This document shows, piece by piece, positions 1 to 41,511 of a stretch of 41,511 nt of DNA (position 1 is its first letter; every line of letters starts with the position of its first letter). This DNA is from an uncultured bacterium (GTDB taxonomy: Bacteria; Bacillota; Clostridia; Lachnospirales; Lachnospiraceae), in the NCBI GenBank assembly GCA_945949875.1, contig CAMFGH010000013.1, forward strand, positions 1-41,511, written 5' to 3'. The position numbers were made by a program, and so were the translations under genes. The notes beneath the pieces were generated by a model. That model ran no database searches. It was given only the letters and a program-made list of their open reading frames with translations, and was not told the DNA's origin.

Positions 1-8
1 CCACCGCA

Positions 9-35
9 GGCGGGAAGAATTTCCCGCCATTTTTT
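9..35 (+). terminator. Intrinsic terminator of a gene upstream of the window
   Basis: A perfect 8-bp GC-rich stem (GGCGGGAA / TTCCCGCC) with a 4-nt GAAT loop is followed directly by ATTTTTT. The T-run is on the plus strand only, so it ends a plus-strand transcript that enters from outside the window. Confidence 0.75.
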
Positions 36-62
36 ACTATTATGAGAGTTTTGGAGGAATAA

Positions 63-269
63 ATGAAAGAACTCAGTGTATTTATAGATGAATCAGGAGA
101 CTTTGGTGAAATTACCGAACAACCTGCGTATTATTTGGTAACACTTTTGTTTCATGACCAGAAGAATGAAAATCGTTTAAGCAGGTCAGAAAAACAGTTC
201 TTCTATAAACCACAGGAGTTAAAGAAAACTTTCTTTAGAACGGTTGATAAGAAACGCTTGAGGAAGTGA
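63..269 (+). pseudogene. Truncated DUF3800-family gene (N-terminal remnant)
   Basis: The 68-residue product begins with SVFIDESGDFG, the acidic N-terminal signature I associate with DUF3800 proteins (putative RNase H-fold nucleases, often in phage and mobile loci), and continues with a plausible beta strand around YYLVTLLFH. Family members are normally a few hundred residues, but here the homologous part seems to stop after about 35 residues and is followed by a basic unrelated tail and a stop. It has a good ribosome binding site (GGAGG at 54-58), so it may still be translated. The conserved catalytic acids expected further downstream are absent. Together with the neighbouring recombinase it looks like debris of a mobile element. 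A short functional peptide cannot be excluded. Confidence 0.55.
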
Positions 270-441
270 TCTCTTTCTCCTTTTCCTTTATGACTTCCCA
301 TAAGAAAAAAATCTCAATCTCTTTTGTTCATTTATTCTTTTTCTGTGATTCTTTCTTTTGATATTTTTCTTTATTTTCCATTATTTTTTCACTATTTTTT
401 CACTATTTTATACATCGAATTACTACAAAGGAGGACATTCC

Positions 442-1032
442 ATGAACTCAGCTTCACCAATCCGTGACCCGGAACATATCAAATTATTGAAGGACTTTTA
501 TCGTTATAAGCATCCCAATTTTCGCAATTATGTGATGATTGTGATCGGTCTAAATACTGCCCTGCGAATTTCAGATATACTGCCATTAACCTGGGATGAC
601 GTATACGATTTTAATCTTGGGATCTACAGAAAACATATCTGCCTGCGGGAGAAAAAGACAGGGAAAAAGCAAGTCATCCTGATCAACGCACACATTCTGG
701 CTGCATTAAAGGAATATGAGCAGATCTTATCCGAGCAATCCACTCCTATCTACCCAGAGAAATACATTATCTCACATACCAATCGGAATGAACCTATTTC
801 CAGAATTCAGGCTCACCGCATTCTGCAGCTTGCCACAGATGAGAGTAAAATTCCTCATAAAATAAGCTGTCATTCTCTCCGTAAGACCTTTGGATATCAT
901 GCCTGGAAAAAGGGTACACCACCGGCTCTTCTCATGAAAATTTATAACCACTCTTCCTTCGAGATCACGAAACGATATCTGGGTATTGATCAGGATGACA
1001 AGGATGATTTGTTTGAGAATATTCTGCTGTAA
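442..1032 (+). CDS. Compact tyrosine recombinase (catalytic domain only)
   Basis: A 196-residue protein that consists almost only of the tyrosine-recombinase catalytic domain. All catalytic positions are visible: Arg42 (TALRISDIL), a Lys in KKTGKK near 72-76, His144 and Arg147 (HSLR), His170 (YNHSS) and the nucleophile Tyr179 (KRYLGI). It lacks the N-terminal core-binding domain of phage integrases and has about the length of FimB/FimE-type DNA invertases. The start at 442 was chosen because AAAGGAGG lies at 427-434; the upstream in-frame extension is T-rich low-complexity sequence. It could mobilise or invert a nearby segment, or be the remnant of an excised element. The target site is not evident. 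The catalytic set is intact, so it is probably active. Confidence 0.85.
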   Translation: MNSASPIRDPEHIKLLKDFYRYKHPNFRNYVMIVIGLNTALRISDILPLTWDDVYDFNLGIYRKHICLREKKTGKKQVILINAHILAALKEYEQILSEQSTPIYPEKYIISHTNRNEPISRIQAHRILQLATDESKIPHKISCHSLRKTFGYHAWKKGTPPALLMKIYNHSSFEITKRYLGIDQDDKDDLFENILL

Positions 1033-1035
1033 CAG

Positions 1036-1063
1036 AAAAAAGCTCCGGTTCCGGAGCCTTTCT
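1036..1063. terminator. Bidirectional intrinsic terminator
   Basis: A GC-rich hairpin (GCTCCGGTTCCGGAGC, 1042-1057) is flanked by six A on its left, which read as six T on the minus strand, and by CTTTCT on its right. It lies just after the recombinase stop on the plus strand and beyond the end of the flagellar operon on the minus strand. The minus-strand T-run is the better of the two. Confidence 0.65.
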
Positions 1064-1084
1064 CACATTACATAATATAGACAA

Positions 1085-1116
1085 ACACTCCCCTCAGCTA
1101 AAGCAAAGGGGAGTGT
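1085..1116 (-). terminator. Hairpin after the fliD operon
   Basis: A perfect 10-bp stem (ACACTCCCCT / AGGGGAGTGT) with a 12-nt loop lies 16 bases beyond the stop of the last flagellar gene. The following minus-strand sequence is only moderately T-rich (TTGTCTATATT), so it may be a weak terminator or a 3'-end stabilising hairpin upstream of the stronger one at 1036-1063. Confidence 0.45.
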
Positions 1117-1131
1117 CAATCACAACATCTA

Positions 1132-1605
1132 TCATTTTTTCCTATCCATAAACTGCGCATCCACATAGTTCAGCCTGCGCATATTGGAGTAATAGCTCTG
1201 GGCAGCTTTACCGCTGTTACGACGCTGCTGGAGATCCAATCGGTCCTTTTTCACCCGGTTGTCTACAGCCATTTTTACGCGACTTTCCAAAGCCTGAATC
1301 GAAACATTCTTTTCTGTTATTTCAGAAATCTGATTCTGAAGAACACGTATCTGATCTGCATATTTATCTTTGTTTAAAAGCAGTTCGGAACGGATTCGGT
1401 CATATACTTTTTCAAATCCATCATCCAGGGCTTCGATCTGGTCCACAAGCACCACTTTTTCATTCACGCTCTTGTCAAAGGCTTCGTAATCAAAGTTTTC
1501 CTGTTTCACCATCTCCTGCTGTTGTTCTTCATACTGCAATATCTGATTCAGGATCTCTATTTTTTTGTCCAGACTTTCTTTTAACATCTGTAAATATGTA
1601 TCCAT
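1132..1605 (-). CDS. FliT/FlgN-like flagellar export chaperone
   Basis: A 157-residue, highly charged, almost wholly helical protein with heptad-like patterns and no membrane segment. It is the last gene after flaG-fliD-fliS, where Bacillus and Clostridia carry fliT, whose product keeps the cap protein FliD export-competent. Sequence recognition is weak, as is usual for FliT/FlgN-type chaperones, so the assignment rests mainly on position and predicted coiled-coil character. It starts 3 bases after the fliS stop and is probably translationally coupled; no strong ribosome binding site of its own is visible. The alternative is a generic FlgN-superfamily helical protein. Confidence 0.6.
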   Translation of the reverse strand: MDTYLQMLKESLDKKIEILNQILQYEEQQQEMVKQENFDYEAFDKSVNEKVVLVDQIEALDDGFEKVYDRIRSELLLNKDKYADQIRVLQNQISEITEKNVSIQALESRVKMAVDNRVKKDRLDLQQRRNSGKAAQSYYSNMRRLNYVDAQFMDRKK

Positions 1606-1608
1606 ATT

Positions 1609-1995
1609 TTAGCCCAACTTCTTCGCTTTATTCGCTGCCATTACTTCTTTCCAAGTATCACGCATACTGCGGAGATGTGTGTTTACTTCTTCCAGAATTT
1701 CCTTATCTTTTTTGATATTTGCCTCAAAAAGTCTCTGAAGGAGATACACATAAATCCGATCAAAGTCTTCCGCTACCGGATATTTATGATCCAGTGTGCT
1801 GCGGAATTCCTCAATGATTCTCTCCACACGTTTGATATTATTATGAGCCTTTTCAATATCATTTTTCTCAATGGCCATAATTGCGATATTGGTGAACTTA
1901 ATAGCGCCTTCATATAACATCAGTGTAAGCTCAGCCGGAGATGCCGTCAATATTTTACTGTTATTGTATTGCGCATATTGGTTCATAGGTGCCAT
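1609..1995 (-). CDS. fliS: Flagellin export chaperone FliS
   Basis: FliS binds the C-terminal helix of flagellin in the cytoplasm and keeps it unpolymerised until export. The 128-residue protein shows the family hallmarks: an N-terminal YAQYNNSKILTASPAELTL stretch, the LMLYEGAIKF segment, and a four-helix pattern with the YVYLLQRLFEAN helix. Its length is normal for FliS. A GGAGG ribosome binding site precedes the start. It is the third gene of the sigma-D operon flaG-fliD-fliS-fliT-like. Its client flagellin is not encoded in the window. Confidence 0.95.
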   Translation of the reverse strand: MAPMNQYAQYNNSKILTASPAELTLMLYEGAIKFTNIAIMAIEKNDIEKAHNNIKRVERIIEEFRSTLDHKYPVAEDFDRIYVYLLQRLFEANIKKDKEILEEVNTHLRSMRDTWKEVMAANKAKKLG

Positions 1996-2100
1996 ATCAT
2001 TTTCCTCCGATTTTCCATTTATGTCATTTCACGCCGACATCGATATCCTCTGTCTCACCGGTTTGCCGGTCATATCTTCAGGCGTTTCAGCCGATTACGT

Positions 2101-3678
2101 TTAGCCCAGCATATTTGTTAAGGCATCTGTTTTGGACTGCATCTTAGCCATTGCTGTTTCCATCTTGGAAAACTTCGCATACCATTTATCCAGATAGTCA
2201 TTCAGTTTATCCTGTGCATCTGAAATTTTACTATCATAGTCTGATAATTCTTTTTTCATTTCCTTATCGTTGTAAACGGTAAATGCACTGCTGTAATCCG
2301 TACTGGACATCTGTTTGGTCAGAGAATCATACAGATTCTTGGAAAGTGCAGAGAAAAATTCAGTCACTGTATCCGGGTCGTTGGCAATCGCAGTTTTCAG
2401 CTTGTCACCATTTGACTTTGTATTGGCATCATCCGGATCCCCATCGATATGATAAGCATTTTTCTCATTTTCTGCTGCTGTAAAGTAGCTGAGGGTCTCG
2501 ATACCGAAATCAGAAAGATACATTTTCTTTCCACCGACCTCAACGCCTTCCATCATGATCTGTTTCAGAGCGCTGGACACTGAACCAAGGGTAGAATCTC
2601 TTCTGAGAAGAGAATCCTTGATCTTGTTTTCCCAGGTTTCAATCTCTTTTTCAGACATGGCATCTTTTTCTTCATCTGTTAAGGGTTCGTATTTGGATGC
2701 ACTGTCTGCATTGTAGAGTTTATCCATTTCGTTGATCAGTTCATTGTATTTCGTAAGGAAATTCTTGATCATGTCATAGATACCACTGGTATCATTTTCA
2801 GTGGAAATGGTAACTTCTTCGTCGCCTGTCACCTGTAATACATTGTAGGTCAGGCCATTGATCTCAAAGGAATTATCATCGGATTCAAAGGTAGCACCAT
2901 TTAAGACGATTTTTGCATTCGCACCATCAATTTTGGTAGCTAAAGTAGCATCATATTTGCCATCCTTATCATTCATCTTATTATTGGGATCCACATATAA
3001 TCCCAGAGATTTCAGCGTACTCAGAGATTTATCATCCCCATCTACTGCAGTTATGTCAAAATCATATGCTTCACCGGTAGAGGTAGAGCTGACAAAGAAG
3101 CGGCCATTTTTCTCATCAAAGTTGGCATTTACACCCTCTGCCTTTAATGCACTGACCACATCGGATATCTTAGCATCTGCGCCGAACTCCAGTGTCTTCT
3201 TCTCACCGTCGCCGACTTTGATGTCAAATTTAAACTTGCTTTCTCCGCCTTCACCTACTGTGCTGGCAACAGCTCCCAAATCGGAAAGCTTTGTATCTGC
3301 AGTAATGGCTTCGGTATTATTTGCATCCGCATTTTTCACCTGTGCCCCTGTCAGATAACCGGCTTTTGCAAGCTGTTTGATTTTCAAAGACTGTACACCG
3401 TTTACAGCGTTACTTCCTGTGATGACGCTTACTGCATTGGAGTTGGAAACTTTTGTCGTCTTCTTGGCATAAGCACCGCTGAAACGCATATCACTGAGAA
3501 CGTCGGTATATAAACTGTATATTTTTGTATTCAGGCTCTTCCACGCATCAATTTTCCAACTCAGCTTTGTCTGTGCTTTCTGGATAGACTGGACCTTGAT
3601 AGAACGTGCGCTGGCAAGTTCCTGGATAATCGATTCTGTATCAAGTCCTGAATTCATACCTGTAATTCGAATTGTCAT
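2101..3678 (-). CDS. fliD: Flagellar filament cap protein FliD
   Basis: FliD forms the cap at the filament tip and catalyses flagellin assembly. The N-terminus (IRITGMNSGLDTESIIQEL) is the FliD_N signature, with a heptad-rich region to about residue 60. The C-terminal 100 residues (DYDSKISDAQDKLNDYLDKW and the following heptads) form the FliD_C coiled coil. The middle (about 100-300) is the variable, surface-exposed part. At 525 residues the length is usual. It starts 15 bases downstream of flaG with a GAGG site and is followed by fliS. Confidence 0.95.
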   Translation of the reverse strand: MTIRITGMNSGLDTESIIQELASARSIKVQSIQKAQTKLSWKIDAWKSLNTKIYSLYTDVLSDMRFSGAYAKKTTKVSNSNAVSVITGSNAVNGVQSLKIKQLAKAGYLTGAQVKNADANNTEAITADTKLSDLGAVASTVGEGGESKFKFDIKVGDGEKKTLEFGADAKISDVVSALKAEGVNANFDEKNGRFFVSSTSTGEAYDFDITAVDGDDKSLSTLKSLGLYVDPNNKMNDKDGKYDATLATKIDGANAKIVLNGATFESDDNSFEINGLTYNVLQVTGDEEVTISTENDTSGIYDMIKNFLTKYNELINEMDKLYNADSASKYEPLTDEEKDAMSEKEIETWENKIKDSLLRRDSTLGSVSSALKQIMMEGVEVGGKKMYLSDFGIETLSYFTAAENEKNAYHIDGDPDDANTKSNGDKLKTAIANDPDTVTEFFSALSKNLYDSLTKQMSSTDYSSAFTVYNDKEMKKELSDYDSKISDAQDKLNDYLDKWYAKFSKMETAMAKMQSKTDALTNMLG

Positions 3679-3693
3679 GTTATAACCTCATTT

Positions 3694-4137
3694 CTATCGC
3701 TTCTCATCCACAAGAATACCGGCCATCTCCCACACTTTAGCGATCATATCTAATGTTTTTTCCGGTGGCAGTTCTTTGATGACTTCTTTGGTATCTTTAT
3801 CTACGATTTTAATAGTTACACGATTAGTAGCTTCATGAATTCCAAAAACAGCTTCTGAATGGCTCATATTCTTATTGAGCTGTTCTACTGCTTTCTTGAT
3901 TTTTTCATTCTGCTGTTTTGCTGACTGCTCAGAAGCCTCTTTTTCGTAAGTTCCTGTTGCATTGGTTTCAGCGTTTTCTGTTACCGCTGCTACTGATACT
4001 GTAGTTGGATCAATGTTATTTGACTGTGTTTGTGCAGGGTTAACTTCCGTGTTAACCTGTTCTGCTTTCTGTACAACAGGCTTCTGTACCTGCTGTGCCT
4101 GCATACTCATAATGCTTCCTAATGGTTCTATTGCCAT
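3694..4137 (-). CDS. flaG: FlaG family flagellar protein
   Basis: A 147-residue protein whose C-terminal half matches FlaG: HEATNRVTIKIVDKDTKEVI, then KELPPEKTLDMIAKVWEMAG. The N-terminal half is a Gln/Thr/Asn-rich low-complexity linker. FlaG proteins are encoded beside fliD and influence filament length; their mechanism is not well known. It is the first gene of the operon, with a strong GGAGGTG site and a sigma-D promoter at 4183-4209, giving a leader of about 40 bases. Confidence 0.9.
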   Translation of the reverse strand: MAIEPLGSIMSMQAQQVQKPVVQKAEQVNTEVNPAQTQSNNIDPTTVSVAAVTENAETNATGTYEKEASEQSAKQQNEKIKKAVEQLNKNMSHSEAVFGIHEATNRVTIKIVDKDTKEVIKELPPEKTLDMIAKVWEMAGILVDEKR

Positions 4138-4182
4138 ATCGTTTCACCTCCGTGTGCCGATGTTAAATGTTTTCTATAGTGT

Positions 4183-4209
4183 ATATCGGGAAAAAGTTTG
4201 ATTTCTTTA
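4183..4209 (-). promoter_or_regulatory. Sigma-D (sigma-28) promoter of flaG-fliD-fliS
   Basis: On the minus strand TAAA (4206-4209) and CCGATAT (4183-4189) are separated by 16 bases, matching the flagellar sigma-factor consensus TAAA-N15/16-CCGATAT. Transcription would start near 4175, about 38 bases before the flaG start codon. Confidence 0.85.
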
Positions 4210-4264
4210 GAGGTGTAGCGAAATTTCTGACGAAAATTTCTAGTGATGATTTGCTCTTCTTTTT

Positions 4265-4990
4265 CTAAGTATCTTGACTTTTTTTCATTTTTTCTTTAAT
4301 TCTCGCAATAACATCTTCTACATTCCGTGTATTAATATTTGCACCTTCATTAATATATGTTACTATTTTCCCACCTATTTCCTGTTCTAACGCATTTTGT
4401 TTTTCGAAATATGTTTTAAGTTCATCTACACTCATATCACCAATCTGTCTCATACGTTCCGTCAGTTCATCCGGTAATTTGTCATTATACAACCGTATAT
4501 ATGCATTTTGGATGTCATCAAAAGAAATTGCATTCCCTGATTCCATCTCCTCCATCAAGACACCTATCACATCCGAGATATCGTTCCTATAATCCCGATG
4601 AGATCTCAACTTCATAGCTATCAGATATACACCAGACACCGTACGAATTTCCAATGTACCATTATTCAATGTGTAATAATGTTTTGAGACTTCAGATAAA
4701 ACATTCGAATATGATACTGTTTTTACAAAATCCGAATTCATCCAGTCTCTAGGTAAACCATTCTGATCTGCAAATTTCTTTATTACATCTTCAACGCCAG
4801 ACACTGTCTTTAATATTACATCAAAATCCTGTGTGGCATCTCGAAATTTGTAATTGAGCATAATGCTACCACCACCAACTATAACAATTTCACCAGGGAC
4901 CTTACCAAGTTCTTTTCGATATTCTTTCGCAAATTGCTTTATAATATCAAAAGCGTTTTCTCTTGTTATCTTTCCTTCAGACCGCATCAT
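4265..4990 (-). CDS. Nucleotidyltransferase-like protein, putative toxin of a two-gene module
   Basis: The 241-residue protein has a nucleotidyltransferase-fold signature near the N-terminus: IVIVGGGSIMLNY (35-47), then DATQDFDVIL with the metal-binding pair Asp55 and Asp57. This resembles the DUF6036/AbiEii-like group, whose members often act as toxins that transfer nucleotides to RNA or protein. The start at 4990 was chosen over 5023 because GGAAGGGG lies just upstream and it overlaps the regulator stop by 14 bases, suggesting coupled translation. It is AT-richer than its flagellar neighbours, consistent with acquisition. The substrate is unknown and a non-toxin role is possible. Confidence 0.6.
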   Translation of the reverse strand: MMRSEGKITRENAFDIIKQFAKEYRKELGKVPGEIVIVGGGSIMLNYKFRDATQDFDVILKTVSGVEDVIKKFADQNGLPRDWMNSDFVKTVSYSNVLSEVSKHYYTLNNGTLEIRTVSGVYLIAMKLRSHRDYRNDISDVIGVLMEEMESGNAISFDDIQNAYIRLYNDKLPDELTERMRQIGDMSVDELKTYFEKQNALEQEIGGKIVTYINEGANINTRNVEDVIARIKEKMKKSQDT

Positions 4991-5501
4991 ACAAATCCCC
5001 TTCCACAATATTGTACTTTGCAAATTCCTCTATTCCCGAATCTACGCCCTTATTCAAAAACGCAGAATCTCCCACAAAAAATGGCTCTTCCAGTTTCATA
5101 TTACGGATTTCATCATATTTGTCACACAAAGGAATCTCATACTTTTTACTGATATAATCAACTGTTGCAACCAGATACAGCATTTTAATATAGTCACCGT
5201 GAAGGCGATAATATTCTACATCCTCATGCTCAATAATACCTAACACAGTCTGAAGATCATTTCGTTTAATATCGTGATGTAGATTATTCCTGAATGTCTG
5301 AAAATCCTCTTTATGATATACAATTTGATCCGGTCGATAACCTAATACTTTAGCCAGTTTCTCCACTGTATAATAGGCACATGTTCCTATGTCAACCTGG
5401 CCTTTTATAATAGGATAAAGGGTTGCATATGGAATACCACTTTTCATAGAACAGGTTCGTATATTCATTTTTTGTTTTTTCAATTCAACAACAAAATCCA
5501 T
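4977..5501 (-). CDS. XRE-like HTH regulator, putative antitoxin
   Basis: A 174-residue protein. Residues about 12-55 look like a Cro/CI-type helix-turn-helix (TCSMKSGIPYATLYPIIKG, then the VEKLAKVLG helix). The C-terminal 110 residues are acidic and helical, without a recognised domain. It is directly upstream of, and overlaps, the nucleotidyltransferase gene, the usual order for an antitoxin that represses its own operon. A perfect palindrome within the promoter at 5522-5550 supports autoregulation. GGAGG lies at 5510-5514. The antitoxin role is inferred from context. Confidence 0.6.
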   Translation of the reverse strand: MDFVVELKKQKMNIRTCSMKSGIPYATLYPIIKGQVDIGTCAYYTVEKLAKVLGYRPDQIVYHKEDFQTFRNNLHHDIKRNDLQTVLGIIEHEDVEYYRLHGDYIKMLYLVATVDYISKKYEIPLCDKYDEIRNMKLEEPFFVGDSAFLNKGVDSGIEEFAKYNIVEGDLYDAV

Positions 5502-5521
5502 TACTTCTGCCTCCTGTTTCT

Positions 5522-5545
5522 ATTTTATCGGTATACCGATAAAAT
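5522..5545. promoter_or_regulatory. 24-bp perfect palindrome, probable operator
   Basis: Twelve bases (ATTTTATCGGTA) are followed at once by their exact reverse complement. The palindrome covers the whole spacer and the -10 box of the promoter for the XRE-like gene, so a dimer bound here would block RNA polymerase. This is the arrangement expected for an autorepressing antitoxin. Confidence 0.8.
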
Positions 5546-5550
5546 GTCAA
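5522..5550 (-). promoter_or_regulatory. Sigma-A promoter of the regulator/nucleotidyltransferase pair
   Basis: On the minus strand a perfect TTGACA (-35, at 5545-5550) and TAAAAT (-10, at 5522-5527) are separated by 17 bases. The predicted start near 5515 is next to the GGAGG site at 5510-5514, so the leader would be only about 14 bases. Confidence 0.8.
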
Positions 5551-5609
5551 ATGTCATTTTCTATTCATATTGTGAAAAAGCATGATAAAACGACAAAACA
5601 GATTCTTTC

Positions 5610-5638
5610 TTGATGTTTCCGTCTTTCTATTGTAGAAT
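5610..5638 (+). promoter_or_regulatory. Sigma-A promoter of the YvyF-like gene
   Basis: TTGATG (5610-5615) and TAGAAT (5633-5638) are 17 bases apart. The start would be near 5645, about 63 bases ahead of the coding region. Confidence 0.6.
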
Positions 5639-5707
5639 TTACAAGTAGTATACTTACGTCAGAGAGAAAACTGTCAGAGAAAATCCATAAAGTGAAAGGC
5701 AGTCATC

Positions 5708-6166
5708 ATGAGCAATGGTCGAATTGAAATAGAAAAACTGTTACGTACCAACAAGCCTGTTTTCTGTGAAGAATGCGGTGGAAAACTGTCTTATCGTTCC
5801 GCAGGTACTTATGTCTGCGAGAAGTGTGGACATGAAGAGTTGGATGATTTCGGAAAAATCAAACTGTTCTTGGATGAAAATGGTCCCTCCCCTATCCATA
5901 TGATAGCGAAAGGAACCGGCGTAAATCGTGACATCATTGAGCTTTATTTAAAAAAAGGGCGTATTGAGATTCCGGAAGGCAGCAAATATTACTTGAAATG
6001 TGAAAAATGCGGCTGTTCCATCCGTTATGGCAGATATTGCCCGGATTGTGCCAGAGAACTCAGTGGTGGAATCGCTTCTCTTTTGAATGAAGAAGTGGGT
6101 GAAAAGCCCAAATCAGCCAATGATTCCAAAATGCAGGGGAAGGTTCATTATTTGAACAAACGTTAA
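5708..6166 (+). CDS. YvyF-like zinc-ribbon protein of flagellar loci
   Basis: A 152-residue protein with two Cys-pair clusters: CEEC and CEKC near the N-terminus (about 20-42) and CEKC and CPDC around 97-117. Between them the segment KIKLFLDENGPSPIHMIAKG and the following GVNRDIIELYLKKGRIEI resemble the helix-turn-helix-like core of B. subtilis YvyF (TIGR03826-type), encoded just upstream of flgM there. Here the gene is on the opposite strand, inside the interval where flagellin would be expected. It has its own promoter. The exact role is unknown; a motility-related regulator is likely. Confidence 0.6.
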   Translation: MSNGRIEIEKLLRTNKPVFCEECGGKLSYRSAGTYVCEKCGHEELDDFGKIKLFLDENGPSPIHMIAKGTGVNRDIIELYLKKGRIEIPEGSKYYLKCEKCGCSIRYGRYCPDCARELSGGIASLLNEEVGEKPKSANDSKMQGKVHYLNKR

Positions 6167-6181
6167 GACTATCTATCCACA

Positions 6182-7342
6182 TCAACGATAATTATTATCT
6201 TCTTTTTTGTAAATCACCTTCCCATTGATTATCGTATACAGTGTCTTTGTCATGGTCTCCATAGGATTTCCATCAAAGATTGCGATATCTGCATCTTTTC
6301 CCACCTCCAGGGAGCCCAGTCTGTCATCTACTCCGCAGATTTTAGCCGGATTGATGGTGATGGCCCGATAGGCTTCCATCAGGGGCAGTCCTGCCCGTAC
6401 AGTCAGTCCGGCGCAAATCGGCAAATACTGTAGTAGTGTTACCGGATGGTCTGTCGTAATGGCAGTCAGCACGCCTGCCTTTTGTAGTACGCCACAGGTT
6501 TTAAAGCTCATGTTTTCCACTTCGATTTTATTTTTGGATGTCAGGTCCGGCCCCACAATGGCCGGATAACCGGATGCCTTGATATATTCTGCAATCAAGT
6601 GTCCCTCTGTGCAATGGTCCAAGGTAATGTTGATATCAAATTCCCGGGCGATACGGATGGCAGTAAGAATATCATCTGCCCTGTGTACATGCACTTTTAG
6701 TGGGATTTCTTTTCGCATCACGCTCTGCATGGCTTCCAAATCCGCATCCCAGCCTTTGTCAGGGTCATAGTCCTTTGCTCTGCGCAGGGTCTTTCGTAAT
6801 AGCGCTGAACTGGCCATTCTGGTGGCCGGATACTCATTCTGATCTCCATAAGCCACTTTTGGATTTTCGCCCAAAGCAGCTTTCATGGCTGCCGGCTGTT
6901 TTACAACCATTTCGTCGATGCATCTCCCATCTGTCTTTATAAAAACAAACTGACCACCAATCACATTGGCACTTCCCGGTCCTACCATGGCCCCGGTGAT
7001 ACCGGAAGCAATCGCTTCGTGAAAAGCAGCATCCATTGGATTGATGGCATCAATCGCCCGCAAAGATGGTGTCACAGGATTGGTTGCTTCATTGCAGTCA
7101 TCTCCTATCTCACCTTTCTTCTCTTCACAAATCCCCACATGGGAATGGGCATCAATGAGCCCCGGCATCACAATGGCATTGGTGGCATCCAATATACCAT
7201 CCTGCTGGTTCTTTTCACGCCAGTTCAGCCTGCGCATATCTCCCACGTCTATGATTTTTCCATCTGTAATTTCCAGATATCCTTTTTCGTATATCCGGTT
7301 GTCCTCCGACATGGTAAGTATTTTTCCATTTACGATCAGCAT
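6182..7342 (-). CDS. Metal-dependent amidohydrolase
   Basis: The 386-residue protein has the amidohydrolase layout: an N-terminal beta-sandwich segment, the HxH metal pair in GLIDAHSHVG (His66, His68), later histidines in KVHVHRADD and DHCTEGH, the catalytic-Asp region TTDHP, and a C-terminal sandwich with GSLEVGKDADIAIFDGNP. It belongs with the imidazolonepropionase-like (COG1228) enzymes, probably hydrolysing a cyclic amide or dipeptide-like substrate in the cytoplasm; the substrate cannot be read from sequence. The start at 7342 is supported by AAGGAGAG directly upstream. It sits between csrA and the YvyF-like gene, convergent with the latter, in the position usually held by flagellin. Confidence 0.85.
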   Translation of the reverse strand: MLIVNGKILTMSEDNRIYEKGYLEITDGKIIDVGDMRRLNWREKNQQDGILDATNAIVMPGLIDAHSHVGICEEKKGEIGDDCNEATNPVTPSLRAIDAINPMDAAFHEAIASGITGAMVGPGSANVIGGQFVFIKTDGRCIDEMVVKQPAAMKAALGENPKVAYGDQNEYPATRMASSALLRKTLRRAKDYDPDKGWDADLEAMQSVMRKEIPLKVHVHRADDILTAIRIAREFDINITLDHCTEGHLIAEYIKASGYPAIVGPDLTSKNKIEVENMSFKTCGVLQKAGVLTAITTDHPVTLLQYLPICAGLTVRAGLPLMEAYRAITINPAKICGVDDRLGSLEVGKDADIAIFDGNPMETMTKTLYTIINGKVIYKKEDNNYR

Positions 7343-7400
7343 GTGGCTCTCCTTTTCACCCTTGTTTTTACTCTTCCATCTAGTATGTACAAAAAATGGC

Positions 7401-7460
7401 AAAATAAAACCGCCTGAGAAGATATGTCCTGTTACTTCACAGCACATACCCCTCAGGCGG
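7401..7460 (-). terminator. Terminator of the flgM-csrA operon
   Basis: The stem CCGCCTGAG (7410-7418) / CTCAGGCGG (7452-7460), with further pairing inside, is followed on the minus strand by TTTTATTTT. It lies 23 bases after the csrA stop and upstream of the amidohydrolase gene. Confidence 0.85.
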
Positions 7461-7482
7461 CTCTCACCTGCACAATTTGATT

Positions 7483-7698
7483 TTAAAACAGATCCTTCAA
7501 AGCATCCGCATTTTGGATGGTCATAGACTCTTTGTTTGCTTCCTGAATCTGAACATATACTTCTTTTCGATAAATCGGCACATTTTTGGGTGCTGAAATA
7601 CCGATTTTTACCTGATCGCCCTTGATTTCCAAAATGGTGATTTCGATGTCGTTATTCACCACCAGGGCTTCCCCTTTCTTTCTGGATAATGCCAGCAT
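7483..7698 (-). CDS. csrA: Carbon storage regulator CsrA
   Basis: CsrA is a small dimeric RNA-binding protein that blocks translation at GGA sites, in Firmicutes mainly that of the flagellin mRNA. The 71-residue sequence begins with the canonical MLALSRKKGEALVV and contains the KVGI-like core (QVKIGISAPKNVPIYRKEVY). The start at ATG 7698, rather than the in-frame GTG 9 bases upstream, gives the conserved N-terminus and is one base after the fliW stop. FliW, encoded just upstream, is its protein antagonist. No flagellin leader for it to act on is in the window. Confidence 0.95.
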   Translation of the reverse strand: MLALSRKKGEALVVNNDIEITILEIKGDQVKIGISAPKNVPIYRKEVYVQIQEANKESMTIQNADALKDLF

Positions 7699-7699
7699 C

Positions 7700-8170
7700 T
7701 TACTCACCTGCCTTTTCTTTTTTTGCCTGCAAAATGTCGTATACCTTAAACTTCACCGGATATTCGCCGGATTCATTATCTACGATGATCTGGCAGGCTG
7801 CCTTATTATCTGCATTGATCACGATAGGTGCCTGCAGATTTACACTCATTTCGTGAATGTCCTTTGGCACAGAAACCGTTACCATGATAAAAGTGTCCTC
7901 CGGTTGCAGATCACCAAGTGGTTTTAACAGTTCATCTTCTACCATTGGATTGTAGGATTCCTTCACATAAAGCGGATCCATAACCGGCATGGCAAATGCA
8001 GGCTCATCCAGTGACTGGAGCCATTTGATACCTCCTGCAGTTGATTTTTCCGCATCATAGATCAATGTAAACTTCTTTAAATCCGGGAATCCAATGATAC
8101 CATCTGAAAATGTGATGATCTTTTCATCACTGATATCGATTGTTCCGAACACTCTGGTTTCTACTACCAT
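7700..8170 (-). CDS. fliW: Flagellar assembly factor FliW
   Basis: FliW binds CsrA or flagellin and so couples flagellin translation to secretion. The 156-residue protein shows the family features: VFGTIDISDEKIITFSDGII and GFPDLKKFTLI near the N-terminus, LQSLDEPAFAMPVMDPL in the middle and LQAPIVINADNKAACQIIVD near the C-terminus. It is adjacent to csrA with a one-base gap and lies 96 bases downstream of flgL. Length is normal. Confidence 0.95.
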   Translation of the reverse strand: MVVETRVFGTIDISDEKIITFSDGIIGFPDLKKFTLIYDAEKSTAGGIKWLQSLDEPAFAMPVMDPLYVKESYNPMVEDELLKPLGDLQPEDTFIMVTVSVPKDIHEMSVNLQAPIVINADNKAACQIIVDNESGEYPVKFKVYDILQAKKEKAGE

Positions 8171-8266
8171 AGTTTTTTCTCCTTCTCTTGTAAAATATAC
8201 TTTCCAAAATACGTTTTTCTATCCCTTTATAAACTGCGCCAAAATATGATGTAGTTTGGTAAGTCC

Positions 8267-9970
8267 TTAGATGAAATCCATCAGATTGGTCTGCATAATC
8301 TTTCCGGTTGCTTTCAGTGCTGCCTCGTAGGTAAGTTCTGCACTGGTCAGCTGCACTGCTACTTCCGCCAGGTCTGCATCCTCATTATCGGATTTCAGGG
8401 TTTCAAAGGTAGTCTGCTGGGAAGATAATCTGGTCCTTATCAGTTCCAGCCGGCTGCCTCTGGCACCACAGTTAGTCACTGCCACATTGACCTGATCCAA
8501 AAATCCCTGCATCACAGAAATGCCGCTTTCAAAAACCTTCTGCAGATTCTCTTTTGCATAAGTAAATGCTTTATTAGCTGCGTCCAGCTGTTGCTGCAGG
8601 ACTTTCTTTTCATCTGCATCTGAAGATTTTTCCAGCATACCTTCCAAAGTGGTTACCACATTTTCAATCTGATTCACATTTTCCAGTATCTTGACTACAT
8701 CATCGATTTCTCTGCCGATAGCCGGGTCAAAGCACTCGTCTGCTGTGGTATTTACCTGCAGTCTCTGATTAAATCCAACGTCATATTCAATTATTTGTTT
8801 TTCTGCATTATTGGTAAGATAGGTGGGGTTATATACTATATCGTCATCATCTGCTGCATTGGCACCATCTTTTGTAAACTTTCCATCTGCTCCGGGTGTT
8901 TTACAATAGAAGTAATGTTCTGGTCTTAGATCTCCTTTATTAAAAGAAGATTTCTGATAGGTGACACGGATTTCACCTTCGTTCACATTTTCTGTCTGAA
9001 GGTCATCCTTTAATCCAGATAATGTTTCATATACATTTTTACTAATCAGCAATTCACCGGTGTCTGCCAGGTAAATAACTTCATCCCCGGTCAATTCTCT
9101 ATCATATGGGCTGGGAATATCCGTTGATTTTGCAGTTTCTGTGGCAGGAAATTTTTTCGGATCTGTGCCATTTTCATTAAAGCCATAGGAGATGGTCGGT
9201 ACAAATCCATCCGCTACCATTTCATCACATTCTGAATAGGACAATCGGATACGATAGTAATCGGTGGTTTTGATATCATTCTCCACCACATCCTTATAGG
9301 AATCCTGAGTTCCTTCCTGCATGTTGATCAGGTCTATATCTTTCGTCTTATATACAGGATTGCCACTTCCATCCACTTTTGGATTGCCGTTCTCATCCGT
9401 ATCCTTCACCGGATTTCCATCTGCACCCCTTTCGATCATCTTAAAACTGGTGCTCACATGAGTTCCCATCTTTAAATCCGATGCCGACAACTGCTCGGTG
9501 ATTTCATAGGCCATATTCACATCTTCTGTAAATTTCAAAGATGTCTCAGTGCGATATCCGGTGAACACATAACGTCCTGCATAATCTGCATCTCCGGTAG
9601 CATATACTTCATCCCGAAGGGACTTAAGCTGTTCCAGGATGATCTGTCTGTCGGAGGATTTCAGATATTCGTTGGAACCCTTTGTATACTGCTTCAACAT
9701 ATCTGTGATAACTTCCGTCACCTGCTGCATGGCATCCTCTGTGGTATTCAGCCAGGCTTCCGCGTCGGGGACATTACTCTTGTAATACTGGGAGATTTCT
9801 GTCACACTACTACGAAGTCTCAGGGCACGGATTGCCACAATAGGATCATCCGACGGTCTCACGATCTTCTTACCGGAAGAAATCTGGCTGCTCAGAGTAT
9901 CCTGTGCCACCTTCGTATTATTAATATTGGTGAGAGAATTGTTCTGCATGATTTTGTTGGTAATACGCAT
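8267..9970 (-). CDS. flgL: Hook-filament junction protein FlgL (HAP3), enlarged
   Basis: FlgL joins the hook to the filament. The N-terminus (MRITNKIMQNNSLTNINNTK, then SSGKKIVRPSDDPI) and the C-terminus (SAELTYEAALKATGKIMQTN, ending LMDFI) are the flagellin-like D0/D1 domains that identify FlgL. At 567 residues it is far longer than the roughly 300-residue enteric and Bacillus proteins; the extra part (about residues 150-430) is a Thr/Asp/Asn-rich insert in the surface-exposed middle. Its AGGTGAT site is good. It follows flgK in the operon. Confidence 0.93.
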   Translation of the reverse strand: MRITNKIMQNNSLTNINNTKVAQDTLSSQISSGKKIVRPSDDPIVAIRALRLRSSVTEISQYYKSNVPDAEAWLNTTEDAMQQVTEVITDMLKQYTKGSNEYLKSSDRQIILEQLKSLRDEVYATGDADYAGRYVFTGYRTETSLKFTEDVNMAYEITEQLSASDLKMGTHVSTSFKMIERGADGNPVKDTDENGNPKVDGSGNPVYKTKDIDLINMQEGTQDSYKDVVENDIKTTDYYRIRLSYSECDEMVADGFVPTISYGFNENGTDPKKFPATETAKSTDIPSPYDRELTGDEVIYLADTGELLISKNVYETLSGLKDDLQTENVNEGEIRVTYQKSSFNKGDLRPEHYFYCKTPGADGKFTKDGANAADDDDIVYNPTYLTNNAEKQIIEYDVGFNQRLQVNTTADECFDPAIGREIDDVVKILENVNQIENVVTTLEGMLEKSSDADEKKVLQQQLDAANKAFTYAKENLQKVFESGISVMQGFLDQVNVAVTNCGARGSRLELIRTRLSSQQTTFETLKSDNEDADLAEVAVQLTSAELTYEAALKATGKIMQTNLMDFI

Positions 9971-10033
9971 ATAAAATCACCTTTCTTACTATATACCGGT
10001 TTCCAGGATACACCGGTCTGGATTCTTATCGGT

Positions 10034-11935
10034 TTACACACCGGTTTCCAGAATCAGTCTGTCATAAATTTCCGCAAAGGTGGAAATCATTTTAGAGGCC
10101 AGTGTATAGGAATTCTGATACTGTACCAGATTCAGGGCCTCTTCATCCTGATCCACGCCAAAAATAGATAATCTCTGGTTCTGCAATGTATTTTCCATAG
10201 TCTCATAGGTGGTGGAGAATGTCTTTGCACTGTTGGCATTTAAGGATACATCCCCCAGCAGACAGGTCAGGAATTCTCCGGCATCGCAACCTCGGAAGCT
10301 CATCTGTTTTTTATCAGTAAACATACCGGAAAGAGCAGAGATGTTATCGTACTGGGATTCCCCATCTGTCTCAGACTCTGCTTTCTTGGTAGCTAAAAGC
10401 TCTGCATTGGCAGTCAGTGCTTTTGCGATATTTACATTGGTTGCTGTCAGTCTGTAATAGGTATCCTCTGTGCTTGTCAAACTGTAAACACCTTCTGCTG
10501 TTGTTTTGCTGAATATAGCCTCAATATTATTTGCCGCCGCATCATTTTCCCCTTTAAACTTGCCCTGGGTTCCATCAATATAATCTGCGGTAAACATCAG
10601 AGTTCCGGCTTCACCATCGTCCGTATAGCCGCTCTCCAAAATGCTGTTAAAGGCCTGGCTGAACAGCCTCACCCATTCATTCATCTGGGACATATAATAC
10701 GGAATACCCTGATAGTTAATGGTGCTTCCGGTACTGGTTTCTCTACCCACCTTGGAATCTGAGATTTTTACATCATCATTCAACTGGAAGGTATAATAAT
10801 ACTTCGCATTTCCATTTGCATCCACTTCCATGGAATAGGTCCATCCGCTGTAAGTGAACAGCTGGTTTCCTATATTGATGCTTCCGCTATCAGATAAATT
10901 ACATTTATTCAAATCGGTCAGATATTCTGCTGTCACTTCGATTTTGGCTGTATTATGGGTTGTGTCGACTTCTGCCACTGTTCCTTTGAAGTTCTCTCCA
11001 TTATTACCATCCCTGAGCTGCAAAAGTCCTGCCAGCTCACCACCCAGACTGCTGTTGGTGGTATTGAACTGATCACCACCGACCCAGTAAATATCATACA
11101 GTCCTACAATATCCGACTGATTTACTTTATAATCGGACTCTCTGGATCTGACCTCCAGTTCATTTCGGTCGTTTCCGTCTACCAGAATCTGTCCACCGGC
11201 GATTCTCACTATAAAACGATGGGCACCTGTCTCCCGATCCGGATTGTTACTGTCATAGATCGGAGTCTCTGAGACCGAAACATCCACGATCTTGGAAAGT
11301 TCATCCACCAGCTTATCTCTTTCATCACGCAGTTCATTGGCTTTTGCCCCGGTCAATTCTACCACATTGATCTGTTTATCAATGGAAGCGATTTCCTGAG
11401 ACAGAGAATTGATGGCATCTACTTTTACCTTAATCTCTGCATTGACATCCTTCTGCAGATTTTCCATGTTGGCAGAAAGATTATTGAAATATTCCGTCAG
11501 TTTCGCAGCGGTGGAAATGAATTCCTGCTTTGATGTGGAACTGCCTGCATTTTTGAGCACTTCCTGAAGAGACGTTTTCAGTGCTGTAAAAACAGTATTA
11601 AATCCGGTCTTTCCGTCATCTGTGAAATAATCCTCGATCATATTGGTGTAATACAGCTTTTCTGAGTATTCCCCATAACGGGTCTCGTTCTCCCGGTATT
11701 TCGTATCGTAAAACTCATCCCGGATACGTTCAATGGCAATGGTCTCAACACCAGCCCCCGCGCAGCCATAAGTGGTAAACGTACGAAGTGCATTTGCTGC
11801 CTGCTGTACCACCTGCTGTCTGCTGTATCCTTGTGTATCGGAATTCGATATGTTATTTGCGGTTGTGTTAAGTGCTGCATTGGCTGCCCGGAGACCGGAA
11901 CCGGCAATGCTCAGCCCAAAGAAAGTTGATGACAT
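10034..11935 (-). CDS. flgK: Hook-filament junction protein FlgK (HAP1), downstream copy
   Basis: A 633-residue protein with the FlgK N-terminus (FGLSIAGSGLRAANAALNTT, then ANNISNSDTQGYSRQQ) and the C-terminal EALNLVQYQNSYTLASKMIS helix followed by YDRLILETG. The central part is a variable Asp/Asn-rich domain. It is the second of two adjacent flgK-type genes and starts 79 bases after the first ends. The two differ clearly throughout, so the duplication is not recent. This copy has the YQNSY-type C-terminal motif typical of FlgK. Confidence 0.9.
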   Translation of the reverse strand: MSSTFFGLSIAGSGLRAANAALNTTANNISNSDTQGYSRQQVVQQAANALRTFTTYGCAGAGVETIAIERIRDEFYDTKYRENETRYGEYSEKLYYTNMIEDYFTDDGKTGFNTVFTALKTSLQEVLKNAGSSTSKQEFISTAAKLTEYFNNLSANMENLQKDVNAEIKVKVDAINSLSQEIASIDKQINVVELTGAKANELRDERDKLVDELSKIVDVSVSETPIYDSNNPDRETGAHRFIVRIAGGQILVDGNDRNELEVRSRESDYKVNQSDIVGLYDIYWVGGDQFNTTNSSLGGELAGLLQLRDGNNGENFKGTVAEVDTTHNTAKIEVTAEYLTDLNKCNLSDSGSINIGNQLFTYSGWTYSMEVDANGNAKYYYTFQLNDDVKISDSKVGRETSTGSTINYQGIPYYMSQMNEWVRLFSQAFNSILESGYTDDGEAGTLMFTADYIDGTQGKFKGENDAAANNIEAIFSKTTAEGVYSLTSTEDTYYRLTATNVNIAKALTANAELLATKKAESETDGESQYDNISALSGMFTDKKQMSFRGCDAGEFLTCLLGDVSLNANSAKTFSTTYETMENTLQNQRLSIFGVDQDEEALNLVQYQNSYTLASKMISTFAEIYDRLILETGV

Positions 11936-12014
11936 ATTTTTTCCTCATTTCATATCGTGCCATGAAATCCGAGCTCTTTTCGCTCCATTTTCCCGTCTTC
12001 TAAAACGGATGGCT

Positions 12015-13604
12015 CTATGCCCCAAAGGCATTCAACATATTTTCCAGCATAGAGTTTAAAGTATTGATATATCTGCTGGCTGCATTATATGCATTCTGAT
12101 ACATGATCATAAACTGCAGTTCTTCATCAGAAGACACACCCACGATCTGTTCCCTGGCGTTTGCTGCTTCTTCCACTGTAGTCTGCTGGCTACTGTAAAT
12201 TGCTTCGTAAACGGAACCGGAATTGGAAATCTGAGTTACCAGATCACTGTAATATTCCATAAAATTTGTTTTCTTCGTTGTGTTCGGATTCAGCTTGTAG
12301 TCCTTGGTGTTAAATGCATCCTTTAATTTTTCAGCTGTGGTGTAATCCACCGAACCATCCTCTGTTTTCATCTTAAGAAGGGATGGCTGCTGTAAAAAGT
12401 TGGGATTTACTGCAATATTTCCTACATGCCAGCCTTCTTCTATATCATTTTCCGGAATGATTCTGACAAAAAGAAGATTATCGGTATTATTTGTTCCGTC
12501 GTTATATCCTGCATCTCCCAGGATTTTATTAACTGCCTTTGCAATGTTGTTGATCAATCCGTCAAACTCTGCCTGAATGTTCATGCAGATGGACTGGGCG
12601 ATATTTTTATTGTAATGATCATTTTCTGTTGTCAGGTCGTCAGAGTTGGCGCGATGGTCGCCACGGGCCAGTAACAGCCCTTTTACCCTGCCCACGTCGG
12701 TATCTAAATCAGAAGAAATCTCTCTCTGCAGATCAAATACTCTGGCAGAATCTGCATTGTAAACTCTCTGCCCTGTTTCATTGATATAGGAGCTGGCATT
12801 CTGTGGCCAATATGGTGTGTAAAAACCATTTTCATCCATATCCATTGCCATCTCATACACGGTATCCCGTTTGACAAAATCCACGCCTTCGATCTGAACA
12901 GAAACATAGGTATCCACATCTTCCGAATATTTGATATCGCATAGTTTGGAAAGTTCGTCCAGAATGGCATTTCTTTCATCCCGAAGATCGTTGGCATGTT
13001 CTACGCCGCCGATTTCTATTTTAGCGATCTGGTCATTTAGTTCTTTGATTCTCTGTCCATATTTATTGATCTGGTCTACTGCACTTTTTACCTGGGTATT
13101 TAAATTGTCCTGATAATCACAGACACTTTCATACACATTGGTTGCCCGCTCGATCAGGGTCTGGGCCTTGGAAACAAATAAGCCCTGGGTAATCGGGCTG
13201 CTGGGATCATTGGCAAGATTCTGTATGGTTTTCCAGAAATCAGAAATGGATTCCTGGAAATTGTTATCTCCGCTTTCCCCCAGCAAATCTTCCAGCTGGA
13301 TCATAGAAGTATAGGACACTTCATAGAAAGCGCTTCTTCCCGATTCTTTTCGATAGGTTTTGTCCAGGAAATAATCTCTGACCTGTCTGGCCTCTGCATA
13401 ACGAACACCCATACCGATATCTGCGGTATAGACTGTACTGTTACTGCCTGCCAGTACATTATAGTGACGAGTAGAAAGGGACACCTGCTGTCTGGTGTAT
13501 GCAGCGGTATCCACATTAGATAAGTTATGTGCAACTGTATTTAAAGCATCAGAGCCGGTTCTGAGAGCCCCTGCTCCTACGTATATTCCACTTAATAACG
13601 ACAT
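12015..13604 (-). CDS. flgK: Hook-filament junction protein FlgK (HAP1), upstream copy
   Basis: The 529-residue protein has a FlgK-type N-terminus (MSLLSGIYVGAGALRTGSDA and the AHNLSNVDTAAYTRQQV segment) and C-terminus (EELQFMIMYQNAYNAASRYI, then NTLNSMLENML). It also shares the RDERNAILDELSKLCDI block with the downstream copy's RDERDKLVDELSKIVDV. The ATG at 13604 was preferred to the GTG at 13613 because GAGGTG lies 6 bases before it and FlgK proteins normally start MSL. It follows flgN. Whether both FlgK proteins build one junction or serve different filaments is not known. Confidence 0.9.
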   Translation of the reverse strand: MSLLSGIYVGAGALRTGSDALNTVAHNLSNVDTAAYTRQQVSLSTRHYNVLAGSNSTVYTADIGMGVRYAEARQVRDYFLDKTYRKESGRSAFYEVSYTSMIQLEDLLGESGDNNFQESISDFWKTIQNLANDPSSPITQGLFVSKAQTLIERATNVYESVCDYQDNLNTQVKSAVDQINKYGQRIKELNDQIAKIEIGGVEHANDLRDERNAILDELSKLCDIKYSEDVDTYVSVQIEGVDFVKRDTVYEMAMDMDENGFYTPYWPQNASSYINETGQRVYNADSARVFDLQREISSDLDTDVGRVKGLLLARGDHRANSDDLTTENDHYNKNIAQSICMNIQAEFDGLINNIAKAVNKILGDAGYNDGTNNTDNLLFVRIIPENDIEEGWHVGNIAVNPNFLQQPSLLKMKTEDGSVDYTTAEKLKDAFNTKDYKLNPNTTKKTNFMEYYSDLVTQISNSGSVYEAIYSSQQTTVEEAANAREQIVGVSSDEELQFMIMYQNAYNAASRYINTLNSMLENMLNAFGA

Positions 13605-13621
13605 ATTTGGCACCTCGGATG

Positions 13622-14140
13622 TTACTGCTTCGCGTCAAACCGTCCCTGCGTCTGTCCTATATGGCTTCCGTCATTATAGGCACCTTTGTTATAATTAGCA
13701 GTTTCCGGTGCAGACTTCATCGCTTGCAGCAAATTCATTTCAAACTGATTCATTTCCAGTGCATCTTCAATCAGGCCTTTGTTCTGATCATTTACCTGTT
13801 TCATCTGATACACTGCTGTTTTCAACCGGTCATGGCACTGGGCCATTTTCTGCTGTTCTTCCGGTCTTCTTTCCAGTACGCGAATCATATCCATTAGTTT
13901 AAGCGACTCAACATCCGTGTTAAGCACCTTAGCGATTTCTTTCATCACATTGCTGCGTTCCTTCTCAATGTGATTAATCTTCTCAGCTACAAGCTGTTCC
14001 TCATCCATGATCGCCTGAAGCTGGGGTAAGTCCCCCTTGATAATGACAGGGGTTTTCTTTCTGGATAAAGTGGTCAATTCTTCATATGCTTCGCTTTCTC
14101 TATCTAAAATATCCCGCAAATTATCAATCAAACTGGCCAC
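13622..14140 (-). CDS. flgN: Flagellar export chaperone FlgN
   Basis: A 172-residue, mostly helical protein with a heptad-rich N-terminal part (LIDNLRDILDRESEAYEELT) and the FlgN-like segment NQFEMNLLQAMKSA in its last quarter, followed by a disordered tail. FlgN chaperones FlgK and FlgL. Its place between flgM and flgK is the standard one. The start is a GTG with GAGGTGA just upstream. Confidence 0.8.
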   Translation of the reverse strand: MASLIDNLRDILDRESEAYEELTTLSRKKTPVIIKGDLPQLQAIMDEEQLVAEKINHIEKERSNVMKEIAKVLNTDVESLKLMDMIRVLERRPEEQQKMAQCHDRLKTAVYQMKQVNDQNKGLIEDALEMNQFEMNLLQAMKSAPETANYNKGAYNDGSHIGQTQGRFDAKQ

Positions 14141-14249
14141 TTAACTCACCTCATAAATACATTATGGAAATTTCTTTCTGCCAGAAGTTCCTTTCCGTCA
14201 GAAATTCTTTTCTTTCAGAAGTTTTCTCTGCAAATCAAAATACAGAGGT

Positions 14250-14519
14250 TTATTCTCCTGCGATTTTCCAGAGCTTCTCAGCAAAAGATTCGCCGCTTAC
14301 TTCGTAAGTTCCTTTATCCACGGCTGCCTTGATCGGAGCTGTGATATCTTCACGGATATCAGGTGCTGCTGCAACAGCCTGTTTTGCTACCTGGATCTCT
14401 CTGCCGATGCTGGAAATTTCCACGCCATCGGTACGTCCCACAGCTGCTGTTTTCTTAGTCTGAGACACTTTCTTCGTATTATAAAGCTGCTGTACCTGAA
14501 TATATGGATTTATCTTCAT
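14250..14519 (-). CDS. flgM: Anti-sigma-28 factor FlgM
   Basis: FlgM holds the flagellar sigma factor inactive until it is exported through the completed hook. The 89-residue protein shows FlgM features: N-terminal INPYIQVQQLYN, a disordered Lys/Thr-rich linker, a DGVEISSIGREIQVAKQAV segment and a C-terminal helical part (VSGESFAEKLWKIAGE). The ATG at 14519 was chosen because AAGGAGGGG precedes it and the longer in-frame start would lie only a few bases from the predicted transcription start. It is the first gene of the flgM-flgN-flgK-flgK-flgL-fliW-csrA operon. Confidence 0.9.
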   Translation of the reverse strand: MKINPYIQVQQLYNTKKVSQTKKTAAVGRTDGVEISSIGREIQVAKQAVAAAPDIREDITAPIKAAVDKGTYEVSGESFAEKLWKIAGE

Positions 14520-14572
14520 AACGATCTCCCCTCCTTGGGTATAATACTTCCTTGTTACCATTTCTATAAATG

Positions 14573-14599
14573 TTATCGGAAGATTTCCAAAAGACTTTA
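14573..14599 (-). promoter_or_regulatory. Sigma-D (sigma-28) promoter of flgM operon
   Basis: On the minus strand TAAA (14596-14599) and CCGATAA (14573-14579) are separated by 16 bases, the same geometry as the flaG promoter. The predicted start is near 14566, some 47 bases before flgM. The promoter lies just outside the large palindrome at 14629-15127. Confidence 0.85.
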
Positions 14600-14628
14600 T
14601 AGAAATTCATAATTTTCCCCCAACTTTT

Positions 14629-15127
14629 TTCGGGCAGCTTTTTTTCTGCCAACTTTTCCGGCCGGCCTTCCTGACTCCCCCCGGGCCCATGGGAGGTTTT
14701 TATCAGTGGCAAAATATTTTATATCCCAGGAACTTCTTTCTTTTCGATAAAGCATATTTTTCCAAAGCTGTACACCCGGGAGATACTTGTTCTTTTTGCA
14801 TCAGACACTGTTGGCAAAAATCCGTATAAAGATTGCCACTGCAGATAAGCAAAACGTAAGCCGGCATTCCACTCGTTCAAGACGTAGTCGCGTTTGGAAT
14901 GCCGGCTTTTATCGCGGATTTGTGTTCTGCAGTGAGCAATCTTAGGATTTTTTCCTCAGTGTCTGTGTAAAAAGGAACAAGTTCTCCCGGCTGTTCATCC
15001 GCAGAAAAACATGCTATATAAAAAGAAGCTCCTGGGATATATTTTGCAAGCTGAAAAAACCTCCCATGGGCCCGGGGGGGAAGTCTGAAAATCAGCCGGA
15101 AAAGTTGGTGAAAAAAGACTGCCCGAA
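14629..15127. repeat. 499-bp imperfect palindrome (possible structured RNA)
   Basis: Nearly the whole interval between flgM and the chemoreceptor gene is one inverted repeat: two arms of about 230-250 bases that match at an estimated 70% or more with small gaps. Matching blocks in order from outside to centre include TTCGGGCAG, CCAACTTTTCCGGC, CCGGGCCCATGGGAGG, TATCCCAGGA, CTTGTTC, CAGACACTG, CACTGCAGA and GCCGGCATTCCA. The centre is at about 14883, with an 11-bp perfect tip stem (14860-14870 / 14896-14906). No credible coding region lies inside. A transcript from either strand could fold into one long rod. Confidence 0.9.
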
Positions 15128-15138
15128 GGCAGTCTTTT
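15113..15138. terminator. Terminator of the chemoreceptor gene
   Basis: A strong hairpin (AAAAGACTGCC, CGAA loop, GGCAGTCTTTT) begins 16 bases beyond the stop of the chemoreceptor gene on the minus strand and is followed there by TCTTTTTT. The symmetric A/T flanks make it potentially bidirectional. It merges with the right end of the large palindrome. Confidence 0.85.
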
Positions 15139-15153
15139 GAAATCTATACATCC

Positions 15154-16881
15154 TTATACATTTTTGAATCGTTCTACTTCATCACTGAGTTTCCGTGAAA
15201 TCTGCAGATTATTATCTGTTTCATGCCGAATCTGTGTAATCGCTTCTACCAGTCCAACCATATTTTCTGCCACATCAGCAACACCGCGGGCATCCTCTTC
15301 CACTGCAGTACAAACACTGTTAATACTTTCACTCATGTCTTCCATGGTACTGTTGATAGCGCTGCTATTATCTGCAAACTCCTGAAGAATCACGTTCATG
15401 CTGTCTGCATCTTTCTCGTACTGTCCTACCACATTCACAAATCCATCGTAATCTGTCATGACTTTTTCATCAATAAATTTCAGCACATATTCTGCACTCT
15501 GGGAAAGCTTTACTACTGCTGCTGTAACAATTTCACTGATGCTCTGGATATTATTTGCTGTTTCGCGGCTGTTATCAGCCAGATGGCTGATTTCTCCGGC
15601 AACCACTGCAAATCCTCTGCCGGCTTCTCCGGCTCTTGCCGCTTCAATGGAAGCATTAAGGGAAAGCAGATTGGTCTGATTGGTGATACTGAGGATTTCG
15701 TTGGTCAGTTCGCGAATTCGTTCAACACTCTTACTCTCTTCCACTGCCTCCTGCAGAGAAACACGGATTTCTTCCACCATTTTTCCGGTTGCTTCTTTAT
15801 CACTGATGGTATTTGCATAAATATCATTGGCACGCTTTTTGATTTCCGTCACAAGCTGTGCTCCATCAGATGCCTTATCAGACATATTCTTAACATCTGC
15901 CACAATGCTTGTATTTCCTTCTGCCACATTGGCAAGAGTTGCGGAAATTTCCTCCATGCTGGCAGACATCTGCTGTGCGGTTGCAGATACACTATTGGCA
16001 CTTTCATTGGATGCGCCGATCTTTTCTTCCACCATTTCTGCGGAAGCCATCAGATTGACAGATTCCTCTTTCAGTTTCTGCATGATCTGCTGCAATTCTT
16101 CAATAAAGCTGTTAATACCCTCGGACATCTGACCGATCTCATCCACGGATTGTATCGGAACACGTTCCGTCAGGTCGCCTTCATTATTACGGATTCTGGA
16201 AACAATACCATCCAGTGCCTTTTTCGTTCTCTTAGCCGGTGCAGCAACGGTGCGCAGAATAACGACCAGTGCAACAAAGATAATCACAAAGAAAACCACT
16301 GTCACTGCAACTGCAAATACAATCGTACCATCGATTTTAATGGTTAAATGATTGCTGGAATACATCTGTTTTGTATAAATGGAATCACCAAACGCATCCT
16401 CTGCACTCTGAATCTGGTTTTCCTGAACAGCAAACTCGTCCATCAGCATTTTTGCATTCACATAATCACGGGTTTCTACTTTTTCAAAGAAATCTTTTAC
16501 ATCCACGTTAAATTCCTGGATAGAATTCTTCCATGCCGCACACAGTTCAGTTGCTTCCGAATCACCCGCCCGCAGGCACACAGCTTCCAGTGTTTCCAAA
16601 TTTTCATCTATCATATCCATACTGGACAGAATACTGGATCTTCTGCTTTCAAATTCTTCTCCGGTCTGATTAAAATAAACCCGGTCAAGAACTGCTTTTT
16701 CTTCCTGGAAGGCAATAGAAATTTCGCCTTTCACCTGCTGCATTTCCATGTAATTGCAAATATCATTATTAAAATCACGAATCGCTATTAATGCTGCAAG
16801 ATTCAGCCCCATTGCAATCACAAAAACAAGTGCCAGTGCGGAAAGTACCACTGCTATTTTGCCACCGATGCTTTTTTTCAT
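15154..16881 (-). CDS. Methyl-accepting chemotaxis protein
   Basis: A membrane chemoreceptor of 575 residues. TM1 is at about 8-32 and TM2 at about 183-208, flanking a helical extracytoplasmic sensor of roughly 150 residues (four-helix-bundle type); then a HAMP segment with the [12 protein letters not shown] motif, and a long coiled coil. The conserved signalling tip is complete ([20 protein letters not shown], then [12 protein letters not shown]). No C-terminal CheR-binding pentapeptide is visible. The ligand cannot be predicted. AGGAGAGG precedes the start and a possible sigma-D promoter lies at 16948-16974, consistent with co-regulation with the flagellar operons. Confidence 0.95.
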
Positions 16882-16947
16882 ATTCCTCTCCTACATAAAT
16901 AATTTCTGTCAAAATTTAGAATCGTTTCGTTTTTTTATATTATAATC

Positions 16948-16974
16948 CTATCGATATCTAAAATCCATTATTTT
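16948..16974 (-). promoter_or_regulatory. Possible sigma-D promoter of the chemoreceptor gene
   Basis: On the minus strand AAAA (16971-16974) and TCGATAG (16948-16954) are 16 bases apart. This is a one-mismatch-per-box variant of the sigma-D pattern seen at flaG and flgM, with the right spacing and about 60 bases before the start codon. A sigma-A-like TATAAT also occurs close by, so the assignment is tentative. Confidence 0.4.
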
Positions 16975-17010
16975 CTTCTTATTTCCGTAAAATTCGATCT
17001 TCAATTTTCT

Positions 17011-18237
17011 TTAAAATTTCACTTCTTTTCCTTCTTTGATCCACTCTCTGAATTCGGCTGTGGCTGCAAAGAGAACATCACCGGATGAATTGATGGCTGT
17101 TTCAAAGGAATCCTGAACCACACCGATAATGAAACCAACACCGACTACCTGCATGGCAATGTCATTGGATATTCCAAACAGGGAACATGCCATTGGAATC
17201 AAAAGAAGGGAACCGCCTGCCACACCGGATGCTCCGCATGCTGCCACGGTTGCAAGCAGACTGAGGATAATCGCTGTCGGAATATCCACTGTAATGCCCA
17301 TGGTATGTGCTGCTGCCAGTGTCATGACAGTGATGGTGATTGCTGCACCATCCATGTTGATGGTAGCTCCCAGTGGAATAGATACGGAATACATATCCTT
17401 ATCCAGACCTAATTTTTCGCAAAGTGCCATATTGATCGGAATATTTGCTGCCGAGCTTCTGGTAAAGAATGCTGTCACACCACTTTCCTTAAAGCAGCGG
17501 AATACCAGCGGATAAGGATTTCTATGTAAGCAGATGGCTGCAATAAACGGATCGATCACCAGTGCGATAAACAGCATACAGCCAACTAGTACTGCCAGTA
17601 ATTTTCCATAGTCCTGAAAAATGGAAAGTCCATTGGTGGAAACGGAGTCAAATACCAGACCCAGAATACCAAACGGAGCCAGATTGATGATCCATCTTAC
17701 TGCCTGGGATACTGCTCCTGAAATCTGGTTCAGGGCATTTTTTGTTCCTTCCGATGCCACTTTACGAAGTGCCAGTCCGAAGATGATAGCCCATGTCAGA
17801 ATACCGATATAGTTTGCATTCATCAAAGAAGAAACCGGATTGGACACAATGTTGGTCAGCAGTGTGCTCATAACTTCCCCGATACCACTTGGCGGTGTCG
17901 CATCACCAACTGCCTCCGTAAGCTTTAAGGTTACCGGGAACAGGAAGCTGGCAACTACTGCTGCCACTGCTGCCAGCAGGGTACTGAGCATATACAAAAA
18001 AACAACAGTCCGGAACCGTTTACCAACTGCCGCCTGCGCATTGGTAAGAGAACTCATAACCAGAACAAATACCAGGATCGGTGCAATGGCTTTCAGTGCA
18101 CCTACAAAAAGTGTACCCAAAAGGCTGATGATCGTTGCCTGCGGCACCAGAAGTGCCAGAATAACACCCACGATCAGTCCAACTAAAATTCGTAGAATGA
18201 GACTGATATCATTCCACATTTTCATCAAATTTTTCAT
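17011..18237 (-). CDS. sstT: Na+/serine-threonine symporter, SstT-like
   Basis: The 408-residue membrane protein belongs to the DAACS (glutamate/dicarboxylate:sodium) family, closest in character and length to SstT. It has about eight hydrophobic segments plus re-entrant loops: the Ser-rich loop [20 protein letters not shown], the [10 protein letters not shown] motif and the C-terminal [20 protein letters not shown]. The start at 18237 is supported by GGAGG seven bases upstream; a longer in-frame start at 18339 would add an unrelated hydrophilic tail. The gene diverges from the glycosyltransferase gene at 18585. Substrate specificity is inferred from family resemblance. Confidence 0.85.
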
Positions 18238-18584
18238 CTCTTCCTCCAATGTAGTTATCATAATTGAAATTCCAAAACGTCCGTGGTCTGTGGACATCTG
18301 TATGTACAACATAGTACCACAATATTTTACATAATACAAACCAATCGAACCCTTCTATAAAAAAATCTAACATGAAAATATAAAAAACCCAATCTGCCAA
18401 ACATAGGAGCATAGAAAAATTCCATCCGAAAACATAGAAAAATTTCCCCATCTGTTTTATACTGTATGTTGTCAAACATCGTCAGCTTATTGGAATGTTT
18501 GACGTTTTATTGGTTGACGTTTTATTATTTAACATTTTATTTTTTACGTTTTACGTATTAATCTTTGCAAGAGAGGATTTTTAT
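18238..18584. other. Intergenic region between divergent sstT and glycosyltransferase genes
   Basis: This AT-rich interval holds no convincing gene. It contains a 9-bp inverted repeat, GTCAAACAT (18471-18479) / ATGTTTGAC (18495-18503), and the four 15-bp direct repeats at 18499-18556. A clear sigma-A promoter for sstT was not found. TTGACG hexamers within the direct repeats could serve as -35 boxes for the plus-strand gene. Confidence 0.6.
18499..18556 (+). repeat. Four 15-bp direct repeats (TTGACGTTTTATT type)
   Basis: TTGACGTTTTATT occurs at 18499 and 18514 and, with substitutions, at 18529 (TTAACATTTTATT) and about 18544 (TTACGTTTTACG). The period is 15 bases. The block is 29 bases upstream of the glycosyltransferase start codon and overlaps the likely promoter. 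Confidence 0.8.
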
Positions 18585-19736
18585 ATGCGGGTTTTACTTA
18601 CAACAGATTGGAATCCCACCTCTGTAAACGGAGTAGTAACTTCTGTAAACAATTTAAAAAGCGGTCTGGAAGCAAGGGGACACCAGGTACGTGTACTAAC
18701 TTTATCCAATACATCTCATTCCTACATAGATGAGGACTATTACTATATGGGTTCCTCCAATGCCAGAATCATATATCCCGGGCTGCGGGTTCGGACCACA
18801 CTTTCCCACCCAATCGTAAAGGAAGTTCTGAAATGGAATCCGGATATTGTTCACTCCAACTGTGAGTTTTCTACTTTTTATCCGGCTATGAAAGTCGCCC
18901 ACCAGCTCCATGTTCCTTTGGTTCACACATACCATACGGTTTATGAAGATTACACCCATTACTTTTGTCCCAGTGCCAGACTTGGACGATTTGCAGTGCA
19001 GCATTTTTCAAAATTTATTGCCGGTATAACAGATTGTGTCATCACACCCACCGAAAAAGTAAAACAGCTGCTTCTGGATTATCATGTGACCCAAAAGCTG
19101 GTTGTCATTCCTACCGGAATATCCTGCAGTAAATTTCATAAGAAAATAAGTACAGAGGAACGAAACGCCAAAAGAAAAGCACTTGGTATTCCATCCGGAA
19201 ATCTGGTCCTTCTTTTTGTTGGGCGTCTCTCCAAGGAGAAAAACTGTGAAGAACTGCTACGCTTTATGAGCGTACTCCGGGATAAGCCGGTCACTCTTCT
19301 GATCGTGGGGGATGGCCCTTATGGCGACGAACTGCGAAAAGAAGCGGCTTCTCTGAATCTGTCGGAAAACGTGATCTTTACCGGTATGATTTCTCCTGAT
19401 GAAGTAAGTGAATATTATCAGCTGGGGGATCTTTTTACCAACGCATCTACCAGCGAGACCCAGGGACTTACTTATATTGAAGCCATCTCTTCCGGTCTTC
19501 CCCTGCTCTGCCGTGCTGATTCCTGTCTGGACGGTGTGGTTTATGAGAATGAAAACGGATGGGAATACCATTCGGAAGATGAGTTTATGGAAAAAATATG
19601 TTTGTGTCTGGAGCAGCCGGAGCTTTTAGCTTCTTTCCGGAAACGTTCTCTGGAGATTGGAGAGGATTTCTCCGTTCCTGTTTTTGCAAGGAAAGTAGAA
19701 GAACTTTATCTGGATCTGATTGGCGACAATACATAG
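18585..19736 (+). CDS. GT4-family glycosyltransferase (glycolipid type)
   Basis: The 383-residue protein has the two-domain GT-B layout: an N-terminal acceptor domain beginning MRVLLTTDWNPTSVNGVVTS, with HTYHTVYEDYTHYF further on, and a C-terminal donor domain with LLFVGRLSKEKN, the GDGP turn and the ETQGLTYIEAISSGLP nucleotide-sugar site. The pattern is that of 1,2-diacylglycerol 3-glucosyltransferases and related lipid glycosyltransferases acting at the inner membrane face. The start at 18585 follows GAGAGGA; the longer frame upstream is low-complexity repeat sequence. It is followed after 94 bases by the kinase gene, probably in one operon. The acceptor is not certain. Confidence 0.85.
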   Translation: MRVLLTTDWNPTSVNGVVTSVNNLKSGLEARGHQVRVLTLSNTSHSYIDEDYYYMGSSNARIIYPGLRVRTTLSHPIVKEVLKWNPDIVHSNCEFSTFYPAMKVAHQLHVPLVHTYHTVYEDYTHYFCPSARLGRFAVQHFSKFIAGITDCVITPTEKVKQLLLDYHVTQKLVVIPTGISCSKFHKKISTEERNAKRKALGIPSGNLVLLFVGRLSKEKNCEELLRFMSVLRDKPVTLLIVGDGPYGDELRKEAASLNLSENVIFTGMISPDEVSEYYQLGDLFTNASTSETQGLTYIEAISSGLPLLCRADSCLDGVVYENENGWEYHSEDEFMEKICLCLEQPELLASFRKRSLEIGEDFSVPVFARKVEELYLDLIGDNT

Positions 19737-19830
19737 ACTATGATTATATTAGGAATATGAATAATAATCGTACAAAGCTTGTAACGGAAAATGATAACGG
19801 AAGATTGTGCATGAACAATGGAGGATTTCC

Positions 19831-21789
19831 ATGGCTTTGCACAACGGACAGATTCTAAACGGAATGTACCAGATTGTCTCCCGGATCGGAGCCGGTGGCG
19901 GTGGCGTGGTGTACAAAGCCGTTCATCTCCGACTGCAGACCGATGTGGTTGTGAAAAAAATCAAGGACAGTGCGCTGGATAAACTGACGATCCGTCAGGA
20001 GGCAGATATTTTAAAGCGGTTAAAACATCCCTATCTGCCAAGAGTCTATGACTTTGTGGAAACGCCGGAGGCAGTTTATACTGTCATGGACTATATTCCC
20101 GGCATCAGTATGAACAAAGCGCTGGAACAGCGTGGCCGGTTCACGGTAGAAGAAGTCTTCAAATGGGCAAATCAGCTGGGAGAAGCACTTTCTTATCTGC
20201 ATTCCCAGAAGCCTGCCATCATACATGGCGATATCAAACCGGCAAATATCATGCTGACTCCCGATGGCAATGTGTGTCTGATCGACTTTAACATTGCACT
20301 GGCATGTGGCAGCAATCAGTATGCTTCCGTAGGAATCAGTGCCCACTATTCCCCACCGGAACAGTACAGCGACAGTAATTTTTATGCGCAGGTTACCAGC
20401 CGGTATACCAACCTGCCTGTGACCCATACTGCCAGTTCTGCAATGGGACATTTTGGAAAAGGCATCTCCGCGCGTTCTGATATCTATGCTTTGGGTGCCA
20501 CCTTATATCATCTTCTGACCGGTACTGCTCCTACCCAGGAGTTTGACAAAATAGCTCCTCTGTCCCTTTATGATCTTCCGATGGGTGAGGGCTTTTGCTA
20601 TGTCATTGAAAAAATGATGTCCATCTCCCCGCAGGATCGGTATAAAGATGGCGTAGAATATCTGGATGCCCTTCGTAACTGCTACAAACTGGATGCTGCA
20701 TACCGGGCGAAACGCCGAAAGGCTTTGATCATCCAGATCACCATTATGGCTGTCATCGCCGGCATGTTTGTGGCTGCCTTTGGGGTCTTCATGATTTCCC
20801 GTCGTATGGCAGAGCGAAAATATCAGGCTTTGATCCAGGACGCAGAACAGGCTCTGGAAGACATGGACTATGATGCTGCCACAGAATATATTGAAGATGC
20901 AAAAGAGCAGAAAGACAGCCGCATAGAAGCCTACTGCATGGAGCTTCGTCTTCTGTATGAGGAAATGGAATATGAAGCCTGCGTGGATCATGCGGAAAAA
21001 TACCTGAATGGTTCTTACTTCCGCCTGCGGGATCAGGATGAGGAAATGCTGGGCGATATCTATTATGTTACCGGCAATGCCTATCTGGAAATGGAGGATT
21101 ATCAGAACGCCAAAGATGCTTTGGAATGTGCTCTGGATCATAATCAGAAAAACGGACTCTATTACCGGGATTATGCCATCGTGCTTGCACGAATCGGCAA
21201 AATCGATAAAGCGGAAGACCAGTTAGAGGAAGCCATTGACCATGATCTGGCAGAAGATTCCATTTACATGGTTCAGGCGGAAATCGCCCTAAGCAAAGGC
21301 GAATATAAAGAAGGAATTGAAAATCTGGAAGAAACCCTTTCTCTTACGGATGACCGCCAAATGGAAATGCGATGCTATTTTCTTCTTGCAAAGGCAAATA
21401 TTAAGCTTGCCCAGGAAAATCCGGATGACGCAGACAAATATCACAGTGACGCACTGGATGCCCTGGACGCACTGGAGGATATGGGTGTTCACACCTATCG
21501 CGTTCAGGAAAGTACTGCTGTGATCTATGAGCAGATGGGTGAATTTGAAGAAGCGGAAAAACGTCTTTTGAAGCTTGCAGAGGATTATCCAAAGCGTTAT
21601 GAGGTGTATTCCCGTCTTGCTTATCTGGAAATCGATAAGCAGAGTCAACTTCCAAACGAAGAACGTGACTATCATCAGGCGGAAGAATATTATGAGAAAG
21701 CCCAGGAACTTTACAAGGGCGAAGAGGACGCCGAAATGGATGTGCTGGATCAGATGATGAAGGACATCCGGGATGGCGGATGGTTATAA
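19831..21789 (+). CDS. Membrane-anchored Ser/Thr protein kinase with TPR repeats
   Basis: A 652-residue protein. Kinase domain at about 10-285: glycine loop GAGGGGVVYKA (20-30), Lys42 in VVVKKIK, catalytic loop HGDIKPAN (132-139, Gly in place of the Arg of HRD) and DFN at 152-154 in place of DFG. A Ser/Thr-rich insert of some 30 residues follows SPPEQY. One transmembrane helix lies at about 298-322, then about 330 residues of TPR-like repeats that would face outside. ATG 19831 was chosen because GGAGG lies at 19820-19824. HGD and DFN variants occur in active bacterial kinases, so it is probably functional. It has no PASTA domains. It sits between a glycosyltransferase and fliB; its targets are unknown. 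Confidence 0.88.
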   Translation: MALHNGQILNGMYQIVSRIGAGGGGVVYKAVHLRLQTDVVVKKIKDSALDKLTIRQEADILKRLKHPYLPRVYDFVETPEAVYTVMDYIPGISMNKALEQRGRFTVEEVFKWANQLGEALSYLHSQKPAIIHGDIKPANIMLTPDGNVCLIDFNIALACGSNQYASVGISAHYSPPEQYSDSNFYAQVTSRYTNLPVTHTASSAMGHFGKGISARSDIYALGATLYHLLTGTAPTQEFDKIAPLSLYDLPMGEGFCYVIEKMMSISPQDRYKDGVEYLDALRNCYKLDAAYRAKRRKALIIQITIMAVIAGMFVAAFGVFMISRRMAERKYQALIQDAEQALEDMDYDAATEYIEDAKEQKDSRIEAYCMELRLLYEEMEYEACVDHAEKYLNGSYFRLRDQDEEMLGDIYYVTGNAYLEMEDYQNAKDALECALDHNQKNGLYYRDYAIVLARIGKIDKAEDQLEEAIDHDLAEDSIYMVQAEIALSKGEYKEGIENLEETLSLTDDRQMEMRCYFLLAKANIKLAQENPDDADKYHSDALDALDALEDMGVHTYRVQESTAVIYEQMGEFEEAEKRLLKLAEDYPKRYEVYSRLAYLEIDKQSQLPNEERDYHQAEEYYEKAQELYKGEEDAEMDVLDQMMKDIRDGGWL

Positions 21790-21870
21790 GATGTTGCATA
21801 ATTGCATCATTCATGATGGCATGATTCACTATCAAATGATGCGTGACAAGGTGGTTGATTATCAAATATT

Positions 21871-23040
21871 ATGATTTATACAAGACCGGATTATTTTTCA
21901 GAATTTCATTGTATTGCAGACAAATGCCCCGAAACCTGTTGTGCCGGGTGGCAGATTTTGATCGATGACTCTTCTTTGCAATATTACAAAACATTGACCG
22001 GAGCATATGCAGATGTGCTCCGGTCTCGTATTGACTTCAGGGAAGGCTGTTTTCATCAGGATCCCTGTAAGCGGTGTGCTTTTTTAAAAGAGGATAACCT
22101 CTGTGACATGTATGAACACCTGGGGGAAGAAAGTCTGTGTCTTACCTGCACCAATTATCCTCGTCACATCGAGGAATTTGAGAACATCAGGGAAATCACC
22201 CTGTCTCTTTCCTGTCCCGAAGCTGCTCACATCATTTTAAGCCGGAAAGATCCGGTCACCTTCTGCTCAGAGGAGGCAGATGAACCGGAGGAAACCTTTG
22301 AAGATTATGATCCCTTTTATTTCTCTTATCTGGAAGATGCCCGAGAAGTGATTCTTCACCTGTTACAGGATCGTTCCCTGGATATCCGGGTTCGCTACGT
22401 TCTTGTCTGGCAGTTTGGTCAGGAAATGCAGGATTATCTGGAAAACTGTGAACTGTTTGATCTGGTGGATTTATTTGATCGATATGAAGATCCGGACTAT
22501 CTGGACCGGGCCAAAGCTCAGATAATGTCCCAGATTATCTCATATACAGAAGATGCGGAATCTGCGTTTTCCTATTCAAAGTCTTTATTCTCTTTTTTAT
22601 ATGAACTGGAGTTTTTGTCCGATGACTGGCAGGATTATCTGGACGAGTGTTGGGAAATCCTATATGAAGGCAACGCTTCATGCAGAGCATCAAATGGTGC
22701 TGTGAATCAGGCTTCAAGCAGGGCATCCAACTATGCACAGCTTCACAGTGAATTTCGCAGCTGGCTGACTGCAGGTTCTCTTTCCATTGATACTATTTTT
22801 GAACAGCTGCTTGTCTATTTTATTTTCACCTATTTCTGCGGTGCAGTATACGATGACAACGTACTGGGCAAAATTCACCTTACCCTGAACAGCGTATTCT
22901 ATTTATACGAGATGATGGTGGTCAGATGGTTTCAAAATGGACACACTCTCTCCTTGCAGGATGTGGTGGAAATCGCCTACCGCTATTCCAGAGAGCTGGA
23001 GCATTCCGACTTGAACCTTGAAAAAATGGAAGGGGCATAA
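21871..23040 (+). CDS. fliB: Flagellin lysine-N-methylase FliB
   Basis: FliB methylates lysine side chains of flagellin. The 389-residue protein has the family N-terminus MIYTRPDYFSEFHCIADKC and PETCCAGW, with Cys14, Cys19, Cys23 and Cys24, then further clustered cysteines (PCKRC, NLC, SLCLTC, SLSC) that fit Fe-S cluster ligation. The C-terminal half is helical and less conserved; a Ser/Ala/Asn-rich stretch near 270-290 is probably a loop. It starts 81 bases after the kinase; no ideal ribosome binding site is close, only AAGGTGG about 16 bases upstream. The substrate flagellin is not in this window. Confidence 0.92.
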   Translation: MIYTRPDYFSEFHCIADKCPETCCAGWQILIDDSSLQYYKTLTGAYADVLRSRIDFREGCFHQDPCKRCAFLKEDNLCDMYEHLGEESLCLTCTNYPRHIEEFENIREITLSLSCPEAAHIILSRKDPVTFCSEEADEPEETFEDYDPFYFSYLEDAREVILHLLQDRSLDIRVRYVLVWQFGQEMQDYLENCELFDLVDLFDRYEDPDYLDRAKAQIMSQIISYTEDAESAFSYSKSLFSFLYELEFLSDDWQDYLDECWEILYEGNASCRASNGAVNQASSRASNYAQLHSEFRSWLTAGSLSIDTIFEQLLVYFIFTYFCGAVYDDNVLGKIHLTLNSVFYLYEMMVVRWFQNGHTLSLQDVVEIAYRYSRELEHSDLNLEKMEGA

Positions 23041-23049
23041 AATGCCCCT
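23021..23049. terminator. Convergent hairpin terminator
   Basis: AGGGGCAT (23031-23038), an AAA loop and ATGCCCCT (23042-23049) form a perfect 8-bp stem that overlaps the fliB stop. On the minus strand it is followed four bases later by TTTTTT, so it best serves the convergent secreted-protein gene. It may also protect the fliB 3' end. Confidence 0.5.
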
Positions 23050-23093
23050 CCCGCTATTCATCTCTGAAAATATGCCGGGTCAGGCGGCTATTT

Positions 23094-23906
23094 CTAGGCA
23101 TCATTTTCCCACTTCGTATCCACGCCCCTATATACCATACGCATATCGCTGATATAATCGGTCATTCCATCCCCATTATATTTCTCTGCGAAAACTTCCA
23201 GCACATAATTATTTTTATCATACTCTCTTGGCCAGTGAATCGCCACTGTGCCATTGCCTCGTTCATAGGCATATACCAAACGGTCATAGGCGATCACCTC
23301 TGACTTATTTTTGTTGTATACAACTGCTGAAAGATAGCTATTCCCTGTGGAATACAGATCTTCATAGTCAAAGACGATACAGTCACCCTGCTTTTTTATA
23401 TTTGTGATCTTCGGTTCCCTTACTCCCTGAGGATTGTTTTTCTCATGATAGGGATTTTTCAAGGTAAACTTCCATTCTGTCACATCTGCCACGGAAGCCA
23501 CCGGAGTAAGTCCGTGTCCATTTTCAAAATCAGAGACTTTTCCACCTGTTGCTGCAGATACAAAAGCGATATCCTTGATGCTGATCTGCTGTTTCGTTCC
23601 ATCTGCTGCAGTCAGTTCCATGATTCTCTTTCTCTGGGTTCTATCGTATCGGTATGCATCTGTTACCGTATACTTTACGGAGGGTGTCAGTACCGGAAGT
23701 GTCTTCGTTTCCCATACTTCCTGATATACATAGCAGTTGCTGTAATCTACGATATCCCCTTCCTGTATGATCTTATATTTTGATTGCATGACTTTTTCTG
23801 TATCTGCTGCCCTGGATATGATTTTTGCCGGTGCAGATGCAGTCACAGCCAGGCATAACGCCATTGTCACTATGATTCTGCCTGTTCTTTTTTTCCACTG
23901 TTTCAT
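23094..23906 (-). CDS. Secreted protein of unknown function
   Basis: The 270-residue product begins with MKQWKKRTGRIIV and a hydrophobic stretch ending near APAKIISRA, a typical Sec signal peptide without lipobox. The mature part is rich in beta-prone segments, Tyr and charged residues, for example EWKFTLKNPYHEK, and looks like one or two beta-sandwich modules; no enzyme motif was recognised. The start at 23906 follows AAAGGAT. It lies 63 bases downstream of the TetR gene, so it could be the last gene of the efflux operon or independent. No function is proposed. Confidence 0.75.
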   Translation of the reverse strand: MKQWKKRTGRIIVTMALCLAVTASAPAKIISRAADTEKVMQSKYKIIQEGDIVDYSNCYVYQEVWETKTLPVLTPSVKYTVTDAYRYDRTQRKRIMELTAADGTKQQISIKDIAFVSAATGGKVSDFENGHGLTPVASVADVTEWKFTLKNPYHEKNNPQGVREPKITNIKKQGDCIVFDYEDLYSTGNSYLSAVVYNKNKSEVIAYDRLVYAYERGNGTVAIHWPREYDKNNYVLEVFAEKYNGDGMTDYISDMRMVYRGVDTKWENDA

Positions 23907-23969
23907 GCGAATATCCTTTCTTTTAAACGAATGTGAATAGAATAGCGGAAGCCGCAAAGTCTCCGGCCT

Positions 23970-24650
23970 CTATGCATTCCAATCCGGATTGATAAAATTT
24001 CGGCGTATTTCTTCCAGTAAAAGTTCCATCATTTTTGGGAGAGGACAATCCTGGCTCATTGTACCACTTGAACTTGTAAAATACATCAGAAATGCCACTA
24101 TCTTGCTGGTAATACTGAAGGAAATATATTCCACCGGAATATCTTTTCTGATTTCACCGCTCTGAACTCCTTTTTCCACTAACCTGTTCAGGCACTCCCA
24201 TTTCATATTATCCGGTCTGGGGATTTTATGCTCTGACTGCTCTCTTCTCAAGAACTCCTGGTGAAGTTTCACAGAAAACTCTGTGTGAACAGATGCAATA
24301 CATAATAAGGCAATCTTCATAAAGACATTTTTTTCTTTACTTCCGCAAAACTCCTCAAAGATACTGAACAAATACTCCATGGCATCCATAAAAGTGTCTT
24401 TGCTGTCCATCCGGTCCTCTACGATACGGGTCAGATTATTTAAATATTCACATATTGCCCCTGCTATAATGTCTTCTTTACTTTCAAAATACTCATAGGC
24501 TGTACCTTTTCCAATTCCTGCCTTGGAAGTGATATCAGAAACTTTTACTTTCGTCAGATCCACATCTTCCAACAGCAGATCGTATACAGCCTGGTACATC
24601 GCCGCCACCTTGGGCGGCAATGTATCTTTCTTTTTCTTTAAATCATCCAT
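23970..24650 (-). CDS. TetR/AcrR-family repressor
   Basis: A 226-residue protein whose N-terminus contains the TetR helix-turn-helix (VKVSDITSKAGIGKGTAYEY, then FESKEDIIAGAI, about residues 36-68) and a helical ligand-binding and dimerisation domain after it. It starts two bases after the RND permease stop, so it is the last gene of the pump operon. A TetR-type operator lies at the operon's promoter (29564-29579), which implies self-limiting control relieved by a pump substrate. The inducer cannot be predicted. Confidence 0.9.
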   Translation of the reverse strand: MDDLKKKKDTLPPKVAAMYQAVYDLLLEDVDLTKVKVSDITSKAGIGKGTAYEYFESKEDIIAGAICEYLNNLTRIVEDRMDSKDTFMDAMEYLFSIFEEFCGSKEKNVFMKIALLCIASVHTEFSVKLHQEFLRREQSEHKIPRPDNMKWECLNRLVEKGVQSGEIRKDIPVEYISFSITSKIVAFLMYFTSSSGTMSQDCPLPKMMELLLEEIRRNFINPDWNA

Positions 24651-24652
24651 AT

Positions 24653-27600
24653 CTATACTTTCGCTTTTTTAAACTTTGCCAAAAATGCTTTCCTACGTTC
24701 TTTTCTTTCTGTTTTTCTGCGTTTTCCTTCTCTCTTATCAATGATCAGGTAGATGGTTGGTAATAAGATCAAAGTAAGCAGTGTAGAAGCAATCATACCA
24801 CCAATGATAACCAGAGCCATACCCTGCATCATTTCTGCATTGGTACCAAAGCCGATGCCCATCGGGATCATGGCCAGGATTGTGGTCAGAGATGTCATAA
24901 GGATAGGACGAAGTCTGATGGCACCTGTCTCGATCAACGCATCTTCAACGCTCATCTCTTCACGAAGCTGGTTGGCAGAATCCACATACAGAATACCATT
25001 GTTTACAACGATACCCATCAGCATCAAAAATCCCATCATGGATACCATACTGATCGTTGCCTGAGCCAGCCATAAGAAAGAGAAGGATCCGATGATAGCA
25101 AATGGAATACACATCATAACCATAAAGGAGAATCTTGGAGATTCAAACTGCATTGCCATCACCAGGAATACTAAAAATACTGCAATCAGAATTGCCTTTC
25201 CGATGGCTCCCAGTTCTTCCATCATCATTTCATTCATAGCGTTATCAACCGGCTGTACATTTTCCGGGAATTCTGTATTTTTTACCAACTCATCAATGGC
25301 TGTCTGTGCGTCAAATTTTTTCTCTGACTGTAAGGCAGCAGTCAGGCTGACCTGATACTGTCCATTTGCTTTTACCAGAGTGCTCTGTGCCTCTTCATAC
25401 TGAATCTCTGCAATTTCATGAATCGGAACGCTGTACCCGTAAGGAGTTGACATTTCCACATTCATCAAGTCATTCAGATTATCATAAAGCCCTTCCGGAT
25501 ATTCCAGTTTGACCTTATACTCTGTACCGGAATTGGTGACGGTGATGGCATCCATACCACTGACTACATTGTTCATTGCCATACCAACCTGAATCGGTGT
25601 CAGACCATACTGCATGGCTTTCAAAGGGTCTACTTCAATCTGTGCTCTGGTAGTAGCACTGGCGGTAGAGTTATTGACTTTGATGACTCCATCTATCTGT
25701 TTAACCTTATCCTCTAATTCCATGGAAAAATCTTCCAATGCTTCCAGATCATCACCCTGTAAATCTATTTCATAACTGCTGCTGCTCATCATAGAGGAAG
25801 AGTTGCTTCCGGAAGAAGATACGGTGATATCCACACCCGGCATCGTTGCAGCGATTTCATTCCACTGATCTACCTTTTCATCTGTTGACATAGAACGATC
25901 TTTTTTCAGTGTGGCAGATAAGCTTGCGTCACCGCCGCCCATCATGGCATTCATACCACCTCCGCCAATGGATAAAGAATAGGATTCCACATCTTCGTCT
26001 GCGGCTGCAATCTGTTCCCATTTCAGCATTTCTTTATTCATGGTCTCTAATGTCGTACCCGGACGGAAGGATGCATCTACGCTTACCATGCCTTCATCTG
26101 CTGCGCTCATCAGCTCCATATCCAGACTGGACCCCAGGAAAATAGATACCACAACAAGCAATACTGATACCAGAATAACCAGTTTTCGTTTATTCAGCAG
26201 CTTACGCAACACTTTACGATAGCCTCTGGTGATCCATCGGATAATTCGATTAACCGGAATTTCCGTTTTTTCCTTTGGTTTAAAAAACGTGTAAAAAAGC
26301 GGTACCAGAGTCAGCGCTGAAATCAGGGATGCTAACATGGCAAACACAATGGTAAATCCAAGCTGTGAAAACATCTGTCCTGACAGACCTTTCATGGTAG
26401 CCAGAGGAAGGTATACAACGATTGTAGTAATCGTGGATGCCACAATGGAGGCAGTCACGACTCTGGTTCCTTCCAGTGCTGCTTCTTTAAAATCTTCTTT
26501 CTTTTCTTTCAGACGGAAGCAGCTTTCAATCACGACAATAGAAGAATCCACCATCATACCGATTGCAATAACCAGAGAACCCATGGTAACCACGTTCATG
26601 GAAAATCCTGCTGCTTTCATCAGCACCAGAGTCAGGAATAAGGAAATCGGCATGGAGGAGCCAACGATAAGGCTGGCCTTAAAATCTCCAAAGAACAGGA
26701 ATAAAACTACCATAGAAAGAACAATACCCAAAATCAGGGTTTCCCCTACGGATTTCAAAGAAGATAAAATACCTTCACTGGCATCATAGGAAATCTCAAA
26801 TTCGATGGCCGGATTATCTTCCTGTATTTTGGTCAATGCTTTCTTGATACTGTCACAAACATTAACCGTACCATAGCTGCTCTTATTTGTAATGGAAATG
26901 CTGACATTGTCATGACCGTTATACCGGCTGACACCGCTTTCCTCTCCTACTGCACTATATACATCTGCTACTTCTTCCAGCGTAATAACCTTTCCGGTAG
27001 AAGTAGTGATCGGAACACTCTTTAACAACTGCGCTGTATTATTGGTCATGGATGTGATAACACTGACATCCTGGGACCCCTGCTTCACACTTCCTGCCGG
27101 ATAACTGAAATCACAGGCTGAAAGGCTCTGGGCCAAGGTAGACATGGTAAGGCCATACTGTTTCATTAAGGTCTCATTCAGTTCTACCTTTATGTATTCC
27201 TCCGTACCACCGCTGGTTGCCACTTCAGCCACACCGGAGATTTTCTCCAGTTCCGGCTTCACGGAATCTTCAATAACTTTATATAAATCAATATCACCCT
27301 TTTCTACTGCAGAAATCACAGTGCAAGGCATACTGTTCATGTTCATTTCCACAACGGTCGGGGTCTTTGCATCCTCCGGCAGGGACAGGGACGCCGTATC
27401 CAGCGCCGCTCGAAGATCTGCATAGCAGTCATCGATATCGGAACCATATTCATACTGGAAAAGAACCATAGAGTAATTTTCCATAGAATAGGAATAATAG
27501 CTGTCTACGCCACTTAAAATGGAACCGGCATCTTCTACCACATTTGTAACCAGTTCATCCACACTTTCCGGATCTGCACCAGGATAAATGGTCAAAACGA

Positions 27601-27736
27601 TCAGCATGGGCATTTCCATATCCGGAGTCAACTGTAATTTAAATCCAAACAGAGACGTGATACCAAATACAAACAGTGAAATAATGATCAAAACGCATGA
27701 TACCGGTCTCTTCAGGGCTGTTTTTGTCAAATTCAT
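24653..27736 (-). CDS. RND-family efflux permease
   Basis: The 1027-residue protein has the RND arrangement: TM1, a large extracytoplasmic loop, TM2-TM6, a second large loop and TM8-TM12. The TM4 region reads AIGMMVDSSIVVIESCF, with one Asp where AcrB-type pumps often have two, and the symmetric TM10 region is GIVVNNGILYVDSANQL. A Ser/Gly/Met-rich low-complexity part lies in the second loop (about 590-650). It probably uses the proton gradient to expel hydrophobic compounds or lipids. It is directly downstream of its adaptor (13-base gap). No outer-membrane channel gene is present, as expected in a Gram-positive. Confidence 0.93.
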   Translation of the reverse strand: MNLTKTALKRPVSCVLIIISLFVFGITSLFGFKLQLTPDMEMPMLIVLTIYPGADPESVDELVTNVVEDAGSILSGVDSYYSYSMENYSMVLFQYEYGSDIDDCYADLRAALDTASLSLPEDAKTPTVVEMNMNSMPCTVISAVEKGDIDLYKVIEDSVKPELEKISGVAEVATSGGTEEYIKVELNETLMKQYGLTMSTLAQSLSACDFSYPAGSVKQGSQDVSVITSMTNNTAQLLKSVPITTSTGKVITLEEVADVYSAVGEESGVSRYNGHDNVSISITNKSSYGTVNVCDSIKKALTKIQEDNPAIEFEISYDASEGILSSLKSVGETLILGIVLSMVVLFLFFGDFKASLIVGSSMPISLFLTLVLMKAAGFSMNVVTMGSLVIAIGMMVDSSIVVIESCFRLKEKKEDFKEAALEGTRVVTASIVASTITTIVVYLPLATMKGLSGQMFSQLGFTIVFAMLASLISALTLVPLFYTFFKPKEKTEIPVNRIIRWITRGYRKVLRKLLNKRKLVILVSVLLVVVSIFLGSSLDMELMSAADEGMVSVDASFRPGTTLETMNKEMLKWEQIAAADEDVESYSLSIGGGGMNAMMGGGDASLSATLKKDRSMSTDEKVDQWNEIAATMPGVDITVSSSGSNSSSMMSSSSYEIDLQGDDLEALEDFSMELEDKVKQIDGVIKVNNSTASATTRAQIEVDPLKAMQYGLTPIQVGMAMNNVVSGMDAITVTNSGTEYKVKLEYPEGLYDNLNDLMNVEMSTPYGYSVPIHEIAEIQYEEAQSTLVKANGQYQVSLTAALQSEKKFDAQTAIDELVKNTEFPENVQPVDNAMNEMMMEELGAIGKAILIAVFLVFLVMAMQFESPRFSFMVMMCIPFAIIGSFSFLWLAQATISMVSMMGFLMLMGIVVNNGILYVDSANQLREEMSVEDALIETGAIRLRPILMTSLTTILAMIPMGIGFGTNAEMMQGMALVIIGGMIASTLLTLILLPTIYLIIDKREGKRRKTERKERRKAFLAKFKKAKV

Positions 27737-27749
27737 CTATAAACGCCCC

Positions 27750-29393
27750 CTATTCTTCTGTTTCTGAGGTCTGAGCATCCTCAGCTGCCTCTGTACTTTG
27801 GGTGTCACCAGCTTCTCCTGCATTCTCATTATCATCAGATGCTCCTGCATTTTCACTGTCATCAGATGCTCCTGCACTCTCACTGTCAACAGATGCTCCT
27901 GCATTTTCACTGTCATCAGATGTTCCGTCGGCCGGAGTGGTTGTTGTACTCAGAAGAGCTCCGCTGGTCAGCTGTGGAGACCAGCTGGTAACGATTTCAT
28001 CCCCCAGATCAATGCCTTCTTCAATAACCATATTTTCATCATCAAAAATACCGGTTACCACATAACGTTTTACTGCTCTGTTTTCCTGATTCAGATATAC
28101 ATAAGCACCGGAGTTGTCATAATATACTGCGTCATACGGAATAACCACTGCATTCTGTGCAGAGTAGGTATCTGCTGTGATCTTTACCGTAACACCGCTT
28201 GGAAGTTCTTCTCCGGTTGCGGCAACACATGCTTTGATCTTGAATAAGCCTGCCTGTGGATCCACAGAGGAGCCGATTTCTGTAATGGATGCATTATAGG
28301 TTTTTCCGTTTCTCTCCAGCTGGATCTCCTGACCAAGCTGGCAGGTATTCTTTATCTTTTCACTGACATAATAGGAAACGGTCATGGTATTGTTATTCAC
28401 AATGGTATAAGCAGGCATACCGGAGCTTGCCATACCATTTACTTCTACGTTTTTGCTTTCGATTACACCGGAAACAGGGGCTTTTACCGTATAATAGGAA
28501 AGTGCAAGGGCTGCTGAATCAGCAGAAAGGTTAGCCATATCGATACCTACCTGGAGCTGTGCTGCAGTGTCTTCATAGACATCTCCCTGCGTCAGGTTGG
28601 CTGATTCTTCTGTCAGCGTTCTGTTCTGATCTGCGGATTTATAGGCAGACTGTGCCTGATAAAAGGCCATACGGACAGACTCTTTTCCATCTTTTACGGA
28701 TTCGTAAGTGGCCTGGGCAGAGGCTAAAGACGCCTGTGCCTTTGCATTTGCGCTCATAGCTTCTTTGTAAGTTGCCAGCGCAGCTGCCTGAGCTTCCTGG
28801 TTGGCGTGCTCATATGCTGCTTTCGCATCATCCTCAGCTTGCTGTGCCTGTTTTGCAATTTCACTAGCTTTATTTACAGCATCTGCTGCCGCATCAATCT
28901 TCCCATCATAATCCTCATAAGCATCCTTAGCCTGCACATATGCGATCTGTGCCTGCTCGTAGCTGCTCTGTGCAGCCATAGCTGCCTGTTCTAACTGGAT
29001 ATTCAGACTATCCTGCTGGGTACCTAAAGTGCTTTCTGCACTGAGTTCTGCCTGTTCAGCTGATAATCTTGCAGTTTCTGCCTGAATAGATGCTACTTCG
29101 TCATCGATCTGGAATAATACATCGCCTGCATTTACCACATCGCCCACTTCAAAATATGTATCTGTAATCAGACCGGAAGCCAATGGATAAACAGACACTG
29201 TCTCTTCCGGTGAAATAGTTCCGATAAAGGAACTGGTAAGTGTCAAATCTCCTGCTGACGCAATCTGCGATGTCACAAGTATTGCTTCCTCTGTCGTTAC
29301 CTCCTCTACTGCGCTGCCACATCCGGTCATAACAAAAGCTGTACAAACTGCAAGAGCCATACCGGACCGGAATTTTCCACTTAATTTTCTCAT
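27750..29393 (-). CDS. Lipoprotein adaptor (membrane fusion protein) of RND pump
   Basis: A 547-residue periplasmic-adaptor homologue. A signal peptide with lipobox MTGC places the lipidated Cys at residue 25. A biotinyl/lipoyl-like half (LASGLITDTYFEVGDVVNAG) precedes a long Ala/Gln-rich coiled coil (about 90-260), then the second lipoyl half (YYTVKAPVSGVIESKNVEVN) and a beta-barrel with VKITADTYS. The last 60 residues are an acidic tail of 9-residue repeats (DSENAGASD type) encoded by a 27-bp minisatellite. It is the first gene of the pump operon; AAAGG precedes the start. It probably links the permease to the cell surface. Confidence 0.92.
   Translation of the reverse strand: MRKLSGKFRSGMALAVCTAFVMTGCGSAVEEVTTEEAILVTSQIASAGDLTLTSSFIGTISPEETVSVYPLASGLITDTYFEVGDVVNAGDVLFQIDDEVASIQAETARLSAEQAELSAESTLGTQQDSLNIQLEQAAMAAQSSYEQAQIAYVQAKDAYEDYDGKIDAAADAVNKASEIAKQAQQAEDDAKAAYEHANQEAQAAALATYKEAMSANAKAQASLASAQATYESVKDGKESVRMAFYQAQSAYKSADQNRTLTEESANLTQGDVYEDTAAQLQVGIDMANLSADSAALALSYYTVKAPVSGVIESKNVEVNGMASSGMPAYTIVNNNTMTVSYYVSEKIKNTCQLGQEIQLERNGKTYNASITEIGSSVDPQAGLFKIKACVAATGEELPSGVTVKITADTYSAQNAVVIPYDAVYYDNSGAYVYLNQENRAVKRYVVTGIFDDENMVIEEGIDLGDEIVTSWSPQLTSGALLSTTTTPADGTSDDSENAGASVDSESAGASDDSENAGASDDNENAGEAGDTQSTEAAEDAQTSETEE
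27809..27943 (-). repeat. 27-bp minisatellite in the adaptor gene
   Basis: Units begin at 27809, 27836, 27863, 27890 and 27917. The three central ones differ at only a few positions and the outer two are diverged. Being a multiple of three, unit gain or loss changes the number of DSENAGASD-type peptide repeats without a frameshift. Confidence 0.9.
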
Positions 29394-29460
29394 ACTAATA
29401 CCTTTTCCCTTTCCTCACTATCTTTATGTTTTACTGCCTGAAAACATTCAAAATTCTGAT

Positions 29461-29527
29461 TTGTCTGACACCGATCACGCCTTAACAGATACGAATCAAA
29501 CCTTGTCTGACACAGATTAACCTTAAC
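29461..29527 (-). repeat. Direct repeat in the leader of the efflux operon
   Basis: TTGTCTGACACCGAT (29461) and TTGTCTGACACAGAT (29503), each followed by CCTTAAC after a few bases, form two copies about 42 bases apart. They lie in the 5' untranslated region between promoter and adaptor gene. Role unknown. Confidence 0.65.
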
Positions 29528-29563
29528 GCCGGTCATTCTCAGAGAGTGTTATTTTTCACCACC

Positions 29564-29579
29564 GACCGACGGGTCAGTC
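29564..29579. promoter_or_regulatory. TetR-type operator
   Basis: GACCGACGGGTCAGTC is an imperfect palindrome of the GAC-GAC/GTC-GTC type typical of TetR/AcrR operators. It lies about 10-25 bases downstream of the predicted start of the efflux operon, where a bound dimer would block transcription. The cognate repressor is probably encoded at 23970-24650. Confidence 0.75.
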
Positions 29580-29595
29580 ATTTTTCATACAACAG

Positions 29596-29623
29596 ATTAT
29601 ATACCTATTTCTTCTAAAAACAA
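29596..29623 (-). promoter_or_regulatory. Sigma-A promoter of the efflux operon
   Basis: On the minus strand TTGTTT (29618-29623) and a perfect TATAAT (29596-29601) are 16 bases apart. The start would be near 29589, giving a leader of about 195 bases that holds the operator and a direct repeat. Confidence 0.7.
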
Positions 29624-29670
29624 GAAAATTTTTATTAAATAAATATTAAATCTAATAAGTATTCTTAATC

Positions 29671-29700
29671 AAAAAAGCTACCGATTTACAAATCGATAGC
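29671..29700 (-). terminator. Terminator downstream of the ZIP gene and repeat array
   Basis: GCTACCGATTT and AATCGATAGC (29677-29700) pair with one mismatch around a short loop. On the minus strand the hairpin is followed by TTTTTT (29671-29676). It lies 540 bases after the ZIP stop, so the tandem array would be inside the ZIP transcript if no earlier terminator acts. Confidence 0.75.
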
Positions 29701-29722
29701 TCAGACTATAGATACAGTATCT

Positions 29723-29731
29723 GGGGGGGGG
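29723..29731 (+). repeat. Run of nine G
   Basis: Nine consecutive G lie between the terminator and the hairpin array. Such runs are prone to slippage. No coding or promoter element overlaps it clearly. Confidence 0.9.
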
Positions 29732-29760
29732 TGCTGTTTACGCTTAATATGCATCAATTA

Positions 29761-30170
29761 TCATGGGCGATAGCCAAAATTATAATTTCACATGACATAC
29801 AAAAACGAATCGTCATGGGTGATGATCAAAAACAAGCTTTCACATAACATGAAATAACAAAGCATCATGGGCGATGATCAAAAACAAGCTTTCACATGAC
29901 ATATAAAATATCAAATATCATGGTTATATGGAAATATAGCAATTTCCCATCACATATACCATGCGAACTATCATGGGTGGTGTTTCAAAACGGTACTTTC
30001 ACATGACTTGTTTCAAATAAAGTATCATGGGTAAGGCGATAAATCTATTTTTCCCATGATATGCGCAAATCAGGCATCATGGGTGATAGCCAAAAACAAT
30101 AGTTTCACATGACATGCAAAAACGAAGTGTCATGGGTGATAGCCAAAAACAATAGTTTCACATGACATAT
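29761..30170. repeat. Array of eight 52-54-bp hairpin repeats
   Basis: Units start with TCATGG at 29761, 29813, 29865, 29918, 29971, 30025, 30077 and 30130, so the spacing is 52, 52, 53, 53, 54, 52 and 53. Each unit has about 36 bases bounded by TCATGGG and CACATGA-like inverted ends, then a linker of about 16 bases. Units 7 and 8 share a 39-base identical stretch. Units 4 and 6 differ in sequence but keep self-complementary ends, for example ATCATGGG / CCCATGAT at 30024-30060. It lies beyond the 3' end of the ZIP gene and upstream of the efflux promoter. No gene is present. Confidence 0.92.
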
Positions 30171-30240
30171 ACCTTAAACTCCTATTGTTTCCTTAACATT
30201 TTCTATTTTATGAAAATAGTGATAGATGGATGGAAATATT

Positions 30241-31023
30241 CTATCCCAGCGCCACATCCAGAATCATCATCAGGGAAAAACCAACCATAAATGCGATGGT
30301 CCCGATGTTGGAATGGTTTCCCTCGGCCATTTGGGGGATCAGTTCTTCTACTACCACATAGATCATTGCACCGGCAGCGAAACTGAGTAAGAAAGGCAGT
30401 ATCGGGATAAGCAATCCGGATAATAAAATAGTAATGGCTCCGGCGATAGGTTCAACCGCTCCGGACAAAACTCCCTGCAGACATGCTTTATTTCTGGACA
30501 TACCGTTTGCATAAAGGGGCATGGAAATGATCGCACCTTCCGGGAAATTCTGAATAGCGATACCCAGGGCAAGAGCAAAAGCTCCGGATATGGATATGGC
30601 AGTATTTCCGGATATCCATCCTGCATACACTACGCCCACAGCCATACCTTCCGGTATGTTATGTAATACTACTGCAAGGACCAGCATAGTCGTCTTTCCC
30701 AGATTTTTCTTTGGTCCTTCCACAGTTTCATCCAAATGCATATGAGGTGTGATCATATCCAGAATCAGCAGAAACATCATTCCCGCGCAGAATCCGATCA
30801 CTGCAGGCAGAAAAGCTAATTTTCCCATGCTGTCCGACACCTGTTCCATGGCTGGAATCAGAAGACTCCATATGCTGGCTGCCACCATGACACCAGCGGC
30901 GAAACCGGTCAGCATACGCTGAATACCGGCATCAATTTCCTTTTTTATAAAATAAACCATAGCGGAACCAAGAGCAGTTCCTGCAAAAGGGATAAGCAGT
31001 CCCTCTAAAACTATCATATTCAT
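30241..31023 (-). CDS. ZIP-family metal transporter
   Basis: A 260-residue protein with about eight membrane helices. The diagnostic metal-binding helices are present: VVLHNIPEGMAVG (TM4) and IAIQNFPEGAIIS (TM5). The loop after TM3 has a short acidic/His stretch (ITPHMHLDE). It probably imports zinc or other divalent metals (ZupT-like subgroup). The start follows GGAGG with 7-base spacing. It lies downstream of the SNF transporter gene on the same strand; a short duplicated stretch separates them. No metal-regulator site was recognised. Confidence 0.93.
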   Translation of the reverse strand: MNMIVLEGLLIPFAGTALGSAMVYFIKKEIDAGIQRMLTGFAAGVMVAASIWSLLIPAMEQVSDSMGKLAFLPAVIGFCAGMMFLLILDMITPHMHLDETVEGPKKNLGKTTMLVLAVVLHNIPEGMAVGVVYAGWISGNTAISISGAFALALGIAIQNFPEGAIISMPLYANGMSRNKACLQGVLSGAVEPIAGAITILLSGLLIPILPFLLSFAAGAMIYVVVEELIPQMAEGNHSNIGTIAFMVGFSLMMILDVALG

Positions 31024-31146
31024 GGCATATCCTCCTTCTACATTTTACACACATTTTCAACCAAGGCTTTTTCAACCGAGGCATTATAAACAATTCTTTC
31101 ATAGGCAGGACTTTATCAAAGCAACAATACATTAACGCAAAATTTC

Positions 31147-31216
31147 ATCAAAATACATTTCATCGCGGAAGCAGTCCCTAAATCAAAATACATTTCATCG
31201 CGGAAGCAGTCCCTGA
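31147..31216 (-). repeat. 35-bp tandem duplication of the SNF gene 3' end
   Basis: Two 35-bp copies (31147-31181 and 31182-31216) differ at only one or two positions. The second contains the last codons and the stop of the SNF transporter gene; the first lies just beyond it. It includes the string CATCGCGGAAGCAGTCCCT in both copies. Confidence 0.92.
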
Positions 31217-32559
31217 ATCAAAATATATACGATCAGTACCGGCAGTACAAACTGGAAATACCATTTCAGTGCTCTGCCCTTTGGCAGTTTAAATCCCTTT
31301 CCGGTGTTTGCTTCTTCCAGATACTTATCGTATTCCCAGCCCCATTTGCTGACACAGAACATCAGATAAATAAGGGCTCCAATGGGCAGAAGAAGATTGC
31401 TTACCAGGAAATCTTCACTGTCCAGTACGTCACGTCCGCCGATCAGATGCAGATCACTCCAGATATTATATCCAAATACGCACGGGAGGCTTGCCACAAG
31501 TACAAATACCGCATTCCAGAGAACTGCCTTTTTTCTGCTCCATCCAAAATTGTCGATACAGTTGGCTAACAGATTTTCAAAAACAGCAATGACAGTGGAA
31601 AAGCTGGCAAAGGTCATAAACAGGAAGAAGAGGGTTCCCCATAATCTTCCTCCCTGCATATTGGTAAACACATTGGGCAATGTCATAAAAATAAGAGCCG
31701 GTCCCTGATCCGGCTGCACTCCATAGGCAAAACATGCCGGAAAAATGATCAGTCCGCTGCATAGCGCCACCAACGTATCCAGACCACAAATACGAAGAGC
31801 CTCGCCGCCAAGTGTATATTCCTTTGACATATAACTGCCGAAGATCTCCATGGCTGCAATGCCCAGACTGAGTGTGAAAAACGCCTGATTCATGGCTGCC
31901 GCGATCACATTTCCGATTCCACTGTCTTTCGCTTTTTCCCAGTTTGGCACCAGATAAAACTTGATGCCTTCTGCTGCTCCGGGCAAAAGGATAGAATGAA
32001 CAGCCAGAACTACGATCAGAATCAAAAGAAATGTCATCATGATCTTTGTAATTCTTTCCAGACCATTCTGCAGACCCAGACTGACTACCAGAAATCCCAC
32101 AACCACTGTAACGATCATCCAGAAAACCATTTCTCCAGGGCTGGCCAGAAGTGAGCCAAATACTCCGCTTACTGCATCTCCTGAAATATCATCAAACTTT
32201 CCGGTAAGAAATTTATAAAAATATCCCAGCATCCAGCCGGACACGGTAGTATAGTACATCATGAGAAGGTAGCACCCTATCATACAGAAAATACCATGTA
32301 TATGCCACTTGCTTCCTGCAGGTTCCAGTTCCTTATAAGCCAGCATGGCACTTTTTCTGCCTGCACGCCCTACTGCCAGCTCCATGGTCAGTACCGGTGC
32401 ACCCATGATCAGAAGGAAAATCAGATAAAACAAAACGAATATTCCACCACCATTCTGGCCGGTCACATAAGGAAATCTCCATACATTACCGATTCCAATG
32501 GCACAACCTGCACTTACTAATAAAAATCCAATTCTGGAACCAAAACTTTCTCTTTTCAC
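31195..32559 (-). CDS. SNF-family sodium-dependent transporter
   Basis: The 454-residue protein belongs to the neurotransmitter:sodium symporter (LeuT/MhsT-like) family. TM1 carries LLVSAGCAIGIGNVWRFPYV with the unwound GIGNVWRFP sodium/substrate site, followed by QNGGGIFVLFYLIFL, and TM6-TM8 show the usual pattern (FFTLSLGIAAMEIFGSYMSK). About eleven helices are visible, the usual number in bacterial members. It probably takes up amino acids. The start is a GTG with GGGAGAAATAAG upstream. It is 29 bases downstream of the diguanylate cyclase gene, suggesting one transcript. Confidence 0.92.
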   Translation of the reverse strand: MKRESFGSRIGFLLVSAGCAIGIGNVWRFPYVTGQNGGGIFVLFYLIFLLIMGAPVLTMELAVGRAGRKSAMLAYKELEPAGSKWHIHGIFCMIGCYLLMMYYTTVSGWMLGYFYKFLTGKFDDISGDAVSGVFGSLLASPGEMVFWMIVTVVVGFLVVSLGLQNGLERITKIMMTFLLILIVVLAVHSILLPGAAEGIKFYLVPNWEKAKDSGIGNVIAAAMNQAFFTLSLGIAAMEIFGSYMSKEYTLGGEALRICGLDTLVALCSGLIIFPACFAYGVQPDQGPALIFMTLPNVFTNMQGGRLWGTLFFLFMTFASFSTVIAVFENLLANCIDNFGWSRKKAVLWNAVFVLVASLPCVFGYNIWSDLHLIGGRDVLDSEDFLVSNLLLPIGALIYLMFCVSKWGWEYDKYLEEANTGKGFKLPKGRALKWYFQFVLPVLIVYILIQGLLPR

Positions 32560-32588
32560 CTTATTTCTCCCTGGTCATCAAAAACTTG

Positions 32589-33842
32589 TTATTCTCTTCT
32601 ATCAGAAACCATTTTATTCTCTTTTGAGAACTTCTCCCCACTGCGTGCCTGCATTCTCCGGTCTACTCCTTTATCTGCATAGAAACGTGCCTTACTGCTG
32701 TACATCCGCTTATCTGCTATCTTTGCCATTTCCGAAAGAGACAGATTCGGGAATTCCTCCCCGGTAGCATATCCATAAGAAATGGAAAGGGACTGTCCTG
32801 AAACAATATTCCAGGACTGCACTACATTTTCAAAATCCTGCTCGATTTCCCTTATCTTCTGACTGTCTGCAGAGATGATTGCCACAAACTCATCTCCACC
32901 GATACGGTATACTTTTCCATGTCCACCAAGACAGGTCTTCATGCAGAATGCTGCACTTCTTAAAAACTCATCTCCTGCATCATGCCCCCGATTGTCATTG
33001 ATTTCTTTTAATCCGTTCAGATCCATGGATATATATACCTGATCCTTTTTATCCGAATGCCCGGAAGCATTTTTTATATCCTCTTCATATGCATTTCTGT
33101 TATACAAACCGGTTAATGCATCCTTATATACATCTTCGCGAAGTTTTGATGCCTTTTCCTTCAGGAAAAGTTCCCGCTGTACCGTAGTGTTGAAGGAATA
33201 AATGGCAAGTGCGGTAAAGGAAAATCCAAACCCGTACATGGATATATCATAATGGGCATACTGCCCGATTCCAAAAACAAGGGGTATCAGGGAAAAGATA
33301 ACAACCTCCCGGTAGGTATCTTTGTTCTCACTTGAGTTTTTCCACCGTAATGTTCCATAAATCAGTAAAATAATATAGTACAAAAACTGCAGGGTATACA
33401 AAACAATCCGAAAGTTTCCCGAGGAATAATGACAGTTCTCATCTATGTAAAATGCAGCATGGGTAAACAAGTTGGAGCTCAGAGTGACTGTCTGCACTGC
33501 CAGAAGCATTAAACGCAGGCCATTTAGTATTTCCTTGTCCCTGCCACTTATTTTCATAAAATGCATGGCATAGCCAAACCAGATAAAGGCAGACAATGCT
33601 GCCATGGTATGATAACCATAGGCAACCATGGTAAATCCGAACTGAGATCTCACAAAAAGCTGGGAATCAAACACGCCCCACAAGCCGTCAATCACACAGA
33701 AAAGCGCAAAAAACTTTAACATCCTGCAAAGAGGCTCATCTATGGTCTCTTTATACTCTGTTGCTTTTACTCTGTTCAGAATCAATAGGATCTGAAACAT
33801 ATTTACCAATGATGTTACTGTATATACTACCCAAATATTCAT
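32589..33842 (-). CDS. Membrane diguanylate cyclase (GGDEF)
   Basis: A 417-residue protein. About six transmembrane segments fill residues 1-215, followed by a short linker and a GGDEF domain. The domain has DALTGLYNRNAYEEDI, a complete active site RIGGDEF (GGDEF at 315-319) and SISYGYA. The inhibitory RxxD site that usually precedes the GGDEF loop is replaced by GGHG, so product inhibition is probably lost. It should make c-di-GMP, which in many Clostridia controls motility and attachment. There is no EAL domain. The ribosome binding site is weak (GGAAAGAAAG). Confidence 0.92.
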   Translation of the reverse strand: MNIWVVYTVTSLVNMFQILLILNRVKATEYKETIDEPLCRMLKFFALFCVIDGLWGVFDSQLFVRSQFGFTMVAYGYHTMAALSAFIWFGYAMHFMKISGRDKEILNGLRLMLLAVQTVTLSSNLFTHAAFYIDENCHYSSGNFRIVLYTLQFLYYIILLIYGTLRWKNSSENKDTYREVVIFSLIPLVFGIGQYAHYDISMYGFGFSFTALAIYSFNTTVQRELFLKEKASKLREDVYKDALTGLYNRNAYEEDIKNASGHSDKKDQVYISMDLNGLKEINDNRGHDAGDEFLRSAAFCMKTCLGGHGKVYRIGGDEFVAIISADSQKIREIEQDFENVVQSWNIVSGQSLSISYGYATGEEFPNLSLSEMAKIADKRMYSSKARFYADKGVDRRMQARSGEKFSKENKMVSDRRE

Positions 33843-33900
33843 CTTTCTTTCCAGTCGAATACTCTTCTTCCTACAAAGTATTCTTTTCTATTAACAATTA

Positions 33901-34734
33901 TTATAAAAATGGATTAAAATATCGGTTTCCGTCCCAGAACGTAACCACCATACTGAACACCAGAACTGCCACTGAAAGGAAAAGTGTGATGTAGTCGTTT
34001 CTCTCCATTTTTCGCTGCACATACCAGGTTCTTTTCTTCTTTTTTCCAAATCCCCGAAGCTCCATGGCATTGGAAATGGTTTCAATACGGTTTAGGCTGG
34101 ATAAAATCAGCGGCAGCAGAATCGCCACTGAATTCTTCAATCGGGTAAAGAATTTGTCTTTACCGGAAAGGTCGATTCCCCTGGCCTGCTGAGCCTGGCT
34201 GATATTGTGATATTCCCGCTGAATATCCGGTATATACCGGAGGGCCAGACTTACGGAATACCCGATCCGGTAACTTACCCCGATGGATGCCAGACTGGCT
34301 GCAAATTCGCTTGGGTCTGTACAGGCAATAAAAATAAGAGCCACCGGAATCACACAGACCACCTTCATGGTCATGTTCAAATGGTAAAACAGCTGCTGGG
34401 CAGTAATCGTATATCGTCCGGCTATGGTAAACAACAACGTGCGGCTTCCATACAGATCCACACCATATTCCGGCGAAAAAAGATACACAAACAGATTATT
34501 CATCAGCAGAAACACTGCTGCCAGTCCGAGAACGAAACTGATCTCCTTTATCTTCACTTTACTCAGTTTAAAAATTGCAAAGCTTCCGATCAAAAAACAT
34601 ACCAGCACACGGGTGTCGTAGGTCACCATAACTGCCACACTCCAGGCCAGGAAAAAAATCAGTTTTGTGGTTCCCACCAGATCATGAACAGGACTTTTCC
34701 GTTTTATATAACTAAGTACTGCAACCTTTGCCAT
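33901..34734 (-). CDS. ecfT: ECF transporter transmembrane subunit EcfT
   Basis: The 277-residue protein has about five membrane helices and the two coupling motifs of T components: AQQARGIDLSG and AMELRGFGK (both X-R-G type), which contact the ATPases. The start at 34734 is one base after the ATPase stop and has AGGAGGTG upstream. Together with the fused ATPase and the UPF0397 S component it forms a complete energy-coupling-factor importer. The gene lies 58 bases upstream of the diguanylate cyclase gene. Confidence 0.93.
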   Translation of the reverse strand: MAKVAVLSYIKRKSPVHDLVGTTKLIFFLAWSVAVMVTYDTRVLVCFLIGSFAIFKLSKVKIKEISFVLGLAAVFLLMNNLFVYLFSPEYGVDLYGSRTLLFTIAGRYTITAQQLFYHLNMTMKVVCVIPVALIFIACTDPSEFAASLASIGVSYRIGYSVSLALRYIPDIQREYHNISQAQQARGIDLSGKDKFFTRLKNSVAILLPLILSSLNRIETISNAMELRGFGKKKKRTWYVQRKMERNDYITLFLSVAVLVFSMVVTFWDGNRYFNPFL

Positions 34735-34735
34735 C

Positions 34736-36442
34736 CTAGCGCACCTCCTGTTCATAGTGGATAAAACGTTCCGTTAATTCTTCCGGATCGTCGATCCCGC
34801 ATAAAAGGCTTAAATTGTAAAGACTTGTCTCCTTCAGGCTGGCTTTCTTTACCAGTTCCGGATCATTTAAAACCTTTGCAGATGTGGTATCTGCCAAAAG
34901 CTTTCCTTCCGAGAAGCAAATGGCTCTTTTGGTATATTCCAGCATCAGATGCATATCATGGGTGATGAGCAGAATGGTATAACCTTTACCGTTTAACTCC
35001 TTCAAAAATTCCATGATTTCCGTATAGTGCTTATAATCCTGTCCTGCTGTTGGTTCATCCAGGATAATGACACGCGGACGACAAACCAGAATACTGGCAA
35101 TGGTAACTCGCTTTTTCTGTCCATAAGACAGTGCAGAAACCGGCCATTTCCGGAACGGATAAAGACCACAGATTTTCAGTGTCTCCTCTACCCGCTGCTT
35201 CCGCTCCTCCTCCGTCATATCGGTATGCAAAAGCGCCATCTCTACCTCATCCCAGATCATGGGCTTGGAGATCATCTGGTTCGGGTTCTGCATACAGTAC
35301 CCGATGCTCTCTGCACGTTCCTTTATGGTATTTCCGGACAGGGAACGTCCCTGGAACAGGATATCCCCTTCCGTAGGTGTTTCGAATCCGCAGATCAGCT
35401 TGGCAAGGGTACTTTTTCCCGCACCGTTTCTTCCTACAATGCTCACCATTTCCCCTTCATATATGGTAAAGTTTATATCTACCAAAGCCATTTTTTCATT
35501 GGTATATCCAAAGGAAAGATTCTGGACCTTCAGCAGTTCCTGTTTTGGGGAGTTATCTCTATCTTCTGCCAGACCCTGTTCTTTCCAGTCTCTGACCATC
35601 TGTTTTTGTGTTTCTGTTAATCGCAGGGACTGGACATGCTCCGGATTCATATTCTCCGATACCGGCACTCCTGCATATTTTAACGCAGTCAGATACAGTG
35701 GCTCCCGTATCCCATGCTGCATCAGAATGTCTGAACTAAGCAGTTTTTCCGGCGCCATATCTGCCACGATACAGCCATTTTCCATCAAAACCACACGGTC
35801 TACCGATTTCCACAGAACATCTTCAATCCTATGTTCAATGATGACAACTGCCGCTCCGGTTTTTTTCTGAATTTCATCGATCAGTTCAATGGTATTTTTC
35901 CCTGCTGCCGGATCCAGGTTGGCAAGAGGCTCATCAAACAGAATCACTTTCACGTCATCTACCATGACACCTGCCAGACTGACACGCTGTTTCTGACCGC
36001 CGGACAGTTCGTGGGGTGCATGATCCAGATGATGGTCGATATCCACCAGCTGTGCCACACGCTTTACCGTTTCTTTCATTTCCGGCTGCATGATACATTG
36101 ATTTTCCAGGGCAAAAGCGATATCTTCTGCCACAGTCAGCCCGATGAACTGGCCATCCGTATCCTGCAACACAGTACCTACCGTATGACTGAGTTCAAAA
36201 ATACTGCTTTTTTCCGGTTCTTTTCCATCCACCAGAAGTTTACCCGTGCTTTCCCCTTTATAGGAAAAGGGAATCAGCCCATTGATACAGCTGGCAATGG
36301 TGCTTTTACCACTTCCGGAAGCACCTGCGATCAGTATTTTTTCACCCGGATAAATGTCCAGATTGATATGATGCAGCGTAGGTTCTGCCTGGGCAGTATA
36401 TTGGAATCCATAATCTTGAAATGAAATAATCGGAGATCTCAT
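34736..36442 (-). CDS. Fused double ATPase of an ECF transporter
   Basis: Two ABC domains in one 568-residue chain. The first has Walker A GASGSGKST (Lys46), signature LSGGQKQRVSLAG and Walker B VILFDEPLANLDP; the second has Walker A GRNGAGKST, signature LSYGQKKRVTIAS and Walker B VIILDEPTAGQD. In many group-I and II systems EcfA1 and EcfA2 are separate; here they are fused, as in YkoD-like proteins. The second signature has Tyr in place of Gly (LSYGQ), which is common in this family. The product energises import by EcfT and the S component. Confidence 0.94.
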   Translation of the reverse strand: MRSPIISFQDYGFQYTAQAEPTLHHINLDIYPGEKILIAGASGSGKSTIASCINGLIPFSYKGESTGKLLVDGKEPEKSSIFELSHTVGTVLQDTDGQFIGLTVAEDIAFALENQCIMQPEMKETVKRVAQLVDIDHHLDHAPHELSGGQKQRVSLAGVMVDDVKVILFDEPLANLDPAAGKNTIELIDEIQKKTGAAVVIIEHRIEDVLWKSVDRVVLMENGCIVADMAPEKLLSSDILMQHGIREPLYLTALKYAGVPVSENMNPEHVQSLRLTETQKQMVRDWKEQGLAEDRDNSPKQELLKVQNLSFGYTNEKMALVDINFTIYEGEMVSIVGRNGAGKSTLAKLICGFETPTEGDILFQGRSLSGNTIKERAESIGYCMQNPNQMISKPMIWDEVEMALLHTDMTEEERKQRVEETLKICGLYPFRKWPVSALSYGQKKRVTIASILVCRPRVIILDEPTAGQDYKHYTEIMEFLKELNGKGYTILLITHDMHLMLEYTKRAICFSEGKLLADTTSAKVLNDPELVKKASLKETSLYNLSLLCGIDDPEELTERFIHYEQEVR

Positions 36443-36530
36443 GTATCTTCCTTTCTTATCAGAGAAAAATTACCTCAAAGAGAAATCTTCGGCATGCAAG
36501 CCCGACTGATTCATCTTCGTTCGTTCATAA

Positions 36531-36563
36531 AATAAGGCTGCCGCGCAAAGCAGCAGCCTTATT
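36531..36563 (-). terminator. Hairpin between S-component and ATPase genes
   Basis: AATAAGGCTGC (36531-36541) and GCAGCCTTATT (36553-36563) pair perfectly over 11 bp. On the minus strand it is followed by TTATGAACG after the A/T-rich stem end, so the T-run is poor. It may attenuate or process the transcript between the S-component gene and the ATPase. Confidence 0.5.
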
Positions 36564-36592
36564 CATTTATCTTCTTTTTAATCTACTCAAAA

Positions 36593-36630
36593 TCTTCTCG
36601 GAATCTTTCCAGACTCTTCTCGGAATCTTT
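36593..36630 (-). repeat. 16-bp direct repeat at the UPF0397 3' end
   Basis: TCTTCTCGGAATCTTT occurs at 36593 and 36615, 22 bases apart, and touches the stop codon of the S-component gene. A third, partial copy of its start (AATCTTCT) lies inside the coding end. Confidence 0.8.
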
Positions 36631-37172
36631 TAATCTTCTTTACTTAAAGAACCTTTTTTCACAATGGTCTTTGCATATGCAAACAGAAGTAAAGATCCAA
36701 CCACACCGGTGGTAACAATATTGGCAACACCTGCTACAAGTCCCTGAGAGAACACTTTGTTCATTGGCTCCGCATAAATCAGAATGTCCAGAACCGGTGC
36801 AACTACGCCCCATGCAAGTAAATGTGCAATGACCTGTGCAACATTGAAAAGTACTATTTTCTTTTTGTCAATACCTTCATTGACATCTAATTTTAAGGCG
36901 ATCAGTCCAATAATAAGACCTGCACATGCAGATGCAATGATCCAACTCCACCATGGACCATAACTTGTCATATCAATCAGAGTATGACCGATAAATCCGA
37001 TAAGCAGACCAGCGATGGGTCCAAATAATGTAGCAAATACTGCCTGGATAGCATACTGCAGACTGATATAAGTATTTGGAACCGGTGTTGGAATGGAAAC
37101 CTTTCCAAGTACAAAGAACAATGCTGCTCCGATACCAATGGCAACTACACTTTTCACTGATAGTTTCTTCAT
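36630..37172 (-). CDS. UPF0397-family ECF transporter S component
   Basis: A 180-residue membrane protein with about five or six helices. It matches the UPF0397 pattern: [53 protein letters not shown] and [18 protein letters not shown] components bind the substrate, often a vitamin or a related small molecule; the substrate of this family is not clear to me. The start at 37172 has GGAGGG upstream. It precedes the ATPase and EcfT genes, which complete the importer. No riboswitch was recognised ahead of it. Confidence 0.88.
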
Positions 37173-37247
37173 TTTTCTTCCCTCCATCAACAGATGTTTT
37201 CGTATATTCTAACGCCTTTATTATATTTCAGGCATCCTTTTGTGTCA

Positions 37248-37345
37248 ACGGATTCGAAAATTCTATTTTGTTGTAGATATTCATCACATTTTTTCGTTAC
37301 ACGGATTCCGGAATCCTATTTTGCTGCAGGGTATTCATTGCAAAG
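37248..37345 (-). repeat. Degenerate 53-bp duplication of a gene 3' end
   Basis: ACGGATTCGAAAATTCTATT (37248) and ACGGATTCCGGAATCCTATT (37301) begin two related copies 53 bases apart. The second runs into the last codons and stop of the lyxose isomerase-like gene, the first is its diverged copy beyond the stop. GGATTCCGGAATCC in the second copy is a small palindrome. Confidence 0.7.
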
Positions 37346-38002
37346 CAGTCTGTATGGTGGCTCATCCTCTTCGATGGTTGGGAATCGTCCCATTTTTTCA
37401 TAAAAACGGTTATCCGTATTGTCATCGTTGCACTGACTTACTTCCCCGATCAGTACAGCCCCTGTTCCGGCCTCTACTTCAAAATCATGGTACATATACT
37501 GCTGGATGCTGATACTTTCACCGGGCATCAGCTTGATCTGTGTTCCTGCCGGAACCATCATGGTACGTCCGTCTTTATGTACTTCCACCTCACCGGTTCT
37601 GTCCAGGTCTTCGTCCTTGGTAGCATTGTATACACGGATGAGCAGATTTCCGCCGCCCCGGTTGATGATATCTTCCATTTTGCTCCAGTGGAAATGCATA
37701 GGGGAAGTCTGTGTTTCTTTCAGATATAACAGTTTTTCCGCATAGGTTTTTTTGTACTTATTTGCCATTTTCAGGTTACCGTTTCGAATGGTGATCAGGG
37801 AAAAACCGACTTTTTCAAAATCGCCCAGACCATAGTCTGTGATATCCCATCCCAGCATGTTGTCTCTTATTTCATCATACTCATGCCCTTTCTCCTGCCA
37901 CTGCTCCGGTGTAAAATCACAAAACGGAGGTAAGGAAAAACGATACTCCTTGATCATGTTTTCCATTTCTTTTAATGCTGCATTGATTTCGCTTCTTTTC
38001 AT
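37316..38002 (-). CDS. D-lyxose isomerase-like cupin
   Basis: A 228-residue protein of the D-lyxose ketol-isomerase family, which interconverts D-lyxose and D-xylulose (and often D-mannose and D-fructose). The cupin metal site is visible: MHFHWSKMEDIINRGGGNLL with two His and a Glu, and a third His in YMYHDFEVE. The N-terminus (MKRSEINAALKEMENMIKEY, then FSLPPFCDFTPEQW) fits the family. GGAGAGG precedes the start. It lies 131 bases after the solute-binding protein gene, possibly co-transcribed with the sensory operon; that would suit sensing of a sugar. Confidence 0.88.
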   Translation of the reverse strand: MKRSEINAALKEMENMIKEYRFSLPPFCDFTPEQWQEKGHEYDEIRDNMLGWDITDYGLGDFEKVGFSLITIRNGNLKMANKYKKTYAEKLLYLKETQTSPMHFHWSKMEDIINRGGGNLLIRVYNATKDEDLDRTGEVEVHKDGRTMMVPAGTQIKLMPGESISIQQYMYHDFEVEAGTGAVLIGEVSQCNDDNTDNRFYEKMGRFPTIEEDEPPYRLLCNEYPAAK

Positions 38003-38133
38003 CTCCGATACCTCTCCTTCTCTTTTTTCTTTACTTCTTTTATCTCTTTTATTTCTTTATATATGCTTTGTTATTTTCTATTCCTTTTGTCTTCTGTTCT
38101 TTTTATATCCTTTGCTATAAGCGACGATTCTGT

Positions 38134-39456
38134 TTACTGCTGCAGGAAGGAATTCACAGACCTTTGTAAAATTTTCAAAGAACTGTCAATGGTCTTATCT
38201 TCCTCCAGAATCTGTCCGATCTCACTGTCTGCCAGAGAAATTGCCTGCTGGTATTTTTTAAATTTTGGCTCTACCCGGCCTTCTTCGATAACCTTTCCCA
38301 GAAGCGCGCTGTCGATAACCTTATCATCCTTCTCCATATCTTCCTGGATAATGTTTTCTGCAGTCTCCGACTGGGTTACATTTCGAAGAACCGACGCTCC
38401 CTGGGAATACTGGAATAGTTCCATCTGCATCTCTTCATCATAGGTCAGCAGTTTCAAAAACTCCCATGCCAGTTTTTCTTTTTGGGTATGGGCACTGATC
38501 CCCATAAGAAGCGTATTTACTTCCGATACATTTTCTCCGTGATCTCCTGCAGGCATGGTAATACAATCCCATGTCATGTTGGCATATCGTTTGATCTTAT
38601 ACGGATAGGTCTTATAGGTTCTGTATTCTGCAAAGGTAAGGGGCATGAATGCCACGTTACCACCATTAAAGTCTTCCTGCATGACTTTTTGACCACGGTT
38701 CAATTCTGTCAACTGACGAATAAACTTAACCGACTCTACCAGTCTCTCATCCGCAAAATAGCTTTCCCCTCCATTGTCTGAAAAGATATCACACCCGTTG
38801 GAATAGACTGCATCCTTCCAGTTGTAATTATAGATTCCGAACTGATCTATGATTCCATCCCCATTGCTATCCTTTGTCACCTTTTGACAAATCCGATAGA
38901 GATCATTCCAGGTCCAGTCTTCCTCAGGCACTTCGATTCCTTCCTGGGTCAAAAGCGTTTTGTTTACAAACATCATGGTAGGTACTGTCTCATAGGGCAA
39001 TGCGTACTGACTTCCCTGATATTTTCCGGATACATAGGTACTGGTAAAGTACCTGTTTTCGTCAAAGCCGGTATCACGCTGGATCAGCTCATCTAAGTTT
39101 TTCATGACTCCCATGGAGCAGAACTGGTTAAAATCGGTGTCCAGCACCATGAACACATCCGGTTCTTCTCCCTCTAAAAGTTTTCTGGAAAACCATTCCG
39201 AATAATCTTCTTTCAACACTCCGCTGTAATAATGCACCTTAACTCCGGGATGTTCTTCTTCAAACCGTGCAATCGCTTCATCAATAATGATAAAACTGTT
39301 GGCAGAAGCCACATCCCAGTTGCTGCTGGCAAATACACCAAGCTCCAACACAACTTCCTTATTCTTTTGTCTGAAATATAAGCCCAGGCATAAACCGATT
39401 GCCAGCAAAACAATCAGTACTCTTATCCATCTGGCCTTTTTCTTTTCAATTTCCAA
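38134..39456 (-). CDS. Membrane-anchored extracellular solute-binding protein
   Basis: The 440-residue protein has an N-terminal hydrophobic anchor (about 12-28) and then a two-lobed family-1 (MalE-like) binding fold: ARFEEEHPGVKVHYYSG, DVFMVLDTDF, YALPYETVPTMMFVNKTLL and KLAWEFLKLLTYDEEMQ. No lipobox is present (Leu before the Cys), so it is probably tethered by its uncleaved helix. The TTG start has AAAGGAG six bases upstream and lies 11 bases after the regulator gene. No permease genes follow, so a sensory role with the adjacent histidine kinase is more likely than transport. The ligand, perhaps a sugar, is unknown. Confidence 0.88.
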   Translation of the reverse strand: MEIEKKKARWIRVLIVLLAIGLCLGLYFRQKNKEVVLELGVFASSNWDVASANSFIIIDEAIARFEEEHPGVKVHYYSGVLKEDYSEWFSRKLLEGEEPDVFMVLDTDFNQFCSMGVMKNLDELIQRDTGFDENRYFTSTYVSGKYQGSQYALPYETVPTMMFVNKTLLTQEGIEVPEEDWTWNDLYRICQKVTKDSNGDGIIDQFGIYNYNWKDAVYSNGCDIFSDNGGESYFADERLVESVKFIRQLTELNRGQKVMQEDFNGGNVAFMPLTFAEYRTYKTYPYKIKRYANMTWDCITMPAGDHGENVSEVNTLLMGISAHTQKEKLAWEFLKLLTYDEEMQMELFQYSQGASVLRNVTQSETAENIIQEDMEKDDKVIDSALLGKVIEEGRVEPKFKKYQQAISLADSEIGQILEEDKTIDSSLKILQRSVNSFLQQ

Positions 39457-39467
39457 AACCTGCTCCT

Positions 39468-40145
39468 TTAATATTCCTGATGTTCTGCCTTTTTCATTGC
39501 TCCGGTCTGAACCGCCCAGATCGCAAGCTGGGTACGGTCACGCAGATTTAATTTATTCAAAATGGCACTTAAATAATTTCGTACCGTTCCGTCGGAGAGA
39601 CAGAGAGTCTCTGCAATCTCTTTGTTGGTTGCCCCTGTTTCCACACAGGATATGATTTTCCACTCTGTTTCAGTCAGTTCTTCTGCTGCCTTATCTCCAA
39701 CCGGTATGGTATAGTCTGTCTGCGCCATCTTAGAAAACAAACGCAGTACTTTGGTTGCAATATCAGGATTGATCATTGCCTTTCCGCTGTAGACTGTCTT
39801 TATGGCGTTTTCCAGTTCATCCATGGAAACACCTTTTAAAAGATAGCCACTGGCACCAAATTTCAGTGCATTATATACATATTCGTCATCATCAAAGGTA
39901 GTCAGAATAATGACTTTGATCTGCGGATAGTTTTCTTTGATAATCTGGGTACACTGTACGCCATCCAGCTTCGGCATACGAATATCCAACAGAACCACAT
40001 CCGGTTTTTCACGACGGATGCTCTGTATCACTTCCTGCCCATCCGCCACTGCATCAGTCACGTGGATGCCTTCTTTATTTTCCAAAACAATCTGCAGACT
40101 TTGTCTGATCAGTTCCTGATCATCTGCTACTAATACATTAATCAT
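39468..40145 (-). CDS. NarL/LuxR-family response regulator
   Basis: A 225-residue regulator. The receiver domain begins MINVLVADDQELIRQSL, with the acidic pair Asp8 and Asp9, the phospho-acceptor Asp in DVVLLDIRMPKLDG and the conserved Lys in YLLKGVS. The C-terminal LuxR-type helix-turn-helix is LTETEWKIISCVETGATNKE followed by TVRNYLSAILNKLNLRDRTQ. The ATG at 40145 overlaps the kinase gene end by 8 bases, and GGGGTG lies upstream. It is the partner of the histidine kinase at 40138-41451. Confidence 0.94.
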   Translation of the reverse strand: MINVLVADDQELIRQSLQIVLENKEGIHVTDAVADGQEVIQSIRREKPDVVLLDIRMPKLDGVQCTQIIKENYPQIKVIILTTFDDDEYVYNALKFGASGYLLKGVSMDELENAIKTVYSGKAMINPDIATKVLRLFSKMAQTDYTIPVGDKAAEELTETEWKIISCVETGATNKEIAETLCLSDGTVRNYLSAILNKLNLRDRTQLAIWAVQTGAMKKAEHQEY

Positions 40146-41451
40146 ACATTTCACCCCATCTGATAGGAATGACAGCTGTCACTGTAAATCCATTATTTCC
40201 ATTAAATTTTACTGTCCCACGAAGCATTTCAATACGTTCCTGTATATGCTTCGTTCCAAAGCCGCTCTTAATCTCTTTACAGCCGATACCATTATCTTTG
40301 ATCACCAGACGAATCTCTCCATCCACTTTTTTTAAAGTAATCCAGATTTCCGTAGCATTTCCATGCCTTACCGCATTGGTTACACTTTCCTGAATGACAC
40401 GGTAGATTGCATTTTCTTCATCTTCATCAAATTTCAGTTTTGTTCCATCGGTATCAAAATATATCTGAGCTCCAGATACCTGACTCATATCGGTTATCAT
40501 CTTACGAATTGCCACGTCCAGACGAAGTCTTTCCAGAGAGTCAGGACTCAGCTCATTCACAGACCTCCGGACATCCTTTAGTCCCTCACGGCTTACCTTG
40601 GAAAGCAGTTCCAGCTGTTTTCTGGTCTGATCCGGAGAAATATCGATCATCGTCATACAGGCATCCAGACCAGCAGCAATTCCGGTCAGCGTATGTCCCA
40701 GTGTATCATGAATCTCTCTGGCCAGTCTGTTCCGCTCTCTGGTCTGCGCCATACGTTCCGACATATTAGCATATTCCTGAAGCTGCTCATTGGCAGTCTG
40801 CAGTTCATGATACAGCATATTTACTTCTTCGATGGTATTTCTCTGGGTATTGATCACATAAATACAATATATGATAAACATGATAATGTTCATGGAAATC
40901 ATAATATTATAAATACTCAGAAAATACTGCTGCTGTGTAGCCGAATAATATTGAATATAGTCCCTGACATTATATAAATTCAGGCGTAGTGCCAGGAAGT
41001 CATAATCTGCTACCAGATATCCCAAAATAGCCAGTGCCACCAAGGATAATTTCATCTTCTGCTCTTTTACATAATAAATTACATTGGCAAATACCAGCAG
41101 GATCATACCATTATAGTTAAAATCCAGTTGGAAGATCAGTACCACCGTAATGATCACGTCAAAGAACAACGTGGCAATGACAAATGGACTCTCTTTTTTC
41201 TCCAGAATACGCCGGAGAATAAAAGAAAAAACCATCAATCCCATGAGTAAGATACAACGTAAAAAAGTTCCTCCCGGATCATGGGGAATCGTCTCCACAC
41301 TGTCCAGGAAATTTCTTGCCACATAGCGGTAACGGATCTGCTGTGTCGTATAATATACAAATCCGCTGATCATAACAACCGCTGCTATATTCAACATCAG
41401 CATGGCAAACTGGAACATGGCTGCAAAGCGTTCATTATTCTTTTCTTTCAT
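40138..41451 (-). CDS. Sensor histidine kinase (HisKA_3 type)
   Basis: A 437-residue membrane kinase. About six transmembrane segments occupy residues 10-205, followed by a coiled-coil linker, then the DHp motif AREIHDTLGHTLTGI with the phospho-acceptor His, and an ATPase domain with N-box VIQESVTNAVRHG, DNGIGCKEI and the GFGTKHIQERIEML motif. This is the DesK/NarX class that pairs with NarL-type regulators, encoded just downstream. It has no large extracellular sensor of its own, which fits a model in which the anchored solute-binding protein supplies ligand recognition. The upstream end of the window leaves about 60 bases of promoter region. Confidence 0.94.
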   Translation of the reverse strand: MKEKNNERFAAMFQFAMLMLNIAAVVMISGFVYYTTQQIRYRYVARNFLDSVETIPHDPGGTFLRCILLMGLMVFSFILRRILEKKESPFVIATLFFDVIITVVLIFQLDFNYNGMILLVFANVIYYVKEQKMKLSLVALAILGYLVADYDFLALRLNLYNVRDYIQYYSATQQQYFLSIYNIMISMNIIMFIIYCIYVINTQRNTIEEVNMLYHELQTANEQLQEYANMSERMAQTRERNRLAREIHDTLGHTLTGIAAGLDACMTMIDISPDQTRKQLELLSKVSREGLKDVRRSVNELSPDSLERLRLDVAIRKMITDMSQVSGAQIYFDTDGTKLKFDEDEENAIYRVIQESVTNAVRHGNATEIWITLKKVDGEIRLVIKDNGIGCKEIKSGFGTKHIQERIEMLRGTVKFNGNNGFTVTAVIPIRWGEMYD

Positions 41452-41511
41452 GTGCTCTCTCTATACTTTCTTATTTATTTTGCACAAAAAAGCCTATATT
41501 TTAGCCATTCG

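Follow-up and report, generated by a model that had tools for sequence, protein, structure and literature searches.

Why does a long palindrome fill the space between flgM and a chemoreceptor gene in an uncultured Lachnospiraceae bacterium, and what keeps its two arms complementary? A sequence-only reading of the window (the whole stretch of 41,511 nucleotides of contig CAMFGH010000013.1 that was analyzed) had suggested a large structured RNA tied to motility, a long RNase III substrate insulating the two operons, or a mobile palindromic (MITE-like) element. Here, we describe the palindrome itself, its relatives in the same genome, and the ways in which its arms have changed.

The flgM interval holds a long imperfect palindrome

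The palindrome is long and imperfect and lies at window positions 14629–15127, in the interval between flgM and the chemoreceptor gene. Arm alignment and the Pfam matches of the neighboring genes, FlgM (PF04316) on one side and an MCPsignal/HAMP chemoreceptor on the other, bear out the coordinates and content first reported for it. Global alignment of 14629–14884 with the reverse complement of 14885–15127 gave 203 matches at 231 aligned positions (88%, or 76% if the 37 gap columns are counted), in keeping with the earlier estimate of at least 70%. The alignment scored 254.5, versus 14.7 ± 10.4 (maximum 63.5) for 200 shuffles of one arm. A check by folding, as had been proposed, predicted a single rod from either strand (–286.3 and –291.9 kcal/mol; shuffle means of about –137; z = –26.1 and –21.7), and on both strands none of 100 shuffles folded as well. 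The three conserved blocks named beforehand do pair: CCCCCCGGGCCCATGGGAGG at 14677–14696 with 15060–15079, TATATCCCAGGA at 14720–14739 with 15022–15041, and AAGCCGGCATTCCA at 14858–14871 with 14895–14908. A perfect stem is likewise present at the tip, but it measures 14 bp rather than the 11 bp given earlier.

From the outside inwards, the left and right outer arms (14629–14676 and 15080–15127) are locus-specific by flank comparison and arm alignment: the segment common to other copies spans approximately 14680–15076, and about 48 bp at either end occur at the flgM locus alone. Segments B (14677–14696) and B' (15060–15079), identified by arm pairing and copy alignment, enclose a core with a beta-type arm (14697–14857) and an alpha-type arm (14909–15059), both delimited by BLASTN and copy alignment. 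Between the core arms lies the apex (14858–14908), made up of the 14-bp stem and a loop with the motif CG-TTCAA-[hairpin]-G-CG.

At its right end (15127), the palindrome stops within the loop of a hairpin (15111–15138, minus strand) that resembles a terminator of the chemoreceptor gene; this hairpin was read by eye, and a simple terminator scan of the region listed none. Just outside the left end, the minus strand at 14573–14599 carries what we take, from the consensus and by eye, to be a sigma-D-like promoter of flgM (TAAAGT..CCGATAA). A block resembling this sequence also lies upstream of flgM in congener loci. Among the open reading frames of at least 60 aa, none is wholly within the palindrome, and Rfam 15 returned no match in the window at gathering score.

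The palindrome is dispersed in its own genome and absent from eight congeners

The check suggested earlier for dispersed copies, BLASTN of the flgM interval against its own genome (a fragmented assembly of 2.76 Mb in 163 contigs, 86.8% complete), gave strong matches on many contigs. The core occupies 13 contiguous places, on contigs C13 (the window), C1 (twice), C38, C7 (twice), C105, C42, C94, C95, C26, C6, and C64. Two further copies appear to run across contig breaks, one from the end of C22 to the start of C6 and the other joining the starts of C117 and C76; in both, the halves were matched by a copy-specific B segment common to the two contig ends. Contigs C6, C22, C76, and C117 of this assembly (G000) thus end inside palindrome copies, and further copies may therefore hide in contig breaks.

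By DNA search, the palindrome was present in none of eight congeners and in none of 396 other sampled genomes of the family, although the first pass of the latter scored few candidates per genome and could miss weak relatives. A palindrome scan (score at least 120) found 10 in 394 kb of the own genome, a sample partly chosen to hold known copies, versus none in 400 kb from two congeners. A 23-base core pattern had no match in genome_contigs or viral_contigs, two apex patterns had none in viral_contigs, and the phages and plasmids searched held no match to the palindrome. A loose apex pattern matched in 14 of the 397 family genomes, one of them being the own genome; the 13 others compare with about 15 for a reversed control, so there is no excess. 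Across the genus, model R2 recovered the own genome and one weak match in G006 (E = 0.94), which looks like an ordinary terminator. The palindrome was in none of the stretches covered at the flgM loci of congeners; most of these loci have another gene upstream of flgM, and hence offer no empty site at the nucleotide level.

Given many core copies in one genome and their absence from congeners and other family genomes, the palindrome is a lineage-specific, dispersed, non-coding palindromic repeat. The scattered host copies, with none in the eight congeners, support the suggestion of a MITE-like element. They are also the outcome that the sequence-only reading had itself set against an RNA confined to this locus. 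A motility-linked RNA is rejected as the main reading since the copies adjoin many unrelated genes and the congeners lack the palindrome, which is not tied to flgM or motility; nor did we find an Rfam match at gathering score or a consistent G-U strand bias.

Copies sit at gene 3' ends. The 16 sites considered (15 core copies plus C18:23017) comprise nine convergent, six tandem, and no divergent contexts, counts that carry no genomic baseline for gene orientation; the remaining site, on C105, was left unassigned as the automatic frame choice and manual reading disagree. With element borders set by hand, nine of the ten upstream genes that read toward the element end no more than 14 bases from its border. 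On C95, the last codon and the stop of the gene are supplied by the repeat.

Copies combine a conserved apex and bulges with variable stems

Full copies follow the order A - B - core - apex - core' - B' - A' and are about 500–570 bp long. A is a terminator-like hairpin near GGGCTGTCGCTTTCACGAAT..ATTCGTGAAGTGGCAGC, adjoining T-runs, and B is a copy-specific stem. A and A' were recognized on both sides in seven of the nine copies tested; C6d and C64d had no recognizable left A. The core is an imperfect palindrome whose alpha and beta arm types are told apart by bulges that nearly all copies retain.

Several elements share only parts of this plan. C18:15088–15661 (L190:88–661) is a 574 bp palindrome with unrelated stems and the same apex loop (38.7 bits, E ~1e-7, with model R1, trained without this element). 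It is single-copy by DNA search and has the end of a gene on one side and a glycosyltransferase-like gene on the other. C51 carries a decayed half copy, and solo apex hairpins occur on C20 (E = 2.5e-5), C3 (E = 1.9e-4), and, weakly, C8 (E = 0.34). At C18:23017–23515 (L135:1495–2020), the family ends surround a tandem array of unrelated small hairpins. A second, different palindromic frame with a tandem array of small hairpins lies at L183:12173–12756 (G000 C4), and the hairpin units of both arrays read TTACTGTATACGG...CATACAGTAATCG. These two framed arrays give the impression that palindromic repeats may be modular or nested.

Other palindromes were noted in passing. An unrelated one of ~400 bp, with AACGCAGCGGATGCTAGGCTC...CGCCGGTGCTTGGCGAGG, lies near flgM in other Lachnospiraceae (L053:2748–3173 and L057:2774–3163), and a 171 bp palindrome of the own genome (L190:5189–5359) has a similar motif, CAGACGCGCT. 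One of the 13 loci that the loose apex pattern matched in other genomes of the family belongs to a different genus (L201:1406–1616; G294 C96); there, the apex loop motif CGTTCAAACGAAGTGCGTTT forms the center of a palindrome of 211 bp, which went unreported by model R1 at E up to 1 and by model R2 at E up to 10.

The mirror of each copy extends into its own flanks

In the core, the two arms of one copy were 88% identical on average (gaps uncounted), and the same arm was also 88% identical across copies (minimum 78%; 30 comparisons among six copies, one of them, C13w, with an imprecise split). As a multiple alignment could not be relied on for the outer segments, these were compared pairwise. 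Over the outermost 40 nt, the arms of one copy matched at 34/37 to 38/38 positions (89–100%) in the nine copies with a working split, versus a mean of 0.55 matches per position between copies and 0.36 ± 0.16 for shuffled sequence. No usable core/outer split was obtained automatically for C13w and C22/C6, whose outer rows were left unused; with these two failed splits included, the within-copy mean over all 11 rows was 0.79. Hairpin A scored 38.4 on average within a copy versus 21.4 between copies (1 of 20,000 permutations), and the 50 nt outside A scored 17.0 versus 12.6 (16 of 20,000). Both permutation tests kept all nine copies, including C6d and C64d, for which no left A could be recognized. 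At the flgM locus, positions 14629–14646 of the left arm are a mirror image of one half of the chemoreceptor terminator, and this mirror ends within the terminator's loop. Since A, the flanks, and the chemoreceptor terminator are mirrored copy by copy, the mirror extends into DNA that belongs to the locus itself.

Single copies record larger changes. C94 lacks the conserved TCCGTATAAAGATT/TCCTAAGATT asymmetry, and C42 has an identical version of GATGCAAAAGAACAAGTATCTCC on both arms; in each of the two, one arm has been overwritten by the other. C95, and apparently C64d, has its inner core flipped with respect to the outer core. The apex is absent from C6d, C64d, and C1d, where manual reading gave 5–7 common bases per junction.

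We consider it fairly probable that this is a REPIN/MITE-like repeat that folds as DNA, and that template switching during replication makes and maintains its mirror. When single-stranded at replication, the repeat would fold into a DNA hairpin, and the polymerase could then switch template between the arms. Such a switch might overwrite one arm with the other or invert the center, and it might also extend the mirror into flanking DNA or delete the tip. Complementarity could thereby be kept without each copy working as an RNA. Overwritten arms, inverted centers, lost tips, and published outcomes of template switching lead us to prefer this reading. Arm homogenization (C94, C42) and inversion (C95, apparently C64d) were seen between paralogous copies, and we infer upkeep by template switching from these, not from alleles of one locus. 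The earlier argument was that an inverted duplication normally decays if pairing is of no consequence; it omits arm-onto-arm copying at the DNA level, and the sequences here give direct evidence of such copying. Loss of SbcD was also considered as the cause of palindrome persistence and rejected, since SbcD is present.

Pairing changes and the case for a selected shape

Among the alternatives, the one that fares best, although we regard it as rather unlikely, is a structured RNA or a folded single-stranded DNA, with selection acting on its shape copy by copy and with the bulges and apex loop being bound by something. Bulges and apex loop are indeed kept in nearly all copies while the stems change, and C18:15088–15661 keeps the apex loop on other stems. 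Survival of the bulges also counts against template switching, as frequent arm copying should erase them. Compared with shuffled and slid controls, co-variation was strong in an alignment that had been fitted to the model. Alignment A1, which put two subfamilies out of register, was dropped in favor of A2 and A4.

For the main apex helix, 17 pairs were compared in 11 sequences, again after fitting the alignment to the model. Of its 183 cells, 29 had changes on both sides, none had a change on one side only, and none was unpaired; this helix contains no G-U, which speaks against selection on the shape. The outermost of the three apex helices has six G-U cells, a point against template switching, and five unpaired cells. 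Across 125 consensus-paired columns of the core (1118 consensus cells, with 156 cells beside gaps skipped), 70 changes were compensated, 119 were one-sided, and 21 cells were changed and unpaired. One-sided changes thus exceed compensated ones, again to the disadvantage of template switching, and upkeep in the core would be far from complete. The one-sided changes include 61 transitions with a strand split of 36/25, and rare differences were even between strands (45/50 in the core and 60/61 outside, where the alignment is poor), contrary to a selected shape. A pairwise count of arm differences leaned toward G-U on one strand (47 vs 25), in favor of a selected shape and against template switching, but this figure does not count events since it includes conserved alpha/beta differences inherited by all copies. 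On balance, the changes carry no consistent G-U signature of RNA selection.

Further observations weigh against a selected shape. Rfam searches of three copies yielded below-threshold matches, mostly to microRNA-type hairpin models (best MIR8562, 42.7 bits versus a cut-off of 211), and no family at gathering score. The mirror also continues into host flanks. Finally, with A hairpins at either end that resemble terminators facing inward and outward, transcription would be unlikely to read through into the core. For the host, the likely effect of a copy would be added termination and insulation at gene ends. The earlier suggestion of an RNase III substrate that insulates the two operons may also apply.

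Candidate mobilizers and the origin of the mirrored flanks

Dispersion, absence in congeners, and the C95 gene completed by the repeat suggest that copies have moved to new sites. Palindrome copies have inverted ends; no target-site duplication was seen by eye in the flanked copies, and mirrored flanks hide the borders. A transposase search that covered Y1_Tnp in this 87% complete genome identified no parent insertion sequence. It found an intact gene for a RAYT-like Y1 protein on C22 (L194:950–2235) and Y1 matches near the ends of C63 and C78. Copies of another repeat, GGGGACGTTTCTTTTGTCC, flank the C22 gene (score, 79 of 84); gene and repeats are probably a separate RAYT/REP family. The palindrome L180:824–1056 (G000 C3) carries the same GGGGACGTTTCTTTTGTCC repeat. 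At none of the three Y1 loci did A, apex, or core ends score outside the range of 80 control pieces. Together with the other repeat at the C22 gene, these control-level scores leave RAYT unsupported as the mobilizer.

We think it improbable that the inverted flanks are themselves the product of insertion, rather than of later template switching, as would be the case for a non-autonomous transposable element whose folded strand copies the neighboring strand as it inserts. Flank mirroring that varies by locus and reaches past A would suit such an element, as would dispersed insertion sites beside stop codons; the repeat and scores at the Y1 loci would not, nor would the differing degree of decay among the mirrored flanks. 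With little confidence, we also entertain a wider class of mobile hairpins with a conserved apex (CG-TTCAA-[short hairpin]-G-CG), conserved bulges, and free stems, in which a putative enzyme would move folded single strands and copy the neighboring strand at each insertion. Were this true, mirrored arms would be part of the transposition mechanism itself, and the L201 palindrome in another genus would be a distant member.

The A hairpin also occurs alone. A half-A pattern (up to three mismatches) had 36 matches in the own genome versus one for a reversed control. In congeners, it was close to control except in G006 (16 vs 5) and, mildly, G002 (7 vs 3). Manual reading gave ~14 solo A hairpins, 12 read directly and two deduced from both-strand matches. 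Solo A hairpins at gene ends would fit insertion of the core into pre-existing inverted repeats, the outer stems being long terminators that predate it. This is very improbable: the solo hairpins are only ~45 bp and lack B, the 400 kb from two congeners contained no palindrome of score 120 or more, and A and A' have copy-specific sequence in common. Inverted chimeras from assembly or amplification are most improbable: the assembly is fragmented and several contigs end inside copies, but conserved bulges and ~12% arm substitutions recur at many loci, and chimeras would yield near-identical arms and no family.

Relation to known repeats and mechanisms

About fifteen paralogous copies in one genome, at different sites and in different states, make palindrome growth, arm copying, center inversion, and tip loss comparable. 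Such a collection lets one ask, in a natural setting, whether DNA template switching rather than RNA selection can produce clean co-variation, a question that matters for inferring structured RNAs from co-variation. The literature on REP/REPIN, MITE, inverted repeats, and template switching, covered mostly as titles and abstracts and with subscription journals largely outside its scope, yielded no description of this repeat.

ERIC/RU-1, YPAL/RU-2, Correia, and RUP repeats are about 100–170 bp long and fairly uniform in sequence, unlike the copy-specific arms of ~250 bp each found here. What they have in common with the palindrome is that they are small non-coding dispersed repeats able to form long hairpins (PMC2229807).

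Template switching is reported to homogenize arms and invert spacers of short repeats in yeast coding DNA (PMC8604942), and to create or repair stems of RNA genes in a single step (PMC8794818). Such quasipalindrome mutation predicts homogenized arms, inverted spacers, and stems made or mended at one stroke. Unlike these published cases, the switching that we propose concerns repeats of ~500 bp at many loci of one bacterium, and template switching is a mechanism, not a family.

The palindrome also resembles REPINs (PMC3116915), dispersed extragenic repeats with inverted conserved ends around a hairpin-forming spacer, whose stems vary with compensatory changes and whose end hairpins also occur singly. 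Co-varying stems thus have a precedent among dispersed hairpins (PMC3116915). REPINs, roughly 100 bp long, span ~71 bp between end motifs (PMC3116915), whereas full copies here reach about 500–570 bp, have a bulged core, and mirror their host flanks; moreover, no RAYT gene adjoins the family ends in this 87% complete genome. It is in size, bulged core, and mirrored host flanks that the palindrome differs from known repeats.
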